Source: Acidimicrobiales bacterium
GTDB taxonomy: Bacteria; Actinomycetota; Acidimicrobiia; Acidimicrobiales; AC-9
Assembly: GCA_036491125.1 (NCBI GenBank)
Contig: DASXCO010000017.1
Coordinates: forward strand, 1-60,105
Length of the DNA: 60,105 bases
Direction: 5' to 3'
In this document: one piece after another, positions 1-60,105 of the stretch
Position numbering within the stretch: position 1 is the first letter of the stretch
Layout of the letters: every line of letters begins with the position of its first letter
Made by a program: the position numbers and the translations under genes
Notes under the pieces: model-generated
Databases searched by the model: none
The model's input: the letters and a program-made list of their open reading frames with translations, nothing else
What the model was told of the DNA's origin: nothing

Positions 1-131
1 ACGACGAAGAACTCGAGTGGTGACGACGCGTCGTCCTGGAGCAACACCACCCACTGCGACCGGTCGTTCGGCCCTGCGAGCCGTCCGAGAAGAGCGCGTC
101 TCGCAGTGCTGTGCCGGCGCGTGTCGAACAT
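1..131 (-). CDS. ClpS-like protease adaptor, N-terminal fragment (runs off left edge)
   Basis: The minus strand is open from ATG at 131 to the edge, giving about 43 residues that start MFDTRR. The stretch W-V-V-L-L-Q-D-D-A-S-S-P-L-E-F-F-V resembles the core of ClpS adaptors (VVLLNDDYTPMEFVV), which bind the ClpA/ClpC chaperone and hand N-degron substrates to ClpP. TACTCT lies 7 nt upstream of the ATG, the same leaderless arrangement seen at many genes here, which supports both the start and the gene. Only a fragment is visible, so the family call rests on one motif; another small protein with a similar strand is possible. Confidence 0.5.
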   Translation of the reverse strand, partial: MFDTRRHSTARRALLGRLAGPNDRSQWVVLLQDDASSPLEFFV

Positions 132-138
132 GGCGACG

Positions 139-144
139 AGAGTA
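139..144 (-). promoter_or_regulatory. -10 element TACTCT, leaderless start of ClpS-like gene
   Basis: TACTCT on the minus strand is followed after 7 nt by the ATG at 131. There is no Shine-Dalgarno sequence. The spacing implies that transcription begins at or next to the start codon. Confidence 0.45.
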
Positions 145-187
145 CGACAGCCGACTTGGTGCCGAGGGTGACCGGACGGGGTTCGGG

Positions 188-250
188 CGGCGCTCCTTGG
201 CTGAGCGCCGGCCCCGCGTCGCTCCTTGGGGCTCGCGGGGCCAGCGCTCA
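188..250. terminator. Long inverted repeat with a competing hairpin, probable terminator of the 312-596 gene
   Basis: Arms 202-218 and 234-250 are 17-bp inverted repeats with one mismatch (inner arm GGCCCCGCG against CGCGGGGCC, outer arm TGAGCGC against GCGCTCA). A second inverted repeat, CGGCGCT (188-194) with AGCGCCG (204-210), overlaps the left arm, so the two stems cannot form together. It lies 62 nt past the stop of the minus-strand DGPF gene and before the ClpS-like promoter. No T-tract follows, as is usual for high-GC actinobacterial terminators. The rest of 145-311 shows no supported gene. Confidence 0.5.
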
Positions 251-311
251 ACGCATGCCGGTTGGCCTGTCCTCAGGCAGAGCCGCTACCGATCGAGCGG
301 GGCTCCGCCGT

Positions 312-596
312 TCAGGACATGACCTCGCCGACCTCGACACCGCCGTCTCGCTCGAGGATCGGGCAGCCCTTGGCCAGAGTGATGGCCCCCTCGAGGTCGT
401 CTGCGCTGACCAGCGAGTAACCGCCCAGCACCGTGTCCGGCGCGCCGCGTCCGAGCGTGCTGGTGGCGACGACCCGGTCGCCGCGAGCGACGACTCGGTC
501 GCCCATAGTCTCGAACCAGGCGCTCCACTGGTCCACGGCGTCGGGAGTCGGCGTGTAGTTCTTGGGCGCTCGGTAGATGAACACGAACGTGGACAT
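312..596 (-). CDS. DGPF/YCII-family protein 1
   Basis: A 94-residue alpha/beta protein of the YCII-related (DGPF) superfamily: MSTFVFIYRAPKNY at the start and a central segment with G-G-Y-S-L-V-S-A-D-D-L-E-G-A, typical of these small ferredoxin-like proteins. Biochemical function is unknown for the family, although YciI-like members have a conserved His/Asp active-site-like pair. The start at 596 is chosen because AGGAGG sits just upstream; the longer reading to 653 has no such site. It is divergent from a second DGPF gene, and the pair surrounds a candidate ECF42 twin promoter, so it is probably a target of the sigma factor at 1110. Confidence 0.85.
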   Translation of the reverse strand: MSTFVFIYRAPKNYTPTPDAVDQWSAWFETMGDRVVARGDRVVATSTLGRGAPDTVLGGYSLVSADDLEGAITLAKGCPILERDGGVEVGEVMS

Positions 597-657
597 GATG
601 GTCCTCCTTTTCGGCCGGCTGGGAGCCGGCAGGCCGCCGCTCGGTGGCCTCACCTAT

Positions 658-686
658 CCGACGCAGCACCAGAGACAGTTTGGACA
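658..686 (-). promoter_or_regulatory. Candidate ECF42-type promoter of DGPF gene 1 (TGTCCA-N17-CGTC)
   Basis: On the minus strand TGTCCA (686-681) is followed by 17 nt and CGTCGG (663-658). The motif matches the ECF42 promoter type as I recall it (TGTCGA at -35, CGTC-like at -10). The opposite strand carries the same elements at the same spacing. Confidence 0.6.
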
Positions 687-696
687 CAGGCGGGCC

Positions 697-724
697 TGTC
701 CAAATCCCTGGGTGACCTGCGTCG
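697..724 (+). promoter_or_regulatory. Candidate ECF42-type promoter of DGPF gene 2 and the sigma factor (TGTCCA-N17-CGTCG)
   Basis: TGTCCA at 697-702, 17-nt spacer, CGTCG at 720-724. The two -35 elements form an exact inverted repeat, TTTGGACA (679-686) and TGTCCAAA (697-704), with a 10-nt spacer. This would put the sigma factor gene under its own control. Confidence 0.6.
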
Positions 725-772
725 TACAGAGGAGAGCCGTGTATCGTGCGGCGCGTCGGAGCAGGAGGAACC

Positions 773-1135
773 ATGCCCGGTTACATGTTGTTGCTGTACG
801 CACCCGAGGTGGAGGCGACCCAGCAGGCGGAAAGGGACGCCGAGATGCCGCTTTGGAACGAGGTGACCCAGAGCCTCCGTGACGCCGGACTGCTCGTCTC
901 CGTCGGCCGACTGCATCCGGTGGCCAGAGCGACCACGGTCCGAGTGCGCGACGGCGAGGCCGATCTCACCGACGGGCCATTCGCCGTGACCAAGGAGGTG
1001 CTCGGCGGCTACTACCTGCTGGACTGCGCGGACCTCGACGAGGCGCTCGAGCATGCTGCCCGGTTGCCGCTCTCCCGCTATGGGTCGGTCGAGGTGCGGC
1101 CGATGATGGATGTCGACTCGGTCACCACTCCCTGA
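773..1135 (+). CDS. DGPF/YCII-family protein 2
   Basis: A 120-residue YCII-related protein with the segment L-T-D-G-P-F-A-V-T-K-E that gives the DGPF family its name, followed by G-G-Y-Y-L-L-D-C-A-D-L-D-E-A. The ATG at 773 follows AGGAGG (763-768) at good spacing; the upstream ATG at 746 lacks one. The gene overlaps the start of the sigma factor by 26 nt, so the two are almost certainly one transcript with coupled translation. In known ECF42 loci the sigma factor drives expression of neighbouring DGPF genes; their biochemical role is unsettled. Confidence 0.88.
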   Translation: MPGYMLLLYAPEVEATQQAERDAEMPLWNEVTQSLRDAGLLVSVGRLHPVARATTVRVRDGEADLTDGPFAVTKEVLGGYYLLDCADLDEALEHAARLPLSRYGSVEVRPMMDVDSVTTP

Positions 1136-2402
1136 CCGACCGCCGTCCGATGGTGACGATCCGACAGCGGCGGTGGTGGCGCGGGCGTTTCGCGACGAGC
1201 GTGCGTCCGTGCTTGCCACTCTCATCCGCCACGTCGGGGACTTTCAGGTCGCGGAGGACGCCGTGCAGGACGCCTTCGCGGCTGCGATCACGGCCTGGCG
1301 CCGCGACGGCGTTCCCAAGAACCCCGGGGCCTGGATCACGGTCACGGCGCGGCGGCGGGCGATCGATCGCCTCCGTCGGGATCGCTCCGTCTCCGATCGG
1401 GCCGAGCGCCTGGCCGAGCTGGTCCGCCTGGATCAACAGGAGCACCCCTCGGTGAGCGAGGAGAGCGCCGTTGTCGACGATCGGCTGCGGCTGATCTTCA
1501 CGTCCTGCCACCCGGCGCTCGATCTCCAGGCCCGGGTGGCGCTGACGCTGCGCACGCTCGGTGGTCTGACGACCGGCGAGATCGGGCGCGCCTTCCTCGT
1601 GTCGGAGCCGACCATGGGAAAGCGAATCGTGCGGGCCAAGCGCAAGATCGCCGATGCGCACATCCCATACCGGGTTCCCTCCGATGCCGACCTGCCCGAC
1701 CGTCTCCTCGGCGTGCTGCGGGTGGCGTACCTGATCTTCAACGAGGGCTATTCGGCCAGCGAGGGCGATCGTCTGGTACGAGGTGAGCTGTGCAGCGAGG
1801 CGATCCGACTCGGCCAGCTCCTGTCCCAGCTGATGCCCGACGAGGCTGAGGTGTGGGGGCTGCTGGCGCTGATGCTGCTTCACGACGCGCGTCGCGCGAC
1901 ACGGGTCGACGACCAGGGACGCTACGTCACCCTCGACGAGCAGGACCGCTCGGCTTGGGACCGGCAGCAGATCGACGATGGCCTCCAGGCGCTCGCGCAC
2001 GCGGCACGGTTGCGGCGGCCGGGTGAGTATCAGCTGCAGGCCGCCATCACCGCTCTCCATGTTCGGGGCGCCGACGCCGGCGCGACCGATTGGGAGCAGA
2101 TCGCCGAGCTGTATGGAGCATTGGCGGAGGTCAGACCCTCGCCGGTCGTCGAGCTCAACCGCGCTGCCGCCGTCGGGTTCGCGGCGGGCCCCGAAGCCGG
2201 TCTCGCCCTGCTCCGACCCTTGCTCGGCGACTCCGCGCTCGCGGCCTACCAGCCCATGCACGCCACCCACGCCGACCTGCTCAGGCGCTCCGGCGACCCT
2301 GCCGGCGCGGCGCGTGCCTACGAGAAGGCGATCGCCTTGAGCACCAACGCGGTCGAGCGCGCCGAGCTCGAGCGACGGCTCCGGACGCTTCGGGACGGCT
2401 GA
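1110..2402 (+). CDS. ECF42-like RNA polymerase sigma factor with C-terminal TPR-type extension
   Basis: At 430 residues this is about twice the length of a simple ECF sigma factor. Residues about 30-95 are the sigma-2 region (F-Q-V-A-E-D-A-V-Q-D-A-F), about 130-190 the sigma-4 helix-turn-helix (T-T-G-E-I-G-R-A-F-L-V-S-E), and the rest is a helical extension with L-N-R-A-A-A-V and Y-E-K-A-I-A-L repeats like TPR units. This layout with adjacent DGPF genes defines ECF42. In that group the extension is reported to be needed for activity, and no anti-sigma factor is expected; none is seen. The start overlaps the DGPF gene by 26 nt; a GTG further in is possible. Confidence 0.88.
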   Translation: MSTRSPLPDRPPSDGDDPTAAVVARAFRDERASVLATLIRHVGDFQVAEDAVQDAFAAAITAWRRDGVPKNPGAWITVTARRRAIDRLRRDRSVSDRAERLAELVRLDQQEHPSVSEESAVVDDRLRLIFTSCHPALDLQARVALTLRTLGGLTTGEIGRAFLVSEPTMGKRIVRAKRKIADAHIPYRVPSDADLPDRLLGVLRVAYLIFNEGYSASEGDRLVRGELCSEAIRLGQLLSQLMPDEAEVWGLLALMLLHDARRATRVDDQGRYVTLDEQDRSAWDRQQIDDGLQALAHAARLRRPGEYQLQAAITALHVRGADAGATDWEQIAELYGALAEVRPSPVVELNRAAAVGFAAGPEAGLALLRPLLGDSALAAYQPMHATHADLLRRSGDPAGAARAYEKAIALSTNAVERAELERRLRTLRDG

Positions 2403-2411
2403 GTTTTCTTC

Positions 2412-2440
2412 TTGACATCGAACATACGTTCGGGTAGCGT
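2412..2440 (+). promoter_or_regulatory. SOS-controlled promoter: -35 TTGACA, LexA box, -10 TAGCGT
   Basis: TTGACA (2412-2417) and TAGCGT (2435-2440) are separated by exactly 17 nt. The spacer holds TCGAAC-ATAC-GTTCGG (2418-2433), one base away from the actinobacterial LexA site TCGAAC-N4-GTTCGA. LexA bound here would occlude RNA polymerase. Transcription would start about 80 nt before the HNH gene. Confidence 0.8.
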
Positions 2441-2529
2441 GAGCGGTGCCTTCGTGGGCGAGGCAGTCACCGCCCTCCTCTGATCAGCCGAGCGCGCCCA
2501 CAGTGCGCGCCCCACGAGCGAGGAGTGGC

Positions 2530-3660
2530 ATGCCCGAGAGCCCCACGGTGGCGAGCCGGGCCCTGCGGGAGGCGCTGAGGGGCCTGCAGCCCGAGGCGTT
2601 CACCGGCGACGACTGCGCCGCCATGGCCGAGGACCTGGCCCGCACCGAGAAGACCTGCGCCGCGGCCAGGGCCCGCCTGGCCGCCCGGGCGGCCGAGGCC
2701 GGGGCCCATCGCCGGCGGGGCTACGCCAATCCCGTGGAGTGGCTGGCCCGCACCGCCGGCTCCAGCGCCGGCCAGGCCCGCGCCGCCCTGGGCACCGCCG
2801 GTGCCGTCGAGGACTGTCCGGCGACCAAGGAGGCGGTGGTGACAGGCGAGCTGTCGCTTGCCCAGGCCGAGGAGATCACCAGGACCGAGGCGGCCTGTCC
2901 GGGGACCGAGGCCGAGCTGGTGGCCCTGGCCAAGGCCTCGAGCCTGGCGGTGCTGCGCGACAACGCCCGCAGCCGCCGCCTCGGGGCCACCGACGCCGAG
3001 GGCCTGCACGCCGCCCAGCAGGCCGCCCGGGAGGTCCGGGCCTGGCGCGACGACCTCGGCATGGTGCGCCTGGCCGGCGCCCTTCCCCCAACCGTGGGAA
3101 TTCCCCTCGTCAATCGCCTGGAGGCCGAGACCGACCGCATCCACACCACGGCCCGGACAGCGGGGGCCACCGAGCCCCGCGCCGCGCACGCCGCCGACGC
3201 CCTGGTGGCCCTGCTGGCGGGAAAGGCCAGGGCAACCACCCAGGCCGACCTGGTCGTGGTCTGGCAGCGCCCGGGCGACGGCGGGGAGGGGACGGCCCAC
3301 CTCCTGGGCGGGGGCCCGGTCCCGGTGGGTGTAGCCAGGCGCCTGGCCGAGCGGGCCTTCGTGAAGACCCTGATCCACGACGGGGTGCGCATCGAGACGG
3401 TCAAGCACTTCGGGCGCCACATCCCCGCCGAGCTGCGCACCGCCCTCGACCTCGGTGGTCCCCCCGACTTCGACGGGGTCATCTGTGTGGACTGCGGCAC
3501 GCGCCACCACATCCAGTACGACCACGTCGACCCGGTCGCCAACGGAGGCCCCACCACCCGGGCCAACCTGAGCGGCAGGTGCTGGGACTGCCACGAGCTC
3601 AAGACCGAGCGGGACCGCCAGGCGGGACTGCTGGGCGGCAACGGGAGGGAGCCGCCGTGA
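2530..3660 (+). CDS. DUF222 / HNH endonuclease domain protein (13E12 repeat type)
   Basis: A 376-residue protein with an alpha-helical DUF222 region over roughly residues 20-270 and a C-terminal HNH nuclease module near 318-360: C-V-D-C, then Q-Y-D-H-V-D-P at about 329-334, N-G-G, and C-W-D-C-H. The two Cys pairs would bind zinc and the His residues form the beta-beta-alpha metal site. These proteins are abundant and repetitive in actinobacteria and have no settled role; DNA cleavage is inferred. ATG at 2530 is chosen for AGGAG at 2521-2525. The LexA-box promoter upstream agrees with reports that several mycobacterial 13E12 genes belong to the SOS regulon. Confidence 0.87.
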   Translation: MPESPTVASRALREALRGLQPEAFTGDDCAAMAEDLARTEKTCAAARARLAARAAEAGAHRRRGYANPVEWLARTAGSSAGQARAALGTAGAVEDCPATKEAVVTGELSLAQAEEITRTEAACPGTEAELVALAKASSLAVLRDNARSRRLGATDAEGLHAAQQAAREVRAWRDDLGMVRLAGALPPTVGIPLVNRLEAETDRIHTTARTAGATEPRAAHAADALVALLAGKARATTQADLVVVWQRPGDGGEGTAHLLGGGPVPVGVARRLAERAFVKTLIHDGVRIETVKHFGRHIPAELRTALDLGGPPDFDGVICVDCGTRHHIQYDHVDPVANGGPTTRANLSGRCWDCHELKTERDRQAGLLGGNGREPP

Positions 3661-3674
3661 GCGGGGAGGCGGCC

Positions 3675-4430
3675 CTACCCGCCGGTCGCGATGACGAGGC
3701 GGTAGCCGAGATCCATGTCGGAACGCTCGAGCAGGTTGGCGTGACGCGTCGCCCAGCGTCCCGTGCGGAGGTCCGTACGCAGACGGTCGATGCCGCGACG
3801 AGCAACGGAGGGGTCGAGTCGGGCGAGGCCGGAGATGCACGAGCGCACCGAGGCATCAAGGTAGGCATCGGGGCGTCGCCAATAGGCGCAGAGGAATCCG
3901 TCGCGACAGTCCCAGGGGACGGGCACGACGTCGACGCGGTCGGCGTCGAGGGCGTCGGCCACCTGCTCGGGCGAGAGGTCGGGCCCGTAGTCGAGCGCGG
4001 CGATCTCGGGGAGGTAGTCGCGCACGAGCCAGAACGTGTGCTCGAGCGCGGCATCGAAGCAGAGCACGACTCGCCGCTTCGCCACTCGGCGCAGCTGGGC
4101 CAGGCCACGTGCCTTGTCCGACCAGTGGTGGAGGCTCAGGATCGCCAGCGCCGCGTCGAAGGAGCCGGCGGGGAAGGGCAGGTCCTCGGCGACACCACGA
4201 ACGACCGGGCCGGCGCCCGTCGAGCGCTGGGCGATCATGACGGGCGACGGATCGACCGCGACCACGCGTCGGTTGGACGGTTCGTACGAGCCGGTGCCAG
4301 CCCCGACGTCGACGACCCGGTCGGCGTCGCCCAGGGCGTCGTTGATCTGCCGAGCGATACGAGGATCAGGACGACGGTGGCGGGCGTACGAGCGCCCGAT
4401 GTCGTCGTAGCGCTGCCCCGTGCAGCTCAC
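3675..4430 (-). CDS. Class I SAM-dependent methyltransferase
   Basis: A 251-residue protein with the Rossmann SAM-binding motif V-V-D-V-G-A-G-T-G at about residues 40-48, the acidic strand-2 end V-V-A-V-D-P-S, and G-V-A-E-D-L-P-F-P with F-D-A-A-L-A-I-L-S-L-H-H-W, the pattern of Methyltransf_11 (UbiE/biotin-C type) enzymes. The substrate cannot be told. The motif I glycine loop is followed by a short segment, so strand 2 comes early. It converges on the HNH gene with 14 nt between stops and is 67 nt downstream of the FAD oxidoreductase stop on the same side of no clear promoter. Confidence 0.85.
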   Translation of the reverse strand: MSCTGQRYDDIGRSYARHRRPDPRIARQINDALGDADRVVDVGAGTGSYEPSNRRVVAVDPSPVMIAQRSTGAGPVVRGVAEDLPFPAGSFDAALAILSLHHWSDKARGLAQLRRVAKRRVVLCFDAALEHTFWLVRDYLPEIAALDYGPDLSPEQVADALDADRVDVVPVPWDCRDGFLCAYWRRPDAYLDASVRSCISGLARLDPSVARRGIDRLRTDLRTGRWATRHANLLERSDMDLGYRLVIATGG

Positions 4431-4497
4431 CCCCTGTCGGTGTCGCTGGCTCGCGATCCGAGAATTGCACGTCAGGACCGGGCTGGACAGCCCTTGG

Positions 4498-5688
4498 TCA
4501 GCCGAAGCGCGCCAGCTCGAGGCCGCCGACCTCGGCCGGCCGCCGGCCCGAGTCGATCCACCGGGCCAGGGCCCGACCGGTCACCGGCGCCATGAGGATG
4601 CCGGTGCGGAAATGACCCGACGTCATCCAGGCGTTGGCCAGGTTGGGGACGCGGTCCACGAGTGGGAGCTCGTCGGGATGGGCAGGGCGGAAACAGCACC
4701 AGGCGTGGGAGATGGGCACCTGTCCGATACTGGGAAGCGCCGCCTCCAGGTCGTGTCGAATGTTCGCCACCACCCGGTCGTCCACGTCGGGGGAATGATC
4801 GTCGGTGTCGAGCGTCCCGCCGGCGAGGAGTCGGCCGTCGTCGACCTGGGTCACCGTGGGCAGCACGCTGACCGGCAGGTCCAACGTGATCGGCTCGGTG
4901 GCGATGAGGTGCCCCTTCACCAGCGAAGCCGGCACTGACAGCGCCAGGTCGGCGGCGTCGGGCGGTCCGCCGGTGGCGAAGACGACCGTTCCCGGGCTCA
5001 CCGATCCCGCCGTCGTCGAGACCCGTATCACCCGAGCGTCGCTCGTCTCGACACCGGTGACGCCCACATCAGTGGCCAGGTGACGAATCCCGCCGGCCAA
5101 ACGGGCGAGGGCACCGAGAGGGTTGACCCGGGCCTGGTCCCGGACCAGCACACCGCCGACGGGTCGGGCCAGCTGTGGCACCAGGCGGGCGACGTCGTCG
5201 GCGTCGAGCACCTCCGCCCCGGGCGGCAGATCGGCCGAGAGACCCGGTTGCGGATCGAGCCCCAGCCAGTCCATGGACACCAGCCCGACGCCCTCCGGCA
5301 CCAGGTCGTCGAGGTCGCGCCACAGGGTCAGGCTCTCGCGGCCCCGGGCGACGATGCTGGCCCGGTCACTCCCGGCCACGTCCTCATGGTCAGCCTCGCC
5401 GTCACCGGCGCCGGTGCCGAGCCCGTCGCTGTCATGCTGGGCCTCAGGGACGAGGAGCCCGCCGGCGCCCGCCGTGGCACCGGCCCCGAGGGCCGAGCGC
5501 TCGACAAGGGCGACGGTCCCCAGACCTGCCCGCTGGCAGGCCAGTGCGGTAGCCACCCCGAGGATCCCGCCACCCACCACGAGCACGTCCGGCGTGCGGG
5601 GAAGCCGGTCGGGCAGGCCGGGGTCGAGCGCCGCTTCCTCGTGCTCGTCGAGCAGGTCTCGCCACAGCGGATAGAGGGCGGCCACCAT
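4498..5688 (-). CDS. FAD-dependent oxidoreductase of the DAO (glycine/sarcosine oxidase-like) family
   Basis: A 396-residue flavoprotein. The dinucleotide-binding motif D-V-L-V-V-G-G-G-I-L-G lies near residue 33, preceded by a short helical extension. Between the FAD motif region and the substrate domain there is an acidic, Gly-rich insert. A C-terminal segment with S-G-H-F-R-T-G-I-L-M-A-P-V-T-G matches the DAO family's second FAD contact. These enzymes oxidise amines of amino acids (ThiO, SoxB); the substrate here is unknown and no thiamine genes are nearby. The start at 5688 avoids overlap with the upstream gene; a start at 5772 is also open. Likely cotranscribed with the gene ending at 5720. 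Confidence 0.8.
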   Translation of the reverse strand: MVAALYPLWRDLLDEHEEAALDPGLPDRLPRTPDVLVVGGGILGVATALACQRAGLGTVALVERSALGAGATAGAGGLLVPEAQHDSDGLGTGAGDGEADHEDVAGSDRASIVARGRESLTLWRDLDDLVPEGVGLVSMDWLGLDPQPGLSADLPPGAEVLDADDVARLVPQLARPVGGVLVRDQARVNPLGALARLAGGIRHLATDVGVTGVETSDARVIRVSTTAGSVSPGTVVFATGGPPDAADLALSVPASLVKGHLIATEPITLDLPVSVLPTVTQVDDGRLLAGGTLDTDDHSPDVDDRVVANIRHDLEAALPSIGQVPISHAWCCFRPAHPDELPLVDRVPNLANAWMTSGHFRTGILMAPVTGRALARWIDSGRRPAEVGGLELARFG

Positions 5689-5719
5689 CGCATCTCGTCC
5701 CGTCAGCCCGTCATCAACA

Positions 5720-6538
5720 TCATCGCGGAAGGCGCACCTCGACCCGCACGCCGTCGTCGACCGGTTGCACATCGAGACTGCCCCCAGCGCGAGACGCAGC
5801 GATGGCCAGTCGCGAGAGATCGTCGGCCGTCTCCGCCGCGGGGGTGGCGACGGCGACCGCCAAATCGTCCTCCGCCTCGATGCTCACGCTCAGCTCGAGC
5901 CCCCCTCGGGCCAGCGTGCGCAGCAGCTCCCCAGCGAGCCTGGTGACGATGATGGCGGTGGCCGGGTCGGCGGTGACGGGCTGGGTGGGGGTCGCGATCC
6001 GGCCCGGCGTCCCCACGACCTCCCGTATCACCTCCAGCTCGACCGCGACCGCGGCGCACAGGTCCGTGCCGTCCGCCCCGTCCCAACCGGCCGGCATGGG
6101 CAGGGCCAGACCACCGATCGCGTTCCACTCTCGCTCGAGGCGAAGCCGCTCGAGCTCCCACAGGGCATCGGCAACATCGGCGACGGTTCCCACCCCGGAG
6201 CCACTCAGCTCACGTGTGGCGGCGCGTCGCTCCGCGTCCTCGGCGCGACGCTGCGACTCGTCGGCCCGGCGCTCGGCCGCCGACGTGTCGGCGCGGGCTT
6301 GAACGAGGACCGCATCGGCCGCGGTGGCCGCATCGGCCGCCTCGGTTCGCCGCCGCGCCTCTTCCTCGGCCCGCACCTCTACCGCGCGGAGCTGCTCTGC
6401 GGTCTCGCCGAGCTCCCTCTCGAGTCGCTCCGATCGAGACCGCTCGTCGGCCGCCGCACTCGAGCGCCGGACAAGGAGAATCAGCAACACGACAGCCGCC
6501 AGACCAACCGCGACGGTCACGCCCAGCACTGCGGTCAT
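5720..6538 (-). CDS. Membrane-anchored coiled-coil protein with a degenerate GHKL-like C-terminus
   Basis: 272 residues. Residues about 3-24 form one transmembrane helix (hydrophobic AVLGVTVAVGLAAVVLLILL), 28-110 are a charged Ala/Glu/Arg coiled coil, and the last about 110 residues resemble the fold of a histidine-kinase ATPase domain: a helix with A-I-I-V-T-R-L-A-G-E-L-L-R, strands, then S-R-A-G-G-S-L-D-V-Q and V-R-V-E-V-R-L-P. The canonical N, G1 and G2 boxes and a phospho-acceptor His are not evident, so it is unlikely to be an active kinase. It is first in a two-gene unit with the FAD oxidoreductase. Function unknown. Confidence 0.7.
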   Translation of the reverse strand: MTAVLGVTVAVGLAAVVLLILLVRRSSAAADERSRSERLERELGETAEQLRAVEVRAEEEARRRTEAADAATAADAVLVQARADTSAAERRADESQRRAEDAERRAATRELSGSGVGTVADVADALWELERLRLEREWNAIGGLALPMPAGWDGADGTDLCAAVAVELEVIREVVGTPGRIATPTQPVTADPATAIIVTRLAGELLRTLARGGLELSVSIEAEDDLAVAVATPAAETADDLSRLAIAASRAGGSLDVQPVDDGVRVEVRLPR

Positions 6539-6611
6539 GGAACGCGAACGTAGCGTGCCCCGACCATCGCGGGATCATCGACGCCGGTGAACCGCTGCGC
6601 CGTCGTCGCAT

Positions 6612-6864
6612 CCTCCCGTCGATGACATCGCCGTTGCCACCGCGGACCAGGGCGCGCTCTTCGTCACCGACCCGAGCGCCGGTACGTTTTCGGCACTCTC
6701 CACCGCGGGCCTACCAGCGGGCAGTGTTCGCCGCAGAGGCCAGCGACACCAAGACGCCGCTCGTGGGAACGCTGGACCTGGCCACCGGGGTGATCACGCC
6801 GCTGGGCACCACCTTCACAAACCCTCACGGGCTGCTGTTCGTGCCCATGCGTGACGATCGCGGG
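6612..6864 (+). pseudogene. Frameshifted remnant of a beta-propeller-like protein
   Basis: Two adjacent reading frames look coding but neither is complete. Frame 0 (from about 6618) reads D-D-I-A-V-A-T-A-D-Q-G-A-L-F-V-T-D up to about 6722; frame +1 continues V-F-A-A-E-A-S-D-T then G-T-L-D-L-A-T-G-V-I-T-P-L and N-P-H-G-L-L-F-V-P to about 6850. Joined, they resemble the repeat strands of NHL/SMP-30-like propellers. No start, no intact C-terminus, and a shift near 6723. The remainder of the 6539-6953 gap shows nothing else supported. Confidence 0.5.
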
Positions 6865-6941
6865 AACGACGACTCCCGGGCGACGGCTGAGCCGCCGAGA
6901 CGCCGCAGACCGGCAGCTGCGCCTTCTCGGGAAGGCAGTTG

Positions 6942-6947
6942 TAGCCT
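6942..6947 (+). promoter_or_regulatory. -10 element TAGCCT, leaderless start of acyl-CoA synthetase
   Basis: TAGCCT is followed after 6 nt (CTAGGC) by GTG at 6954; no Shine-Dalgarno sequence. Confidence 0.45.
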
Positions 6948-6953
6948 CTAGGC

Positions 6954-8513
6954 GTGAAGGAGCTCATCTATCCCCGCGTACTCCTGCCGGCCCTGAGCCG
7001 CCACGCCGATCGGGTCGGCTTCCACGACGAGGACTACCACGCCACGTGGGAGACCCATGGCGAGCGGGTCCTCCGTCTGGCCAGCGCCATGCGCAACGAG
7101 CTGGGACTACGCCCGGGTGACCGGTTCGGCGTCTTGGCGGTCAACAGCCACCGCTACCTCGAGCTCTTCCACGCAGGCCTCCTGGGAGCCGGGGTGATCA
7201 ACCCGCTCAACCTCCGCCTGGCGGCCAAGGAGCTGGCCTTCATCCTCAATGACTCGGGCACCGAGGTGGTCTTCACCGACTGGCTCTTCTCCGGTCTGCT
7301 CGAGCAGGCCCGGCCCGAGCTCGAGCACCTGCGCCAGGTGGTCCTCCTGGGCGACGGCGACGTGCCCCACGACCTGTCGTACGAGGACCTGATCGAGGCG
7401 GGAAAGCCCGCAGTGCCCCCCGAGCCGGAGGAGGTCGATCCCGCCGTGCTCATGTACACCGGGGGAACGACGGGCCTTCCGAAGGGCGTGGTGCTCAGCC
7501 AGCGGGCCGAGATGCTCAACCTCTACCACGCCGCCATCGCCGTCGGGCTCGGAGAGGACCGCATCTACCTGCACCAGACCCCGATGTTCCACGCTGCGTC
7601 CACGGCCGCCATCATGGGCATCCCAGCAGGAGGCGGCGTCTCGGTCTTCGTACCGCTCTTCAAGCCCGATCATGTGCTCGACGTGATCGAGCGATACCAG
7701 GTCAACCAGACCGTGATGGTCCCGACGATGATCGCCATGCTGCTCAACGACCCCAACTTCTCGTCCGAGCGCCTCGCCAGCCTCAAGTTCCTGACCTACG
7801 GCGCCTCACCGATGCCGGCCACCCTTCTGCAACGGGTCTTCGACGAGCTACCGGAGGTCAACCTCACCCAGGGCTACGGCATGACCGAGTCATCGTCGGT
7901 CCTCACCTGGCTCGACGAGAAGGACCACCGCCACGGCGGAGAGATCACGCGCTCGGCGGGCCGTCCGATGTGGGGAGTCGACGTGACCATCCAGGACGCC
8001 GATGGCCACACCCTCGCGACCGGCGAGCAGGGCGAGGTCTGCGCCCGGGCCGGCAACCTCATGGACCACTACTGGAACCGGCCCAAGGAGACCGAGGAGG
8101 CCTTCCGCGGGGGCTGGTACCACTCGGGCGACATGGGCAGGATCGACGCCGAGGGCTACCTCTTCCTCGTCGACCGGGTGAAGGACATGATCGTCACCGG
8201 AGGCGAGAACGTCTACTCGGTCGAGGTGGAGGAAGCGATCGGCAGCCACCCGGCGGTCGACCAGGTCGCGGTCATCGGCATCCCCAATGAGACGTGGGGC
8301 GAGCAGGTGCACGCCATCGTCGTGCTCAAGAAGGGGGCCTCGGCCACTGCCGAGGAGCTGATCAAGCACGCCCACGACAGCATCGCCGGGTACAAGGTCC
8401 CCAAGTCGGTGGAGTTCCGCTCCGAGCCGATTCCGCTGTCAGGGGCGATGAAGCCGCTCAAGCGGGAGCTGCGCAAGCCCTACTGGGAAGGCCGGGCGAC
8501 CGCCATCAGCTAG
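6954..8513 (+). CDS. Fatty-acyl-CoA synthetase (AMP-binding, class I adenylate-forming)
   Basis: 519 residues. Phosphate loop Y-T-G-G-T-T-G-L-P-K-G at 168-178, G-Y-G-M-T-E-S near residue 308, Y-H-S-G-D near 388, and V-K-D-M-I-V-T-G-G-E-N-V-Y-S near 410 define the ANL superfamily, with the hinge Asp and C-terminal Lys (P-L-S-G-A-M-K) present. It would activate a fatty or aromatic carboxylate to its CoA thioester through an acyl-AMP intermediate in the cytoplasm. Best overall resemblance is to FadD-type medium/long chain ligases. Start is GTG at 6954, set by the TAGCCT element. It overlaps the convergent malQ gene by 8 nt. Confidence 0.9.
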   Translation: MKELIYPRVLLPALSRHADRVGFHDEDYHATWETHGERVLRLASAMRNELGLRPGDRFGVLAVNSHRYLELFHAGLLGAGVINPLNLRLAAKELAFILNDSGTEVVFTDWLFSGLLEQARPELEHLRQVVLLGDGDVPHDLSYEDLIEAGKPAVPPEPEEVDPAVLMYTGGTTGLPKGVVLSQRAEMLNLYHAAIAVGLGEDRIYLHQTPMFHAASTAAIMGIPAGGGVSVFVPLFKPDHVLDVIERYQVNQTVMVPTMIAMLLNDPNFSSERLASLKFLTYGASPMPATLLQRVFDELPEVNLTQGYGMTESSSVLTWLDEKDHRHGGEITRSAGRPMWGVDVTIQDADGHTLATGEQGEVCARAGNLMDHYWNRPKETEEAFRGGWYHSGDMGRIDAEGYLFLVDRVKDMIVTGGENVYSVEVEEAIGSHPAVDQVAVIGIPNETWGEQVHAIVVLKKGASATAEELIKHAHDSIAGYKVPKSVEFRSEPIPLSGAMKPLKRELRKPYWEGRATAIS

Positions 8514-10374
8514 AGGCGCGACCCCGTCGCAGCGTGTCGGCCACGGCGACGACTCGGGGATCCGACAGCGCCCGCTCGAGCGGGACGGGGAGGGCCAGCG
8601 ACCAGTTCGGCCAGCCGTCGGTGGTGCCGGGCATGTTCGGTCGCTCCAGGACCCCGAGGGCGTCCTCCAGGGACGCAGTGACCACCGCGCTGGCCGCCTC
8701 GGCCAGCAGTCGGTGGGCGGCGACGATCACCTCGTCCAGCGGGGCGTTGTCCGCAAGCCCCAACAGGTCCCGCAACCGTGACCGAACTGCGTCGACCGCG
8801 GCGGCGTCGGGCTCGAGGGCCAGCCGCTGCTGGTCGGACAAGTCGGCGCCGGTCCACAAGCCGGCGACGGTTGGCAGGTCATGGGTGCTGATCGACGCCA
8901 TGGACCGGGCCGGGAAGTCGCGGGGGCTGCCGTCCTCGAACCAGAGCACTCGGGACGACAGCACGTTCCGGCGGGCCAGCTCCTCCCTCACGAAGGGCTC
9001 GACGGTGCCGAGGTCCTCGCCCACGATGAATGCCCGGGCCCGATCGCTCTCCAGGGCCAGCACGCCGAGGAGGTCGTTCGAGGGGTACCGGACGTAGGCA
9101 CCCTGTCGCGGATCTGTCCCGAGGGGGACCCAGTACTGGCGAAAGAGCCCCATGACGTGGTCCACCCGCAGCCCGCCCCCGTCACGAAGGTTGGCTCGGA
9201 GGGTCCGGGCGAAGGGCTCGTAGCCGGCGGCGCGCAGCTTCCAGGGGTCGAATGGCGGCAGGCCCCAGTCCTGCCCGAGCCGGTTGAAACCGTCGGGGGG
9301 AGCACCGACGGCCATCCCGGGCGCGAGCACGTCCTGCCACATCCAGGCGTCGGCCCCGTTCGGGTCGACGCCCACGGCCAGGTCCTGCACCAGGTCGACG
9401 TCGACGCCCGCCCTCGCCACCTGACGGTCGAGCAGCCACTGCAACCACTGGTGGAAGAGGACCCGGTGTCGATGTCGGGACACGAACGCCGACACGCCCG
9501 CGCCCTCCGGATGGCGCACCTCCGCTGGCCACTGCGGCCACGCCCCGAGGTGCACCTCCGACAGCGCGCAGAAGGCGGCGTAGCGAGTGAGCAACGGTCC
9601 CTCCGCGTCGCAGTAATGGTCGAAATCGGGGTCGCCGCCGAACCGGTCCCAGAGCCGCTCGAGAGCGCCGAGCTTGAGCTCCCAGACCCGAGGGCGCTGG
9701 ACGAGTCGCTGTTCGTTCAGTGCCTGCCCGGCGGCCGCCAGCCGATGCAGCTCCGCGCCACCGGCCCCCGGCACCTCCTCGATCCGCAGGTAGAGCGGGT
9801 TGCGCCAGCACCGGCTGCTCGGAAAGTAGGGGCTGGCCTGCTGCGGCACGGCGGGTCGGCTGGCGTGAAGCGGGCTGACCAGAACGGTCGATGCCCCCTG
9901 GCCAGCGGACCACTGGGCCAGGCTTCTCAGGTCGGCCAGGTCGCCGATGCCCCAGCTGCGCCGCGACCGCAGTGCGGGAAGCTGCACCGCCCAACCCCAG
10001 GCCCGCTGCCCGCTCGGCAATCGACAGCGCCCTGGGCTCACGATCAGTCGCATCGTCTGGCCGTCGGTCGCGCGCCGCAGCTGATGGTAACCGCACGGTA
10101 CCCCGGGCGGCAGCCGGCCGTGCGCCGTCATGGACGTCCCGTCCTCCAGGGTCAGCTCCCACGGCCCCGGCAGCGACACGTCGTCGTCGTGGCGAACGAC
10201 CCGCACACCTGGTGGCCCGTGCGGCCCAGCGTGCGCCGCTTCTGCAATGCCGAGGGCATCGCCGATCGCCTCGATGGTCGACGGCGGCGCCTGGTGCCAA
10301 CGACCGTCGTCGCCGCGGTACGCGGGCTCGACACCCCACTCCCGCAGATCCGGGACGCGGCGGCGGGCGTGCAC
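8506..10374 (-). CDS. malQ: 4-alpha-glucanotransferase (amylomaltase)
   Basis: 622 residues, glycoside hydrolase family 77. G-G-G-L-R-V-D-H-V-M-G-L carries the nucleophile Asp, G-E-D-L-G-T-V the acid/base Glu, and S-T-H-D-L-P-T the third acidic residue. An N-terminal extension of about 130 residues, as in mycobacterial MalQ, precedes the barrel. The enzyme transfers alpha-1,4-glucan segments between maltodextrins, so it acts in glycogen or maltose turnover. No other glycogen gene is adjacent, but a MalEFGK-type importer lies at 49-53.6 kb. Start is GTG. It is divergent from the hydrolase at 10417 and ends inside the 3-prime end of the acyl-CoA synthetase. Confidence 0.93.
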   Translation of the reverse strand: MHARRRVPDLREWGVEPAYRGDDGRWHQAPPSTIEAIGDALGIAEAAHAGPHGPPGVRVVRHDDDVSLPGPWELTLEDGTSMTAHGRLPPGVPCGYHQLRRATDGQTMRLIVSPGRCRLPSGQRAWGWAVQLPALRSRRSWGIGDLADLRSLAQWSAGQGASTVLVSPLHASRPAVPQQASPYFPSSRCWRNPLYLRIEEVPGAGGAELHRLAAAGQALNEQRLVQRPRVWELKLGALERLWDRFGGDPDFDHYCDAEGPLLTRYAAFCALSEVHLGAWPQWPAEVRHPEGAGVSAFVSRHRHRVLFHQWLQWLLDRQVARAGVDVDLVQDLAVGVDPNGADAWMWQDVLAPGMAVGAPPDGFNRLGQDWGLPPFDPWKLRAAGYEPFARTLRANLRDGGGLRVDHVMGLFRQYWVPLGTDPRQGAYVRYPSNDLLGVLALESDRARAFIVGEDLGTVEPFVREELARRNVLSSRVLWFEDGSPRDFPARSMASISTHDLPTVAGLWTGADLSDQQRLALEPDAAAVDAVRSRLRDLLGLADNAPLDEVIVAAHRLLAEAASAVVTASLEDALGVLERPNMPGTTDGWPNWSLALPVPLERALSDPRVVAVADTLRRGRASS

Positions 10375-10403
10375 CGGGTGAGGTTAGTGTCCGCGAGCAC
10401 CAC

Positions 10404-10409
10404 TATCGT
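10404..10409 (+). promoter_or_regulatory. -10 element TATCGT, leaderless start of alpha/beta hydrolase
   Basis: TATCGT followed after 7 nt by GTG at 10417. Confidence 0.4.
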
Positions 10410-10416
10410 CACGTCG

Positions 10417-11274
10417 GTGCCGCCCGCCGTGACGACCAGCGATGGCGTCGAGATCGCCGTCCACGACCTCGGCGGAGACGGACCGCCGATGCTGTTCGCC
10501 CACGCGACGGGGTTCCATGGCCTCGTCTTCGCCCCCCTCGCCCACCTGCTGAGTGGGCAGTTTCACGGCGTCGCCCTCGACTTGCGGGGTCACGGCGACT
10601 CTGGATTGCCGCTGGGGATGGACTTCGACTGGCACGGCTTCGGGCGCGATGTCCTGGCCACCGTCGACGGTCTGGGGCTGACGCGGCCGTTCGGAGTCGG
10701 CCACTCAGGTGGCGGCGCCGGCCTGCTGCTGGCCGAGCAGGCCCGCCCGGGAACGTTCCGGGCGCTCTACCTCTTCGAGCCCATCGTGTTCCCCCCGAAC
10801 GGCCCGTTCCCCACCGGCGCGGGCGACAATCCCCTCTCGGAGGCGGCCCGCCGCCGGCGGGAGATCTTCGACTCCCGCCAGGAAGCCTTCGACAACTACG
10901 CCTCCAAGCCGCCGTTCGACCGAGTGGCCCCCGAGGCCCTGCGCGCCTACGTCGATCATGGATTCGCCGATCTCGACGACGGCCGCGTCCAACTCAAGTG
11001 CCGGGGGGAGACAGAAGCCCTGGTCTACGAGCAGAGCTGGCGCCACGACGCCTACGACCACCTGGCCGAGGTCCGATGCCCGGTGACGGTCGCCTGCGGC
11101 GCTACGTCGGACACCTACGGCACCGACCTGGTCGAGGCCATCGTCGATCGTCTCCCGCGGGCCCGCGCCGAGGTCGTGCCCGGCGTCGGCCATTTCGGAC
11201 CCCTCGAGGACCCAGCCCTCCTGGCCAGCTCGATTCGGTCGGCCTTCGCCGCCGAGGGGCAGCCGCCCGCCTGA
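10417..11274 (+). CDS. Alpha/beta hydrolase
   Basis: 285 residues. Oxyanion segment F-A-H-A-T-G-F-H-G, D-L-R-G-H-G-D-S-G, nucleophile elbow G-H-S-G-G-G and catalytic His in G-V-G-H-F-G-P show a standard alpha/beta hydrolase. The lid region carries Y-L-F-E-P-I-V-F-P-P, typical of actinobacterial esterase/epoxide hydrolase-like members; the substrate is unknown. Several in-frame GTG codons (10387, 10417, 10429) could start it; 10417 is preferred because a TATCGT element lies 7 nt before it and homology begins soon after. Divergent from malQ; 42 nt before the nuclease gene. Confidence 0.85.
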   Translation: MPPAVTTSDGVEIAVHDLGGDGPPMLFAHATGFHGLVFAPLAHLLSGQFHGVALDLRGHGDSGLPLGMDFDWHGFGRDVLATVDGLGLTRPFGVGHSGGGAGLLLAEQARPGTFRALYLFEPIVFPPNGPFPTGAGDNPLSEAARRRREIFDSRQEAFDNYASKPPFDRVAPEALRAYVDHGFADLDDGRVQLKCRGETEALVYEQSWRHDAYDHLAEVRCPVTVACGATSDTYGTDLVEAIVDRLPRARAEVVPGVGHFGPLEDPALLASSIRSAFAAEGQPPA

Positions 11275-11303
11275 GGTCCCCCCCGGGTGATACACCCCGC
11301 CTC

Positions 11304-11309
11304 TAGCCT
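11304..11309 (+). promoter_or_regulatory. -10 element TAGCCT, leaderless start of RecB-like nuclease
   Basis: TAGCCT followed after 7 nt by ATG at 11317. This decides against the longer reading from 11287. Confidence 0.5.
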
Positions 11310-11316
11310 GGGGGCG

Positions 11317-12126
11317 ATGTCCTTACCGCTTCCGAGCGCCCTGTCCCCCTCGAAGGTGTCGTCGTTCAAGGATTGCGCGCTGGCGTTCCGCTTCTCGGCG
11401 ATCGATCGGCTGCCCGAGCCCCCCTCCCCGTGGACGGTCAAGGGCAACCTCGTCCACCGCGCCCTGGAGCACCTGTTCTGGCAGGTCCCCGCCGGAGAGC
11501 GCACCATCGCGGTGGGACTCGAGCAGCTCGACCGGGCCTGGGAGTCCCCCGAGGAGGAGCCCGAGCTGGCTGCCCTCGGGCTCACGCCGACCGAGACCGA
11601 CGAGCTTCGTGCCGACACCGAGCGGCTGGTCCGGGGCTACTTCGAGCTCGAGGACCCGAACGAGGTGACTGCGGTGGGCATGGAGCTCGCACTCGAGGCC
11701 GACCTGGGTGACCTCCGGCTCAGGGGCATCATCGACCGCCTCGACGTCGATCGGGACGGGCGGCTCGTGGTCACTGACTACAAGACGGGGCGGGTCCCGG
11801 GTCAGGCTCAGGAGCAGCTGCGTCTGGCCGGCGTCCACTTCTACGCCTTCCTGTGCGAGCAGGTGCTGGGGGAGCGGCCCGCTCGGGTGCAGCTGCTCTA
11901 CCTGCGCGAGCCGCTGAGCATCTCGACCATCCCGTCCGACCAGTCCGTGCAGGGGCTTCGCCGCCGGACCTCGGCGATCTGGGCGGCGATCGAGCGGGCG
12001 TGCCGGGACGAGGACTTCCGGCCCAAGCCCTCCGCCCTATGCGGGTACTGCAACTGGCAGGAGTTCTGCCCTGCGTTCGGCGGTGACCCGGCCCGCGCCG
12101 GCGCGAGCCAACCGACGCTGGTCTGA
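11317..12126 (+). CDS. RecB/AddB-family PD-(D/E)XK exonuclease with iron-sulfur cysteines
   Basis: 269 residues. N-terminal S-P-S-K-V-S-S-F-K-D-C, V-K-G-N-L-V-H-R-A-L-E-H-L-F, then G-I-I-D-R-L-D-V-D and V-V-T-D-Y-K-T-G give the PD-(D/E)XK nuclease core (D...D-Y-K). Three C-terminal Cys in C-G-Y-C-N-W-Q-E-F-C together with the N-terminal Cys form the four ligands of the AddB/Cas4-type 4Fe-4S staple. Stand-alone proteins of this type are common in actinobacteria and probably process DNA ends, but their partners are not established. No Cas genes or CRISPR are present, so Cas4 is unlikely. The next gene starts 1 nt after the stop. Confidence 0.87.
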   Translation: MSLPLPSALSPSKVSSFKDCALAFRFSAIDRLPEPPSPWTVKGNLVHRALEHLFWQVPAGERTIAVGLEQLDRAWESPEEEPELAALGLTPTETDELRADTERLVRGYFELEDPNEVTAVGMELALEADLGDLRLRGIIDRLDVDRDGRLVVTDYKTGRVPGQAQEQLRLAGVHFYAFLCEQVLGERPARVQLLYLREPLSISTIPSDQSVQGLRRRTSAIWAAIERACRDEDFRPKPSALCGYCNWQEFCPAFGGDPARAGASQPTLV

Positions 12127-12127
12127 G

Positions 12128-12679
12128 GTGCGTGTAGCGGCCTTCGACGAGCGTGTCGACGCCGCCTTCGACCGCCTTCGGGGCAATCGGGTCGCCGACC
12201 GGGTGTGGTACGGGGCCTCGGCGGTCGGCGACCACAGCCTCATCTGGCTGATCGTGGGGGCCGCACGGGGCCTGGGCTCCGACCGCCGCCGGCGGTCGGC
12301 GTTGCGCATGGCCGCCGCCCTGGGCGTCGAGTCGGTGCTGGTGAACGTGGGCGTCAAGTCGCTCGTTCGACGCCGGCGCCCGCCATCGTCGGGCCCTCGC
12401 CCCCTCCCCCTGCGCCAGCCCCTCACGAGCAGCTTCCCGAGCGGCCACGCCACCTCGGCCTTCTGCGCCGCCGGGCTGCTGTCAGAGGACGACCCACTGT
12501 GGCCGCTCTACTACGGCCTGGCCGTGGTGGTGGCCTCGAGCAGGATCCACGTCCGCATCCATCACGCATCGGACGTGCTGGCCGGAGCGGCGATCGGCGT
12601 CCTGCTCGGACGCATCGGACGGCGGCTCGCTCCACTCCCAGAGCGGAGCGCGGAATCTCGGCCGCGCCCGAGGCGTTGA
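12128..12679 (+). CDS. PAP2-family membrane phosphatase
   Basis: 183 residues with the three PAP2 motifs: K-S-L-V-R-R-R-R-P, S-F-P-S-G-H-A-T and S-R-I-H-V-R-I-H-H-A-S-D. Hydrophobic stretches around them predict three to five membrane helices. Such enzymes remove phosphate from phosphatidate, undecaprenyl diphosphate or related lipids with the active site facing the outer leaflet. GTG at 12128 directly follows the nuclease stop and gives the best length; an upstream ATG at 12083 would overlap the nuclease. Cotranscription with the nuclease is likely by spacing only. Confidence 0.87.
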   Translation: MRVAAFDERVDAAFDRLRGNRVADRVWYGASAVGDHSLIWLIVGAARGLGSDRRRRSALRMAAALGVESVLVNVGVKSLVRRRRPPSSGPRPLPLRQPLTSSFPSGHATSAFCAAGLLSEDDPLWPLYYGLAVVVASSRIHVRIHHASDVLAGAAIGVLLGRIGRRLAPLPERSAESRPRPRR

Positions 12680-12686
12680 GCTGTTC

Positions 12687-13292
12687 ATGACCAGCCTGTC
12701 GTTCGACGTCAACTGGGACTATCGCTGTCCCTTTGCCCGCAACGCCCACGAGCACCTGGTAGCGGCCCTCGCCGGCGGCGCCGACTGGGAAGTGGGCTTC
12801 GTGCCCTTCTCGCTCAGCCAGATCCACGCGGAGGAGGGTGAGCCCGCTGTCTGGGACGACCCCGAGAAGGCCTCGCACCTCCTCGCCATGCAGGCGGGCA
12901 TCGTCGTGCGGGACCGCTACCCGGACAAGTTCTACGACGTGCACATGGGCCTGTTCCGAGCCCGTCACGACGAGAGCAAGGACCTCCGCGAGGAGGCCGA
13001 GGTGCGCCAGGTGCTGGCCGACCACGGCGTGGACCCCGACGCGGTGCTCGCCGAGATCGCGGACGGATGGCCGCTCGAGACGTTCCGCAAGGCCCACGAG
13101 AGCGCGGTCAACGACCACCGGGCCTTCGGCGTGCCGACATTCATGGTCGACGGTCAGGCCGTCTTCGTCCGGCTCATGACCCGTCCGCAGGGTGACGCCG
13201 AGCTCGCCCGCACGACCATCGAGCACGTCGTCACCCTGGCCCAGAGCCGACCGGAGCTCAACGAGTTCAAGCACACCAGCATCTCCCGCTGA
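12687..13292 (+). CDS. DsbA-family thioredoxin-fold protein with a single active-site Cys
   Basis: 201 residues of the DSBA/FrnE/2-hydroxychromene-2-carboxylate isomerase family. The N-terminal strand reads F-D-V-N-W-D-Y-R-C-P-F-A, where a true disulfide oxidoreductase would have C-x-x-C; the second Cys is Ala. The cis-Pro loop is present as F-G-V-P-T-F-M-V-D-G. No signal peptide, so cytoplasmic. With one Cys it may bind or isomerise thiol adducts, possibly of mycothiol, rather than form disulfides; that is inference. It starts 8 nt after the PAP2 stop. Confidence 0.82.
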   Translation: MTSLSFDVNWDYRCPFARNAHEHLVAALAGGADWEVGFVPFSLSQIHAEEGEPAVWDDPEKASHLLAMQAGIVVRDRYPDKFYDVHMGLFRARHDESKDLREEAEVRQVLADHGVDPDAVLAEIADGWPLETFRKAHESAVNDHRAFGVPTFMVDGQAVFVRLMTRPQGDAELARTTIEHVVTLAQSRPELNEFKHTSISR

Positions 13293-13324
13293 GTCCGGCG
13301 AGGCGTCGCATCAGGTCGCCGCAC

Positions 13325-13330
13325 TACCCT
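13325..13330 (+). promoter_or_regulatory. -10 element TACCCT, leaderless start of WS/DGAT gene
   Basis: TACCCT followed after 7 nt (GACGGCG) by ATG at 13338. Confidence 0.45.
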
Positions 13331-13337
13331 GACGGCG

Positions 13338-14738
13338 ATGTCACAGGACGCACAGCCGGGCTCGGTGCCGCTCACCGGCCCCGAGGCCCTGATGTGGACC
13401 GTCGAGCGAGATCCGGTGTTGCGGTCGTCCTTCCTCAACCTGACGCTGCTCGATCGGGCCCCCGACTACGACCGCTTCTACGCCCGCATGGCCAACGCCG
13501 TCCGGGGCCTGCCCCGGCTTCGCCAGCGGGTCGAGCTGGCCCCGTTGCCGTTGGCACCGCCGGAGTGGGTGGACGACCCTGAGTTCGACCTCGGTTACCA
13601 CCTTCGTCGGATCGCGCTCCCAGAACCGGGGACGGACCGTCAGCTGCTCGATCTCGGCGCCATGTGGTTGCAGGACCCCTTCGACCAGCGCCGGCCCCTC
13701 TGGCAGATGAGGGTCGTCGAGGGCTTGTCGGGTGGCCGGGCCGCGCTCCTGGCCAAGCTCCACCACGCCGTGACCGATGGCGTGGGAGGCGTCCGCTTGT
13801 CGACCAGCTTCATCGACCTGTCCCGCGACGCCCCCGGCCCGGAGCCCGTGAGCGGTGACGGCGCCCCCCGACCGTTCGACAGCGGACCGGTCCGGCTGAT
13901 GACCGAGATGCGCCGCCAGCTCGGCCGGGTCCCGCACGCTGTCACCGGCATGTGGACCGGCGCCGTCGAGATCGCGTCGCACCCCCAGTCTCTCGGTCGC
14001 GATACGGCGGACGTGATGGAGAGCGCCCGGTCGATGGTGCGCCAGGCGCTGGTGACCGACGGCGCCCGTTCGCCGCTGTGGGCCGGACGGCGGTCGACCG
14101 CCCGTCACTTCGAGGTGCTGAGCATCGACCTCGACGAGGCGAAGCGGACCGCCGGTGCCCTCGGGGGCACCGTCAACGACGTGTTCGTGACCGGCGTCGC
14201 TGGAGGCGCCGCCGCCTATCATCGGGCCCGCGGGGTCGACGCGGACGAGCTGCGGATCTCGATGCCCGTGAGCACCCGCCACGATCGCTCGGCGGGCGGC
14301 AACTCGTTCACCCCGGCTCGGGTGCTCGTGCCGGCCGGGATCCTCGACCCCGTCGAGCGGTTCCGGGCCGTCCACGACCGCCTCGCCAGCGTCAAGGCCG
14401 AGCGGGCGCTGGGCCTGGCCGACGCGCTGACCGGCGTGCTGACCGGCCTGCCCGGTCCGCTGCTCACCCGGCTGGTCCGCCAGCAGGTGGAAACGGTGGA
14501 CCTGGCCGCATCCAACGTGCGCGGCGCACCGGTCGACATCTTCGTGGCCGGGGCGCTCGTCCTGTCCAACCATCCGATGGGCCCCACTGGTGGCACCGCC
14601 TTCAACGCGAGCGTGCTGTCGTACCGCTCCCAGCTCGACATGGGCATCAACAGCGACTCGGCCGCCATCGACGACCCGGTCCTCCTTCGTCACTGCATCG
14701 CCGAGTCCCTCGCCGAGATCATGGCGGCGGCACCCTGA
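13338..14738 (+). CDS. Wax ester synthase / diacylglycerol O-acyltransferase (WS/DGAT)
   Basis: 466 residues, usual family length. The catalytic motif H-H-A-V-T-D-G lies at 142-148, and the second half has N-D-V-F-V-T-G and the N-V-R-G-A-P-V loop near the C-terminus. The enzyme joins acyl-CoA to a long-chain alcohol or diacylglycerol at the inner membrane face, making wax esters or triacylglycerol as storage lipid. Neighbouring acyl-CoA genes support a lipid-storing organism. A leaderless-type element precedes the ATG. Which product is made cannot be decided from sequence. Confidence 0.92.
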
Positions 14739-14798
14739 CGCGAACCTAGGCACTGCGCGCCTGCGGCTTGACCCTCGGGCCGGCCTCCCGGGCCGGCC

Positions 14799-14804
14799 TA
14801 GGAT
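14799..14804 (+). promoter_or_regulatory. -10 element TAGGAT, leaderless start of SDR gene
   Basis: TAGGAT followed after 7 nt by ATG at 14812. A direct repeat GGGCCGGCCT lies just upstream. Confidence 0.45.
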
Positions 14805-14811
14805 CGGCGCC

Positions 14812-15651
14812 ATGGAGCTCGACGACCGGGTGGTGGTGGTCACAGGCGGCGCCAGCGGCATCGGTCGGGCCCTGTGCCGGCGCTTCGCCGCCGAGGGGGC
14901 TCGGGCCGTCGTGGTGGCCGACATCGCCGCGGATGGCGCCCGAGCCACCGCCGCCGAGTTGCAGGACGAGAACGGCGCGACGACGCGGGCGCTGGCCGTC
15001 CCGACCGACGTCACCCGCGAGGGCGACATCGTCGCGCTGGTGGAGCAGACGGAGCAGACCTTCGGTCCCGTCGATCTGTTCTGCTCGAACGCCGGGATCG
15101 CCATCGGTGGTGGGGCCGAGGTGCCCGACGAGTCGTGGGAGACGATCTGGCACGTCAACGTCATGGCCCACGTCTACGCCGCCCGGGCCGTACTACCGGG
15201 CATGCTCGCCCGGGGTGAGGGCTACCTGCTGAACACGGCATCGGCGGCGGGACTGCTCACCAACCTCGGCGCCGCCCCCTACTCGGTCACCAAGCACGCG
15301 GCCGTCGGCCTGGCCGAGTGGCTCGCCATCACCCACGGCGACGCGGGGATCAAGGTCTCGTGCCTGTGCCCTCAGGGCGTGCGCACGTCGATGCTCGAGG
15401 GCGGCCTCGATCCTGCACATGACGAGGGTGGCGACCAGTCGTTCCCCGCTGGTCAGGTGGTGGTGGCGTCCGGCGACGTGCTGGAGCCGGAGGACGTCGC
15501 CGAGGCCGTGGTCGACGGACTGCGGGAGGAGACCTTTCTCATCCTCCCCCATCCGGAGGTGGGCGAGTACTTCCGCCACAAGGCCGGTGATTACGACCGC
15601 TGGCTTCGAGGCATGCGGCGGCTCCAGCAGCGGCTGATTGCCCCCGAATGA
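14812..15651 (+). CDS. Short-chain dehydrogenase/reductase
   Basis: 279 residues, classical SDR. Cofactor loop T-G-G-A-S-G-I-G at about 12-19, N-A-G, Ser in S-A-A-G, and catalytic Y157-x3-K161 in Y-S-V-T-K. The Asp after strand 2 (V-V-A-D-I) favours NAD(H). Substrate unknown; the family includes 3-hydroxyacyl and steroid dehydrogenases, and the setting of acyl-CoA genes fits a lipid alcohol. The stop lies 13 nt from the convergent membrane-protein stop. Confidence 0.9.
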
Positions 15652-15664
15652 TCAGATCGGCGGA

Positions 15665-16312
15665 TCAGGTCAGGATGTTGACCGCCCGGGCGGCGACCAC
15701 CGCCACGGTCACCAACGACACCGAAGCCTGCAGGAGCATCAGCAGCTTGCTCCACGGACTGAGCGGCATCGTGTCCGTCGGGCTGAACGCTGTGCAGTTG
15801 GTGAATGACGTGTACAGGTAGTCGACGAAGCCCGGCATCCAGTCCTGCACGGCAACATCGGGCGTCGACATCTGGGGAAAGAGGAAGTCCGGACGCCGGC
15901 GCTCGCCGAACGCACGCGCCACGGGACCACCCCGGTCGAGCTCCCAGTACCACAGCGTGAAGACGAGGACGTTGGTGATCCAGATCTCGATGGCGGACAG
16001 GATCAGCGACCGACCGCCGAGCTTGATCCCGTGGAGCAGCCCGTGCACCAGCAGCCCGGTGGAGAAGGCGTTGAACAGCGAGATGAGCGCGATCAGCGTC
16101 ACCGAGGCGGCGCGGGTCGCCTGCGTCTCCCTCGTCAGACGGACCGGGTTGGCGATGAGGAGCGGGATGATCAGGGCCGCCTCCAGGGCGGGCAGGATCC
16201 ACTTCGGTCCCAGCACGAACTTGCCCGGGAGGGCGAAGTACATGCCGAGCGCGGCGGCGACGGTGGCGATGGCCGGCCACCGGTGCTCGCCCAGCTTGAG
16301 CTCGGGGCTCAC
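15665..16312 (-). CDS. Multi-pass membrane protein, DUF1345-like, coupled to ligD
   Basis: 215 residues with about five or six hydrophobic segments. Near the C-terminus D-Y-L-Y-T-S-F-T-N-C-T-A-F-S-P-T-D-T-M-P-L sits between two membrane helices, like the pore-loop region of DUF1345 proteins and small ion channels. GTG at 16312 overlaps the ligase stop in a GTGA arrangement, so translation is coupled to the DNA ligase gene. A link between a membrane protein and end joining is not known to me and may be only operon economy. The open frame extends upstream to 16834 but only as a ligD shadow. Confidence 0.72.
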   Translation of the reverse strand: MSPELKLGEHRWPAIATVAAALGMYFALPGKFVLGPKWILPALEAALIIPLLIANPVRLTRETQATRAASVTLIALISLFNAFSTGLLVHGLLHGIKLGGRSLILSAIEIWITNVLVFTLWYWELDRGGPVARAFGERRRPDFLFPQMSTPDVAVQDWMPGFVDYLYTSFTNCTAFSPTDTMPLSPWSKLLMLLQASVSLVTVAVVAARAVNILT

Positions 16313-17775
16313 ACGTCGTCTCGCGCCACGGCGCGCGGGTCGACGTCGGTGCGCATGCCCTTGTAGCGGGGGGCCCGCAGCGTGCCCAGGTGGGTCCACT
16401 CGCTGAAGGCCACCTCGGCCACCAGGGTGGGCTCGACGAAGTGGCCCTGCCTGGTCACCTCGGCCGGCAGCGGTGGCGGTGGTGTGAACGGGCTCGTGGC
16501 GCGGGCGAGCGGCGCCAGCAGGCCGTCCAGGCGTTCCAGCTCCTGGTCGGTGAAGCCGCTGCCCACTCGGCCGGCGTAGCGCAGCTCGCCGCCATCGTGG
16601 TACCCGACGAGGAGGGCACCGAGTCGGCCGGACCTGTTGCCCTGTCCGCTCAGCCAGCCGCCGACCACCAGGTCCTGGCGGTTCACGTTCTTGACCTTCA
16701 CCCAGGACGGCGAGCGGCGGCCCGGCCGATACACGCTGTCGAGACGCTTGGCCACGAGCCCCTCGAGCCCGCGGGCGCGAGTCGCGTCCAGCAGCGCGGC
16801 CCCGTCCCCCACGTGATAGGTCGGCGTCTGCCACGACGAATCGGAGAGTGACAGGCCCTCGAGCAGTCGGCGGCGCTCGGTGTACGGCAGGGCGATGGTC
16901 AGGTGGCCGTCGAGGTACAGCACGTCGAAGAGCATGTAGACGACCGGTACCTCACGGAGCACGCGCCGCAGCGCCGAGCCCTCGGCCACGTTCATGCGCT
17001 GCTGAAGCTTCCCGAAGTCGGGCCGGCCCTCGTCATCGAGGGCCACGACCTCGCCGTCGAGGACGACCTCGTGCGAGGAGACGACGTCTCCCAGGCCTCG
17101 CAGCTCCGGGTAGCGCGTCGTTGCGTCCAGCAGCCGCCGACCCTGCAACTTCACCGTGCCGCCGGCCACGAAGGCGATCATCCGCACGCCGTCCCACTTG
17201 ATCTCGTAGCCCCAACGCCCGTCGTCGGTCGGCAGGATCTCGGACGAGCTGGCCAGCATCGGGGCCAGATGCTCGGGCATCGGCTCCCGCTCCGGGTCCT
17301 GAGGAGGATCCATCCGGTGGATCATCCAGCGGCCCTCTCCCGTCCGGAACAGGGCGTAGCGCCCGTCGACCCGCTCCCCGTGCAGCGTGACGATCACCTC
17401 GCGGCCGTCCCATTTGTGACAGTCGTAGGTGCCCCGGTCCCAGATCATCATGGTGCCGGCCCCGTAGCTGCCGGTCGGGATGTCCCCCGTGAAGTCGAGA
17501 TACGACAGCGGGTGGTCCTCGGTCGGAACGGCGAGGTGGTTCACCTTCGGGTCCGGGGGCACGCCCTTGGGCAGCGCCCACGAGGCGAGGACGCCGTCTC
17601 GCTCGAGCCGCAGGTCCCAGTGGAGCCGCCGGGCGTGGTGCTCCTGGACCACGAAGCGGGGCAGATCCCCGGCCCCGGGTGCTGCCTCGTCGGGACGCGG
17701 GCGTCGCTCGGTATCCGGCTCGGGCGTGGCCGAGAAGTCCCGCTTGGCCTTGTAACTGTCGAGCTTGTCGCTCAT
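16309..17775 (-). CDS. ligD: LigD: 3-prime-phosphoesterase plus ATP-dependent DNA ligase domains
   Basis: 488 residues. Residues about 30-160 form the LigD phosphoesterase domain (F-V-V-Q-E-H-H-A-R-R-L-H-W-D-L-R with metal-binding His, and P-T-G-S-Y-G-A-G). The ligase follows with the adenylation motif E-I-K-W-D-G-V-R, D-G-E-V-V, L-V-A-K-R and the OB-fold W-V-K-V-K-N. It seals double-strand breaks in Ku-dependent end joining. The polymerase domain is a separate divergent gene 42 nt away. No Ku gene is in the window. Start at 17775 follows GGAG; the ORF extends to 17805. Confidence 0.92.
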   Translation of the reverse strand: MSDKLDSYKAKRDFSATPEPDTERRPRPDEAAPGAGDLPRFVVQEHHARRLHWDLRLERDGVLASWALPKGVPPDPKVNHLAVPTEDHPLSYLDFTGDIPTGSYGAGTMMIWDRGTYDCHKWDGREVIVTLHGERVDGRYALFRTGEGRWMIHRMDPPQDPEREPMPEHLAPMLASSSEILPTDDGRWGYEIKWDGVRMIAFVAGGTVKLQGRRLLDATTRYPELRGLGDVVSSHEVVLDGEVVALDDEGRPDFGKLQQRMNVAEGSALRRVLREVPVVYMLFDVLYLDGHLTIALPYTERRRLLEGLSLSDSSWQTPTYHVGDGAALLDATRARGLEGLVAKRLDSVYRPGRRSPSWVKVKNVNRQDLVVGGWLSGQGNRSGRLGALLVGYHDGGELRYAGRVGSGFTDQELERLDGLLAPLARATSPFTPPPPLPAEVTRQGHFVEPTLVAEVAFSEWTHLGTLRAPRYKGMRTDVDPRAVARDDV

Positions 17776-17816
17776 CTGCGTCTCCAGACGACCCGTCGCC
17801 TGCAATCATGCCCTCG

Positions 17817-18767
17817 ATGGCATCCTCCTCAGGCAGCGTCGAGGTCGAGCTCGAGGGGCGCCGGCTCAAGCTCTCGAACCTCGACAAGGTCCTCTACCCC
17901 GAGTCCGGGTTCGCGAAAGGCCAGGTGATCGACTACTACATGCGGGTCGCCTCGGCGCTGCTCCCCCACCTCCGCCGCCGGCCCCTCACCCTGAAGCGCT
18001 ACCCCAACGGCGTGGACGCCGGGTTCTTCTACGAGAAGCAGTGCCCGTCGCACCGCCCTGACTGGGTCCAGACGGTCGAGATCCCGAGCGAGCGCACCAA
18101 GGGGAAGGCGGTGAACTACTGCACGGCCGACGACCTGCCCACCCTGGCCTGGCTCGCCAACCTGGCCGCCATCGAGCTGCACCCCCTGCTTGCGCGGGCC
18201 GATGGAGCCGATGACGAGTCGTCGCGCGACGCCGTGAACCGGCCCACCATGGTCGTCTTCGACCTCGACCCGGGACCGCCGGCCGACGTGGTGACCTGCG
18301 CCCAGGTGGCGTGCTGGCTGCGGGAGGTCCTGGACGACCTGGGCCTCGCATCCTTCCCGAAGACCTCAGGCTCCAAGGGCCTCCAGGTCTACGTCCCCCT
18401 CAATACTCCGCACACCTACGACGAGACCAAGCCCTTTGCCCACGCCATCGCCCGACTGTTGGAGAAGCACCACCCCGACCACGCCCTCGAGAAGATGGAC
18501 AAGAGCCTGCGGCGGGGCAAGGTGCTCATCGACTGGAGCCAGAACCACATCACCAAGACGACCATCTGCGCCTACTCCCTGCGGGCCCGGCCGCAGCCCA
18601 CGGTCTCGACACCGATCTCGTGGCAGGAGGTCGAGAGCGGGCGCGACGCGGACGGCGCGTCGCAGCTCCATTTCGAGGCCGATGAGGTGTTGGAGCGGCT
18701 TGATCGGTCGGGGGACCTGTTCGCGCCTGTCCTCGAGCTCGAGCAGCGCCTCCCCCAGATCGGCTGA
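17817..18767 (+). CDS. LigD polymerase (archaeo-eukaryotic primase-type) domain, stand-alone
   Basis: 316 residues covering a complete LigD POL domain: L-S-N-L-D-K-V-L-Y-P near the N-terminus, metal-binding Asp pair V-F-D-L-D-P-G at 149/151, K-T-S-G-S-K-G-L-Q-V-Y and I-D-W-S-Q-N. It adds ribo- or deoxynucleotides to broken ends before ligation. It is divergent from the PE-ligase gene, so the three-domain LigD known from mycobacteria is split in two here. Start is 17817 or 17808 (two ATG codons). RibD-like gene follows after 15 nt. Confidence 0.92.
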   Translation: MASSSGSVEVELEGRRLKLSNLDKVLYPESGFAKGQVIDYYMRVASALLPHLRRRPLTLKRYPNGVDAGFFYEKQCPSHRPDWVQTVEIPSERTKGKAVNYCTADDLPTLAWLANLAAIELHPLLARADGADDESSRDAVNRPTMVVFDLDPGPPADVVTCAQVACWLREVLDDLGLASFPKTSGSKGLQVYVPLNTPHTYDETKPFAHAIARLLEKHHPDHALEKMDKSLRRGKVLIDWSQNHITKTTICAYSLRARPQPTVSTPISWQEVESGRDADGASQLHFEADEVLERLDRSGDLFAPVLELEQRLPQIG

Positions 18768-18782
18768 GGAAACCAGCCCGTC

Positions 18783-19526
18783 GTGCGCCGATTGCTGCCC
18801 GACCCGGCCGGCGACGTCGATCTCGACGAGGCCTACGCCCTCCCGGGGCCGGCCCGACTCCACGTGCGGGCCAACTTCGTGACGAGCGTCGACGGCGCCG
18901 CCGAGGTGGGGGGTCGCTCCGGCGGCTTGTCCTCGGACGCCGACCATCGGGTCTTCTCGGTGCTCCGGGGCCTGTGTGACGTGGTCCTGGTCGGAGCGGG
19001 CACCGTGCGCCAGGAGCGCTACGGACCGGCCCGGCCGAGCGAGGAGCGTCGCGCCCGGCGACAGGCGCACGGCCTCGCCGCCGTGCCCCCCATCGCAGTG
19101 GTCACCTCTCGGATCGACCTCGACCTCGAGAGCGCCTTCTTCACCGACGCCGCGACCCCCCCGGTGATCCTCACGACCGACGCCGCCCCCGCCGACCTCC
19201 GACGCCGGGCCGCCCAGGCGGCCGACGTGGCCGTCTGCGGCGACACCGCGGTGGACCTGGCCTCGGCCGTGCAGGCACTCGTCGAGCGAGGTCTCACGCG
19301 CGTGCTGTGCGAAGGTGGTCCCCACATGCTGGACCAGCTCGTCACCACCGGCCGCCTCGACGAGCTCTGCCTCAGCCTGTCCCCGGTGATCGCCGGTCCC
19401 GAACGCCTGCGTATCATCGGCGGCCCCGCACTGGACGAGCCGGCGCGTCTCGAGCTGGCCCACGTCCTCGCCGCCGACGGAATGCTGTTTCTCCGCTACC
19501 AGGTGGACCCGCGCTCAGCGGTCTGA
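18783..19526 (+). CDS. RibD C-terminal-type reductase (pyrimidine reductase family)
   Basis: 247 residues matching the RibD C-terminal / dihydrofolate-reductase-like fold: R-A-N-F-V-T-S-V-D-G-A, V-L-V-G-A-G-T-V-R-Q-E-R-Y, C-E-G-G-P-H-M-L-D-Q. In riboflavin synthesis this domain reduces the pyrimidine ribosyl group with NADPH, but a deaminase domain and other rib genes are missing, so it may reduce a related substrate. GTG start at 18783; AGGAAACC lies upstream at long spacing. The 3-prime end overlaps the convergent PHP gene by 12 nt. Probably cotranscribed with the LigD polymerase gene. Confidence 0.87.
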   Translation: MRRLLPDPAGDVDLDEAYALPGPARLHVRANFVTSVDGAAEVGGRSGGLSSDADHRVFSVLRGLCDVVLVGAGTVRQERYGPARPSEERRARRQAHGLAAVPPIAVVTSRIDLDLESAFFTDAATPPVILTTDAAPADLRRRAAQAADVAVCGDTAVDLASAVQALVERGLTRVLCEGGPHMLDQLVTTGRLDELCLSLSPVIAGPERLRIIGGPALDEPARLELAHVLAADGMLFLRYQVDPRSAV

Positions 19527-20534
19527 CGCGTGTGACGCCGCCCACTCGAGCAGGCGCTCGGCGGGCCAGCTGTTGACGATCGAGTCGATCTGCACCCCGC
19601 AGTCCGCCGCCCGCTCGCAGCCGAAGGGCTGCCACTCCAGCTGCCCCGGCGCGTGGGCGTCACTGTCGATCGACAGCTTGCAGCCGGTGTCGACCACCTG
19701 ACGGAGCAGGCGTTTGGGAGGGTCGAGGCGCTCGGGGCGGCAGTTGATCTCCACCGCCTTGTCGAAGGTGACAGCGGCGCCGAACACCTCGTCGGCGTCG
19801 AAGCTCGACTCCGGCCGCCCGCGACCGACGACCATCCGTCCCGTGCAGTGCCCGAGGATGTCCACGTGTGGGCTGCTCAAGGCGGCCACCATGCGGCGGG
19901 TCATGCCCACCGCATCCATTCGCAGCTTGGAGTGGACGCTTCCCACCACGACGTCGAGGCGGGCCAGCAGGGCCTCGTCCTGATCGAGCGCGCCGTCCTC
20001 GAGGATGTCCACCTCGACGCCGGTCAGGATGCGAAATGGGGCCAGCTTGGCATTGACCTCCTCGACCACCTCCAGCTGGCGCTCGAGACGCTCGGCCGTC
20101 AGGCCGTGGGCCACCGTGAGCGACGGCGAGTGGTCGGTGAGCACGACGTAGTCGTGGCCCAGGGCGGCCGCGGTGCGGGCCATGGTCTCGATGGGACTTC
20201 CGCCGTCGGACCAGTCGGAGTGGGTGTGACAGTCGCCGCGCAGCTGGGACCGGATCCCCGCCCCCGGGCCTGGATCGGGCGCTGGCGCTGCCTCGAGGCG
20301 GGCCAGGTACCCCGGCACTTCCCCGGCCAGCGCCTCGTGCACCACGCGCGCCGTCGTGTCGCCGACGCCGGGCAGCTCCTGCAGCCGCCCGGTCCGATCA
20401 CGCTCGGCGAGCTCTTCAGGACTGATGGCTGACAACGTCGCGGCTGCCGTCCGAAAGGCCCGCACCCGATAGGCGCGCTCGCCCTCCCGCTCCAGCAAGA
20501 AGGCGATCCGCTCGAGGGTCTCGACCGGTCCCAT
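19515..20534 (-). CDS. Helix-hairpin-helix + PHP domain protein (PolX-like without the polymerase domain)
   Basis: 339 residues. The N-terminal about 75 residues are helical with the HhH loop L-P-G-V-G-D-T-T-A, as in family X polymerases. After a Pro-rich linker, D-C-H-T-H-S-D-W-S-D-G begins a PHP domain with the further ligands L-T-D-H-S, G-V-E-V-D-I, G-S-V-H-S and S-D-A-H. PHP domains act as phosphoesterases or 3-prime to 5-prime exonucleases. The pol X catalytic core is absent. AGGAGAG precedes the ATG. It follows the MFS gene by 9 nt. Confidence 0.85.
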   Translation of the reverse strand: MGPVETLERIAFLLEREGERAYRVRAFRTAAATLSAISPEELAERDRTGRLQELPGVGDTTARVVHEALAGEVPGYLARLEAAPAPDPGPGAGIRSQLRGDCHTHSDWSDGGSPIETMARTAAALGHDYVVLTDHSPSLTVAHGLTAERLERQLEVVEEVNAKLAPFRILTGVEVDILEDGALDQDEALLARLDVVVGSVHSKLRMDAVGMTRRMVAALSSPHVDILGHCTGRMVVGRGRPESSFDADEVFGAAVTFDKAVEINCRPERLDPPKRLLRQVVDTGCKLSIDSDAHAPGQLEWQPFGCERAADCGVQIDSIVNSWPAERLLEWAASHASDR

Positions 20535-20543
20535 GGTTCTCTC

Positions 20544-21809
20544 CTATGCCGCACTGGACGTGATGGCGTCCAGAGTCGTCGGGACCCGTCGCGGGTCGTC
20601 GAGCGATTCCGCCAGGTGCGGGCGGCGGAAGTAGAACGCCACCAGCACGGCGAGGAGCAGCACAGCCGTGCCGACGACGACGGTTCGTAGACCGACCCTG
20701 TCGGCGACTGCCCCCTGGATGATGGCACCGATGGGATAGATGACGCCCAGGGCCAGCATGTAGAGGCTGAGTATGCGGCCCCGCAAGGCTTCCGGCGCCC
20801 GCAGCTGCACCACCGTGTTGAGGCCGGCAAGCACCCCGATGTAGGCCGCCCCCACCGCCAGCAGGGCGACCGCCGCCAGCGCCAGCGAGGTCGCCAACCC
20901 GTAGAGGATCAGGAGGACGGGCAGCAGGCCGAGGTCGACGAGCAGGAGCCGGCGGCGCCCGATGCGCCCGGCCACCGGCGTCAGAGCGAGGGCGCCGATG
21001 ACCGCGCCGATCCCCTGGGCGGTGATCAGCACCGCCGTGCCGCTCGCCTGGTGGTGGAAGAGCTTGATCGCCACGGCCGGGACCAGGGCGATGAAGGGAG
21101 AGGCCAGGAGGGCGACGACCGCGATGAGGCCGATGGCGGCGCGACAGCCGGGCTCGGCCGCCGCCGCCCGGGCCCCGCTGGCGATCCGGGCCAGGAGGCG
21201 GCCCTGCTCCCGCGGCCGGGCGCCAGGACGGAACCGCACCAGGAGCAGGGCGATCAGCACCGCCCCGAACGAGGCCGCGTTGATGCCGAAGGCCCAGGTG
21301 TAGGAGCCCACGGCGATGGCGACGCCGGCCAGCGCGGGCCCGATCACCCGCCCCAGGTTCCACTGGGCCGACGACAACGAGATGGCGCCCAGCAGGTCGT
21401 CAGGTCCCACCAGGTCGGGGAGCATGGCCTGGTAGGCGGGCAAGCCGATGGCCGTCATTGCGCCCCCACCGAGCACGATCAGGGTGACCCACACCGGGCT
21501 GGCGTTCCCTGTGGCGGCGAGGGCCGTGAGGATCCCCGCGAAGACCGTCTCGCCCACGGTGGTCAGGAGCAGCCAGCGGCGCCGGTCGTGCCGGTCGGCC
21601 ATGGCGCCTCCGACCGGGGACAGCAGCCCCATCGGGAGGAAGGCGGCGGCGGCCACCAGGCCCGTCCACCGCGCCTGTCCGGTGTGAATGGTTACCAGCA
21701 CCCCCACGGCGATCGTCTGCATCCACGAGCCCACGTTGGACACCAGCGCCGCCGACCAGACCAGGGCGAAGTCCCTGTGGCGCAGCGGGCGCAGCGAGGC
21801 CGGGGGCAC
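20544..21809 (-). CDS. MFS transporter
   Basis: 421 residues with about twelve membrane helices; the loop A-D-R-H-D-R-R-R-W between helices 2 and 3 is the major facilitator signature, and the pattern (L-R-H-R-D-F-A-L-V-W at the N-terminus) matches the MFS_3/enterobactin exporter-like group (TIGR-type EntS). Drug or siderophore-like export is plausible; substrate unknown. GTG start at 21809 with TAACCT 7 nt upstream, inside the end of the slipin gene. Part of a four-gene minus-strand run. Confidence 0.88.
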   Translation of the reverse strand: MPPASLRPLRHRDFALVWSAALVSNVGSWMQTIAVGVLVTIHTGQARWTGLVAAAAFLPMGLLSPVGGAMADRHDRRRWLLLTTVGETVFAGILTALAATGNASPVWVTLIVLGGGAMTAIGLPAYQAMLPDLVGPDDLLGAISLSSAQWNLGRVIGPALAGVAIAVGSYTWAFGINAASFGAVLIALLLVRFRPGARPREQGRLLARIASGARAAAAEPGCRAAIGLIAVVALLASPFIALVPAVAIKLFHHQASGTAVLITAQGIGAVIGALALTPVAGRIGRRRLLLVDLGLLPVLLILYGLATSLALAAVALLAVGAAYIGVLAGLNTVVQLRAPEALRGRILSLYMLALGVIYPIGAIIQGAVADRVGLRTVVVGTAVLLLAVLVAFYFRRPHLAESLDDPRRVPTTLDAITSSAA

Positions 21810-21827
21810 ACCGGGGAGGTTAAAGCG

Positions 21828-22622
21828 TTAGTGCCTTCCGGCGTCGCGGAACGCCGCCAGCATCTCGACCGGGATGGGGAACACGAGGGTCGAGTTCCGC
21901 TCCGTCGCCACCTCGGCGAGGGTCTGGAGGGTGCGCAGCTGGAGCGCGCCGGGGCTTTCGTACATCCGGTCGGCGGCCTCGGACAGCTCCCGGCTGGCCT
22001 CCAGCTCACCGGTGGCGGCGATCACCTTGGCCCGTCGTTCGCGCTCGGCCTCGGCCTGGCGGGCCATCGCCCGCAGCAGCTCCTGGGGAAGGGTGATGTC
22101 GCGCACCTGGACCTGGCGCACCTCGACGCCCCAGCCGCCGGTGGAGGAGGCGATGGTCGCCCGCAGCTCGTCGTTGACCTGCTCCCGGTGGGCGAGCAGG
22201 TCGTCGAGGTGGTGACGGCCGATGATCGAGCGCAGGCTGGTCATGGCCACCCGCTGACTGGCGAAACGGAAGCTGTCGACTCCGATGATGGCCTTCACCG
22301 GATCGATGACCTGGAAGTAGGCCACGGCGTCGACCTGGACGGTGACGTTGTCTGCGGTGATGACCGACTGAGGCGGGATGTCGATGACCTCGACACGGAG
22401 GTTCACCTTCACCACCCGGTCCACGCCCGGGATGCGGGTGATGATCCCCGGTCCCTTGGCCGCGCTCTTGATGCGGCCGAACCGGAAGAACACGGCCCGC
22501 TCGTACTCGGTCACGACTTTGACCGAGATGGCGAGTACGAAGAGGAAGACGACGACGACGCCAGCGACGGAGCCGCCGACGATCGCGCCGACGTTGGCGT
22601 CGGCAACAACAGGCGCAACCAT
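21828..22622 (-). CDS. SPFH-domain protein, slipin/stomatin-like
   Basis: 264 residues. One N-terminal membrane helix (about 10-33), then an SPFH/band-7 domain: V-T-E-Y-E-R-A-V-F-F-R-F-G-R, G-P-G-I, D-I-P-P-Q-S-V-I-T-A-D-N-V-T-V, and a coiled coil rich in A-E-A-E-R-E-R-R-A-K. These proteins oligomerise into membrane scaffolds. Often they sit next to an NfeD protease partner, but none is present here. The 18-nt gap to the MFS gene suggests cotranscription. Confidence 0.92.
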   Translation of the reverse strand: MVAPVVADANVGAIVGGSVAGVVVVFLFVLAISVKVVTEYERAVFFRFGRIKSAAKGPGIITRIPGVDRVVKVNLRVEVIDIPPQSVITADNVTVQVDAVAYFQVIDPVKAIIGVDSFRFASQRVAMTSLRSIIGRHHLDDLLAHREQVNDELRATIASSTGGWGVEVRQVQVRDITLPQELLRAMARQAEAERERRAKVIAATGELEASRELSEAADRMYESPGALQLRTLQTLAEVATERNSTLVFPIPVEMLAAFRDAGRH

Positions 22623-22666
22623 GCTCCACAGTTTCCCACCCTGGGATCAGCGGTGCGCCGCGGGTC

Positions 22667-23623
22667 TCACCCGGCTGCTGGTGCGAGGTCCCGGACGGCC
22701 TGGCGGGTGTCGACGCCGAAGGGCAGGATCGCCAGCGCCGTGGTGGTGACGCCGTTGGCGACGTAGCGCTGGATGTGGGCCCGGCACGCCTCGGGAGAGC
22801 CGTGGACGATGAGGTCGTCGACCACCTCGTCGGGGATGGCGGCCGTGGCCGCTTTGCGATCTCCCGCCTGCCATGCCTTCCACATGGGCTCGAGCTGCGG
22901 CCCCCGGCCCAGCCACTGGTGGAAGGCGGCGTACACCCCGACGTTGAGGTAGGCGGCCAGGGCGAAGCGACCCATCGAGCGCACCGTGTCGGCGTCCTCC
23001 GACGGGCATACGAAGATGCGGGCCACGATCTCCTTGCCCGGCCCGACCTCGGGCACCACGCGGGCGACATCCTCCGCGGACAGCCAGTTGATGATGGCGC
23101 CGTCGCCCTCCCGGCCGGCCAGGTGCAGCATGCCCGGGCGGAGGGCGGCGACGAGGATGGGGGGCGGCTCGGCAATGCGCCGCCCCAGACGGAACCCCCG
23201 CACCCGGAAGGTCTCGAACTCATGGCTGACCTTCTCGCCCGTCATGGCCTGTCGCAGGAAGCGGACCATGTCCCGGGTCCGCTTGTAGGGCTCCTCGAAG
23301 GGGATGTCGTTCCAGGCCTCCACGATCACATCGGAGGACGTGCCGATGCCCAGGGCGAAACGGCCGGGCGCCGCCTCGGCCATGCTGGCCACGCTCATGG
23401 CCATGAGCCCTGGTCCCCTCGTGAAGGCGGGGACGATCGCCGTTCCCAATCGCAGCGAAGGCGCCCACGCCGCGGCGAGAGCCAGTGGCGTGAAGGCGTC
23501 GGTGCCTCCGGCCTCGCTGGACCAGGCGTCGGTGTAGCCGAGGTCGACCAGCTCCTCGATCCACGAGCGCTGTTCGTGGAGCGGCAGGCCGTCGAAGGGG
23601 ATGGTCATTCCGTAGCGGGGCAT
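22667..23623 (-). CDS. LLM-class (F420-type) flavin-dependent oxidoreductase
   Basis: 318 residues, luciferase-like TIM barrel: Y-G-M-T-I-P-F-D-G at the start, D-L-G-Y-T-D-A-W-S-S-E, R-F-A-L-G-I-G-T-S-S and P-P-I-L-V-A-A-L-R-P-G. Such actinobacterial proteins use F420 or FMN for redox of lipids, xenobiotics or secondary metabolites. The open frame continues far upstream but homology starts at ATG 23623. First gene of the LLM - slipin - MFS - PHP run (gaps 44, 18 and 9 nt). Confidence 0.88.
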   Translation of the reverse strand: MPRYGMTIPFDGLPLHEQRSWIEELVDLGYTDAWSSEAGGTDAFTPLALAAAWAPSLRLGTAIVPAFTRGPGLMAMSVASMAEAAPGRFALGIGTSSDVIVEAWNDIPFEEPYKRTRDMVRFLRQAMTGEKVSHEFETFRVRGFRLGRRIAEPPPILVAALRPGMLHLAGREGDGAIINWLSAEDVARVVPEVGPGKEIVARIFVCPSEDADTVRSMGRFALAAYLNVGVYAAFHQWLGRGPQLEPMWKAWQAGDRKAATAAIPDEVVDDLIVHGSPEACRAHIQRYVANGVTTTALAILPFGVDTRQAVRDLAPAAG

Positions 23624-23660
23624 GGGCCCGAGTGTTACACCCTCACGCCACCATGGCCGC

Positions 23661-23798
23661 ATGGAACGACAGCTCGTCCTCATCGAGAACAACGAGTCCG
23701 ATTGGCGTCTCGACGAGCGCACCCGGCAGGTGGGGCGGGAGGGTGTGGCCGCGGCGCGGGTCGCCCTCCGGGAGGCGCTTCGGCACAAGGCCGCCTGA
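23661..23798 (+). CDS. Small basic/acidic protein of 45 residues
   Basis: ATG at 23661 to TGA at 23798 encodes a charged helical peptide: M-E-R-Q-L-V-L-I-E-N-N-E-S-D-W-R-L-D-E-R, then V-G-R-E-G-V-A-A-A-R and an Ala/Arg-rich end. The composition and the motif D-W-R-L-D-E look coding, and small proteins of this kind appear in actinobacterial genomes, but I know no function. It is divergent from the LLM gene by 37 nt and precedes the thiolase by 56 nt. Confidence 0.6.
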   Translation: MERQLVLIENNESDWRLDERTRQVGREGVAAARVALREALRHKAA

Positions 23799-23842
23799 GC
23801 CGTGGCCGGCATCGACCCCCTCGGCCACGATCCGGGCGCCGA

Positions 23843-25027
<1,185 letters not shown>

Positions 25028-25120
25028 CCGTCGATCGCCGAAGACGACTGGCTCCTCGTTTTCACAAGAACGGGGGCCCAGCCGAGGGGTGCCGGTCACT
25101 CACCGCCCGCGAGCAGCAGG

Positions 25121-25126
25121 TACCGT
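25121..25126 (+). promoter_or_regulatory. -10 element TACCGT, leaderless start of ChbG-like gene
   Basis: TACCGT followed after 7 nt by GTG at 25134. It selects this start over the ORF start at 25089. Confidence 0.45.
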
Positions 25127-25133
25127 CGACGCC

Positions 25134-25964
25134 GTGGCCAGTCTCGTCGAGCGGCTCGGGTACGCCCCCGACGCGAAGCTTCTGATCATCAACTGCGACG
25201 ACCTGGGGTCGAGCCACGCCGCCAACGTGGGGGTCTACGAGGCCGTCCGCTCGGGAGTGGCCACCAGCGCAAGCCTCATGGTGCCCTGCCCGTGGGCGCG
25301 GGAGGCGGCGGCCCGGTATCGGGGCGAGGACGTGGGCGTCCACCTGACGCTCAATGCGGAGCACGACCTCTACCGCTGGGGCCCCATCACCCACGCGCCG
25401 TCGCTGCTCGACGGCGACGGCGGCTTCCCGCGCACGGTGACCGACGTCTGGGACCACGCAGACCTGGACGAGGTGCGACGTGAGTGCCGGGCTCAGGTCG
25501 AGCGGGCCATCTACTGGGGTTTCGACGTCAGCCATCTCGACTCGCACATGGGCACGCTGCAGCTGCGGCCCGAGTTCTTCGACGTCTATCTGGAGCTGGC
25601 GGTCGACTTCTCGCTCCCCATCCGGCTGTCGGGAGCGTCTAGCGAGGGGCACATCGGGTTCCCGTTCCGGCGGCTGGCGGCCGAGGAGGGCGTCGTCTTT
25701 CCCGACCACCTCGTCGTGGTCAACGCGGTGGGGAGCCGTCGGGCCCTCGAGCGGGCCCTGCTCGATCTTCCCCCGGGCGTCACCGAGGTCTACGCCCATC
25801 CGGCGGTGGACACCGGAGAGCTGCGGGCCCTCAGCCCCGACTGGTCGGGCCGGGTCGACGACCACGACCTGCTGACCAACGACCACTCGCTGCCGGCCCT
25901 GGCCGCCCGGGCGGGAGCCACCCTGATCGGGTATCGGGCCCTGCACCAGCTGATGCGCAGCTGA
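25134..25964 (+). CDS. ChbG/HpnK-family carbohydrate deacetylase (YdjC-like)
   Basis: 276 residues. I-I-N-C-D-D-L-G-S-S-H-A-A-N near the N-terminus carries the Asp pair and His of the family metal site; S-H-L-D-S-H-M-G and Y-A-H-P-A-V-D-T add further His ligands. Members remove acetyl groups from chitooligosaccharides or acetylated hopanoid/sugar lipids. No chitin or hopanoid genes are adjacent, so the substrate is open. A GTG start is supported by the TACCGT element. Confidence 0.88.
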   Translation: MASLVERLGYAPDAKLLIINCDDLGSSHAANVGVYEAVRSGVATSASLMVPCPWAREAAARYRGEDVGVHLTLNAEHDLYRWGPITHAPSLLDGDGGFPRTVTDVWDHADLDEVRRECRAQVERAIYWGFDVSHLDSHMGTLQLRPEFFDVYLELAVDFSLPIRLSGASSEGHIGFPFRRLAAEEGVVFPDHLVVVNAVGSRRALERALLDLPPGVTEVYAHPAVDTGELRALSPDWSGRVDDHDLLTNDHSLPALAARAGATLIGYRALHQLMRS

Positions 25965-25993
25965 GCTGAGAGCTGGCCCGGGACGCCGGCGCG

Positions 25994-26776
25994 CTAGCTC
26001 AGGGTGCCCGACACGACCGCAGGGTTGGTCGTCGACGTCACCCCGCCGAACGGCTCGACGGTGACGACCAGGGTCGACCCCCCGCTCGGCGAGCCAAGGC
26101 TGAATGCCGCCTGTTGCGGGTCGGCGCCCAGGACCCCGAGGGAGACCTGGCGGGTCCCCGTGACCGCCCACAGCTGGTAGGTCTGACCTGACGACAGTGG
26201 GCGGAGGTCCACCCTCACCAGGTAGCCGGTGCCGCTGGGTAGGACCACGCCCTGTACCGACTGGTTGCCCTGGGTGGCGCGTAGGTCGAGGCGCCGGGCC
26301 TGGGGATCGAGCACGGCTGCCGTCGCCGCCTGCGAGAGCCCGTGGCCCGGATTGGCCTGGGCCAGGCTGTTGACCCGGTTGTCCAGCCGATTCACTTGGA
26401 AGGCGAGCAGGCCGATGACGACGGCCGCGACGGCGGCGACCGCAGCCAGGCCCGCCGCCAGGCGTCGTCGGACCGTCCGCCGCGGTGGAGACAGCTCGGA
26501 GACAGGGGCGAGGCCCAGGTCCGGGGGCGCCTCTTCCAGGTTGGCTGCGATCCGATCCCAGAGCCGCTCCGGCGCCTGGGTCCCGACGTTGCCGAGCAGG
26601 GCGGCCACCTCCCGGTGCTCGGCGACCTCGGCCCGGCACCGCGGGCACTCGAGCAGGTGGAGCTCGATCGCCTCGGCCTCGGGTCCGTCGACGGCATCGA
26701 GGGCGTAGGACCCGAGCAGGGCTTCCAGCTCGGCGTGGCTGAGGTGGCGGGGCACGTCGCCCTCCGGTGTGCTCAT
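25994..26776 (-). CDS. Anti-sigma factor of the RskA type
   Basis: 260 residues. N-terminal zinc anti-sigma domain with H-L-L-E-C-P-R-C (H-x3-C-x2-C), a membrane helix at about residues 115-138 (Ala/Val-rich), and an extracytoplasmic RskA C-terminal domain with Q-T-Y-Q-L-W-A-V-T-G. It would hold the adjacent sigma factor at the membrane until cleaved by regulated proteolysis. The ATG at 26776 overlaps the sigma stop as ATGA, so expression is coupled one to one. The trigger is unknown; in mycobacteria SigK/RskA is redox linked. Confidence 0.9.
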   Translation of the reverse strand: MSTPEGDVPRHLSHAELEALLGSYALDAVDGPEAEAIELHLLECPRCRAEVAEHREVAALLGNVGTQAPERLWDRIAANLEEAPPDLGLAPVSELSPPRRTVRRRLAAGLAAVAAVAAVVIGLLAFQVNRLDNRVNSLAQANPGHGLSQAATAAVLDPQARRLDLRATQGNQSVQGVVLPSGTGYLVRVDLRPLSSGQTYQLWAVTGTRQVSLGVLGADPQQAAFSLGSPSGGSTLVVTVEPFGGVTSTTNPAVVSGTLS

Positions 26777-27333
26777 GAGCCGGCCACACCGCTGTCGGCC
26801 AGACCGGAGCGCATCCGCTTGAGGCCGGCGCGGATGCGACTCTTGACCGTTCCCTCGGGCTGATCGAGCAGGACGGCGACCTCCCGGTAGGTGTGGCCCC
26901 CGAAGTAGGCCAGCTCTATCGCCCGGCGCTCGTCCTCGGGGAGGTCCGACATCGCCTCCTTGACGTGGTCGGCGACCGACAGGTCCCACACCTCGTGCTC
27001 GAGGTCATAGCCCGCGGTGGCCGTTCGCCTCGCCTCCCGCTCCTCTCGCCGACGGCGCGACGACTCTGCCCGCAGCAGGTCGACGGCGCGGCCGTGGGCC
27101 TGGGCGAGCAGGAACGAGCGCAGTGACCCTCGCTCGGGATCGAACTTCTCGGGTCGGTGCCACAGGCGGAGGAACACCTCCTGGATAACCTCCTCGGCCG
27201 CGCTCACCTCCCCCAGGACTCGTCGGGCCAGGGCGAAGACGGCGCCGGCATGGCGTCGATAGGCCTCGGCGAGGGCGTCCTCGCGCCACCTCCCGATGGC
27301 GACGACGAGCGTGGCGTCGCTGGCCTCGTTCAT
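26773..27333 (-). CDS. ECF sigma factor, SigK (ECF19)-like
   Basis: 186 residues. Sigma-2: D-A-L-A-E-A-Y-R-R-H-A-G-A-V-F-A-L-A and A-A-E-E-V-I-Q-E-V-F-L-R-L-W; sigma-4: L-P-E-D-E-R-R-A-I-E-L-A-Y-F-G-G-H-T-Y-R-E-V-A with P-E-G-T-V-K-S-R-I-R. The start is ATG 27333. Coupled to the RskA-type anti-sigma gene. The divergent cupredoxin lipoprotein gene starts 129 nt away and is a natural candidate target, though I could not identify a sigma-specific promoter there. Confidence 0.9.
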   Translation of the reverse strand: MNEASDATLVVAIGRWREDALAEAYRRHAGAVFALARRVLGEVSAAEEVIQEVFLRLWHRPEKFDPERGSLRSFLLAQAHGRAVDLLRAESSRRRREEREARRTATAGYDLEHEVWDLSVADHVKEAMSDLPEDERRAIELAYFGGHTYREVAVLLDQPEGTVKSRIRAGLKRMRSGLADSGVAGS

Positions 27334-27462
27334 GTCGTACGGCTTCGTGATCGTTGTTCGAGGCTGACGGTCGACACGGATGACACTGGTGGCGCCGGGC
27401 CCCCGTGGTCTAGAACGGACGTCAAAGGTCGTAGCGACCGGGCGGAAGGAAAGGAGCGGACG

Positions 27463-27891
27463 GTGCGACATTTCACGAAGGCAACCAGCGCGGCGGTCAT
27501 CGGGCTGGCTGCAGGGCTGAGCGCCTGCGGCGGCGGCAGCAGCACGTCGAGCAGCACGACCACCAGCACAACGAGCGCGGCCAGCACGAGCACGACCAGC
27601 TCGAGCACCACAGCCACAACGGGCGGCGGCGGAGCGTCCGCGACGTCGATCAACATCCAGAACTTCGCCTTCCAGCCCGCCAGCACGACCGTGAAGGCGG
27701 GCGCCAGGATCACAGTCAAGAACAGTGACAGCGTGGCTCACACCGTCACGGCCGACAACAATGCCTTCAACACCGGCGATATCAGCGCCAGCGGGACCAA
27801 GACCTTCACCGCGCCCAGCAACCCGGGCTCGTTCCCGTACCACTGCTCGATCCACCCGTTCATGCACGGGACGCTCACCGTGACAAGCTAG
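27463..27891 (+). CDS. Cupredoxin (plastocyanin-like) lipoprotein
   Basis: 142 residues. Basic N-terminus, hydrophobic core and lipobox L-S-A-C (Cys22) mark a lipoprotein; a Ser/Thr-rich linker spans about 26-60. The cupredoxin domain has the copper ligands A-H-T-V, Y-H-C-S-I-H and H-P-F-M-H-G (His, Cys, His, Met region), so it should bind type 1 copper outside the cell and carry electrons. AGGAG precedes GTG 27463. A perfect terminator follows the stop. Confidence 0.9.
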   Translation: MRHFTKATSAAVIGLAAGLSACGGGSSTSSSTTTSTTSAASTSTTSSSTTATTGGGGASATSINIQNFAFQPASTTVKAGARITVKNSDSVAHTVTADNNAFNTGDISASGTKTFTAPSNPGSFPYHCSIHPFMHGTLTVTS

Positions 27892-27898
27892 GAACGGC

Positions 27899-27929
27899 AG
27901 AAGGGGCGCCCTGAGAGGGCGCCCCTTCT
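27899..27929. terminator. Strong bidirectional terminator
   Basis: Perfect 14-bp stem AGAAGGGGCGCCCT / AGGGCGCCCCTTCT with a GAG loop, between the convergent cupredoxin and SCP2 genes. Confidence 0.93.
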
Positions 27930-27949
27930 ATGTCCGGATCAGGTTTGGC

Positions 27950-28336
27950 TTAAAAGTCGGTGATGCCCTCGATCTGGGTCTGGAGCTGCTTGTACTCCGG
28001 AGCGTTGGTAAGCGGCAGCAGCGACATGAGCTTGGCCATGTTGCCCGTCACCTTGACCCGGCCCTGCATGAACGCAGCGTTGGCGTCCAGCTCGCCCTTC
28101 TGGATCTTCTGGGCGTCCTCATAGGTCTGGGTCAGGGTCACCTCGGCGTCGGGGAGATCGCCGACCTTGCTCTCCTTGAGCTTGCCGTTCTCGAGCAGCC
28201 AGTAGTAGTGGACGTCGCCGTCGGGTCCGCCCGTGACGACGTACTGCATGCGGGCAGACGCACCCGGTCGCTCGGGCTGGCTCTCGGCCAGCTTGCGCGT
28301 CTCATCGAGCCACTCCTGGCTCAGCCACTTCGACAT
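27950..28336 (-). CDS. SCP2 sterol-transfer-family protein
   Basis: 128 residues of the SCP2 fold: Y-V-V-T-G-G-P-D-G, G-D-L-P-D-A-E-V-T-L-T-Q, Q-K-I-Q-K-G-E-L-D-A-N-A-A-F-M-Q-G-R-V-K-V-T-G-N split across the domain. The pocket binds lipids or acyl-CoA. In this acyl-CoA-rich region it probably carries a lipid substrate. A GAGGGGAAG sequence lies upstream of the ATG. Separated from the cupredoxin gene by the terminator. Confidence 0.92.
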   Translation of the reverse strand: MSKWLSQEWLDETRKLAESQPERPGASARMQYVVTGGPDGDVHYYWLLENGKLKESKVGDLPDAEVTLTQTYEDAQKIQKGELDANAAFMQGRVKVTGNMAKLMSLLPLTNAPEYKQLQTQIEGITDF

Positions 28337-28387
28337 GATGATCGCTTCCCCTCGCTCTGGTTGTATCGCGCTATAGACGACCGGATG

Positions 28388-29275
28388 CTACCGGCTGACG
28401 CGATCCCTGATCCCGGCGAACAGGTCGTCCTCGGCCTCGGCCGGGGATCCGCCGTTGTCTCCGTCGACGAGCGAGCGAGCCAGGACGTATTCATCGAAGG
28501 GATGTATGGTCCGGGCCACCTCGGGCGGCAGGCCGAACCAGAACGGGGAGGTCGGATCTACCTGGGTGGCGTGGGCCAGGAGCGCCTCGGGACGCACGTC
28601 GGCCTGCTCGGAGACGTCGATGCTGGTGGTGATGTGCTGCTCCGGGCGTTCTCCGTCCGTCCACTCCTTCGGGAAGGGCGATTCGAGGCCCAGCTCCAGG
28701 AACTTCTCGTGGGTGGCCAGGACGCGGGCCCGGGACCAGACCGTGTAATAGAGCTTGAGCGCTTGCCACGCCGGGTCGGGGCCCGGGTAGGCCTCGGGGT
28801 CAGCGGCTGCCTCGAAGGCGGCCACGCTGATGTCGTGGACCCGGATGTGGTCGGGGTGGGGATAGCCCCGGTGATCGTCACCGTAGGTCACCACGACCTG
28901 GGGACGAACCCGGCGGATCACCGCCACCAGACGCCCGACCGCCTCGTCGAACGGCGCCTGCACGAACGATCGGGGATCTTCGTTCTCGGGTGTGCCAGGC
29001 ATGCCCGAGTCCCGGTAACCCAGGAGGACGACCTCGTCGTAGCCGATGATCTCCGTCGACTTGCGCAGCTCCTCCATGCGGATCTCCGGCAGGCGGTCGC
29101 GCACCTCGGGCCGATCCATGGCCGGATTGAGGATGTCGCCCGACTCACCACCGGTGCAGCACACCAGCACCGTGCGGGCGCCCTCCTGGTGGTACAGGGC
29201 GACCGTCCCCGCGCCCTTCGAGGCCTCGTCGTCGGGATGGGCGTGCACGGTCAGCAGGCACAGCGGCGCATCCAT
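28388..29275 (-). CDS. mca: Mycothiol S-conjugate amidase
   Basis: 295 residues, PIG-L/LmbE fold. Zinc motif H-A-H-P-D-D-E at 11-17, T-G-G-E-S-G-D, and H-P-D-H-I-R-V-H-D-I-S-V match Mca more than MshB (K-G-A-G-T after the zinc motif, the long W-S-R-A-R-V segment). The enzyme cleaves mycothiol conjugates so that the mercapturate can leave the cell. It implies the organism makes mycothiol. TAGCGT lies 6 nt upstream of the ATG. Confidence 0.9.
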   Translation of the reverse strand: MDAPLCLLTVHAHPDDEASKGAGTVALYHQEGARTVLVCCTGGESGDILNPAMDRPEVRDRLPEIRMEELRKSTEIIGYDEVVLLGYRDSGMPGTPENEDPRSFVQAPFDEAVGRLVAVIRRVRPQVVVTYGDDHRGYPHPDHIRVHDISVAAFEAAADPEAYPGPDPAWQALKLYYTVWSRARVLATHEKFLELGLESPFPKEWTDGERPEQHITTSIDVSEQADVRPEALLAHATQVDPTSPFWFGLPPEVARTIHPFDEYVLARSLVDGDNGGSPAEAEDDLFAGIRDRVSR

Positions 29276-29281
29276 GTGCGT

Positions 29282-29287
29282 ACGCTA
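29282..29287 (-). promoter_or_regulatory. -10 element TAGCGT, leaderless start of mca
   Basis: On the minus strand TAGCGT is followed after 6 nt (ACGCAC) by ATG at 29275. Confidence 0.45.
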
Positions 29288-29370
29288 TTCGGCTCGACTC
29301 CCGGTGCCGGTCGCATCGGGCCGGCGGGCGGCGGCTTCCGAGCCGGTTCTCGCTGCGCGACGATCGGCCG

Positions 29371-30894
29371 GTGGAGCACCCCGTGGCCGACTCTGGCCCC
29401 CCGCCATGGGCCGCGCACCTTCCGGTAGGGCTGGACCCGACCCAGGTCGACCTGTTCGGAGATGGGAGCCTGGTCCGGGCCTGGACCCGGCGATGGACCG
29501 AGGACCCTGATCGGCCCACGCTCTGGGACGATCAGCGCGGGTGGCGCACGGCGGGCCAGCTGGAGCGGTCGAGCCGCCTGGCCGCCACCCGCCTGCACCG
29601 CGCCGGCCTCCGCCCCGGTGACCGGGTCCTCCTGAGCGCGCCGGCCTCTACGGCCCTCGTCGAGGCCTATCTCGGTGCCCTTCGGCTCGGCGCGGCCGTG
29701 GTCCCGCTCAACACGGCCTACCGCCAGCGCGAGGTCGCCCACATCGCGCTCGACGCCGAACCACGGGCTGCGGTGGTGGACGACCCCGAGCGGGCCGCAT
29801 GGATCCGCCAGGCGGCCGGCGACGTGATCGTGGTCGCTCCGGACGTCGACCTGCCCGATGGCCCGGTGCCCGATCTCGACGCCGTTGGCCCCGACGACCC
29901 CGCCCTGGTCTGCTACACGTCGGGTACGACCGGTGCGCCGAAAGGCGCCCTCTTGCGCCATGGCAACCTCCTGGCCAGCGCCGAGGGGCTCCGGCTGGCG
30001 TGGCGGTGGACCGAGCAGGATCGCCTCGTCCTGGCCCTCCCGCTGTTTCACCTGCACGGGCTCGGCGTGGGGCTCCACGGGACCTTGTTGGCCGGCGCGT
30101 CGGCGATCCTCCTCCCCCGCTTCGAGGTCGACACGGTGCTCGACGCCAGCCTCCGGCATCAGGCCACCCTGTTCTTCGGCGTACCGACCATGTACTCCCG
30201 GCTGGCGGCCTCGGCGCGGCTCGGGGAGCTGGGCCGGCTGCGGCTGTGCGTGTCGGGCTCGGCGCCACTGTCGCCCACCGTCTTCGAACGGGTGGCTGCG
30301 GGGTCTGGCCAGCGGGTGCTCGAACGCTACGGCATGACCGAGACCCTGATGAACGTCTCGAACCCCTACGACGGGGAGCGCCGACCCGGCACCGTGGGCT
30401 TTCCTCTGCCCGCCGTCGACGTGCGCCTGGCCGCTCACCCGCGGGGCGAGATCCTCGTCAAGGGCCCCAACGTCTTCAGCGGTTACTGGCGGTCCGAGGC
30501 GGCGACGGCCGCCGTGTTCGACGACCACGGCTGGTTCCACACCGGCGACGTCGGCGAGCTCGACGAGACGGGCTACCTGCAGATCGTCGGACGGAGCCGG
30601 GAGCTGATCATCACCGGCGGCTTCAACGTCTACCCCCGCGAGGTCGAGGAGGTGCTCCTCCTGCACCCGGGTGTCGCCGAGGCCGCCGTCGTCGGCACGC
30701 CGTCGGAAGAATGGGGCGAGGTCGTGACCGCGTATGTCGTGGCCGGTCACCCCAGACCCGGCACCGAGGAGGTCCTCGAGCTGGCGGCCGAGCGCCTGGC
30801 CCCCTTCAAGCGCCCCCGGGTGCTGCGATTCGTCGACTCCCTCCCGAGGAACGCCCTAGGGAAGGTCCAGCGGGACGAGCTGACACGCGACTGA
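29371..30894 (+). CDS. Acyl-CoA synthetase (AMP-binding), malonyl-CoA-synthetase-like
   Basis: 507 residues. Phosphate loop Y-T-S-G-T-T-G-A-P-K-G at about 182-192, H-L-H-G-L-G, R-Y-G-M-T-E-T, H-T-G-D-V-G and S-R-E-L-I-I-T-G-G-F-N-V-Y-P, with L-P-R-N-A-L-G-K-V for the C-terminal Lys. The R-Y-G-M-T-E-T and F-N-V-Y-P segments resemble MatB-type malonate ligases; short dicarboxylates are the likely substrates but other acids are possible. GTG 29371 is the longest start; GTG 29386 is an alternative. Confidence 0.88.
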   Translation: MEHPVADSGPPPWAAHLPVGLDPTQVDLFGDGSLVRAWTRRWTEDPDRPTLWDDQRGWRTAGQLERSSRLAATRLHRAGLRPGDRVLLSAPASTALVEAYLGALRLGAAVVPLNTAYRQREVAHIALDAEPRAAVVDDPERAAWIRQAAGDVIVVAPDVDLPDGPVPDLDAVGPDDPALVCYTSGTTGAPKGALLRHGNLLASAEGLRLAWRWTEQDRLVLALPLFHLHGLGVGLHGTLLAGASAILLPRFEVDTVLDASLRHQATLFFGVPTMYSRLAASARLGELGRLRLCVSGSAPLSPTVFERVAAGSGQRVLERYGMTETLMNVSNPYDGERRPGTVGFPLPAVDVRLAAHPRGEILVKGPNVFSGYWRSEAATAAVFDDHGWFHTGDVGELDETGYLQIVGRSRELIITGGFNVYPREVEEVLLLHPGVAEAAVVGTPSEEWGEVVTAYVVAGHPRPGTEEVLELAAERLAPFKRPRVLRFVDSLPRNALGKVQRDELTRD

Positions 30895-30942
30895 GCCCCG
30901 CCCGTCTCGGCGGGCAGCTGGCGAAGCGCGGCCTCGCGGTGC

Positions 30943-31131
30943 TCAGTCGGGGGCCGTGGCCGCGATGCCGTGGCCCTGGCTCGGGTTGACCACCCAGGCG
31001 TAAGCCTCGGCCAACTGCAGCAGCGACCTTGGGCTGCCCGCGTTCTCCGCCCACCCGGTGATCTGGGCGAGCAACGCCTTCTCCGCCGCTTTCACCGCTG
31101 CGGCTCTGTCATCGTCATCCGCGTACGCCAT
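30943..31131 (-). CDS. Small conserved-looking protein, 62 residues
   Basis: A soluble helical protein, M-A-Y-A-D-D-D-D-R-A-A-A at the start and L-L-Q-L-A-E-A-Y-A-W-V near the end, with no signal or membrane segment. It is probably real because the reading frame is biased and TACCTT lies 7 nt before the ATG at 31131. The longer start at 31158 is not supported. Function not recognised. Confidence 0.62.
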   Translation of the reverse strand: MAYADDDDRAAAVKAAEKALLAQITGWAENAGSPRSLLQLAEAYAWVVNPSQGHGIAATAPD

Positions 31132-31138
31132 GGCGGCG

Positions 31139-31144
31139 AAGGTA
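31139..31144 (-). promoter_or_regulatory. -10 element TACCTT, leaderless start of the 62-residue protein
   Basis: Minus strand TACCTT followed after 7 nt (CGCCGCC) by ATG at 31131. Confidence 0.45.
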
Positions 31145-31214
31145 GCCGGCCGAGGCACCAGCCAGGCCGGCCGGTGTCGGGAGGTGGTCGACTCGGTCTA
31201 GACCCGAGGCGGGA

Positions 31215-31415
31215 TCAGAACACCCGCGTCGCCAACAGGATCCCCAGCAAGACGAGCACGACGCCCGCAACCGGGAAAACCCATGTCATCTCGGACGTGG
31301 TCGTCGAGACGGCGGCCGAACCGCGGCGGGAGGCGACGCTCGATCGGGCCACCCGGGCGAAGGCCAGCCCGACGCCCACGACGATGAGGACGATACCCAG
31401 GAGGATGTGCTTCAT
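31215..31415 (-). CDS. Small two-helix membrane protein, 66 residues
   Basis: Two hydrophobic segments (about 4-20 and 46-63) flank a Ser/Arg-rich polar loop. The pattern is that of small inner-membrane proteins of unknown role. TAGAGT lies 9 nt upstream of the ATG, longer than the usual spacing here. Function not recognised. Confidence 0.65.
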   Translation of the reverse strand: MKHILLGIVLIVVGVGLAFARVARSSVASRRGSAAVSTTTSEMTWVFPVAGVVLVLLGILLATRVF

Positions 31416-31482
31416 AGGAGGCGGACTCTAGACCCGCTGCGGACCCCCGGTGAAAGCCGTCCGGACGTCGATTGTCCGAAAA

Positions 31483-31510
31483 GTACTAGTACGCAGGGAC
31501 TAAACCCCTG
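31483..31510. promoter_or_regulatory. Unusual leader motif: palindrome GTACTAGTAC and CAGGG/CCCTG hairpin
   Basis: GTACTAGTAC (31483-31492) is an exact 10-bp palindrome in an A/T-rich patch, directly followed by CAGGG (31494-31498) and CCCTG (31506-31510) with a 7-nt loop ACTAAAC. It sits about 115 nt upstream of the secreted protein gene. A regulator site or leader RNA element is possible. I do not recognise it as a known riboswitch. Confidence 0.4.
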
Positions 31511-31624
31511 ACGGCGAATCTCTGGTCTGGTTGTCGTCGGTGACTGGATCCAGGGGGCTCCGTTGCGCACCAGGAGATCTGCCAGGGGGTTCCCTTCGGG
31601 CGACGCCTCCGCGGGTGGACCCCG

Positions 31625-33565
31625 GTGACGGATCTCCGCTTCGAGGACTGCGCCGCGCCCCGGTCGGTGCGGCGGGCGGAGGCGATCGAGCGGGCGACAT
31701 CCTCTCCGCTCTTCTTCGTGCGGGCTGTGGCCCGAGCCCTCCTCGCTGTCGATGCCGGCCTCCTGCCGACCAGGCGGCGGGCGCGACGGGCCGGCCGCAC
31801 TGTGGGGCGGCTGGCGACGCTCCTGGCTCTGCCGGTCACGCTCCCCCAACGCGGACTGGCCCGCTTCGTCTCGACCCCTCGAGCGCCAGCGGCGGCGCCC
31901 GAGTCGGTACCTCCCGAACCCCTCGGACCACAGCCGGTCCCGACCCCTCGAGGTGCGCCGGAGGTCGTCGAGCGCCTCAGGTCCCGAGCCCGGGTGCTCG
32001 GAACCCCGGCCACGGCCTCGGCCGTCCTCGCCGATCTGACCTGGCCCGCCCGCTCGCTCGTGCCTCGCCATCCCGTCACCGCAGGCGTCGCCACCCTGCG
32101 GCGCCTGCCCGTCGCTCTGGCGGAGGCCAGGCGGGCACCGGTCACGCTGGCCAAGCTGGCGCTGGCCAGCTCGATGACCCTCACGATCCTCGGTGGCAGC
32201 GCCGCGGCCGCAGCCCACTCCAGTGGTGGGGCGGGAGGCATCGCCGGCCAGGTGCGCTCGGCCCTCCCCGGGACTTCGGGCGCCACCCTCGCCGGGGCCC
32301 ACCCGGAGGTGGCCGGCAAGGCCGCTCCAGGTCACGGGGCGGTTGCGAGCAGCGCTGGGCGCGGCCCGGTCACCGGGACCATCCCTCCGACCACTGCGCC
32401 AGTTCCCACCGGCCCCCCCGTTGTCCCGACCCTGCGGGGCGGGCTGCCACCGGGCAAGGGCATGTGGCTCTTCGAGCCCGAGAAGGTCGAGGGTGGCAAC
32501 GTGTCCGCCATCGTGGCCAAGTCCGTGGCCACGGGACTCCACTACCTCTACGTCCATGTGGGTTCGAGCACCGGGGGCTTCTTCGGCCAGGGCTTCCTCG
32601 ATCAGCTCCTGCCAGCGGCCCACGCCGCCCACATCCGCGTCTACGGATGGGACTTCCCGTACTTCACCCCTCCCCAGGCCGACGTGAGCCGGGCGGTGGC
32701 CGAGATCAACTACCGGACGCCGAGCGGTGACCGGATCGACGGCTTTGCCGGCGACATCGAGCCGGAGCCGGGCGTCAACCTCTCGGCCGCCACGGCCGGT
32801 GCCTACTCGTCGGGCCTGCGCGCCGCGGTGGGTCCCGCCTATCCGCTCATCGGCGTGGTGCCCCGTCCGAACGGCACCGGATATCCGTTCAGCGCGGTCA
32901 TGTCGCACTTCGACGCCGTCGCCGTGATGGACTACTGGCTCGATCGCGAGCCCGGAGCCGACATCGCCGGAGCCGACGCCAACCTGGGCGGCCTGAGCGT
33001 GCCCATGATCCCCATCGGTCAGGCCTACAACGGGGCGGAGGAGGGCGTGCCTGGCAACCCCTCAGCCGCCGCCATCCTGCGCTTCATGCAGGTGGCCGAG
33101 CAGACCGGCGCGGTAGGGGTGTCGTTCTGGTCCTGGCAGGACACCACGCCGGAGGAATGGGATGCCATCCGCGGCGCCCCGCAGTTCAGCCTGCCCACCG
33201 CGCCCGCGCCGATGACCCAGGGCCAGATCCGCACCTGGCAGGTGCTGGTCAACAGCCTGGGCTTTCCCACCCCTCCCACCGGGGTGTGGGACCAGTCGAG
33301 CGTGACGGCCGTCTCCAACTATCAGCGCGCCGCCCACCTGCCCGTCACCGGGGTGGTGGACGATGCGACGAAGGCCGTCATCCTCACCCCGTTCCCTCCA
33401 CCCATCCAGCCCCCACCAGCGCCGGCACCGGCGCCCCCACCCGCACCGGCCCCCGCACCTGCGCCCGCACCCGCACCGACCCCGCCACTGCCGCCCAACC
33501 CGCTCCTCCCGTTCCTCTCTGGCTCGCAGGGCATGGGCACGACGACGACGGCACCCGCCCACTGA
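31625..33565 (+). CDS. Large exported glycosidase-like protein with peptidoglycan-binding domain and Pro/Ala tail
   Basis: 646 residues. An N-terminal Arg-rich cytoplasmic segment of about 185 residues precedes one hydrophobic segment (L-A-S-S-M-T-L-T-I-L-G-G). Then a Gly/Ala/Pro linker and, from about 280 to 510, a TIM-barrel-like region (G-M-W-L-F-E-P-E, R-V-Y-G-W-D-F-P-Y, F-A-G-D-I-E-P-E, A-V-M-D-Y-W) like glycosidase/DUF4015-type proteins. Residues about 520-585 form a PG_binding_1 domain (W-Q-V-L-V-N-S-L-G-F, V-T-G-V-V-D-D-A-T). The end is a Pro-Ala repeat. Probably cell-wall associated; GTG start. Confidence 0.75.
   Translation: MTDLRFEDCAAPRSVRRAEAIERATSSPLFFVRAVARALLAVDAGLLPTRRRARRAGRTVGRLATLLALPVTLPQRGLARFVSTPRAPAAAPESVPPEPLGPQPVPTPRGAPEVVERLRSRARVLGTPATASAVLADLTWPARSLVPRHPVTAGVATLRRLPVALAEARRAPVTLAKLALASSMTLTILGGSAAAAAHSSGGAGGIAGQVRSALPGTSGATLAGAHPEVAGKAAPGHGAVASSAGRGPVTGTIPPTTAPVPTGPPVVPTLRGGLPPGKGMWLFEPEKVEGGNVSAIVAKSVATGLHYLYVHVGSSTGGFFGQGFLDQLLPAAHAAHIRVYGWDFPYFTPPQADVSRAVAEINYRTPSGDRIDGFAGDIEPEPGVNLSAATAGAYSSGLRAAVGPAYPLIGVVPRPNGTGYPFSAVMSHFDAVAVMDYWLDREPGADIAGADANLGGLSVPMIPIGQAYNGAEEGVPGNPSAAAILRFMQVAEQTGAVGVSFWSWQDTTPEEWDAIRGAPQFSLPTAPAPMTQGQIRTWQVLVNSLGFPTPPTGVWDQSSVTAVSNYQRAAHLPVTGVVDDATKAVILTPFPPPIQPPPAPAPAPPPAPAPAPAPAPAPTPPLPPNPLLPFLSGSQGMGTTTTAPAH
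33410..33500 (+). repeat. Pro/Ala coding repeat
   Basis: Tandem 6-bp units (CCGGCA, CCCGCA, CCTGCG) encode a Pro-Ala tail inside the secreted protein gene. It is coding low complexity, typical of wall-spanning linkers. Confidence 0.85.
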
Positions 33566-33637
33566 TCCCATTCGGCCTGGCGTCGCGGTGGCGAGCGTCA
33601 CCGTCTCCGGCGCTCGACCCCGGGTAGAACAGGTTCC

Positions 33638-34636
33638 GTGGCGTGGCGGCTTGGGGACCAGGACGGGAAATGGATGGTGCCCACGGGTAGAGAGCTCGAG
33701 CTACCCGGTCGGGGGACGACGTTCGTCCGTGAGGTCATCGGGCCCCGACGAGCACCCACCGTGATCCTGCTGCATGGCCTGGCGGCGACTGGCGGCCTCA
33801 ATTGGTTCGCCGCCTTTGGTCCTCTCGCTCAGCAGTTCCGGGTCGTGGCCATCGACCACCGGGGGCACGGGCGCGGCCTGCGATCTCCGGCGCCGTTCAG
33901 CCTGGACGACTGCGCCGACGACGTCGTGGCCGTGGCCGACCAGCTGGGCATCGACACCTTCATCCCGGTCGGGTACTCGATGGGCGGGCCGATCGCCCAG
34001 CTCGTCTGGCGACGACACCCAGAGCGGGTCGACGGCCTGGTGCTGTGCGCGACGAGCCGGGACTTTCGGGGCCGCTGGCACGAGCGGTTGCAGTTCGCCG
34101 GCCTCGGGCTGGTGGTGACCGGCCTTCGGCTCGCTCCCCTGCCCGCCCTGGAGCGACTGGCCGAGCAACTCCCCGAAGAGCTGGCCGACGTCGCCAGCCG
34201 GCGCTGGGCCCTCGACGAGCTGCGCCGCCACGACGTCCGCTGCGTGCTGGAAGCGGCGGAGACCCTGGGCCGCTTCAGCTCCAGGGACTGGATCGTCGAC
34301 GTCGACGTGCCCGTGTCCGTCGTCGTCACCTCCCAGGACCGCCTGGTCCCGCCGAGACGGCAGGTGAAGCTGGCGTCTTCGATTCCGACAGCCGTCATGC
34401 ACGTGGTCGACGGCACCCACCTCGCGGCCGGCACCGACCCCGACGGGTTCGCAGCGACGCTCGCCGATGCCAGTCGCCAGGTCGCCGCCCGGGCCGCCAA
34501 GCGCCCACAGGCTCGCGGGCGCAGAGGTGCGGTCGTCCTGTCACCGGTGGCGCGCTGGCTGGCGGCCACCCGTCGCCGCTGGAGGCTCCGGCGCTCTGCC
34601 CCAGCTCGTCGCTGGGGGCGCCGCGTTACTGGCTGA
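33638..34636 (+). CDS. Alpha/beta hydrolase with basic C-terminal tail
   Basis: 332 residues. V-I-L-L-H-G-L-A-A-T, D-H-R-G-H-G-R-G, nucleophile elbow G-Y-S-M-G-G and late His in D-G-T-H-L-A-A-G define the fold. The last about 55 residues are Arg-rich and Ala-rich, unusual for the family, and could contact nucleic acid or membrane. Substrate unknown. GTG 33638 lies 7 nt after TAGAAC. Its 3-prime end overlaps the convergent SHOCT gene by 11 nt. Confidence 0.85.
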   Translation: MAWRLGDQDGKWMVPTGRELELPGRGTTFVREVIGPRRAPTVILLHGLAATGGLNWFAAFGPLAQQFRVVAIDHRGHGRGLRSPAPFSLDDCADDVVAVADQLGIDTFIPVGYSMGGPIAQLVWRRHPERVDGLVLCATSRDFRGRWHERLQFAGLGLVVTGLRLAPLPALERLAEQLPEELADVASRRWALDELRRHDVRCVLEAAETLGRFSSRDWIVDVDVPVSVVVTSQDRLVPPRRQVKLASSIPTAVMHVVDGTHLAAGTDPDGFAATLADASRQVAARAAKRPQARGRRGAVVLSPVARWLAATRRRWRLRRSAPARRWGRRVTG

Positions 34637-35030
34637 CGGCCTTGGCCTTCAGCCGCTCGAACTCCTCGTCCGAGATCACGCCGCGGTCCTTGAGGTCGGC
34701 CAGGCGGCTCAGCTCGTCGGCGGTCGACCGACCGTTGCCGCTGGTGCCGGCAGCCTGCTGCACGTACTGACGGAACGCCTGGTCCTGAGACTGGGCGGCC
34801 TCGACGGCGCGCTCGTGCATCTTCCCGCCGCGGAGCAACAGGTAGGCGAAGACACCGAGGTACGGAATGAGCACCACCAACAGGACCCACACCATCTTGC
34901 CGACGCCCGTGAGGTCCTTGCTGCGAAAGATGTCGACGAACACCGTGATGGCCAACCAGATCCAGATGATCCAGAAAAAGAAGACCAGGAATGACCAGAA
35001 CACCTGGCCGTCACCGAAAGTTGCCAGCAC
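34626..35030 (-). CDS. Membrane protein with PLDc_N-like and SHOCT domains
   Basis: 134 residues. Two membrane helices (about 10-33 and 46-68) with I-F-R-S-K-D-L-T-G between them match the phospholipase D-nuclease N-terminal-like pair. The tail D-E-L-S-R-L-A-D-L-K-D-R-G-V-I-S-D-E-E-F is a SHOCT module, a short oligomerisation helix pair. No catalytic domain. GTG start at 35030 with AAGGGGA upstream. Commonly seen near stress or envelope genes; function unknown. Confidence 0.85.
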   Translation of the reverse strand: MLATFGDGQVFWSFLVFFFWIIWIWLAITVFVDIFRSKDLTGVGKMVWVLLVVLIPYLGVFAYLLLRGGKMHERAVEAAQSQDQAFRQYVQQAAGTSGNGRSTADELSRLADLKDRGVISDEEFERLKAKAVSQ

Positions 35031-35175
35031 CGGGATCCCCCTTGAATATTGCCGCCGGGTCGGTTTGCCCCGTGGTCAGGGCAAGGCGAAGACCAACCCG
35101 GATGCAGTGTGACACGGGGACAGACGGCCCGCTCAGGCTTCTCCGAGATCACCAGCCGCCGGGTCTGTTTCTCCC

Positions 35176-36420
35176 CTACTTCGACCTGGGGATGTCCTTC
35201 CAGGGCAGGTCCCGGTCGACCGACGGCTCCTTGGGCAGGCCGAGCACCCGCTCGCCGAGGATGTTGCGCATGATCTCCGAGGTCCCGCCCTCGATGGTGT
35301 TGGCGCGCGACCGGAGGAAGCCCCGCACTGTCGACCCCGCCTGCTCGTCCGAGAGCGGCCACGCCATCGCCCTGGCGCCCAGGATCTCGACGGCGAGATC
35401 CTGCACCCGCTGGTTGTGCTCAGCGGCGAAGAGCTTGGTGATCGAGCCCTCGGGCCCGGGCTGGCGGCCCGCACGGCGGGCCGCCGCCGCCCGGAAGTTC
35501 GTCATCTTCACCACCCGGCTCTCGATGACCGCCTGCATGAGGCGCTGACGGAGAATCGGGTCGTCCCAACGGCCCTGCGTACGGGCCACGCCCACGAGGC
35601 CGTCGACGGGTCCGCCTCCGACGCTCTCCCCGCTGGCGCTGCCCGCGCCCGAGAGGGCGACACGCTCGTTCATGAGCGTCGTCGTGGCCACCGCCCATCC
35701 CTCGCCCACGGGCCCCACGCGCGCCGTGTCAGGTATGCGGACCTCGGAGAAGAAGACCTCGTTGAACTCGGCGTCGCCGGTCATCTGCCGGAGGGGTCGT
35801 ACCTCCACCCCGGGCGCCTTCATGTCGACGATGAAGTAGGTGAGGCCCTTGTGCTTGGGCTGATCAGGGTCGCTGCGGGCCACCAGCATGCCGAACGAGG
35901 CGATGTGGGCGAGGGTCGTCCACACCTTCTGTCCGGTGACGACCCACTCGTCGCCGTCCCGTACCGCCCGCGTGGACAGTCCGGCCACGTCGGAGCCGGC
36001 GCTGGGCTCGCTGAACAGCTGGCACCAGATCTCGCGGTGCTGGGCCATGGGGGCGAGGTACCGCTGACGCTGCTCCTCGGTGCCCCACTGCATGATCGTC
36101 GGTCCGCCCATGCCGATGCCGATGACGTTGAACGACCGGGGGACCTTGAAGCGCGTCAGCTCCTCGTTCACGATCCTCGCCTGCCCCGACTCCAGCCCGG
36201 CACCGCTGTACTCGCGGGGCCAGGTCGGCGTGGCCCAGCCGGCTTCACCGAGGCGGGCGCACCACTCGTCGTAGTCGACGAGCGAGCGGGCCCGATGGAG
36301 CTTGGCTGCGTCGCCGGTGTCGATGGCCTCGACCCACTGGGGAGGCAGGTTCTGCCTGAGCCACTCCACTACGGCCTGTCGGACCTCTTCGTCGGTGCGG
36401 GCGAGCTCGGTGACAGCCAT
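35176..36420 (-). CDS. Acyl-CoA dehydrogenase (FadE type)
   Basis: 414 residues with all three acyl-CoA dehydrogenase regions: Y-S-G-A-G-L, Q-L-F-S-E-P-S-A-G-S-D at the FAD/substrate loop, Q-K-V-W-T-T, and N-T-I-E-G-G-T-S-E-I near the end. The last motif is the usual actinobacterial FadE version, one residue different in register from the MCAD Y-E-G-T-S motif with its catalytic Glu. It oxidises an acyl-CoA to the 2-enoyl-CoA. Divergent from a thioesterase across a 24-bp palindrome, and leaderless-type TAGGGT overlaps that site. Confidence 0.92.
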   Translation of the reverse strand: MAVTELARTDEEVRQAVVEWLRQNLPPQWVEAIDTGDAAKLHRARSLVDYDEWCARLGEAGWATPTWPREYSGAGLESGQARIVNEELTRFKVPRSFNVIGIGMGGPTIMQWGTEEQRQRYLAPMAQHREIWCQLFSEPSAGSDVAGLSTRAVRDGDEWVVTGQKVWTTLAHIASFGMLVARSDPDQPKHKGLTYFIVDMKAPGVEVRPLRQMTGDAEFNEVFFSEVRIPDTARVGPVGEGWAVATTTLMNERVALSGAGSASGESVGGGPVDGLVGVARTQGRWDDPILRQRLMQAVIESRVVKMTNFRAAAARRAGRQPGPEGSITKLFAAEHNQRVQDLAVEILGARAMAWPLSDEQAGSTVRGFLRSRANTIEGGTSEIMRNILGERVLGLPKEPSVDRDLPWKDIPRSK

Positions 36421-36429
36421 ACCTCCACC

Positions 36430-36453
36430 CTACTTGACCGTGTGGTCAAGTAG
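36430..36453. promoter_or_regulatory. 24-bp perfect palindromic operator
   Basis: CTACTTGACC-GTGT-GGTCAAGTAG: two exact 10-bp arms with 4-nt centre. It lies between divergent dehydrogenase and thioesterase genes and overlaps the candidate -10 of the dehydrogenase (TAGGGT, minus strand 36432-36427). The architecture suits a TetR-family dimer. No regulator gene is adjacent. Confidence 0.75.
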
Positions 36454-36466
36454 CACAGGCCGACAG

Positions 36467-36472
36467 TACGGT
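36467..36472 (+). promoter_or_regulatory. -10 element TACGGT, leaderless start of thioesterase
   Basis: TACGGT followed after 6 nt (GGCGCC) by GTG at 36479. The palindrome lies 14 nt upstream, in the expected -35 region. Confidence 0.45.
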
Positions 36473-36478
36473 GGCGCC

Positions 36479-37267
36479 GTGGGAGCCCTGGACGACGACG
36501 TCAGCCTCGAACCCGCCGACCCTGGTCGCTGGCATGGCCGGCTGAGCGACCGGTGGAACATCGGGATCGGGATCAACGGGGGCTACCTTGCGAGCTTCGT
36601 CCTCAGCGCGCTGCGGGCCGAGTCTCCCGCTCCCGATCCGCTCACCATGACCGTTCACTACGTGCAGCGTCCGGTGCCGGGTCCCGCGGTGATCACGACC
36701 GAGGTCGTCCATGTCGGTCGGACGCACGCGACGGTGACCGCCCGTCTCGAGCAGGGCTCGGTCGCTGTGGCCGCCGCCCTGGCCACCTTCGGGCACTTGC
36801 GGGCACCGACACCGGTCGACTTCCAACCCCCGATGCCGGACGCACCCGATCCGGAGGTCTGTGGGGAGTTGGACCAACCGTCGGCACCGGACATGTCGCT
36901 GTTGGACCGCTTCCGGTACCGGGTGGCCTCGCCCGAAGATCGATTCGGCCAGAGGTCGGCTCCGGGGCCGGCGCGCTCGGGGGGCTGGATCAAGCTGGTG
37001 GACCGAGACCTCGACGCCTTGGCGGTGCCGCTCGTGATGGACTCGTGGCCGCCGGCCATCTTCTCCACCTTCCTCGGTGGCGGTGCCCCGACCATCGAGC
37101 TGACCGTCTACTGGCGAGCCCGCCCCCAGACCACCTGGCACCTCGCCAGCTTCACCTCGAGCGTGCTCGCCGGCGGCTACGTGGAGGAGGACGGCGAGCT
37201 GTGGGGTCAGGATGGCCGGTTGGTGGCGCAGAGCCGACAACTCGCCCGCTTCGTGCCGCCGGGCTGA
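36479..37267 (+). CDS. Acyl-CoA thioesterase, double hotdog (TesB-like) family
   Basis: 262 residues. W-N-I-G-I-G-I-N-G-G-Y-L-A near residue 29 and the second hotdog half with W-P-P-A-I-F and T-I-E-L-T-V-Y-W-R match the actinobacterial thioesterase superfamily (4HBT_3). It would hydrolyse acyl-CoA to free acid and CoA. The GTG at 36479 is chosen because it removes an N-terminal stretch that is only shadow of the dehydrogenase and has a -10 element at 6 nt. Probably co-controlled with the dehydrogenase. Confidence 0.85.
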   Translation: MGALDDDVSLEPADPGRWHGRLSDRWNIGIGINGGYLASFVLSALRAESPAPDPLTMTVHYVQRPVPGPAVITTEVVHVGRTHATVTARLEQGSVAVAAALATFGHLRAPTPVDFQPPMPDAPDPEVCGELDQPSAPDMSLLDRFRYRVASPEDRFGQRSAPGPARSGGWIKLVDRDLDALAVPLVMDSWPPAIFSTFLGGGAPTIELTVYWRARPQTTWHLASFTSSVLAGGYVEEDGELWGQDGRLVAQSRQLARFVPPG

Positions 37268-37325
37268 GGCGGAATCGGAGCCGGGACGTCAACACGGCCC
37301 GCGCCCACTCGACGCCCGGCGCGGC

Positions 37326-38087
37326 TCACGCCTGATGGCGCAGATCGGCCCTGGCCCGGTCGACCACGGCGTCGAAGAGCGCCTGCTGGGTCGGATCCGT
37401 GGCCGCCGTCCGTTCGGGGTGCCACTGCACGCCGAGCGCCCACCGCGGACGCCCGCCGTCGTCGGTCGCCTGCCCGACGGCCTCGACGGCTTCGACCAAC
37501 CCGTCCGCGCTCCAACCCACTGCGGCCAGGCCGGCTCCGAGTCGGTCGATGCCCTGATGATGCTGGGAGTTGCAGGCGGCGAGAGCAGGACCGCAGATCC
37601 CGGCCAGCGTCGTCCCCGCGGCGACGCGCACGGGATGGTCGACGGGGTCGCCGACGGGCGCCTGCCCGTGCTCGGCCATCGAAGCCACGTCGGGGAGGTG
37701 CTGATGGAGCGTTCCGCCCAGGGCCACGTTGAGGACCTGGACCCCGCGGCAGATAGCCAGGGTGGGCAGCCCGGTGCGGAGCGCCTCCTCGGCGAGCGAG
37801 AGCTCGAGCTCGTCACGATCGGGCTCGAGGTAGTCGGCGGGATGGGGTTGGCGCCCGTAGCGGTGGGCCTCGATGTCGCCCCCGCCGATGAGGAGGAGGG
37901 CGTCGAACGGAGCCAGGATCTCCGAGGGTGGCGCCCCGTCCGGAGCCGCCAGCGCCACGGGACGGGCACCCGCTCGCGACAGGGCGCCCAGATACTGGTC
38001 GGGAACGGCGTGACTGGCGTCGGCCCATCCCCGTACCCGCCCGGCAGCGAGCCGGACGGCGGGAACAGCGACGAGCGGCCTCGGCAC
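37326..38087 (-). CDS. Class I glutamine amidotransferase-like hydrolase (peptidase C26 / PuuD type)
   Basis: 253 residues. Nucleophile Cys in A-I-C-R-G-V-Q-V-L-N, G-G-G-D-I, and catalytic His in V-Q-W-H-P-E match gamma-glutamyl-gamma-aminobutyrate hydrolase-like proteins. The substrate may be a gamma-glutamyl conjugate. GTG 38087 avoids the end of the upstream gene; a GTG at 38138 would overlap it by 31 nt. Third gene of a likely operon with the hypothetical and the pterin dehydratase. Confidence 0.85.
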   Translation of the reverse strand: MPRPLVAVPAVRLAAGRVRGWADASHAVPDQYLGALSRAGARPVALAAPDGAPPSEILAPFDALLLIGGGDIEAHRYGRQPHPADYLEPDRDELELSLAEEALRTGLPTLAICRGVQVLNVALGGTLHQHLPDVASMAEHGQAPVGDPVDHPVRVAAGTTLAGICGPALAACNSQHHQGIDRLGAGLAAVGWSADGLVEAVEAVGQATDDGGRPRWALGVQWHPERTAATDPTQQALFDAVVDRARADLRHQA

Positions 38088-38107
38088 GGTGTCGAGCTCC
38101 GTCGTCC

Positions 38108-39112
38108 TCAGCCGGGCCGGGAGGCGTAGGGGTCCCACGCAGGCGCGGCGGTGGCCAGGAAGCGCTCCACCATCGCCCGCAGGCGGGTCGGATCGATGTC
38201 ACTCTCGTGCCCCTCGGCGAGCCGCAGGGAGGGCACCAGGGCAGCCACGCCGTCGAAGGACCAACGTGCTCCATTTCGCTCCGCGCCCTGGAGCTCCTCG
38301 GCCAAAGGACCGAGATCGACTCGCGGCAGTGGACGGCGGGACACGTACTTCACCCACGACTCGTAGCGGAACACGAGCTCGTGACGGCGGCCGTGGATCA
38401 TGAGGATGCGCAGCGCCCTCGTCGCGTTGTTGATCGCCGCCGGATGGAAGGCCGTGTCCTGTCGGGAGCTGAACCGGGTGGCCAGGGCGGCCCGCCGGTC
38501 GGTCGGCACCCGCACCACGGCCAGATCGAGCTCTGGGACCTCGTCGATGGTGACGTCGCCGGCCGACAGGGCGTCCTCGGCTGAGGTCAGCGCAGCGTCC
38601 TCCTCCTCCCAGAGCGGCCGGTGGGCCTCGACGTCGTCCACCAGCTCGGGCAGCCTTCCCAGCAGCTCCTCGTAGAGCCCGGCGCAGAGATCGGGGTAGG
38701 GCGCCTCGAACAGGCGAGCCCCGAGCGGCGATCGTTCGGGATCGGCCAGTGCCGCCAGGGCGAAGCTGACCCGCCCCGCGTCGCGATCGGCGAAGGTGGC
38801 GAAGTCGCCGGCGGCGGCGACGTCCTCCAGGACGGCTCGACGGGCGCGGGCCTCGTCCGGCGCCACCAGGGCGTAGACCGAGACGAGCCCGTCCTGGTCG
38901 AAGTGGTCGTTGGAGACCGCCTCCGGGGCCGGCCAGTCATCGAGGCTGTCCAGGAAGCGGAAGGCGATGCGCGCCGAGGTGTCCTCGGCCAGAGCGGGAG
39001 GCGTAGGGCTCGCCGGCCAGTGGGACAACGTGAGCACGGTGTTCGGCAGGGCTGCGCCGTCGGCGATCACGTGCGGCCGTTCGGCGAGCAGGTCGGCGGG
39101 GGTGAAGCGCAA
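38108..39112 (-). CDS. Conserved hypothetical protein, probably DUF6687 family
   Basis: 334 residues. N-terminus M-R-F-T-P-A-D-L-L and T-V-L-T-L-S-H-W-P, then N-D-H-F-D-Q-D-G-L, a motif like the acidic site of DHH phosphoesterases, and S-W-V-K-Y-V-S-R-R-P near the end. I believe it is DUF6687 but this is from memory. The D-H-F-D-Q-D-G motif suggests a metal-dependent hydrolase, unproven. It starts 3 nt after the pterin dehydratase stop. Confidence 0.72.
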   Translation of the reverse strand: MRFTPADLLAERPHVIADGAALPNTVLTLSHWPASPTPPALAEDTSARIAFRFLDSLDDWPAPEAVSNDHFDQDGLVSVYALVAPDEARARRAVLEDVAAAGDFATFADRDAGRVSFALAALADPERSPLGARLFEAPYPDLCAGLYEELLGRLPELVDDVEAHRPLWEEEDAALTSAEDALSAGDVTIDEVPELDLAVVRVPTDRRAALATRFSSRQDTAFHPAAINNATRALRILMIHGRRHELVFRYESWVKYVSRRPLPRVDLGPLAEELQGAERNGARWSFDGVAALVPSLRLAEGHESDIDPTRLRAMVERFLATAAPAWDPYASRPG

Positions 39113-39115
39113 CGG

Positions 39116-39397
39116 CTACTCAGCCGCCAAGCCGTCGATCTCCCGCGCCATGTCGAGGTCGGCTTGCGTCAGCCCGCCGGCGGAATGGGTCGACAGACGA
39201 AGGGTCACCGTGTTCCAGCGGATGTCGATGTCGGGGTGATGGTTGGCCGCCTCGGCCCGCGCGGCCACGGCGTTGACGAACACCATGGCGGCGGCGAAGT
39301 CGCGGCTCTTGTGCTCCTTCACCAGCTCGTCACCCTCACGTTCCCACTGCAGGCCGGCCAGCGCTGCCGAGATGGCGTCATCATCGAGGAGGGACAT
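39116..39397 (-). CDS. 4a-hydroxytetrahydrobiopterin dehydratase (PCD/DCoH)
   Basis: 93 residues, full family length. N-H-H-P-D-I-D-I-R-W with H-H-P-D and the T-H-S-A-G-G-L-T-Q-A-D end carry the active-site His residues. It recycles pterin cofactor after aromatic amino acid hydroxylation. No phenylalanine hydroxylase is nearby, so an alternate pterin role is possible, as in many bacteria. TAGCCT lies 7 nt upstream of the ATG. First gene of a three-gene operon. Confidence 0.93.
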   Translation of the reverse strand: MSLLDDDAISAALAGLQWEREGDELVKEHKSRDFAAAMVFVNAVAARAEAANHHPDIDIRWNTVTLRLSTHSAGGLTQADLDMAREIDGLAAE

Positions 39398-39404
39398 GGC
39401 CGAC

Positions 39405-39410
39405 AGGCTA
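39405..39410 (-). promoter_or_regulatory. -10 element TAGCCT, leaderless start of pterin dehydratase operon
   Basis: Minus strand TAGCCT followed after 7 nt (GTCGGCC) by ATG at 39397. Confidence 0.5.
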
Positions 39411-39448
39411 TCGCCGGGTCTCGCCGATCCCTGCCGGCGGCGCGTCGA

Positions 39449-39718
39449 TCAGACGATGCTGAAGCCCGCCTCCCCGCCGGGCTCCTCGTCGAGGACCTCG
39501 ATGCCCGTGACCCGTGCCGACGGCGGGCCCGTCCGGCACCATGACACGAGCCCGGCGACCGCGTCCGGCTCGCCCTCGAACACCGCCTCCACCCGTCCGT
39601 CGGGCCGGTTGCGCACCCAGCCGGCCACGCCGGCGCCGACCGCCTCGCGCCGACAGTCGTCGCGAAAAAACACTCCCTGGACTGTTCCGGACACCAGGAC
39701 CCGGCGCCTGACCCTCAC
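39449..39718 (-). CDS. Acylphosphatase
   Basis: 89 residues, usual length. G-T-V-Q-G-V-F-F-R carries the catalytic Arg and G-W-V-R-N-R-P-D-G the catalytic Asn. It hydrolyses acyl phosphates such as carbamoyl or 1,3-bisphosphoglycerate in the cytoplasm. GTG at 39718 gives the standard N-terminus. The stop of the dehydrogenase at 39733 is 14 nt upstream, so the two are probably cotranscribed, though the functions are not obviously linked. Confidence 0.93.
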   Translation of the reverse strand: MRVRRRVLVSGTVQGVFFRDDCRREAVGAGVAGWVRNRPDGRVEAVFEGEPDAVAGLVSWCRTGPPSARVTGIEVLDEEPGGEAGFSIV

Positions 39719-39732
39719 CGGCGCGCGGTGTG

Positions 39733-41031
39733 CTACAGGTCGGCGGTCGCCCGGTCCAGGTACTTGGCGAACCGGCGGGTCGCGTCCTCCCGGCGGGTGG
39801 GCACGTGCTCGGTCGGCACGTCGACGGGCTTGTAGCCCTTGAGCACCTGTCGGGCGACGGTCACCCGATGCACCTCGTCGGGTCCGTCGTAGATGCGAGC
39901 AGCTCGGGCGGCCCGGTACATGTGCTCGAGCGGGAGGTCGGTCGAGAACCCCAGCGAGCCGTGGACCTGGATGGCGCGGTCGATCACGTTGTAGAGCACC
40001 TGGGCCCCGTAGTACTTGATCATGGCGATCTCGACCCGGGCGGCCGCCGGTCCCGATGCATCCATCTTCCAGGCCGCGTGCAGCGTCATGAGGCGGGCGG
40101 CGGTCATCTCCGCGAGGGAGTCGGCCACCCAGTTCTGGATCGTCTGCTTCTCCGACAGGTGCGAACCGTGGGTGTAGCGCGACACCGCCCGCTCGCACAT
40201 CATGTCGAAGGCCCGGCGGGACTGCCCGAGCCACCGCATGCAGTGGTGGATGCGTCCTGGCCCGAGGCGCTTCTGGGCCAGCACGAAGCCCTCGCCCTCG
40301 TTGCCGACCAGGTTCTCCGCCGGGACCCGTACGTCGCGGTAGAGGACCTCGGCGTGCCCGCCGTAGAGACCGAAGCTCTCCTCGGGGTGCTCCATCGTCG
40401 GGATGTCCCGCACGATGTCCACTCCGGGCGTGTCGGCGGGGACGAGGATCATGGAGCTGCCCTGGTACGGATGGACGTCCGGATTGGTGACGGCCATGAC
40501 GATGAGGAAGTCGGCGACCGAGGCGTTGGAGCTGAACCACTTGTGGCCGTTGATCACCCACTCGTCGCCGTCGCGCACGGCCGAGGTCCGCAGCAGCGTC
40601 GGATCGGCGCCCGCACCGGGCTCGGTCATGGAGAAGGAGCTGTGGAGGGCCCCGTCGAGCAGCGGTTTGAGCCACCGGTCGCGCTGTTCCTCCCGTCCGC
40701 TGGACTCGATGCCGACAGCCAGCAGCTCGGCGTTGCCCGAGTCCGGGGCGTTGTTGCCGAACACGAAGGGAGCGAAGGGCGACTGTCCGAGGATCTCGTG
40801 CATGAGGCCCAGCTTCACCTGGCCGAAACCACCACCACCGAGCTCGGGGGGCAGGTGCGAAGCCCACAGGCCTCGCTCCTTCACCTGCGCCTGGAGGGGC
40901 CGCACCGCCTCGATGAAGGCGTCGTGATCGAGGCTGATCGTCTCGAAGGGAAAGATCTCGTCGCGCACGAACGTGCGCATCCAGTCGAGCTGCCGCTCGA
41001 ACTCCGGCTCGGTCGAGAAGTCCCAGGCCAT
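39733..41031 (-). CDS. Acyl-CoA dehydrogenase (ACAD10/11-like)
   Basis: 432 residues. S-M-T-E-P-G-A-G-A-D-P for the substrate/FAD loop, G-H-K-W-F-S-S-N, and near the C-terminus R-I-Y-D-G-P-D-E-V-H-R-V-T-V-A, where an Asp sits at the ACAD10/11 catalytic position instead of Glu. Members of this group act on long or hydroxylated chains. GGAGGAG precedes the ATG. Different subfamily from the dehydrogenase at 35.2 kb, so probably different chain length or branch specificity. Confidence 0.92.
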   Translation of the reverse strand: MAWDFSTEPEFERQLDWMRTFVRDEIFPFETISLDHDAFIEAVRPLQAQVKERGLWASHLPPELGGGGFGQVKLGLMHEILGQSPFAPFVFGNNAPDSGNAELLAVGIESSGREEQRDRWLKPLLDGALHSSFSMTEPGAGADPTLLRTSAVRDGDEWVINGHKWFSSNASVADFLIVMAVTNPDVHPYQGSSMILVPADTPGVDIVRDIPTMEHPEESFGLYGGHAEVLYRDVRVPAENLVGNEGEGFVLAQKRLGPGRIHHCMRWLGQSRRAFDMMCERAVSRYTHGSHLSEKQTIQNWVADSLAEMTAARLMTLHAAWKMDASGPAAARVEIAMIKYYGAQVLYNVIDRAIQVHGSLGFSTDLPLEHMYRAARAARIYDGPDEVHRVTVARQVLKGYKPVDVPTEHVPTRREDATRRFAKYLDRATADL

Positions 41032-41123
41032 CGTTCTCCTCCCTCGCAGGCGTCGAGGTCTCCTGCGTCGAGCAGCCTACTCAGGGGGTCGGCAGCGCAC
41101 GGTCCCTCGGCTGTGGTCCTCGC

Positions 41124-44066
41124 TCAGCCGACTCGGCGTGAGCCCTCGACTGAGGGTCGCGTTGTCGTCATCAGCTGGCGCCGGGAGCGGATCCCCAGCT
41201 TGGCGTAGGCGTGCTGAAGATGCGTCTCGACGGTCCTCACCGAGATCGACAGCTGCTTGGCGATGGTCTCGTTGCTGGCGCCTCCGGTGGCCAGTCGCGC
41301 CACCCGCTCCTCCGACGGCGTGAGGGCCCGACGCCCACCGACGGGGCGGCGCCTACGGCCTCCGGCCGCTCCCAGCTCGCCCCTGGCTCCCGCCGCCAGC
41401 CACCCGGCGTTGAGGGCTTCGGCGCGTTCGACCGCTTCGGCGAGCACCGGCCTGGCTCGAGCCGGCTGACCGTGGTGACGCAGGAAGCTGCCGTAGTCGA
41501 GCAGGGTCCGGGCCCGCTCGATGGGCATGGGGAGTCCTTCGTGCAGGGCGAGGGCGGCTTCGTACTGAGCCTCGGCCTCATCGATGCGGCCCGTGCTCGT
41601 GAGCAGTGCGGCCCGACCCGTGGCAGCGGCAAGGAGGGGCCACCGGCACGGGAGGGTGCTGGCGGCGCGCTCCAGCCAGCGGATCAGGCGCCGGGCGTCT
41701 TTCACCCTGCCACAGAGGGCGTAGCTCGCCAGCGCGTCGCGCGCCCACGGGACGATGCACGGCTCACCGATGCCCATGGCGGTCGAGAGCTCCTCGACCC
41801 TGCCGTAGAGCTGACATGCCTCCTCGATGTCGCCCTCCCCGAGGTGCCGCGCGCCTCGCACGTGCCACAACCACAACAGCGCGTGTTGCTCTCCCCCGGC
41901 GATCGCTGCGGGCTCGGCCTGCGCGCAGCAGGCGTCGGCGTCCTCGAGCCGACCCAGCTGCAGCAGGATGTACGCGCGGCGGGCGAGAGCGAACGGGGTG
42001 TTGATCGGTTTGTCCCCCGCGCGTTCGCCGCCCCCGACGGCAACGCGGGCCTCATGCAGGCGCCCCAAGCGAGTCAGGCTGTCGGAGTGGATGATGCCGA
42101 GAGCGGCCAGGGCGGGCCCGTCACCGGTCTGCTCCGCATTCGAACGAGCCACCTCGACGACCCGCTCGGCCTCGGAGAAGCGCTCGGTCCAGGTGGCCAC
42201 GCCGGCATACGAGGACAGCACGAAGTTTCTCCAGCGCCGACTCCTCGGACCGCTGAGCGCGGTGTTCTCGACGATCCGGACCTGCTGCTCGAGGGCGCTC
42301 ACGCCGGATCCGTTGCCTGAACGCAGGCCGGCGAAGCCCCATGCCGCCTCGACGCGGTCGCGGAGCTCGTCGTTGACCCCGCTCACGAGGTGACGGGCCT
42401 GGACCGTGAGATCGAGGGCCCGCTGGGGACTATCGGTCGCCCAACAGGCAACGGCTCGATCGAGCAGCGTCTCGACCGCCAGCTCGGGATCCCCCTCCTC
42501 GCCGGTCGCGGAGGCTTCTCGGAAGCTGGCCTCCGCCCGCGCATGGGCGCCCATGCTGAAGTGCGCCCAGCCGATGAGGCGCAGCGCCCGCGATTGGAAG
42601 TGGTCGGTCATCGCGCTCGCCTCGGACATGACACCTTCGAGGACCGCAATCGCCTCGCGTGGCTGCCCGACGATAAGCAACGCCTCGGCGAGCGTGAGCC
42701 GCAGTGACACCTCGGCGTTACCCGCGGCCAGGTTGACCGCGGCGCCGAGGTGCTCGACGGCCGTGGACGCCGCGCCCGTCGCCAGCGCCGAACGGCCCAG
42801 CCGCTCGAACAGGGCGATCGCTTCGGGGTCACCGAACAGCTGCCCCCTGATGGCCTGCTCGGAGATCCCCGGCTCGTACAGGCCCCGCCGCGACAGGGCG
42901 CGAAACGCCCGTGCGTGAAGCTGGGCCCGCACCGGGGGCGCCATGCCGTCGTACAGCGCCTGTCGAAAGAGCGGGTGGGTCAGCTGGGCCAGCCCTTCGC
43001 CGGCGTCGATGGCCAGCCCGGAGTTCCACAGCGCCTCGAAGCAGCGCTCGGATTCGCGGTCGTCGATGCCAGCCACCTCTGCGGCCATGGATGGTCGGAA
43101 GCGCTCACCAAAGATGCTCGCGACCTCGAGCAAATGGAGCGCGACACGATCCACGCCGGCAAAGCGATACGGGGTGATCGTTCTGTCATCATGATCGGAT
43201 ATGACCGCGACACCTCCGTTGTCATCCGACCCTTGTCCGATCGTCCGCCCCAGCCGGTCGAGGAGAAACGGGTTGCCGGCGCACTGGCGGACCGCGGCGG
43301 TGGCAACCGGCACCGGCACCTCTCGCCCCGCCCGCTCAGCGACCAGAGCCTGAGCCCCTCGCTCGCCGAGCGGCTCCAGCCACCGGTAGCTCCCATGGCC
43401 GGCGCGCACCAGGCCCACGCACGCCTCCTTCGCCGCGGGTGGCCACGGTCGGAGCGCAGCGATCACCCCCAACGGCGCGGTGGCGATGCGACGGCAGATG
43501 AACCCGAGCAGATCGAGGGAGTCCCCATCGGCCCAGTGGCAATCGTCGAGCAGCAGCAACGACGGCTGTTCCAGCCGCTCGAGCCAACGAATGGCCTGGT
43601 GGACCTGCGACACTCGATCAGGTGAGGCGGTATCTCCCGGCCGCGCGTCATCGATCTCGTCCATCGCGCCCCGTACGAAGCCGAAGGGCTCGACGGCCTC
43701 GCCTGGCTCTCCGACCCTCGCACCGATCCGGACGTCATGCCCGGCGTTCTCACGGGCCAGGTCCAGGAGGGCGCTCTTGCCCAACCCGGCCTCACCGACG
43801 ATGAAGAGCGAGTCGCCGCGGCCCTTCCTCGCCTCCTCGAGCAGGTGGGCGATCGCCGCCGTGGCTCCGTCCCGCTCCCAGATCCCGGGGGCTCGTTCGT
43901 CTTGTGATGCCGCCCCCAGGTGGTCACCGATGTATTGCGTGGATTCCACCTCCCCCCCGTGGAGATCCAGGTTGATTCCAATTGGCGGCGCCGCCGTCCA
44001 TTTGGCCCTGATCTCCGCGTCCTCCCTCCAGCACTCATTGTTATGCCGGTGCTGTAACTTCTGCAA
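41124..44066 (-). CDS. LuxR-family transcriptional regulator, LAL type (AAA ATPase + TPR + HTH)
   Basis: 980 residues. Walker A G-E-A-G-L-G-K-S at 91-98 and Walker B L-L-L-L-D-D at 170-175 form a STAND-type ATPase; residues about 400-880 are tandem helical repeats; the last about 65 residues are a LuxR HTH (L-T-P-S-E-E-R-V-A-R-L-A, S-V-R-T-V-E-T-H-L). These large regulators sense inducers through the repeats. Annotated start is TTG at 44066; a GTG at 43949 is a plausible alternative because the first 39 residues look non-conserved. Divergent from the Liv operon, so it may control it. Confidence 0.88.
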   Translation of the reverse strand: MQKLQHRHNNECWREDAEIRAKWTAAPPIGINLDLHGGEVESTQYIGDHLGAASQDERAPGIWERDGATAAIAHLLEEARKGRGDSLFIVGEAGLGKSALLDLARENAGHDVRIGARVGEPGEAVEPFGFVRGAMDEIDDARPGDTASPDRVSQVHQAIRWLERLEQPSLLLLDDCHWADGDSLDLLGFICRRIATAPLGVIAALRPWPPAAKEACVGLVRAGHGSYRWLEPLGERGAQALVAERAGREVPVPVATAAVRQCAGNPFLLDRLGRTIGQGSDDNGGVAVISDHDDRTITPYRFAGVDRVALHLLEVASIFGERFRPSMAAEVAGIDDRESERCFEALWNSGLAIDAGEGLAQLTHPLFRQALYDGMAPPVRAQLHARAFRALSRRGLYEPGISEQAIRGQLFGDPEAIALFERLGRSALATGAASTAVEHLGAAVNLAAGNAEVSLRLTLAEALLIVGQPREAIAVLEGVMSEASAMTDHFQSRALRLIGWAHFSMGAHARAEASFREASATGEEGDPELAVETLLDRAVACWATDSPQRALDLTVQARHLVSGVNDELRDRVEAAWGFAGLRSGNGSGVSALEQQVRIVENTALSGPRSRRWRNFVLSSYAGVATWTERFSEAERVVEVARSNAEQTGDGPALAALGIIHSDSLTRLGRLHEARVAVGGGERAGDKPINTPFALARRAYILLQLGRLEDADACCAQAEPAAIAGGEQHALLWLWHVRGARHLGEGDIEEACQLYGRVEELSTAMGIGEPCIVPWARDALASYALCGRVKDARRLIRWLERAASTLPCRWPLLAAATGRAALLTSTGRIDEAEAQYEAALALHEGLPMPIERARTLLDYGSFLRHHGQPARARPVLAEAVERAEALNAGWLAAGARGELGAAGGRRRRPVGGRRALTPSEERVARLATGGASNETIAKQLSISVRTVETHLQHAYAKLGIRSRRQLMTTTRPSVEGSRRVG

Positions 44067-44107
44067 CCGACGGTTTCCCCACGCTTCGGGGCGGAGTGGA
44101 CCAATCG

Positions 44108-44144
44108 GGCGGGGGATAAAATCCGACGCGTGTCATCCCCCGCC
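44108..44144. promoter_or_regulatory. Inverted repeat between LAL regulator and Liv operon
   Basis: GGCGGGGGAT (44108-44117) and ATCCCCCGCC (44135-44144) are exact 10-bp arms with a 17-nt spacer. The 10-mer GGGGGATAAA at 44111-44120 recurs exactly at 45711-45720, upstream of the permease gene. Candidate operator or hairpin. Confidence 0.6.
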
Positions 44145-44196
44145 TCCCCCTAGCCACCTGGTCAGGGCCTCTCCCGCGGCGTGAGAGAATCGCCCG

Positions 44197-45009
44197 ATGG
44201 CCTCTGGAGTCGGCCTGTCCGTACTGGAGGTGACCGTCCAGTTCGGCGGCCTCACCGCCCTGGACGCCGTGTCTCTCGAAGTTGAGACGGGCGAGGTCGT
44301 CGGGGTCATCGGCCCCAACGGGGCGGGCAAGACGACCCTTTTCAACGTGATTTGCGGCTTTGTGCGACCGAGCCACGGACACCTCGAGTATCGCGGCCAG
44401 CGGATCCGCCCCCGCCCGTCCCGACTGCGCACCCTCGGCATCGCCCGGACCCTTCAGAGCGTCGGCCTCTGGCAGGGGTTGAGCGTCATCGAGAACGTCA
44501 TGGTCGGGAGCTCGGGGGGACGGTGGGGGGGCTTCGCCTCTTCCCTGCTCGGACTCCCGCCTTCGGATCACCGCGACCGCGCCGTCCGCGCTAGGGCGAT
44601 GGAGCTCTTGGACGAGCTCGGGATCGCTGAGACAGCAGACCGGTATCCGGGTGCGCTCGCCTATGCCGTCCAGAAACGGGTGGCACTGGCGCGAGCCCTG
44701 ATGACCGAGCCCACACTGCTGTTGCTCGACGAGCCGGCGAGCGGCCTCTCCGATGCCGAGATGAAGACATTGGGCGATCGTCTGCGGGCTCTCGGCCAAC
44801 GCATGGGCGTTCTCCTCGTCGAGCACCACATGGATCTCGTCATGTCGGTGTGCGACCGCATCGTGGTGCTCGACTTCGGCCGGGTCATCGCCACGGGCAG
44901 CCCCGAGCGGATCCGATCCGACCCGGCCGTCACCGAGGCCTACCTCGGCGAGGAGATCAGCGACGACAGCGCGTCCGACACCGCCACCAGGTCCGACGAG
45001 CATGCTTGA
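44197..45009 (+). CDS. livG: Branched-chain amino-acid-type ABC transporter ATPase, LivG-like
   Basis: 270 residues. Walker A G-P-N-G-A-G-K-T, Walker B L-L-L-L-D-E-P and H-loop V-E-H-H-M-D-L-V define a LivG-type ATPase. The ABC signature reads L-A-Y-A-V-Q-K-R-V, where LivG usually has L-x-Y-G-x-Q; the Gly is Ala. The C-terminal tail is acidic. It should work with LivF, LivH and LivM. GAGAAT lies 6 nt before the ATG. The 3-prime end overlaps livF by 8 nt. Confidence 0.9.
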   Translation: MASGVGLSVLEVTVQFGGLTALDAVSLEVETGEVVGVIGPNGAGKTTLFNVICGFVRPSHGHLEYRGQRIRPRPSRLRTLGIARTLQSVGLWQGLSVIENVMVGSSGGRWGGFASSLLGLPPSDHRDRAVRARAMELLDELGIAETADRYPGALAYAVQKRVALARALMTEPTLLLLDEPASGLSDAEMKTLGDRLRALGQRMGVLLVEHHMDLVMSVCDRIVVLDFGRVIATGSPERIRSDPAVTEAYLGEEISDDSASDTATRSDEHA

Positions 45010-45709
45010 GATCCGCGATCTGTCGACGGCCTACGGCCCCGTCCTGGCCCTCGACAAAGTGTCGTTCGACGTCGCAGACGGCACCATCACCGCCGTCCTG
45101 GGGGCCAACGGGGCGGGAAAGACGACGCTGCTCCGCACCATCAGCGGCCTGGTACGCCCGAAAGAAGGGTCGGTGACCTACGGGGGCCGCGACCTCACCC
45201 GCATGAGCGTCGAGGACATCGTGCGCCTCGGCATCGCCCACGTCCCCGAGGGAAGGGGCGTGATCCAGGAGCTGACCGTCGAGGAGAACCTGCGACTCGG
45301 ATCCCTGTGGAGACGCGACCGGGGTGACCGGTACCGCGCCCTCGACGAGGTCTACGAGCTCTTCCCGCCGCTGGCGGGGCGCCGGAGTCAATCGGCGTTC
45401 ACACTCTCGGGCGGCGAGCGCCAGATGCTGGCCCTCGGCCGGGCCCTCATGGCCAGACCGCGGGCACTCCTCCTGGACGAGCCGTCACTGGGGCTGGCGC
45501 CGCTGGTGACCGCCCAGATCATGGGCCGCCTCCGCCAGCTGACCCAGGGGACCGAGATGACCATCCTGCTCGTCGAGCAGAACGCCCGCAGCGCCCTGTC
45601 GATCGCCGACCAGGCCGTGGTGCTGTCCCTCGGCCGAGTCGTGCTCCTCGACCAGGCCAGCGCCGTCGCCGGGAACGCCGAGCTCCGTCATCACTACCTC
45701 GGCTTCTGA
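45002..45709 (+). CDS. livF: Branched-chain amino-acid-type ABC transporter ATPase, LivF-like
   Basis: 235 residues. Walker A G-A-N-G-A-G-K-T, signature L-S-G-G-E-R-Q-M-L-A-L-G-R-A-L, Walker B L-L-L-D-E-P-S-L-G-L-A-P and H-loop region V-E-Q-N are all intact. Typical LivF partner of LivG. Overlaps livG by 8 nt, so translation is coupled. Confidence 0.93.
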   Translation: MLEIRDLSTAYGPVLALDKVSFDVADGTITAVLGANGAGKTTLLRTISGLVRPKEGSVTYGGRDLTRMSVEDIVRLGIAHVPEGRGVIQELTVEENLRLGSLWRRDRGDRYRALDEVYELFPPLAGRRSQSAFTLSGGERQMLALGRALMARPRALLLDEPSLGLAPLVTAQIMGRLRQLTQGTEMTILLVEQNARSALSIADQAVVLSLGRVVLLDQASAVAGNAELRHHYLGF

Positions 45710-45710
45710 G

Positions 45711-45720
45711 GGGGGATAAA
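45711..45720 (+). promoter_or_regulatory. GGGGGATAAA, second copy of the LAL/Liv motif
   Basis: Exact 10-mer also at 44111-44120, here in the 48-nt gap between livF and livH. It may be a half-site of the same regulator or chance in a G-rich region. Confidence 0.35.
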
Positions 45721-45757
45721 GAAGACGACCGACCCGCGCCAGTGACTGGAGGCTGAC

Positions 45758-46636
45758 ATGCACCGTTTCGTGTCCTTCACCCTCGACGGGATCACGAACG
45801 GCATGATCTACGCCGCCGTCGCCATGGCCCTGGTGCTGATCTGGCGGGCCACCCGGATCGTCAACTTCGCCCAGGGGGCGATGGCCATGGTGACGACCTA
45901 CGTGGCCGTCAGCCTCGTCGACCGGCACGTCTCCTACTGGTTCGCCTTCACGGTGGCGCTCGTCGCCGGGCTGGTGCTCGGGGCCCTGGTGGAGAGGACG
46001 CTCATCCGTCCCGTGGAGAACAAGTCGCCCCTCGTCCACATCATCGTCACCCTGGGCCTGCTCGTCGCCTTGGAGGCGGGTGCGGGGTTGATCTGGGGCG
46101 GACGGTTCCGGTCGTTCCCGGCTCCGTTCTCTATCGTCGGGCTCAAGGTGGGACGAAGCCAGATCGCGCTGTCGCCGTTCGACATCTTCACCATCGCTGC
46201 CGTGGTCGTCGTCATGGTCGGCTTGCTCGTGCTCTTCCATCGAACGGCGGTGGGACTGCGCATGCGGGCGGCCGCCTTCGAGCCCGAGGTGGCCCGACTC
46301 CTCGGGGTGCGCGTCGGACGGGTGCTCACCCTGGGCTGGGCCCTGGCGGCCCTGGCCGGCTCGCTGGCCGGCCTCCTGGTGGCGCCCAAGCTGTTCCTCT
46401 ATCCCAACAACATGGACGCCGTCCTCGTCTTCGGGTTCACGGCCGCCATCCTGGGCGGCCTCGACAGCCCCGTCGGCGCCCTGGTGGGTGGGCTCGTCAT
46501 CGGGCTCTCGCTGAGCTACGTCGGCGGCTACCTGGGCTCCGACACCGAGTCGATCGGCGCCTTCGTGATCCTGATCGTCGTCCTGATGGTCCGGCCCGGC
46601 GGCCTGTTCACCCGCGTCAACCCGAGGAGGGTGTGA
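45758..46636 (+). CDS. livH: Liv-type ABC permease, LivH-like
   Basis: 292 residues with about eight membrane helices. D-G-I-T-N-G-M-I-Y-A at the N-terminus, N-F-A-Q-G-A-M-A-M, E-R-T-L-I-R-P and G-L-D-S-P-V-G-A match LivH. Forms the membrane channel with LivM. 48 nt after livF with the GGGGGATAAA motif, 3 nt before livM. Confidence 0.92.
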   Translation: MHRFVSFTLDGITNGMIYAAVAMALVLIWRATRIVNFAQGAMAMVTTYVAVSLVDRHVSYWFAFTVALVAGLVLGALVERTLIRPVENKSPLVHIIVTLGLLVALEAGAGLIWGGRFRSFPAPFSIVGLKVGRSQIALSPFDIFTIAAVVVVMVGLLVLFHRTAVGLRMRAAAFEPEVARLLGVRVGRVLTLGWALAALAGSLAGLLVAPKLFLYPNNMDAVLVFGFTAAILGGLDSPVGALVGGLVIGLSLSYVGGYLGSDTESIGAFVILIVVLMVRPGGLFTRVNPRRV

Positions 46637-46639
46637 GCC

Positions 46640-47701
46640 ATGACGACACCCACGGACCGCCGCGCCGCCGCCCCGACGCCGGTGAACCGACGGCCACCCG
46701 ACTGGCTGCGGCTGCCGCGTCAGACGCTTCTCCGCCACCTCCTGCTCGCCGTCGTCGTGGGCCTGTTGCTGTTCTGGCTCAGCGACAACGTCGGCGCCTT
46801 CACCGACCTCCAGCTCAGCAACGTGGCCGCCTACGCCATCGCCCTGGCGGGGCTCACCGTGCTGACGGGGCACAACGGCCAGCTCTCGCTCGGCCACGGT
46901 GCCTTCATCGCCATCGGCGCCTACAGCACCGGGCTGATCCTCGAGCACACCTCCCTGCCCATCATCGTCGTGATCCTCGCCGCCATGGGCGTGACGGCGG
47001 TCGCCGGCGCCATCGTCGGGATCGCCGCAGCCCGCCTGCGAGGTCCCTACCTGGCGGGCGCCACGCTGGCCCTGGCCGTCGCGCTCCCGTCGGTGGCCAT
47101 CAAGTGGTCGTCGATATTCGGTGGCGAGCAGGGCATCACCGTGAATCCCCTGGCCCCTCCGACCTCGCTCGGCCTGGCCTTCCCACCGGAGCGCTGGGTC
47201 GCCTGGCTCGCCCTGTTGGCGGCCCTGATCGTGCTCGTGCTGCTCGCCAATCTTCTGCGGAGCCGGGTCGGACGTTCATTCCGGGCGGTGCGGGACGACG
47301 AGATCGCTGCGTCCCTGGCGGGGGTGCACGTCGCCCGGACCCAGGTGCTCGCCTTCGTCGTCAGCGCCGCCTGCGCCGGGGTGGCCGGAGCCTTCTTCGC
47401 CTTCAACGTGCAGCTCGTCGCGCCCGCCGGATTCCCGCTGACGCTGTCGATCGCCCTGGTGACGGGCATCGTCGTGGGCGGGATCGGGAGCCTCGTGGGC
47501 GCCGTGTGGGGCGGCATCCTGCTCGTGTACCTGAACCAGGAGGCCACCGACCTGGCCAAGCACTTCCACGTCTCGGCTGCGGCAGGCGCCAACGGGGCCC
47601 TGCTCGCCTACGGGGTGCTGCTGATCGCGGTGATGCTGGTCTTCCCCGACGGGATCCAGGGGGGAGTTCGCCGGCTGGTGAGGTTAGTAACGAGACAGTA
47701 A
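46640..47701 (+). CDS. livM: Liv-type ABC permease, LivM-like
   Basis: 353 residues, about nine membrane helices. L-T-G-H-N-G-Q-L-S-L-G-H-G-A-F and R-A-V-R-D-D-E-I-A-A-S are LivM hallmarks. Second permease of the transporter; starts 3 nt after livH. Confidence 0.92.
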   Translation: MTTPTDRRAAAPTPVNRRPPDWLRLPRQTLLRHLLLAVVVGLLLFWLSDNVGAFTDLQLSNVAAYAIALAGLTVLTGHNGQLSLGHGAFIAIGAYSTGLILEHTSLPIIVVILAAMGVTAVAGAIVGIAAARLRGPYLAGATLALAVALPSVAIKWSSIFGGEQGITVNPLAPPTSLGLAFPPERWVAWLALLAALIVLVLLANLLRSRVGRSFRAVRDDEIAASLAGVHVARTQVLAFVVSAACAGVAGAFFAFNVQLVAPAGFPLTLSIALVTGIVVGGIGSLVGAVWGGILLVYLNQEATDLAKHFHVSAAAGANGALLAYGVLLIAVMLVFPDGIQGGVRRLVRLVTRQ

Positions 47702-47787
47702 CGGTGATATTACGATCAGGTGCCAGTGACAAACTGCCACTTGCCGGTGCGCAGCGCCGACGGGTCTCGCTGGTGAAAGAAGGGGCC

Positions 47788-49101
47788 ATGAGCCAGACCG
47801 GTCAGGGTCGTGTTCGAGTCGGGTTCAGGCGAGCGATGGCACCAGTGGTGGTGGCGTGTGTCATCGCCCTCGTCGCCGCGGCCTGCGGGGGCGGGTCATC
47901 GAACTCCTCTACGTCCTCCTCGGGTGGCGGCGGCGCCAACACCGCCTCGGCCACGGGGATCACCGCCACCAACATCACCATCGGCAGCCACCAGCCCCTC
48001 ACCGGGGTGGCCGCCCCCGGCTACGACGAGATCGCGCCGTCCTCGAAGGCGCTGTTCGACGACGTGAACGCCCACGGCGGCGTGAACGGCCGCAAGATCA
48101 CGTACACCTACCAGGACGACGCCTACAACCCGACCCAGACCGCCACGGTCGTGCGCAGTCTCGTCCTCCAGGACAACGTCTTCGGCATCTTCAACGGGCT
48201 GGGCACGCCGACCCACCTCGCCGTGCAGCAGTTCCTCAACACCGAACGGGTGCCCGACCTGTTCGTGGCCTCGGGTTGCGACTGCTGGAACAACCCGAGC
48301 AAGTTCCCCTACACCTCCGGTTACCAGACCGACTACACCGTCGAGGGCAAGATCACCGGCCAGTACATCAAGAACAACTTCGCCGGGAAGAAGGTCGGCT
48401 ACCTCTACCAGAACGATGACTTCGGCCAGGGCGGGGTCCAGGGCCTCGATCAGCAGATCCCCAAGTCGTCGGTCGTGAGCCGCCAGAACTACGTGCCGAC
48501 CAACCTCGACGTCGGACCCCAGGTGGCCGCCCTCCAGTCTTCCGGTGCCGAGGTGGCCGTGCTCTACACCGTTCCTCCCTTCACCGCCCTCACCCTCGCG
48601 GCGGCGGCGAAGATCGGGTACCACCCGCAGTGGGTGACATCGAGCGTGAGCGCCGACCCGACCACGCTGAGCGGGCTGCTGAAGGGCTCGTCGATGCTCG
48701 AGGGGCTCGTCACGAGCTCGTACCTGCCCTCGACATCGGACACGTCCAACCCCTGGGTCCAGACCTTCAAGCGGATCCACGACCAGTACGTCCCCAACCT
48801 GCCCTTCGACGGCAACACGCTCTTCGGGATGGGGGTGGCGTACACATTCGTGAAGCTCATGCAGCAGGCCGGCACCAACCCGACCCGCCAGAGCGTCATC
48901 AGCGCCCTGAAGACCGCCAACCTGGCCGGCCCCGGCCTCGTCCCGCTCAACTACTCCTCCGCATCGGGCTACACGGGAGTGCAGATGGGCAGCATCCACG
49001 GGGGCCAGCTGACCTTGAGCGGCCCCCGCTACACGGCAACCGACAACGGGCCGATCGGGACCTTCAACGGCGCCCAGCCCGCCCCGCCACCCAACCTGTA
49101 G
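47788..49101 (+). CDS. livK: Liv-type substrate-binding lipoprotein, LivK-like
   Basis: 437 residues, Peripla_BP_6 fold. Signal peptide with lipobox A-A-A-C (Cys33) and a Gly/Ser-rich linker. I-T-I-G-S-H-Q-P-L-T-G starts the binding domain, with the paired lobes G-K-K-V-G-Y-L-Y-Q-N-D-D-F-G-Q-G typical. The substrate is not deducible; amino acids, amides or short organic acids are all known. An 86-nt gap to livM holds AT-richer sequence with TATTACGAT, possibly an internal promoter. The start follows AGGGG. Confidence 0.92.
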   Translation: MSQTGQGRVRVGFRRAMAPVVVACVIALVAAACGGGSSNSSTSSSGGGGANTASATGITATNITIGSHQPLTGVAAPGYDEIAPSSKALFDDVNAHGGVNGRKITYTYQDDAYNPTQTATVVRSLVLQDNVFGIFNGLGTPTHLAVQQFLNTERVPDLFVASGCDCWNNPSKFPYTSGYQTDYTVEGKITGQYIKNNFAGKKVGYLYQNDDFGQGGVQGLDQQIPKSSVVSRQNYVPTNLDVGPQVAALQSSGAEVAVLYTVPPFTALTLAAAAKIGYHPQWVTSSVSADPTTLSGLLKGSSMLEGLVTSSYLPSTSDTSNPWVQTFKRIHDQYVPNLPFDGNTLFGMGVAYTFVKLMQQAGTNPTRQSVISALKTANLAGPGLVPLNYSSASGYTGVQMGSIHGGQLTLSGPRYTATDNGPIGTFNGAQPAPPPNL

Positions 49102-49104
49102 CCA

Positions 49105-49125
49105 AGCAGCTGCGTCTTCGCTGCT
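49105..49125. terminator. Weak hairpin between convergent livK and sugar ABC ATPase
   Basis: AGCAGC (49105-49110) pairs with GCTGCT (49120-49125) across a 9-nt loop. Short stem, no T-tract. Confidence 0.3.
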
Positions 49126-49149
49126 CCCGATCTGTGCGGGCCGGTCACC

Positions 49150-50337
49150 TCAGCGACGAATAGCTCGTCCGTCAGTTGGGTCAAAGAAATGAAGGCGTTC
49201 GCTCGCGACCCGCATCGAGATCGTCGTCCCGACCTCCACAGCGGTGCGGGGCCCAAAGCGTGCCGTGCCACCGACGCCCGCGAGGTGTGGGGCGATGTCG
49301 CTCGCGTCCTCGACCGCCGACCTCGTCCCCTCGACCTCGAAGATTGGAAGGCCGAGGTCGAAGTGGACGAGTGATTCGCTACCGAGCGACTCGACCAGCA
49401 GCACGTCGGCCTTCAGGCGATCACCCTCCGACCCTGACGCTCCATCCTCCTCACTCAGGTCCTCGGGGCGAATGCCCACGACGACGCGCCGGTCCTTGTA
49501 GGCCCGCAAGCCCGGACGCTCCGGCAGGGCCGTGGCGGGCAGGTCCAGGACCTGACCACCGAGGTCGATCGAGGCCTGACCGTCTCCCGACGTGACGAGG
49601 CTCCCTTCGTAGAGGTTCATCGAGGGCGATCCGATGAAGGCGCCGACGAAGAGGCTGTCCGGATCGTCGTAGAGGGCCTGAGGGCTGTCGACCTGCTCGA
49701 GGAGGCCGGCCCGCATGACCGCCACCCGGTCGCCCATCGTCATTGCCTCGGTCTGGTCGTGTGTGACATAGCAGGTCGTGACGCCCACCCTGCGCTGCAG
49801 CCGGGCCACCTCGGCCCGCATCTGCACCCTGAGCTTGGCGTCGAGGTTCGAGAGCGGCTCGTCCATGAGGAACACGCTCGGTTCGCGCACGATGGCGCGG
49901 CCCATGGCGACCCGCTGCCGCTGCCCACCCGACAACTGGCTCGGCTTGCGGTCGAGCAGCTGCTCCAGGCCCAGGAGCTTCCCAGCCTCGCTCACCCGCC
50001 GGTGGATCTCTTCCTTCGGCACATGGTGGAGCTGTAGGGGGAACCCGATATTCGCGCCCACCGTCATGTGCGGGTAGAGGGCATAGTTCTGAAAGACCAT
50101 GGCGATGTCACGGTCCTTCGGAGCCAGCTCGGTGACGGTCCTGTCCCCGATCCGGATGGCGCCCGAGGTGACCTCCTCCAAGCCGGCGACCATCCGTAGA
50201 GCCGTGGTCTTGCCGCATCCGGACGGACCGACCAGGACCATGAACTCGCCGTCCTCGATCGAGAGACTGAGATCGGAGACGGCGTGTGTGCCATTCGGGT
50301 ACACCTTCGACACGCGATCCAACTGCACCACGCTCAT
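49150..50337 (-). CDS. Sugar ABC transporter ATPase (MsmX/UgpC/MalK type)
   Basis: 395 residues. Walker A G-P-S-G-C-G-K-T, Q-loop, signature L-S-G-G-Q-R-Q-R-V, Walker B F-L-M-D-E-P-L-S-N-L-D and a C-terminal TOBE/OB region (V-V-G-I-R-P-E-D-L). These ATPases serve one or several sugar permeases. Last gene of the operon MalE-F-G-K like. Confidence 0.93.
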   Translation of the reverse strand: MSVVQLDRVSKVYPNGTHAVSDLSLSIEDGEFMVLVGPSGCGKTTALRMVAGLEEVTSGAIRIGDRTVTELAPKDRDIAMVFQNYALYPHMTVGANIGFPLQLHHVPKEEIHRRVSEAGKLLGLEQLLDRKPSQLSGGQRQRVAMGRAIVREPSVFLMDEPLSNLDAKLRVQMRAEVARLQRRVGVTTCYVTHDQTEAMTMGDRVAVMRAGLLEQVDSPQALYDDPDSLFVGAFIGSPSMNLYEGSLVTSGDGQASIDLGGQVLDLPATALPERPGLRAYKDRRVVVGIRPEDLSEEDGASGSEGDRLKADVLLVESLGSESLVHFDLGLPIFEVEGTRSAVEDASDIAPHLAGVGGTARFGPRTAVEVGTTISMRVASERLHFFDPTDGRAIRR

Positions 50338-50374
50338 GTCGCGGACCTCCTGGCTGACACGGGCTGTCGCGGGC

Positions 50375-51286
50375 TCACCTGAGCGCTCCTGCCGTCAGGC
50401 CCGAGACGATTCGTCGTTGGGCGAACAGCACGAGGAGAGCGATGGGAACGGTGACGATGACCACCGCTGCGTCGATTCTGTTGTACATGACCTGGAATGC
50501 GTTCTGGGTCTGGCCCAGGTTCACGATGGCCAGCGGGGCGGTGAACTTGCTCGGCGTCTGCAGAAAGGACAAAGCAAATGCGAAGTCGTTCCAGGCGAGG
50601 ATGAACGACAGGATGGCGGCGGTGAACACCCCGGGGACGGCGACGGGCACGACGACCCTCCAGAGGGCCTTGAGCCGGGTGGCCCCGTCGACGAGGGCGG
50701 CCTCCTCGAGGTCGGGCGGGATCTGGGCGAAGAAGTTCTTCAGCAGCCAGGTGGCGATGGGGAGCGTGTACACGAGGTAGGTGAGGATGAGCGGATAGAT
50801 CGAGTCGAGAAAGCCGAGATGGCGGTACAGGAGGAAGAGCGGACCGACCATGGCCAGGACGGGGAAGAACGCGGCGGCGAGGATGAAGGCGAGGATGGGA
50901 CCGCTGGGGATGCGCAGCCGGGCGAGGGCGTAGCCGGCCAGCGACCCGAAGACGACCGAGACCGCCGTGGTGGCGAGGGCCACGATGGCGCTGTTCAGCA
51001 GCGGGCGGGCGAAGTCCGCCTGCGTGAAGGCCTGGGTGTAGTTGGAGAAGGTCAGGTGGGACGGCAGCAGGCTGGTGGTCCCGCTCGAGAACTCGGCCGA
51101 CGTCTCGAGCGAGGTCCGTACGATCCAGTAGAACGGGAAGAGCGACACGGCCAGCACGATGAGCACCGCGAGCCAGAACCCGACCTGGACCAAGCTCGGC
51201 CGCCGTCGTCGTCGGTGGCGGAGGGGCCCCTCCGCCGATTCGGGAGGACCCGGTTCGGGGCGCTCGAGGACTTCTGTCTCAGCCAT
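50375..51286 (-). CDS. Carbohydrate ABC permease (MalG-like)
   Basis: 303 residues, six membrane helices. The EAA loop L-E-E-A-A-L-V-D-G-A-T-R contacts the ATPase. N-terminal acidic/Arg-rich cytoplasmic tail of about 30 residues. Pairs with the permease starting at 52255. Confidence 0.93.
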   Translation of the reverse strand: MAETEVLERPEPGPPESAEGPLRHRRRRRPSLVQVGFWLAVLIVLAVSLFPFYWIVRTSLETSAEFSSGTTSLLPSHLTFSNYTQAFTQADFARPLLNSAIVALATTAVSVVFGSLAGYALARLRIPSGPILAFILAAAFFPVLAMVGPLFLLYRHLGFLDSIYPLILTYLVYTLPIATWLLKNFFAQIPPDLEEAALVDGATRLKALWRVVVPVAVPGVFTAAILSFILAWNDFAFALSFLQTPSKFTAPLAIVNLGQTQNAFQVMYNRIDAAVVIVTVPIALLVLFAQRRIVSGLTAGALR

Positions 51287-51304
51287 GGCGCGCCCGCTCC
51301 CTCC

Positions 51305-52255
51305 TCATGTGCTCGGCCGGACCAGGCGCGTGAGGATGCCGGCGATCACGAGCGAGAGCACCACCAGGCTGATCGAGATGGCGCCGCCGAAACCGAAGTC
51401 GGTATCGACCAGGAACGCGTGATAGTTGAGGTACGAGAGAGTCTCGGTCGTGTTGCCGGGTCCACCGCCGGTCATGATGAAGATCACGTCGAAGATCAGA
51501 AACGCCTGGATGGCGCGGAAGACAAGGGCCACCACCAGGGCAGGCTTCAGGAGAGGCAGTGTGAGCCTTCGGAAGGACTGCCAGGCGCTGGCTCCGTCGA
51601 TCCGGGCCGCCTCGTAGATGTCCTCGGGGATCACCTGGAGTCCGGCCAGCAGGATGATGGCCATGAACGGCACGTTCTTCCAGGCGTCAGCCACCAGGAT
51701 CGCCGCCCACGACGTCCACTCGCCCGCCAGCCACGTCGTGTGGGCGCCCGGGAGATGGAAGATGCCGAGCAGGTAGTCGACGAAGCCGTTGCGTTGATCG
51801 AACATCGTCTTCCACAGCAGGGCCGACACCACGGTCGGGACCGCCCACGGAATCAGGACCGCCGCCCGCACCAGTCCCCGGCCCCGGAACGCTTTGTGCA
51901 GCACGAGGGCGAGGCCGATTGCGACGACTGTCTCGAACGCGACCGACACCACCATGAACCCGACGGTCCGCGTCAGCGAGCCCAGGAAGTCCGACGATGA
52001 GGAGAACAGCTTGCTGTAATTGCTCAGCCCACTGAAGGAGTGGGCCTGAGCCGCGTTGGTCAGGTTCTCATGGTGGAAGGAGTTCCAGAGGTTGTAGACG
52101 AGGGGGTATCCGGTCACCGCCAGCAGCGACAGCACCGCGGGGGCCACGAGGAGATACCCGAGCCGCCTGTCGGCCCTGGCTCGATCCGATCCGCCCCCGG
52201 GGGCCCACGTCAGCCTGAGCCGTTTTCCCAGTGATGGCGCTGCGGTTGTCGTCAT
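51305..52255 (-). CDS. Carbohydrate ABC permease (MalF/UgpA-like)
   Basis: 316 residues, six membrane helices. EAA loop Y-E-A-A-R-I-D-G-A-S-A-W and the W-N-S-F-H-H segment after helix 1 match MalF/LacF-type subunits. 18 nt from the MalG-like gene. Confidence 0.93.
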   Translation of the reverse strand: MTTTAAPSLGKRLRLTWAPGGGSDRARADRRLGYLLVAPAVLSLLAVTGYPLVYNLWNSFHHENLTNAAQAHSFSGLSNYSKLFSSSSDFLGSLTRTVGFMVVSVAFETVVAIGLALVLHKAFRGRGLVRAAVLIPWAVPTVVSALLWKTMFDQRNGFVDYLLGIFHLPGAHTTWLAGEWTSWAAILVADAWKNVPFMAIILLAGLQVIPEDIYEAARIDGASAWQSFRRLTLPLLKPALVVALVFRAIQAFLIFDVIFIMTGGGPGNTTETLSYLNYHAFLVDTDFGFGGAISISLVVLSLVIAGILTRLVRPST

Positions 52256-52279
52256 GAGTCGAGCGTCATCGACGGATCG

Positions 52280-53557
52280 TCAGGCCAGCGGCTTGACCTG
52301 GCCTGCTGCCGTGGACAAGGCGCTGCTGGGCGAGGTCAGGTTCGACACCACGGAGGAGATCATCGTCTGGAGGTTGGTGGAGATCTGCGGGTAGTTGGGC
52401 GTGACGGGGCGGGGGACGACCACCTTCGCGAGCGTCTGGACCTGCTGGAAGTACGGCGCCTGGCTGAACAGGGCCTGGTTGTACGAGGCCTGCAGGGCGG
52501 GTGGGTCACCAGTCGAGATGGCCCGCTGTTGCTGGACCTGGGGGCTCTCGAGGTACTGGATGAACTGCCACGCCGCCGCCTGGTGCGAGCTCTTGGCGTT
52601 GAGGGCCAGCATCTCGCCGCCGAGTGCCGCCTGCTGGGTCCCCGTCGAGGAGGGGAAGGCCGTGAAGCCGATCTTGCTGACCGGTACTGCTGAGCCGGCC
52701 TTGGCGGCGGCCCCGAAGACGAACGGGTAGTTGATGGCGAAGGGCGTCTGCCCCGAGGTGAAGGCCTGCTGGACTTCGCCCTCCTGCCAGCCCGTCACCG
52801 CCTGAGGGGCGATCTTGCTGGAGTAGATCGTGTCGTGCTCGAACTGCAGGGCCTGCTGGTTCTGCGGGGTGTTGAGGTTGCTGGGGTTGAGCTGGCCGCC
52901 GAAGCCGCCCTGGAACACCATGTATGCGGTGATCGCGCCTTCGAACTTGTCGGCCGGGAAGGCCAGTCCCTCCTTGAGCGAGGGGTCTCTCTGTGTGGCC
53001 GCCTGAGCCATCTGAACGAGCTGGGCGGGCGTGGTCGGGGGCGTCGGTATCAGATCGGTGCGGTAGAAGAGGCCCTCGGGATTGATGAACCAGGGGATGG
53101 CGTAGGTCTTGCCCTGGTACTGGCCCGCCTTGACCTGGCCGGGAAAGAAGGCGGACAGGTCCGTCCCGTACTTGTCGAGAGGGGCGATCCAACCCGCCTT
53201 GGCGAAGGTAGCCGGGTAGGTGACGTCGGACTCGATCACGTCAGGGGTGCTCGACCCGGCGATGAAGCGCTGCTGGATCTGCTGTAGGAACTGCGTCGAA
53301 TTGGAAGACAGGGCCAGGAGCTGGATGTGGATGTTGGGGTGGAGCTTCTGGAAGTCGTTGGCGGCGGCCTGTGTGGCCTGTCCTTCGGTCCCCAATCCCG
53401 CAGAGGCGAACACCACGGTCTGGTTCGCGTTCGCCGGGCTCTGCGCGCCGCTGGAGCTTCCACTGCCGCAGGCAGCGGCCACGAGGGCTAGTCCGGCCAC
53501 TGCCCCGCCGAGCCGCCACCGCCGTGCTCGGCGAGCTGGCGCGGGAGATGCGTTCAT
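52280..53557 (-). CDS. Sugar-binding lipoprotein (solute-binding family 1)
   Basis: 425 residues. Arg-rich n-region, lipobox A-A-A-C (Cys30). Periplasmic-binding fold with P-D-V-I-E-S-D-V-T-Y, F-P-G-Q-V-K-A-G-Q-Y-Q-G-K-T-Y-A-I-P-W and A-I-N-Y-P-F-V-F-G: the class of malto- and other oligosaccharide binders. AAGGGGG lies upstream of ATG 53557. First gene of the operon. Confidence 0.93.
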   Translation of the reverse strand: MNASPAPARRARRWRLGGAVAGLALVAAACGSGSSSGAQSPANANQTVVFASAGLGTEGQATQAAANDFQKLHPNIHIQLLALSSNSTQFLQQIQQRFIAGSSTPDVIESDVTYPATFAKAGWIAPLDKYGTDLSAFFPGQVKAGQYQGKTYAIPWFINPEGLFYRTDLIPTPPTTPAQLVQMAQAATQRDPSLKEGLAFPADKFEGAITAYMVFQGGFGGQLNPSNLNTPQNQQALQFEHDTIYSSKIAPQAVTGWQEGEVQQAFTSGQTPFAINYPFVFGAAAKAGSAVPVSKIGFTAFPSSTGTQQAALGGEMLALNAKSSHQAAAWQFIQYLESPQVQQQRAISTGDPPALQASYNQALFSQAPYFQQVQTLAKVVVPRPVTPNYPQISTNLQTMISSVVSNLTSPSSALSTAAGQVKPLA

Positions 53558-53784
53558 CTCAACCCCCTTGTTGAGCACCGCCGTGCTCTTCCCCCAGACA
53601 CCGCGGATCCTTGTTTTTCGATCGAGTTGCGATCACAGGTCCGGCCGTCGTCGGCCTGTCCCATCTCGCCACTCACTTGTCTCCCGCTGCCCCTGGAGGA
53701 CGCGGTCCGTATGGTGAACGCCGGATAACTACCCCGTGGCGTCTCGCACTATGCCACCGGGGCCCGGGGCGCCGTCGCCCGCCG
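53558..53784. other. Intergenic gap between dnaE2 and the sugar ABC operon
   Basis: About 227 nt. It must hold the promoter of the sugar operon, read on the minus strand, and the end of dnaE2 transcription. No gene seen. An A-rich patch near 53613-53620 (complement of TTGTTTTT) is the most likely promoter or operator area, but I could not assign elements. Confidence 0.5.
53732..53762. terminator. Hairpin downstream of dnaE2
   Basis: CCCCGTGGC (53732-53740) pairs with GCCACCGGGG (53753-53762) with one bulged base and a 12-nt loop, 23 nt past the dnaE2 stop. Probable terminator. Confidence 0.5.
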
Positions 53785-56700
53785 TCAACGAAAATCCCGT
53801 GACGGGGTCGACGAGCCGACGATGAGCGACAGAGGGGAGATGCGGTCGGCGACCACGTTGACGACCCCTTCGACACGCTCCAGGCGGCCACGGACGAGCA
53901 GGGCGGGCGCCGACCGGGCCGCCTGGCGGTAACGGCTCCAGGCGCCTTTCGAGCAGACGACGTTGATGAGACCGGTCTCGTCCTCCAGGTTCAAGAAGGT
54001 CGTGCCCCCGGCCGTCGCCGGGCGTTGGCGGTGGGTGACCACGCCGCCGACCAGGACCCGGCTGTCGGGCTCGGCACGGGCGAGCCCCGCTGCCGTCGTC
54101 GCGCCCCACGCGTCGAGCTGGTCGCGGACGAGCTCGATGGGATCGCCGGTGGGTGACATCCCCGTGGCCCACAGGTCGGCGGCCATCTCCTCCGCCGTCG
54201 TCATGTCGGGCAGGGCGGGAGCCCGGGCTCCGACCACCACCCCATCAAGGCGATCGGGGGTGGCCTGAGACACGGCCCCCGCGGCCCACAGCCCCTCCCG
54301 GCGCGTTCGATCGGGGAGGGCACCCGCAGTCGCCAACGCCTCCAGCTGCGCCCGGGACACGCCCGTGCGCCGCACCAGGTCCTCCATGTCGGCATAGGGC
54401 CGGCCGGCGGCGATGCGCTCCGCCATCTCCAGCCCGATGGTGCGCACGTACTCGAGACCGAGCCGCACGGCCGGTCGATCCGGCTCGACAGCAAGCCGCT
54501 CCGTCCCCAAGCCCGCCTCCCGGGCCGGCTCCAACGTGGCCTGGGCCGGGCTGGCGTTGACATCGGCCCGCCGCACCTCCACGCCGTGGCGGCGGGCGTC
54601 GGCCACCAACGTCTTGGGCGACCAGAAGCCCATGGGCTGGGCATTGAGCAAGGCGGCACAAAAGGCTGCCGGAAAGTGGTGCTTGATCCACGCGCTGGCA
54701 TAGACCAGGTAGGCGAAGGACACCGAGTGGCTCTCGGGGAAGCCGAAGTTGGCGAAGGCGGCCAGCTTCTCGTAGATGGCGTCGGCGACGTCTCCGGTGA
54801 TGCCCCGCGCCGCCATCCCCTCGTAGAGTCGGGCCCGCAGCCGTTCCATGCGCTCGCCGGAGCGCTTCGAGCCCATGGCCTGGCGCAGCTGGTCCGACTC
54901 GGCGCCGGTGAAACCGGCCACGTCGATGGCCATCTGCATGAGCTGCTCCTGGAACAGGGGCACCCCGAGGGTCTTCTCCAACGACGGCTCGAGCAGCGGA
55001 TGCAGGTAGGTCGCCGGCTCGAGCCCGTTGCGCCGGCGGATATAGGGATGAACCGATCCACCCTGGATGGGACCCGGCCTGATGAGGGCCACCTCCACCA
55101 CGAGGTCGTAGAAGTGGCGGGGCTTGAGCCTGGGCAGGGTGGCCATCTGGGCCCGACTCTCGACCTGGAAGACACCCACGGTGTCGGCCCGGCACAGCAT
55201 GTCGTAGACCGCGTCCTCCTGGGGGAGCTCGGCCAGGTCGACCTCCACCCCGTGGTGGTCGCGGACCAGGTCGATGGCCCGGTGGATGGCGTTGAGCATC
55301 CCCAGACCCAGCAGGTCGAACTTCACCAGGCCGACGGCGGCGCAGTCGTCCTTGTCCCACTGCAGGACGCTGCGGCCTTCCATGCGCGCCCATTCCACCG
55401 GGCACACCTCGACCACGGGCCGGTCGCAGATGACCATGCCGCCCGAGTGGATGCCGAGGTGGCGGGGGAAGTTCTCCACCTGAGCAGCCAGCCCCATGAC
55501 CGGCTCGGGGATGTCGTGGGCCGACCGGCCGTCCGGACCCACGGCGCCGGCCGTGGCCTCGAGTGGACCCCACCGTTCGATCTGCTTGGACCAGGCGTCC
55601 AGCTGGCCGGACGCGTGGCCAAGGGCCTTGCCCATGTCGCGCACGGCCGAGCGGGCCCGGTAGGTGATGACGTTGGCGACCTGGGCGGCGTTGTGGCGGC
55701 CGTAGCGCTCGTACACGTGCTGGATGGCCTCCTCGCGCCGATCGCTCTCGATGTCGATGTCGATGTCCGGAGGACCGTCGCGTTCGGGGGAGAGGAAGCG
55801 CTCGAACAGCAGGCCCAGCGAGACGGCGTCGGCGTTGGTGATGCCGAGGGCGTAGCAGACCGCCGAGTTGGCAGCCGACCCCCGCCCTTGACAGAGGATG
55901 CCCCGCCGCCGGCAGAACTCCACGATGTCCCACACCACGAGGAAGTAGCCGGGAAAACCCAGCCCCTCGATGACCGACAGCTCGCGATCCAGCTGCGCGT
56001 AGGCACCCGGCACCCGCTCGGCGCCCCGAGGACCGTAACGACGCGCCGCTCCCCGCTCGGTCAGCTCGACCAGCCAGCTCATCTCGGAATGACCCGGCGG
56101 CACCGGGAAGTCGGGCAATCGGGGGGCGACCAGCCGCAGGTCGAACGCGCACTCCCTTCCCAGCTCGGCGGCCCGCTCCACCACGCCGGGATAGCGGGCG
56201 AACCGCCGGGCCTGCTCCCTCCCCGAGCGCAGGTGGGCGCCGGCTGCCGCCGGCAGCCATCCCTCGATCTCGTCCAGCGATCGCCGGGCCCGCACCGCAG
56301 CCAGGGCGGTGGCCAGACCCCGCCGGGCGGGGGTGGCGTAGTGCACATTGTTGGTGGCGATCAGCTCCACGCCGTGGGCCAGGGCCAGGTTGGCCAGGGC
56401 GTCGTTGCGGGCGGTGTCCAGCGGGTCGCCGTGGTCCCACAGCTCCACCGCCAGGTTGCCGCGGCCAAAGGCGTCTGCCAGCCGACCCAGGGCCCGCCCC
56501 GCCGCCGTGGGGCCCGATTGGACCAGCGCCGTCGGGACCTCACCTTTGCGACAGCCGGTGAGCACCATCCAGTGATCCCCGTGGGCCTCGGCCAGGGTGG
56601 TCAGGGACACGATCGGCTGGCCCTTCTCCCCCCCGGCCAGGTGGGCCTCGCTGACGACCCGGCACAGCCGGGCGTACCCCTCGGGGTCGCGGGCCAGCAC

Positions 56701-57234
56701 GACGAGATGGTGGCCCTCGGGATCGGCGGCGGCCTGGCGGTGGCCCATGGTGCCGGCGGGACCAGGACGGCGGCCCTTGGGTCGTCCCCCGGTCTGCGGT
56801 GCTGGTCGAGCCAGGTCGAGGGTGAGCTCGGTCCCGAAGACGGCGGGCACACCGAGCGCCTCGGCGGCCTCGGCGAAGCGGACCACCCCGTACATGCCGT
56901 CGTGATCGGTGAGGGCCAGCGCCTCCAGGCCGAGCCGGTCGGCCTCCTCGACCAGCTCCTCGGGGTGCGACGCTCCGTCCAGGAAGCTGAAGTTCGAGTG
57001 GCAGTGCAGCTCGGCGTAGGGAATCGGGGCGTCGCTCCGCCGCCGCTTCGCGCCGGTGGCACTACTTCCGGGGCCGGCCTCCCGGGACGGCTGCGGGGGG
57101 TGGTAGGGCTGGCGCTTGCGGGACCAGGCCGGGCTGTCGCCTCCGTCGGCGTGGTCCGGGCGGTTGGGCGGCCGGCCGTCGGACAACCGGCGCTCGAGCT
57201 CGGACCAGGGGATCGGAGGGTTGCGCCAACCCAT
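53785..57234 (-). CDS. dnaE2: Error-prone DNA polymerase III alpha subunit (ImuC)
   Basis: 1149 residues. PHP domain at the N-terminus (A-E-L-H-C-H-S-N-F-S-F-L-D-G-A, L-T-D-H-D-G-M-Y-G), the C-family palm with the acidic triad region P-D-I-D-I-D-I-E and G-R-G-S-A-A-N-S, tandem HhH and a C-terminal OB domain (V-L-V-G-G-V-V-T-H-R-Q-R-P). The short size and lack of the tau/epsilon-binding tail set DnaE2 apart from DnaE1. It does translesion, mutagenic synthesis with ImuA/ImuB, neither of which is in this window. A perfect LexA box precedes it. TAGGGT 6 nt before the ATG implies a leaderless mRNA. Confidence 0.95.
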   Translation of the reverse strand: MGWRNPPIPWSELERRLSDGRPPNRPDHADGGDSPAWSRKRQPYHPPQPSREAGPGSSATGAKRRRSDAPIPYAELHCHSNFSFLDGASHPEELVEEADRLGLEALALTDHDGMYGVVRFAEAAEALGVPAVFGTELTLDLARPAPQTGGRPKGRRPGPAGTMGHRQAAADPEGHHLVVLARDPEGYARLCRVVSEAHLAGGEKGQPIVSLTTLAEAHGDHWMVLTGCRKGEVPTALVQSGPTAAGRALGRLADAFGRGNLAVELWDHGDPLDTARNDALANLALAHGVELIATNNVHYATPARRGLATALAAVRARRSLDEIEGWLPAAAGAHLRSGREQARRFARYPGVVERAAELGRECAFDLRLVAPRLPDFPVPPGHSEMSWLVELTERGAARRYGPRGAERVPGAYAQLDRELSVIEGLGFPGYFLVVWDIVEFCRRRGILCQGRGSAANSAVCYALGITNADAVSLGLLFERFLSPERDGPPDIDIDIESDRREEAIQHVYERYGRHNAAQVANVITYRARSAVRDMGKALGHASGQLDAWSKQIERWGPLEATAGAVGPDGRSAHDIPEPVMGLAAQVENFPRHLGIHSGGMVICDRPVVEVCPVEWARMEGRSVLQWDKDDCAAVGLVKFDLLGLGMLNAIHRAIDLVRDHHGVEVDLAELPQEDAVYDMLCRADTVGVFQVESRAQMATLPRLKPRHFYDLVVEVALIRPGPIQGGSVHPYIRRRNGLEPATYLHPLLEPSLEKTLGVPLFQEQLMQMAIDVAGFTGAESDQLRQAMGSKRSGERMERLRARLYEGMAARGITGDVADAIYEKLAAFANFGFPESHSVSFAYLVYASAWIKHHFPAAFCAALLNAQPMGFWSPKTLVADARRHGVEVRRADVNASPAQATLEPAREAGLGTERLAVEPDRPAVRLGLEYVRTIGLEMAERIAAGRPYADMEDLVRRTGVSRAQLEALATAGALPDRTRREGLWAAGAVSQATPDRLDGVVVGARAPALPDMTTAEEMAADLWATGMSPTGDPIELVRDQLDAWGATTAAGLARAEPDSRVLVGGVVTHRQRPATAGGTTFLNLEDETGLINVVCSKGAWSRYRQAARSAPALLVRGRLERVEGVVNVVADRISPLSLIVGSSTPSRDFR

Positions 57235-57240
57235 ACGCCA

Positions 57241-57281
57241 ACCCTAGGGCGGTCCGCCTCCGGAGTCGAACGTGCGTTCGA
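57241..57281 (-). promoter_or_regulatory. SOS promoter of dnaE2: perfect LexA box and -10 TAGGGT
   Basis: TCGAAC-GTGC-GTTCGA (57266-57281) is an exact LexA-box palindrome. On the minus strand TTCGAC inside the box can act as -35, with TAGGGT (57246-57241) 18 nt later, and ATG follows 6 nt after that. Confidence 0.85.
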
Positions 57282-57342
57282 TGCGGGCGCTTCGGGTAAA
57301 CCTACCTCGTCCCTGCCCGGAACTTGGCGAAATGAGAAGCCT

Positions 57343-58602
57343 GTGCTGCGACTCGTCCGGCGCCCACTTGCCGTCAGCGTGATCCTCGCCGGCCTCTCCT
57401 GGGGCCTGGCCGCGTGCGGCCAATCCCCCCCGACACTGCGCCTCGGCGCCGTCTTCCCGCTGCACGGATCGCAGGCCCCCTCGGCGACCGAGGAGTGGCG
57501 GGGCGTGAAGATCGCCGCCGACCTCGTCAACCAGGACGGCGGAGTGAGGGGTCAGCGCATCGCCCTGGACGTGCGAGACCTCGAGACACGAGAGGGCGCC
57601 GCCAAGGCCGTCGCTTCATTGCACGACGACGGCGTCCCGCTGGTGCTCGGCGCCTACTCGTCGCAGCTGTCGATCCCGGCTGCGGTCGCGGCCTCGGACT
57701 CTCGCCTCGTCTACTGGGAAGCGGGAGCCGTCGCCGATCGCGTCACCGGGCAGGGCTCGCCCTGGGTGTTCCGAGTGGGGGCGACGGGCTCGAACCTCGG
57801 CACCAACTCGGCCCGCTTCGCCGCCACGCAGCTGGTGCCGCGCCTCGGGCTGGCGCCGTCGCAGACGCGCGTGGCGGTCGTCTGGGAGAACGACGCCTAC
57901 GGGCAGTCGGTGGCCGACGCCGCCGTCACAACGGCTCAGTCGTCCGGCCTCCAGGTAGTCGGCCGCACGGCGTACGACGCCTACAAGCCCGACTGGCCCT
58001 CGGTGATGGCACAGGTGGCCGCGGCTCACCCGGACGTGCTCGTCCTGGCCTCCTATATCCCCGACGGCGAGGGCTTCCGCCGGGCCATGCTGGCCGAGCA
58101 CGTCCGGGTGGGGGCCATGATCGGCTCCAGCATGGCCGAGTGCATGAGCAACTTCGGCGACGACCTCGGTCCACAGGCCGTCGGGGTGTTCGCGTCAGAC
58201 CGCCCGGGCGGCGGCTTCAACCCAGGCGCCCTGGGCTCGATCGGGGCACGTGACTACGCGCGCTTCGCCGCCGCCTGGAAGGCCCAGACCGGCGACGCCA
58301 CGCCAGACGAGGAGGCGTTGGCCGGGTTCAGCGCCGCCTGGGCCTTGTTCCATTACGTCCTGCCCAAGGCCCACACGTTCAGTCCCCGCGACATCGCCGC
58401 CGCCGCCCGGCAGACGATGCTGGCCGAGGGCGAGCTACCCAACGGCGCCGGGCTCCATTTCGCCAATGACCGATCTCGCGAGGGGCAGAACCTTCTCGCC
58501 GCCGCCGTCATCTGGCAGTGGCAGGCCGTGGGCCACAGCGTCGTCGTCTGGCCGCCCGCCTACGCCACGGGCGCGCCGGCCATGGTGCCGCTGCCGGCGT
58601 GA
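57343..58602 (+). CDS. Orphan Liv-type substrate-binding lipoprotein
   Basis: 419 residues. Signal with lipobox L-A-A-C (Cys25) and Peripla_BP_6 fold: L-R-L-G-A-V-F-P-L-H-G-S, D-L-V-N-Q-D-G-G-V-R-G-Q-R-I, V-A-V-V-W-E-N-D-A-Y-G-Q-S-V. No permease or ATPase adjoins it, so it is either an extra receptor for the Liv system or a sensor. GTG start at 57343. Its stop overlaps the start of the CPBP protease as GTGA. Confidence 0.88.
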   Translation: MLRLVRRPLAVSVILAGLSWGLAACGQSPPTLRLGAVFPLHGSQAPSATEEWRGVKIAADLVNQDGGVRGQRIALDVRDLETREGAAKAVASLHDDGVPLVLGAYSSQLSIPAAVAASDSRLVYWEAGAVADRVTGQGSPWVFRVGATGSNLGTNSARFAATQLVPRLGLAPSQTRVAVVWENDAYGQSVADAAVTTAQSSGLQVVGRTAYDAYKPDWPSVMAQVAAAHPDVLVLASYIPDGEGFRRAMLAEHVRVGAMIGSSMAECMSNFGDDLGPQAVGVFASDRPGGGFNPGALGSIGARDYARFAAAWKAQTGDATPDEEALAGFSAAWALFHYVLPKAHTFSPRDIAAAARQTMLAEGELPNGAGLHFANDRSREGQNLLAAAVIWQWQAVGHSVVVWPPAYATGAPAMVPLPA

Positions 58603-59207
58603 GCCAGCCCGGGAGGCTGGCCCAAGGGCAGAGCGTTGTCGCCCGCCGGCGCACGAACGCCGGCGCGCTGCTCGTCGTCCTGGGCGCGGCGCTCGTGCTG
58701 CGCCTTGTCGTCGCCGGGGCAGCCGGCGCCGCGTCGGAGCTCGGCGCGGCGCTGTTCGCCGTGCTGTTGATTTGCGCTGCGGCCGCAGCGGGGTGGCGCC
58801 CTGATCGCCTGCGGCTGAGCGGCCTGGCTTGGGGAGTCCTGGGCGCCGTGGGCCTCGTGGCGGGGCCGGTGCTGCTGCGGCTGGCCGGACCGCACCCGGC
58901 GCTGCAGGCGGCGGATGGGTTTCCGCTCTGGGCCGTGATCGTGACCGGCGTTGCCCTCGGCGAGGAGCTGCTGCTGCGCGGCGCCCTCTTCGCCGCCGTC
59001 GACGAGGCCGTGGGCGTGAAGACGGCGCTCGTCGTCACGACCATCGTCTTCGCTCTCGTGCACGTCCCGCTGTACGGGATGCACGCGCTGCCGCTCGACC
59101 TGGCCGTCGGTCTGTGGCTCGGTGGGCTGCGCGTCGTGAGTGGCGGGGTCACGGCGCCGGCGACGGCGCACGTGGTCGCCGACCTGGCCGGCTGGTGGCT
59201 CTGGTGA
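58599..59207 (+). CDS. CPBP-family intramembrane metalloprotease (Abi/CAAX protease type)
   Basis: 202 residues, about seven hydrophobic segments. The catalytic E-E-L-L-L-R at 122-127 and the His motifs F-A-L-V-H-V-P-L-Y-G and T-A-H-V-V-A-D define the family, metal-dependent proteases inside the membrane linked to prenyl-protein processing, bacteriocin immunity or signalling. GTG at 58599 overlaps the lipoprotein stop; its own stop overlaps the next start. Confidence 0.87.
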   Translation: MSQPGRLAQGQSVVARRRTNAGALLVVLGAALVLRLVVAGAAGAASELGAALFAVLLICAAAAAGWRPDRLRLSGLAWGVLGAVGLVAGPVLLRLAGPHPALQAADGFPLWAVIVTGVALGEELLLRGALFAAVDEAVGVKTALVVTTIVFALVHVPLYGMHALPLDLAVGLWLGGLRVVSGGVTAPATAHVVADLAGWWLW

Positions 59208-59908
59208 CCCGCGTCAAGGTCGGGCTGGGGGCGCTCGTAGTAGCGGCGACGTTGCTCGTTGTCTTCTGGACCACCCGGGGGTGGGACGCCGGTCCGCCGA
59301 TCTACGACGGGCTTCCGCTCCAGACCGAGCCCTACCGGTACCTGCAGCCCGCGCCCGGACAGGCCACCACCGCGCCCCCGACCTCGGCCTCAGTGAACGT
59401 CAAGCCGTCGAACCAGGGTCTGCCGTTCATCGCCAACACCAACGAGTCGCCGCCTCAGGCCGAGCTGCAAGCCGATCCCACTGCCTTCGCCATACCGCCG
59501 TCGGTGCAGAACCTGACGATCACGATCACTCCCGTTCCCCCGGCCGCGCCGATCCCGAACGGCCGGCTCGACGGCAACTCCTATCGCATGTCGGTCCTGC
59601 TGCCGGGAGGCGTTCCCGTCGCCGTCCTGCCGGGCAAGCACGTCACCGTGTTCCTGCGCGGCACCGGCGCCAGCGGCAAAACGGTCATGGACCGCTTCAG
59701 CGCCGGCCGCTGGTCTCAGTTGCCGACCCAGGTCCCGGGCGCCGGCTTCCACAGCGCCGACTCCGACCAGCTCGGTGACTTCACCCTGGTGCTGCTGCCC
59801 GGAGGCGCCGGCGGGCTGAGCGGCGGGGTCCGCGCCGCCATCGTCGTGGCGGCGGTCCTGGTGGTGATTGGTCTACTCCTCTTCGCGGTGCGGCGGCTCC
59901 GTCATTGA
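59204..59908 (+). CDS. Bitopic membrane protein with extracytoplasmic domain
   Basis: 234 residues. N-terminal helix at about 5-22, a Pro/Thr-rich external region, a strand-rich domain (Q-N-L-T-I-T-I-T-P-V, Y-R-M-S-V-L-L-P-G-G, V-T-V-F-L-R-G-T-G, D-F-T-L-V-L-L-P-G-G) and a C-terminal helix at about 207-226 followed by R-R-L-R-H. I recognise no family. GTGA coupling to the CPBP gene suggests a partner or substrate of the protease. Confidence 0.78.
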   Translation: MTRVKVGLGALVVAATLLVVFWTTRGWDAGPPIYDGLPLQTEPYRYLQPAPGQATTAPPTSASVNVKPSNQGLPFIANTNESPPQAELQADPTAFAIPPSVQNLTITITPVPPAAPIPNGRLDGNSYRMSVLLPGGVPVAVLPGKHVTVFLRGTGASGKTVMDRFSAGRWSQLPTQVPGAGFHSADSDQLGDFTLVLLPGGAGGLSGGVRAAIVVAAVLVVIGLLLFAVRRLRH

Positions 59909-59962
59909 CTAGGGAGATCCGTCGTCGACGCTGCGTTGCTCGTCGGTGCCGGGGTTGGTCAC

Positions 59963-59981
59963 GGCTGGGGTCCTGCCAGCC
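59963..59981. terminator. Possible hairpin after the membrane operon
   Basis: GGCTGG (59963-59968) and CCAGCC (59976-59981) with a 7-nt loop. Weak. Confidence 0.25.
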
Positions 59982-60013
59982 CCGCCGCGTACCGTAGTGT
60001 CGACTACCTGCTC

Positions 60014-60105
60014 ATGGTCTCCCCCACCCTGATCCTCGCCCACGCCTTCGGGGCTCGCTACGACCTTCCGGTTCCGCTCTACCTCTTCGTCCTGGGTGGT
60101 GCCGC
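60014..60105 (+). CDS. Start of a membrane protein gene (runs off right edge)
   Basis: ATG 60014 gives M-V-S-P-T-L-I-L-A-H-A-F-G-A-R-Y-D-L-P-V, then P-L-Y-L-F-V-L-G-G-A. The phrase Y-D-L-P-V-P-L-Y-L-F resembles the start of an actinobacterial multi-helix membrane protein of unknown function. About 30 residues are visible; start choice uncertain. Confidence 0.5.
   Translation, partial: MVSPTLILAHAFGARYDLPVPLYLFVLGGA

Follow-up and report, generated by a model that had tools for sequence, protein, structure and literature searches.

ECF42 is, to our knowledge, a widespread and poorly understood group of sigma factors for which no signals are known. Described systems with DGPF/YCII neighbours include S. 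meliloti RpoE10, Pseudomonas putida ECF-10 and the Streptomyces venezuelae proteins Sven_0747, Sven_4377 and Sven_7131. Like these, the locus considered here encodes a sigma factor with sigma-2 and sigma-4 domains and a long C-terminal extension, has a YCII/DGPF gene upstream in the same operon, lacks an anti-sigma gene, and carries a TGTC-type -35 element separated by 17 nt from a CGWC -10 element (PMC8999054, PMC6180224). The extension has been described as TPR-rich (PMC8999054), and the mapped promoter of RpoE10 reads TGTCGG-N17-CGTC (PMC6180224).

The window (the whole stretch of DNA analysed, 60,105 nucleotides of an Acidimicrobiales contig) encodes a sigma factor of 430 aa at 1110-2402 on the forward strand. 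Sigma70_r2, Sigma70_r4_2 and DUF6596 all score above their Pfam cut-offs, so that regions 2 and 4 are present without region 3, and DUF6596 (130 bits, residues 198-299) lies in a C-terminal extension of roughly 200 residues. These domains bear out the ECF42 assignment made in a preliminary description of the sequence. The sigma ORF is overlapped by a DGPF/YCII-family gene of 120 aa on the same strand (773-1135; Pfam YCII, 60.3 bits). No anti-sigma gene adjoins the sigma gene, its neighbours being this YCII gene and an HNH repeat. The own-operon promoter of ECF42 sigma factors is classically the TGTCGA form, which is absent at 697-723; the promoter found there fits the wider TGTCSA-N17-CGWC. 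On the other side of the intergenic region lies a gene of 94 aa on the reverse strand (312-596), which is preceded by the ribosome-binding site AGGAGG and only just exceeds the Pfam YCII cut-off (25.3 bits against 24). Its product has GAPDTVLGGY at the place of the DGPF(x)TKE signature and is predicted to be YCII-like, not DGPF. Consequently, of the two DGPF genes originally proposed to flank the promoters, the right one stands while the left belongs to the YCII family without the DGPF signature.

Between these genes, TGTCCA-N17-CGTC occurs on both strands, facing outward. The leftward copy (660-686, reverse strand) has its -35 box at 681-686 and its -10 CGTC at 660-663, in an extended TGCTGCGTC context, and the rightward copy (697-723, forward strand) has the corresponding elements at 697-702 and 720-723. 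The two -35 boxes with their AA extensions make up a 26-bp inverted repeat, TTTGGACA-N10-TGTCCAAA (679-704), whose perfect 8-bp arms (679-686 and 697-704) flank a 10-bp centre corresponding to the gap between the -35 boxes. Motifs, 17-nt spacers, orientation and inverted repeat were thereby all confirmed as first described. The symmetry stops exactly at the edges of the promoter consensus TGTCCAAA and carries no information independent of it.

By itself the loose pattern TGTCCA-N16..18-CGTC is weak evidence, being mildly unusual in a GC-rich window of 60 kb: a shuffled window would be expected to hold 0.74 matches, and two or more were present in 17 of 100 shuffles. Better discrimination comes from a weight matrix derived from 22 ECF42-locus promoters, all in other genomes, which themselves score 19.8-32.1 bits. 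The rightward and leftward sites reach 30.0 and 24.8 bits, respectively, while the next site in the 60 kb reaches 15.4 and the highest score across 40 Markov shuffles was 17.4. A chance origin of both sites is therefore very unlikely, and the claim of two ECF42-type promoters holds. With a 9-nt offset borrowed from the mapped S. meliloti RpoE10 promoter (PMC6180224), transcription is predicted to start at about 651 (reverse) and 732 (forward), 81 bp apart.

The reading favoured here, to which a probability of about 0.85 is assigned, is an autoregulated ECF42 module with two outward promoters in which the C at -35 position 5 is due to Lys171 of the sigma factor. Sequence analysis itself shows the motifs, the specificity of the regulon and the residue-base association described below. 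The sigma factor would direct RNA polymerase to both promoters, which are almost certainly read, to judge from their sequence, by the protein encoded beside them. From the rightward promoter it would express its own operon, DGPF gene and sigma gene together, in positive autoregulation; that this promoter also reads into the overlapping sigma gene, as previously suggested, is supported. From the leftward promoter it would express the small YCII-family gene, and a further site upstream of an MFS transporter gene in the same genome would complete the probable regulon. The -35 element would be TGTCCA and not TGTCGA on account of Lys in place of Gln at position 171 of sigma-4.2, the Lys side chain probably contacting the template-strand guanine that pairs with C5. 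The palindrome would then be a by-product of setting two consensus -35 boxes 10 bp apart. Autoregulation is not universal in ECF42, because overexpression of S. meliloti RpoE10 failed to increase expression of the YCII-rpoE10 operon to which it belongs, despite a matching motif there (PMC6180224).

Relatives of the sigma factor are encoded at 37 loci. The closest (70-79% identity) sit at DGPF loci in Thermoleophilia and Streptosporangiales-type actinobacteria, and further relatives of 74-79% identity occur in the class of genome G380. Most close relatives have a DGPF-sigma operon with one promoter, TGTCCAAAT...GCGTC, 60-83 nt 5' of the DGPF coding region. A strict search for TGTCCAAA-N15-CGTC in 21 relatives' genomes (147 Mb) returned 16 matches, against two for a reversed control pattern in the same 147 Mb. 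Fifteen of the 16 fall within an ECF42 locus, and the sixteenth precedes SnoaL-like and alpha/beta hydrolase genes, the same kinds of gene as at ECF42 loci; each regulon is thus very small and local. Other promoter targets are SDR, RibD-like and MFS genes, the MFS gene with its ECF42-type promoter directly following the sigma gene at L008 and L168. An alpha/beta hydrolase gene and a SnoaL-like gene also recur together at ten ECF42 loci (L002, L007, L010, L011, L012, L013, L015, L016, L022 and L027), many with their own copies of the promoter, which hints at the function of the regulon. In the source genome, a third strict site (L100; G000:C45:4112-4138) precedes a DHA2-like MFS gene by 52 nt.

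Divergent ECF42-type promoters recur at other loci, with gaps of 8 bp (L011, L015 and L016), 30 bp (L074), 52 bp (L010), 97 bp (L013) and 100 bp (L005), and with differing partner genes. L011 and L015 belong to Catenulispora-type MAGs and have a hydrolase as the left gene, while at L016 (Trebonia) the left half is weak. The source genome itself holds a second divergent pair at L074 (G000:C181:64500-73500), where TGTCGA boxes at 3096 (reverse) and 3127 (forward) are flanked by a RibD-like gene and by a further DGPF-sigma operon, whose sigma factor has Gln at position 171. A strict TGTCCA twin was found only in the source genome among 397 genomes of the phylum searched; a relaxed scan showed that this strict pattern overlooks TGTCCG twins. 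The novelty at first claimed for the back-to-back layout is consequently supported only in part. As to the conservation proposed as a check, the result is divided: relatives share the rightward promoter with its spacing, but not the strict twin. Sequence comparison presents the pair as two ordinary ECF42 promoters, arranged in a way that recurs elsewhere but is unusually tight here.

The C at position 5 had likewise been regarded as a novelty. Close relatives normally have it too, and the sigma factor predicts it through Lys171 (codon AAG, 1620-1622, forward strand), which lies in the sigma-4.2 recognition helix TMGKRIVRAK. In a first comparison of sigma factors, C promoters went with Lys at residue 171 and G promoters with Gln. 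For a broader survey, 226 ECF42 sigma factors were HMM-aligned and the regions upstream of YCII genes were searched without fixing bases 5 and 6. Among the resulting 87 distinct promoters, Lys171 or Arg171 goes with C in 24 of 24 (Lys-C 19, Arg-C 5) and Gln171 or Ala171 with G in 63 of 63 (Gln-G 58, Ala-G 5), with no exceptions. Loci fetched after the rule was first seen (L192-L291) contributed 34 Gln-G and five Ala-G pairs to this free-base run, and an earlier, stricter run over the same loci gave one Lys-C case (L195). Knowing residue 171 removes all uncertainty about base 5 (0.850 of 0.850 bits of mutual information; the runner-up column gives 0.398). In a phylogeny from which the helix was left out, nine changes are counted for the residue and nine for the base, and the independent pairs on supported branches are concordant in five of five cases, giving a sign-test p of 0.06 from the pairs alone. 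Among 18 ECF42 loci in plasmid records the promoter was readable in 14, with -35 boxes picked by eye from printed matches, and all 14 fit the rule: Gln-G in Cyanobacteria and in Alpha-, Beta- and Gammaproteobacteria, Ala-G in Rhodococcus, and Lys-C in Paraburkholderia. Across about 100 related promoters, residue 171 predicts base 5 without exception, and C at this position would be general in ECF42 sigma factors with Lys171 or Arg171. The one-residue, one-base rule for ECF42 is apparently undescribed in the literature searched, although priority is not certain.

Base 6 is best matched by residue 170, more weakly, with Ala or Gly accompanied by A in 78 of 81 cases and Arg by C in two of two; Glu170 accompanies G at three rhizobial or roseobacterial loci. 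A two-residue extension of the code thus appears in the alignments. At L182, L183, L302, L304, L305 and L309, residue 170 seems to set base 6 (Arg-C, Glu-G), in few cases.

Structures of SigW and sigma-E show that the helix residues aligned with ECF42 170 and 171 contact -35 bases, with K170 of SigW extending to the guanine that lies across from C-31 on the template strand (PMC6713349). The same holds for R170 in C. glutamicum sigma-D (PMC11588781). The reading of a template guanine by a basic residue is hence an established principle, whereas its ECF42 form, which involves residue 171 and base 5, is apparently undescribed in the literature searched. By simple alignment, ECF42 residue 171 falls one position after SigW K170 and sigma-D R170, the known readers of the fifth -35 base; because of this displacement, we infer the exact Lys171 contact. 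A search by sequence found no solved ECF42-like structure.

Shared ancestry might also produce the association between residue 171 and base 5, since the Lys-C cases cluster in one large clade. Such an origin is very improbable given nine separate switches with no discordant case, a lead of twofold over the next alignment column, the appearance of Lys/C in Betaproteobacteria and of Gln/G in Cyanobacteria and Alphaproteobacteria, and the position of the residue in the recognition helix. The palindrome could in turn serve a dimeric regulator, repressor or activator, as its operator, with the promoter-like halves incidental, and its perfect 8-bp arms and 10-bp centre do resemble operators of dimeric regulators. 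Yet the symmetry ends right where the promoter consensus ends, relatives' loci carry the -35 half as a single copy, properly spaced from a CGTC, and the sigma factor is the only regulator encoded by an adjoining gene. In 22 genomes, moreover, a relaxed form of the palindrome occurs twice, here and at L011 (Catenulispora), both ECF42 promoter twins. No palindrome independent of promoters was found in these 22 genomes, and a separate dimeric operator was rejected; the element is therefore best read as two -35 boxes, the operator being the most improbable of the alternatives.

It is highly unlikely that only the rightward promoter is real and the leftward match a chance neighbour. The left gene and its promoter are lineage-specific: conservation of the gene does not extend to the ECF42 loci of relatives, and homologues of it in the 17 genomes of the class scanned have no ECF42-type promoter. 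The loose pattern, moreover, is not rare. Against this, the leftward score lies within the training range and above all 40 shuffles, the site includes the extended -10 context and has a ribosome-binding site and a YCII gene after it, and other ECF42 loci repeatedly show a second, divergent promoter. Accepting both promoters, polymerase at one might hinder or exclude the other, so that the shared -35 region would act as a switch coupling the YCII gene to sigma autoregulation. With starts some 81 bp apart (offset from PMC6180224), the geometry would bring either -35 box into the upstream region contacted by polymerase at the other promoter, and pairs with an 8-bp gap exist at L011, L015 and, more weakly, L016. 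L011 and L015 are of common ancestry, however, and other divergent ECF42 loci have gaps of 30-100 bp just as well, which shows that the promoters need not be close. In phage lambda, the back-to-back divergent promoters PR and PRM, with starts 82 bp apart, tolerate co-occupancy. Interference at this start distance is thus possible but not certain, and a switch is unlikely though conceivable. Its combination with the two-residue code, in which residues 171 and 170 would insulate paralogues through bases 5 and 6 while the twin would act as a mutual-exclusion switch between sigma autoregulation and the divergent YCII gene, is similarly unlikely. The autoregulated module with two ordinary promoters remains the preferred reading, and it is in this sense that we infer transcription from both.

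The origin of the module is suggested by its relatives. The sigma factor is 79% identical to Thermoleophilia proteins and at most 59% identical to those of its own order, and acquisition of the module by horizontal transfer is therefore probable. An HNH-endonuclease gene repeat (2411-3670), which we take to resemble the REP13E12-type mobile repeats of actinobacteria, starts within about 9 bp after the sigma gene. The genome has eight or more copies of it, full or partial and 95-99% identical, including on contigs C141, C144, C196, C122, C45, C173 and C55, often at contig ends. Because a multi-copy repeat directly follows the sigma gene, its true downstream neighbour is uncertain. On C45, the L100 promoter begins about 30 bp after a partial copy, so that the MFS gene, too, starts shortly after that copy; the repeat appears to separate the sigma gene from its original MFS neighbour. 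The window begins at a contig end, and the contig may be chimeric at the sigma-module end, beside the repeat. As for contamination of the contig, the dnaE gene (53785-57234) is 93-96% identical to that of the same genus, so the right part of the contig is native.

The explanation of C5 by Lys171 is of more interest than the layout. A one-residue, one-base rule would make ECF42 regulons predictable from sequence and separate the targets of paralogues within one genome, as in the source genome, which holds both Lys and Gln types. It could also serve in designing orthogonal switches, AAG to CAG being a single-base change. Tiny local regulons of hydrolase, SnoaL-like, SDR, RibD-like and MFS genes, in turn, narrow the possible roles of DGPF proteins.

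Among known systems, phage lambda PR/PRM likewise has two outward promoters with starts about 80 bp apart; here, in contrast, both are predicted to serve the same alternative sigma factor, with no known repressor site. Compared with the described ECF42 systems, the present one has C for G at -35 position 5, Lys171 for Gln, and a second, divergent promoter 10 bp away that would drive a YCII gene without the DGPF motif. With B. subtilis SigW K170 and C. glutamicum sigma-D R170 it shares a basic residue of the sigma-4.2 helix and a template guanine opposite a -35 C (PMC6713349, PMC11588781). Unlike in those proteins, base 5 covaries in ECF42 with residue 171, the counterpart of SigW T171 and sigma-E S172 in the alignment, while residue 170 tracks base 6.

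Follow-up and report, generated by a model that had tools for sequence, protein, structure and literature searches.

A conserved gene trio of a Liv-type binding lipoprotein, a CPBP protease and a bitopic protein with a predicted GAIN/ZU5-like domain

Three adjoining genes on the plus strand of an uncultured soil bacterium form a conserved module, the linkage of which is kept across phyla through changes of gene order. In the window (the whole stretch of 60,105 nucleotides that was analysed) they encode a Liv-type (Peripla_BP_6) binding lipoprotein at 57343-58602 (GTG start, TGA stop, 419 aa), a CPBP (Rce1-like) glutamic intramembrane protease at 58599-59207 (GTG start, TGA stop, 202 aa) and, at 59204-59908, a bitopic protein of 234 aa, which has no Pfam family and a predicted GAIN-B/ZU5-like ectodomain. 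The first-pass annotation had described the three as overlapping by GTGA stop/start codons, and both the coordinates and the overlaps (58599-58602 between genes 1 and 2, 59204-59207 between genes 2 and 3, plus strand) proved exact. Four-base overlaps are common rather than rare in such genomes, which favours the view that the genes are chance neighbours, or part of a general operon, with no joint function. What exceeds chance is not the overlap but the linkage of the trio as conserved in other genomes.

Both other genomes examined of the same family carry the trio in an order identical to that of the window. A genome of another family in the same class has all three genes in the order bitopic-binding-CPBP, with 39, 53 and 42% identity to the window, respectively, in alignments of the proteins. 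A wider set of 58 loci, which contains near-identical pairs, was collected with the binding-protein profile and two binding-protein motifs as patterns, and its trio genes were called by iterated profiles of the three proteins over all open frames (gaps were taken from the furthest upstream start, which overstates the overlaps at these loci). Judging by their record titles, they come from Actinobacteria, Chloroflexi, Dormibacterota, Limnocylindrales and ANGP1, among others, and nearly all are metagenome-assembled. A contiguous same-strand trio is present in 37 of the 58 loci, in four arrangements: binding-CPBP-bitopic (19), CPBP-binding-bitopic (10), bitopic-binding-CPBP (6) and bitopic-binding-CPBP-bitopic (2). 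Six loci have the binding and bitopic genes in one chain with CPBP not there, a single one (L039) has CPBP and binding protein without the bitopic gene, and in 14 the binding protein is alone in its chain. Among these 14, L027 and L035 carry the other two genes nearby on the opposite strand, L038, L065, L075 and L076 are situated at or close to contig ends, and 8 remain alone. Along the binding-protein tree the arrangement state changes at least 15 times, losses counted in.

The linkage was also viewed from a second anchor, the profile of the bitopic protein, searched against 396 genomes from the same phylum, with matches accepted up to E 1e-6. The protein was found in 29 genomes (the window's own counted), at 18 trio loci, 5 loci with CPBP and bitopic genes, 2 with binding and bitopic genes and 4 with neither partner. 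Both loci of the third kind, which are without CPBP, are at contig edges; of the partnerless ones, one is at a contig edge and three (L132-L134) are weak matches (E 1e-7 to 1e-11), which are counted in the 29 and are perhaps not family members. Another weak match, in G172, was dropped, its frame being opposite to an apparent conserved biosynthetic gene (judged by eye). The two locus sets overlap, L112-L117, L019 and L022 apparently being also in the first. As a control, ten trio genomes were surveyed, with 36 Peripla_BP_6 and 38 CPBP matches: a CPBP match lies no further than about 0.4 kb from the trio binding protein in 10/10 cases, compared to 0/26 within 1 kb for the other Peripla_BP_6 proteins, and in one non-trio case the CPBP gene is ~2.3 kb off (G331 contig 18). 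The window's genome has 2 CPBP matches and 19 Peripla_BP_6 matches, 16 of them above cut-off. Conserved linkage, the 0/26 control and the order changes on the tree in the main refute the view of chance neighbours, which is left highly improbable. The first-pass annotation had named a lack of conservation of the three as neighbours as one refuting outcome; the three are clearly kept together across phyla despite changed order.

Within the module the bitopic protein is the hub, since it is found paired with just CPBP and, elsewhere, with just the binding protein, while CPBP and binding protein occur without it once in 58 loci. Of the six genomes with CPBP and bitopic pairs, G321 has a trio-family binding protein elsewhere, and the other five have none at E 1e-40 (an absence that is less sure in G502 and G164, which are fragmented); two trio genomes, searched as positive controls, were found as expected. 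Because some genomes have the pair but no trio-family binding protein, the pair looks like the core. The same five genomes, together with a few loci that have binding and bitopic genes and no CPBP gene in view, contradict the earlier proposal of a fixed-ratio complex, as far as this is meant to be obligate. At one locus (L018 7533-9704, minus strand), three tandem bitopic paralogues lie beside binding protein and CPBP genes.

The product of gene 2 scores 47.7 bits against PF02517 (Rce1-like/CPBP), above the curated cut-off of 22.4. CPBP proteins have motifs of the forms EExxxR, FxxxH and HxxxN/D. All three were followed in an alignment (A7) of 41 sequences (40 of 42 references plus the window, with near-duplicates and fragments removed by hand): motif 1 is EELLLR (58962-58979, plus strand; E122 40/41, E123 and R127 41/41), motif 2 is F-A-L-V-H (59049-59063, plus strand; F151 40/41, H155 41/41) and motif 3 is H191...D/N195 (59169-59183, plus strand; H191 41/41, position 195 being D in 27 and N in 14 of 41). 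In the bitopic-anchored set the motif residues are kept in 21-22 of 22. Such conservation bears on a non-proteolytic assembly, in which CPBP would be the membrane scaffold for the bitopic protein and the lipoprotein, serving either to capture solutes or to chaperone the assembly of CopCD or oxidase. Non-protease CPBP proteins do exist, SpdC and LnsB being described, in the part of the source cited, as lacking the catalytic residues (PMC7387801). The trio CPBPs, unlike SpdC and LnsB, keep all motif residues and do not have the divergence of LnsB there, and a scaffold is therefore quite unlikely. The nearest named families are the Mrt processing proteases, at scores below their cut-offs: MrtS (a C-terminal processing protease) of NCBIfam is among the matches of 41/41 CPBPs, and the protein of the window reaches 27.2 of 130 bits for MrtS, 23.3 of 100 for Mrt_core and 22.3 of 75 for MrtJ.

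For the bitopic protein, profile and family comparison of the sequence gave no Pfam or NCBIfam family, a single-sequence scan of genome contigs found no relative, and its profile matched PDB sequences at chance level only; the lead on its family came from structure prediction alone. In the AF2 model (pLDDT 89.5), helices 4-25 and 207-233 enclose a beta sandwich. Transmembrane helix 1 (59213-59278, plus strand; hydropathy peak at residues 4-22) is followed by a stalk, P-x-Y-D-G...P-Y-R-Y-x-x-P (residues 31-49; 59294-59350, plus strand). Its Y-D-G...P-Y-R-[YW] stretch is among the best-conserved regions in the 43 aligned proteins (A6; 42 of 51 references plus the window, near-duplicates and fragments removed by hand), with D35 in 40, G36 in 39, Y44 in 43 and P49 in 42. 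The sandwich (residues 45-200; 59336-59803, plus strand) resembles GAIN-B and ZU5 domains in both Foldseek and VIA-align. Foldseek's best match, and the sole one below 0.001, is 4dlo, the GAIN domain of BAI3 (E 5.4e-4), with ankyrin ZU5 as runner-up. VIA-align gives Z 11.4 for 4dlo (141 aligned, 3.7 A) and Z 10.8 for the ZU5 structure 3f59 (124 aligned, 3.0 A), with unrelated rows below both at Z ~6. The Pfam GPS and ZU5 models match 0/43 of the proteins at E 0.01. Of the earlier description, a two-helix protein with an ectodomain of no recognised family, the two hydrophobic helices and the absence from Pfam and NCBIfam stand, while the fold does have a match in GAIN-B/ZU5.

The sandwich ends in L190-G191-x-[FY], which is the counterpart of the GAIN cleavage site (GPS) by motif, not by coordinates (L190-G191 at 59771-59776, plus strand). 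The GAIN cleavage consensus is HL/(S,T) (PMC3776922), whereas here the place of the nucleophile is taken by glycine (G191) in 41/43 proteins, with no conserved His two residues before. According to the cited parts of the same paper, the autoproteolytic site is missing in many adhesion GPCRs too, and GPS regions without cleavage are still under selection and relay protein contacts (PMC3776922). The model thus predicts a GAIN-B/ZU5-like ectodomain next to the membrane from which the cleavage-site residues are missing.

Transmembrane helix 2 (59822-59902, plus strand) and a basic end complete the protein. A simple hydropathy rule calls helix 2 in 40/43 bitopic proteins and helix 1 in 39/43, and the cytoplasmic tails are short and basic, with no signalling or effector domain seen. 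The three aligned proteins without helix 2 are short, at 195-205 residues (L025 7902-8486, L027 6156-6770, L035 6180-6785), and in L027 and L035 their genes sit directly after a CPBP gene. These features bear on constitutive, sortase-like maturation, in which CPBP, in the manner of a myxosortase, would make a single cut in the C-terminal helix of the bitopic protein, which once mature would be a surface dock for the lipoprotein with no ligand control. Such maturation would agree with the Mrt proteases as nearest named families (MrtS in 41/41) and with the succession of ectodomain, linker, helix and basic tail in 40/43, which is like the tripartite MYXO-CTERM layout as given in the cited part of PMC11980579. 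It is made rather unlikely by scores far under the family cut-offs (27 vs 130 bits for MrtS), by the lack, in the aligned proteins, of any conserved Cys motif before helix 2, such as myxosortase substrates have ahead of their helix and Arg-rich tail, by the absence of that helix from some members and by a pairing that is 1:1 rather than with many substrates.

The binding lipoprotein scores 112.2 bits against PF13458 (Peripla_BP_6; cut-off 31.7) and has the lipobox LAAC (Cys25; 57406-57417, plus strand, by pattern match), which bears out the identity assigned to it at first reading, as the PF02517 score and EELLLR do for the CPBP. Its AF2 model (pLDDT 89.6) is best matched in VIA-align by 8wch, a structure in complex with L-pyroglutamate (Z 41.8 over 375 residues), a match that at 20% identity leaves the ligand of the trio unnamed. 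The position of the Liv ligand loop is occupied by the signature W-E-[AT]-G-A-V (residues 125-130; 57715-57732, plus strand). In an alignment (A8) of 43 sequences (42 of 60 references plus the window, near-duplicates and fragments removed by hand), E126, G128, A129 and V130 are present in 43/43 and W125 in 41/43, a conservation that is partly built in, since A8 was partly fetched with W-E-x-G-A-V as pattern; the signature is also found in 18/18 full-length members of the bitopic-anchored set, which was fetched without that pattern. Further, S107, E126, D184, Y211 and D286 are kept in 43/43 and Y186, D241 and C267 in 42/43 of A8, and all of these in 18/18 of the full-length bitopic-anchored members. 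The invariant residues of the pocket region suggest one conserved ligand. Presumably, S107 and D241 (via the 4n0q alignment) are at the places that hold the ligand carboxylate and amine in Liv proteins, which makes an amino-acid-like ligand a fair guess.

The lipoprotein had been called an orphan without transporter. This holds for the trio and the genes directly beside it (no ABC permease or ATPase adjoins the trio in the window), but a complete Liv transporter operon with two ATPases, two permeases and its own binding protein is present at 44197-48933 (plus strand), ~8.4 kb upstream and separated from the trio by other genes and a DnaE-type polymerase gene; use of the trio's binding protein by this operon as well is conceivable. 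Two trio-family binding proteins are found in true Liv loci (L049 7296-11671 and L055 7890-12247), where a single protein combines the permease and ATPase domains. An origin of the trio as replacement of a Liv transporter was considered but dropped, as the two Liv-linked relatives nest among trio members in an unrooted tree, which gives no direction. Another reading has CPBP acting on the lipoprotein (maturation or lipid tailoring), assisted by the bitopic protein. In its favour, N-acylation of lipoproteins requires LnsB, which is distantly related to CPBP proteins, and copper is considered as a selective pressure on that system (PMC7387801). LnsB lacks the motif residues kept in the trio CPBPs, however, several relatives of the binding protein have no lipobox in their first 60 residues (e.g. 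L024, L025, L027, L030), and some genomes that lack the binding protein have CPBP and bitopic genes as a pair, all of which makes this reading very unlikely.

The surroundings of the trio were tallied in 64 loci, where DUF4399-type lipoproteins (22), CopC-CopD (21), a GW-x-x-EP protein (14), Fur (14), CtaG (12), a membrane protein following the trio (12) and response regulators (10) recur; of the 29 bitopic-anchored loci, 21 have DUF4399 and 13 CopCD. The CopC/CopD, CtaG and Fur context is not visible from the window but is seen in other loci, and in the window's own genus no CopC/CopD adjoins the trio. In Bacillus, CopC-CopD (YcnJ) is described as taking part in copper import in support of respiratory oxidases, and CtaG in copper trafficking is the topic of a section of the same source (PMC13344008). 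Whether copper physiology is the setting of the trio is an evenly balanced matter. As to the neighbours themselves, the GW-x-x-EP protein is secreted and adjoins CopC-CopD (L070 1672-2349 and 13 other loci), and Pfam gives no family for the L070 copy. The multi-helix membrane protein that recurs after the trio often precedes CtaG; its gene starts at 60014-60105 (plus strand) in the window, where it is truncated by the contig end, and a full copy (L007 6524-7969) has no Pfam match either. Upstream, the trio is flanked by the DnaE-type polymerase gene (53785-57234, minus strand), and in a related genome (G002) an impB/mucB-type polymerase gene, which another gene precedes (L007 4200-6521), lies on its other side; the trio has the look of an insertion into an ImuA-ImuB-DnaE2 mutagenesis cassette (ImuA by eye, the other two by Pfam).

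Taking ligand-controlled and constitutive versions together, CPBP probably cuts the bitopic protein. The favoured reading, held tentatively at a little under an even chance, is a membrane processing module in which CPBP processes the GAIN-like protein, with the ligand-bound lipoprotein as optional control. CPBP and the bitopic protein would be the core enzyme-substrate pair, to which their occurrence without the binding protein in 5 genomes points, and the bitopic protein would be cut in or near a membrane helix once CPBP gains access. The lipoprotein, a putative two-lobed small-molecule binder related to the binding proteins of Liv transporters, would dock in its ligand-bound form on the outer domain or stalk of the bitopic protein and so control the access of CPBP; that it gates the cutting is somewhat less than evenly probable. 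Because the tails on the cytoplasmic side are short and basic and carry no signalling domain, the cut product would probably act at the membrane, and, given the CopC/CopD and CtaG neighbours, the module would most likely serve copper acquisition or delivery to respiratory oxidases. Conserved linkage, kept CPBP motifs, MrtS matches, a GAIN/ZU5-like fold directly before helix 2, invariant pocket-region residues and copper neighbours count for the ligand-controlled reading. Against it count the helix-2-less bitopic proteins, the six binding-bitopic loci without CPBP, the window's genus without CopC/CopD beside the trio and the cytoplasmic side, where no effector domain is seen. A more specific version is doubtful, namely that CPBP, a lipoprotein of the Venus-flytrap type and a bitopic protein with an uncleaved GAIN-like domain make up a split receptor, gated by ligand and signalling through intramembrane proteolysis, which controls the import of copper or the metalation of oxidases in uncultured Actinomycetota and Chloroflexota. 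If true, bacteria would have a CPBP protease under ligand control and a juxtamembrane switch of the GAIN type.

For most CPBP proteases of bacteria neither substrate nor signal is known, and the linkage of the trio across phyla points, within a single compact unit, to a likely CPBP substrate and a possible small-molecule control. The same linkage puts a GAIN/ZU5-like domain, of a kind that relays signals in adhesion GPCRs, directly next to a bacterial intramembrane protease, and ties the trio to copper-handling genes of uncultured soil lineages. The parts are of known kinds; neither their combination nor the trio itself was found in the open-access literature searched, by which absence in print is not proven.

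Compared to known systems, the recurrence of CopC-CopD and CtaG genes beside the trio recalls copper import by YcnJ/YcnI and CtaG-dependent oxidase assembly in Bacillus, the account of which, in the part cited, names no CPBP, binding protein or GAIN-like protein (PMC13344008). LnsAB lipoprotein N-acylation likewise links a CPBP-like membrane protein to lipoproteins, with copper discussed, but LnsB is described in the cited part as lacking the CPBP motif residues (PMC7387801). In predicted fold and in its place before a membrane helix, the bitopic protein is like the GAIN domains found in adhesion GPCRs and the ZU5 domains that occur in ankyrin, UNC5 and bacterial surface proteins (for the last, see the relevant part of PMC3482391), from which it differs in lacking the HL/(S,T) residues and any Pfam match and in being bitopic rather than a GPCR. 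The lipoprotein shares fold and family with Liv/HAAT binding proteins, and two relatives (L049, L055) are beside Liv permease/ATPase genes, whereas the trio is not followed by permease or ATPase genes and its ligand loop is altered to W-E-x-G-A-V. With myxosortases (MrtX, MrtS, MrtJ), the trio has in common the CPBP fold and motifs and a candidate substrate with a C-terminal helix and basic tail; scores under the cut-offs, no Cys signature, one dedicated partner and an extra binding protein set it apart. PrsW/RsiW, RseP/RseA and RsgI are examples of regulated intramembrane proteolysis with a juxtamembrane ectodomain. Unlike these, the trio has a CPBP instead of S2P/PrsW, a separate ligand-binding lipoprotein in the operon and no anti-sigma or other cytoplasmic domain, but it resembles such proteolysis in combining a membrane protease with a single-span or bitopic partner that has a folded outer domain near the membrane.
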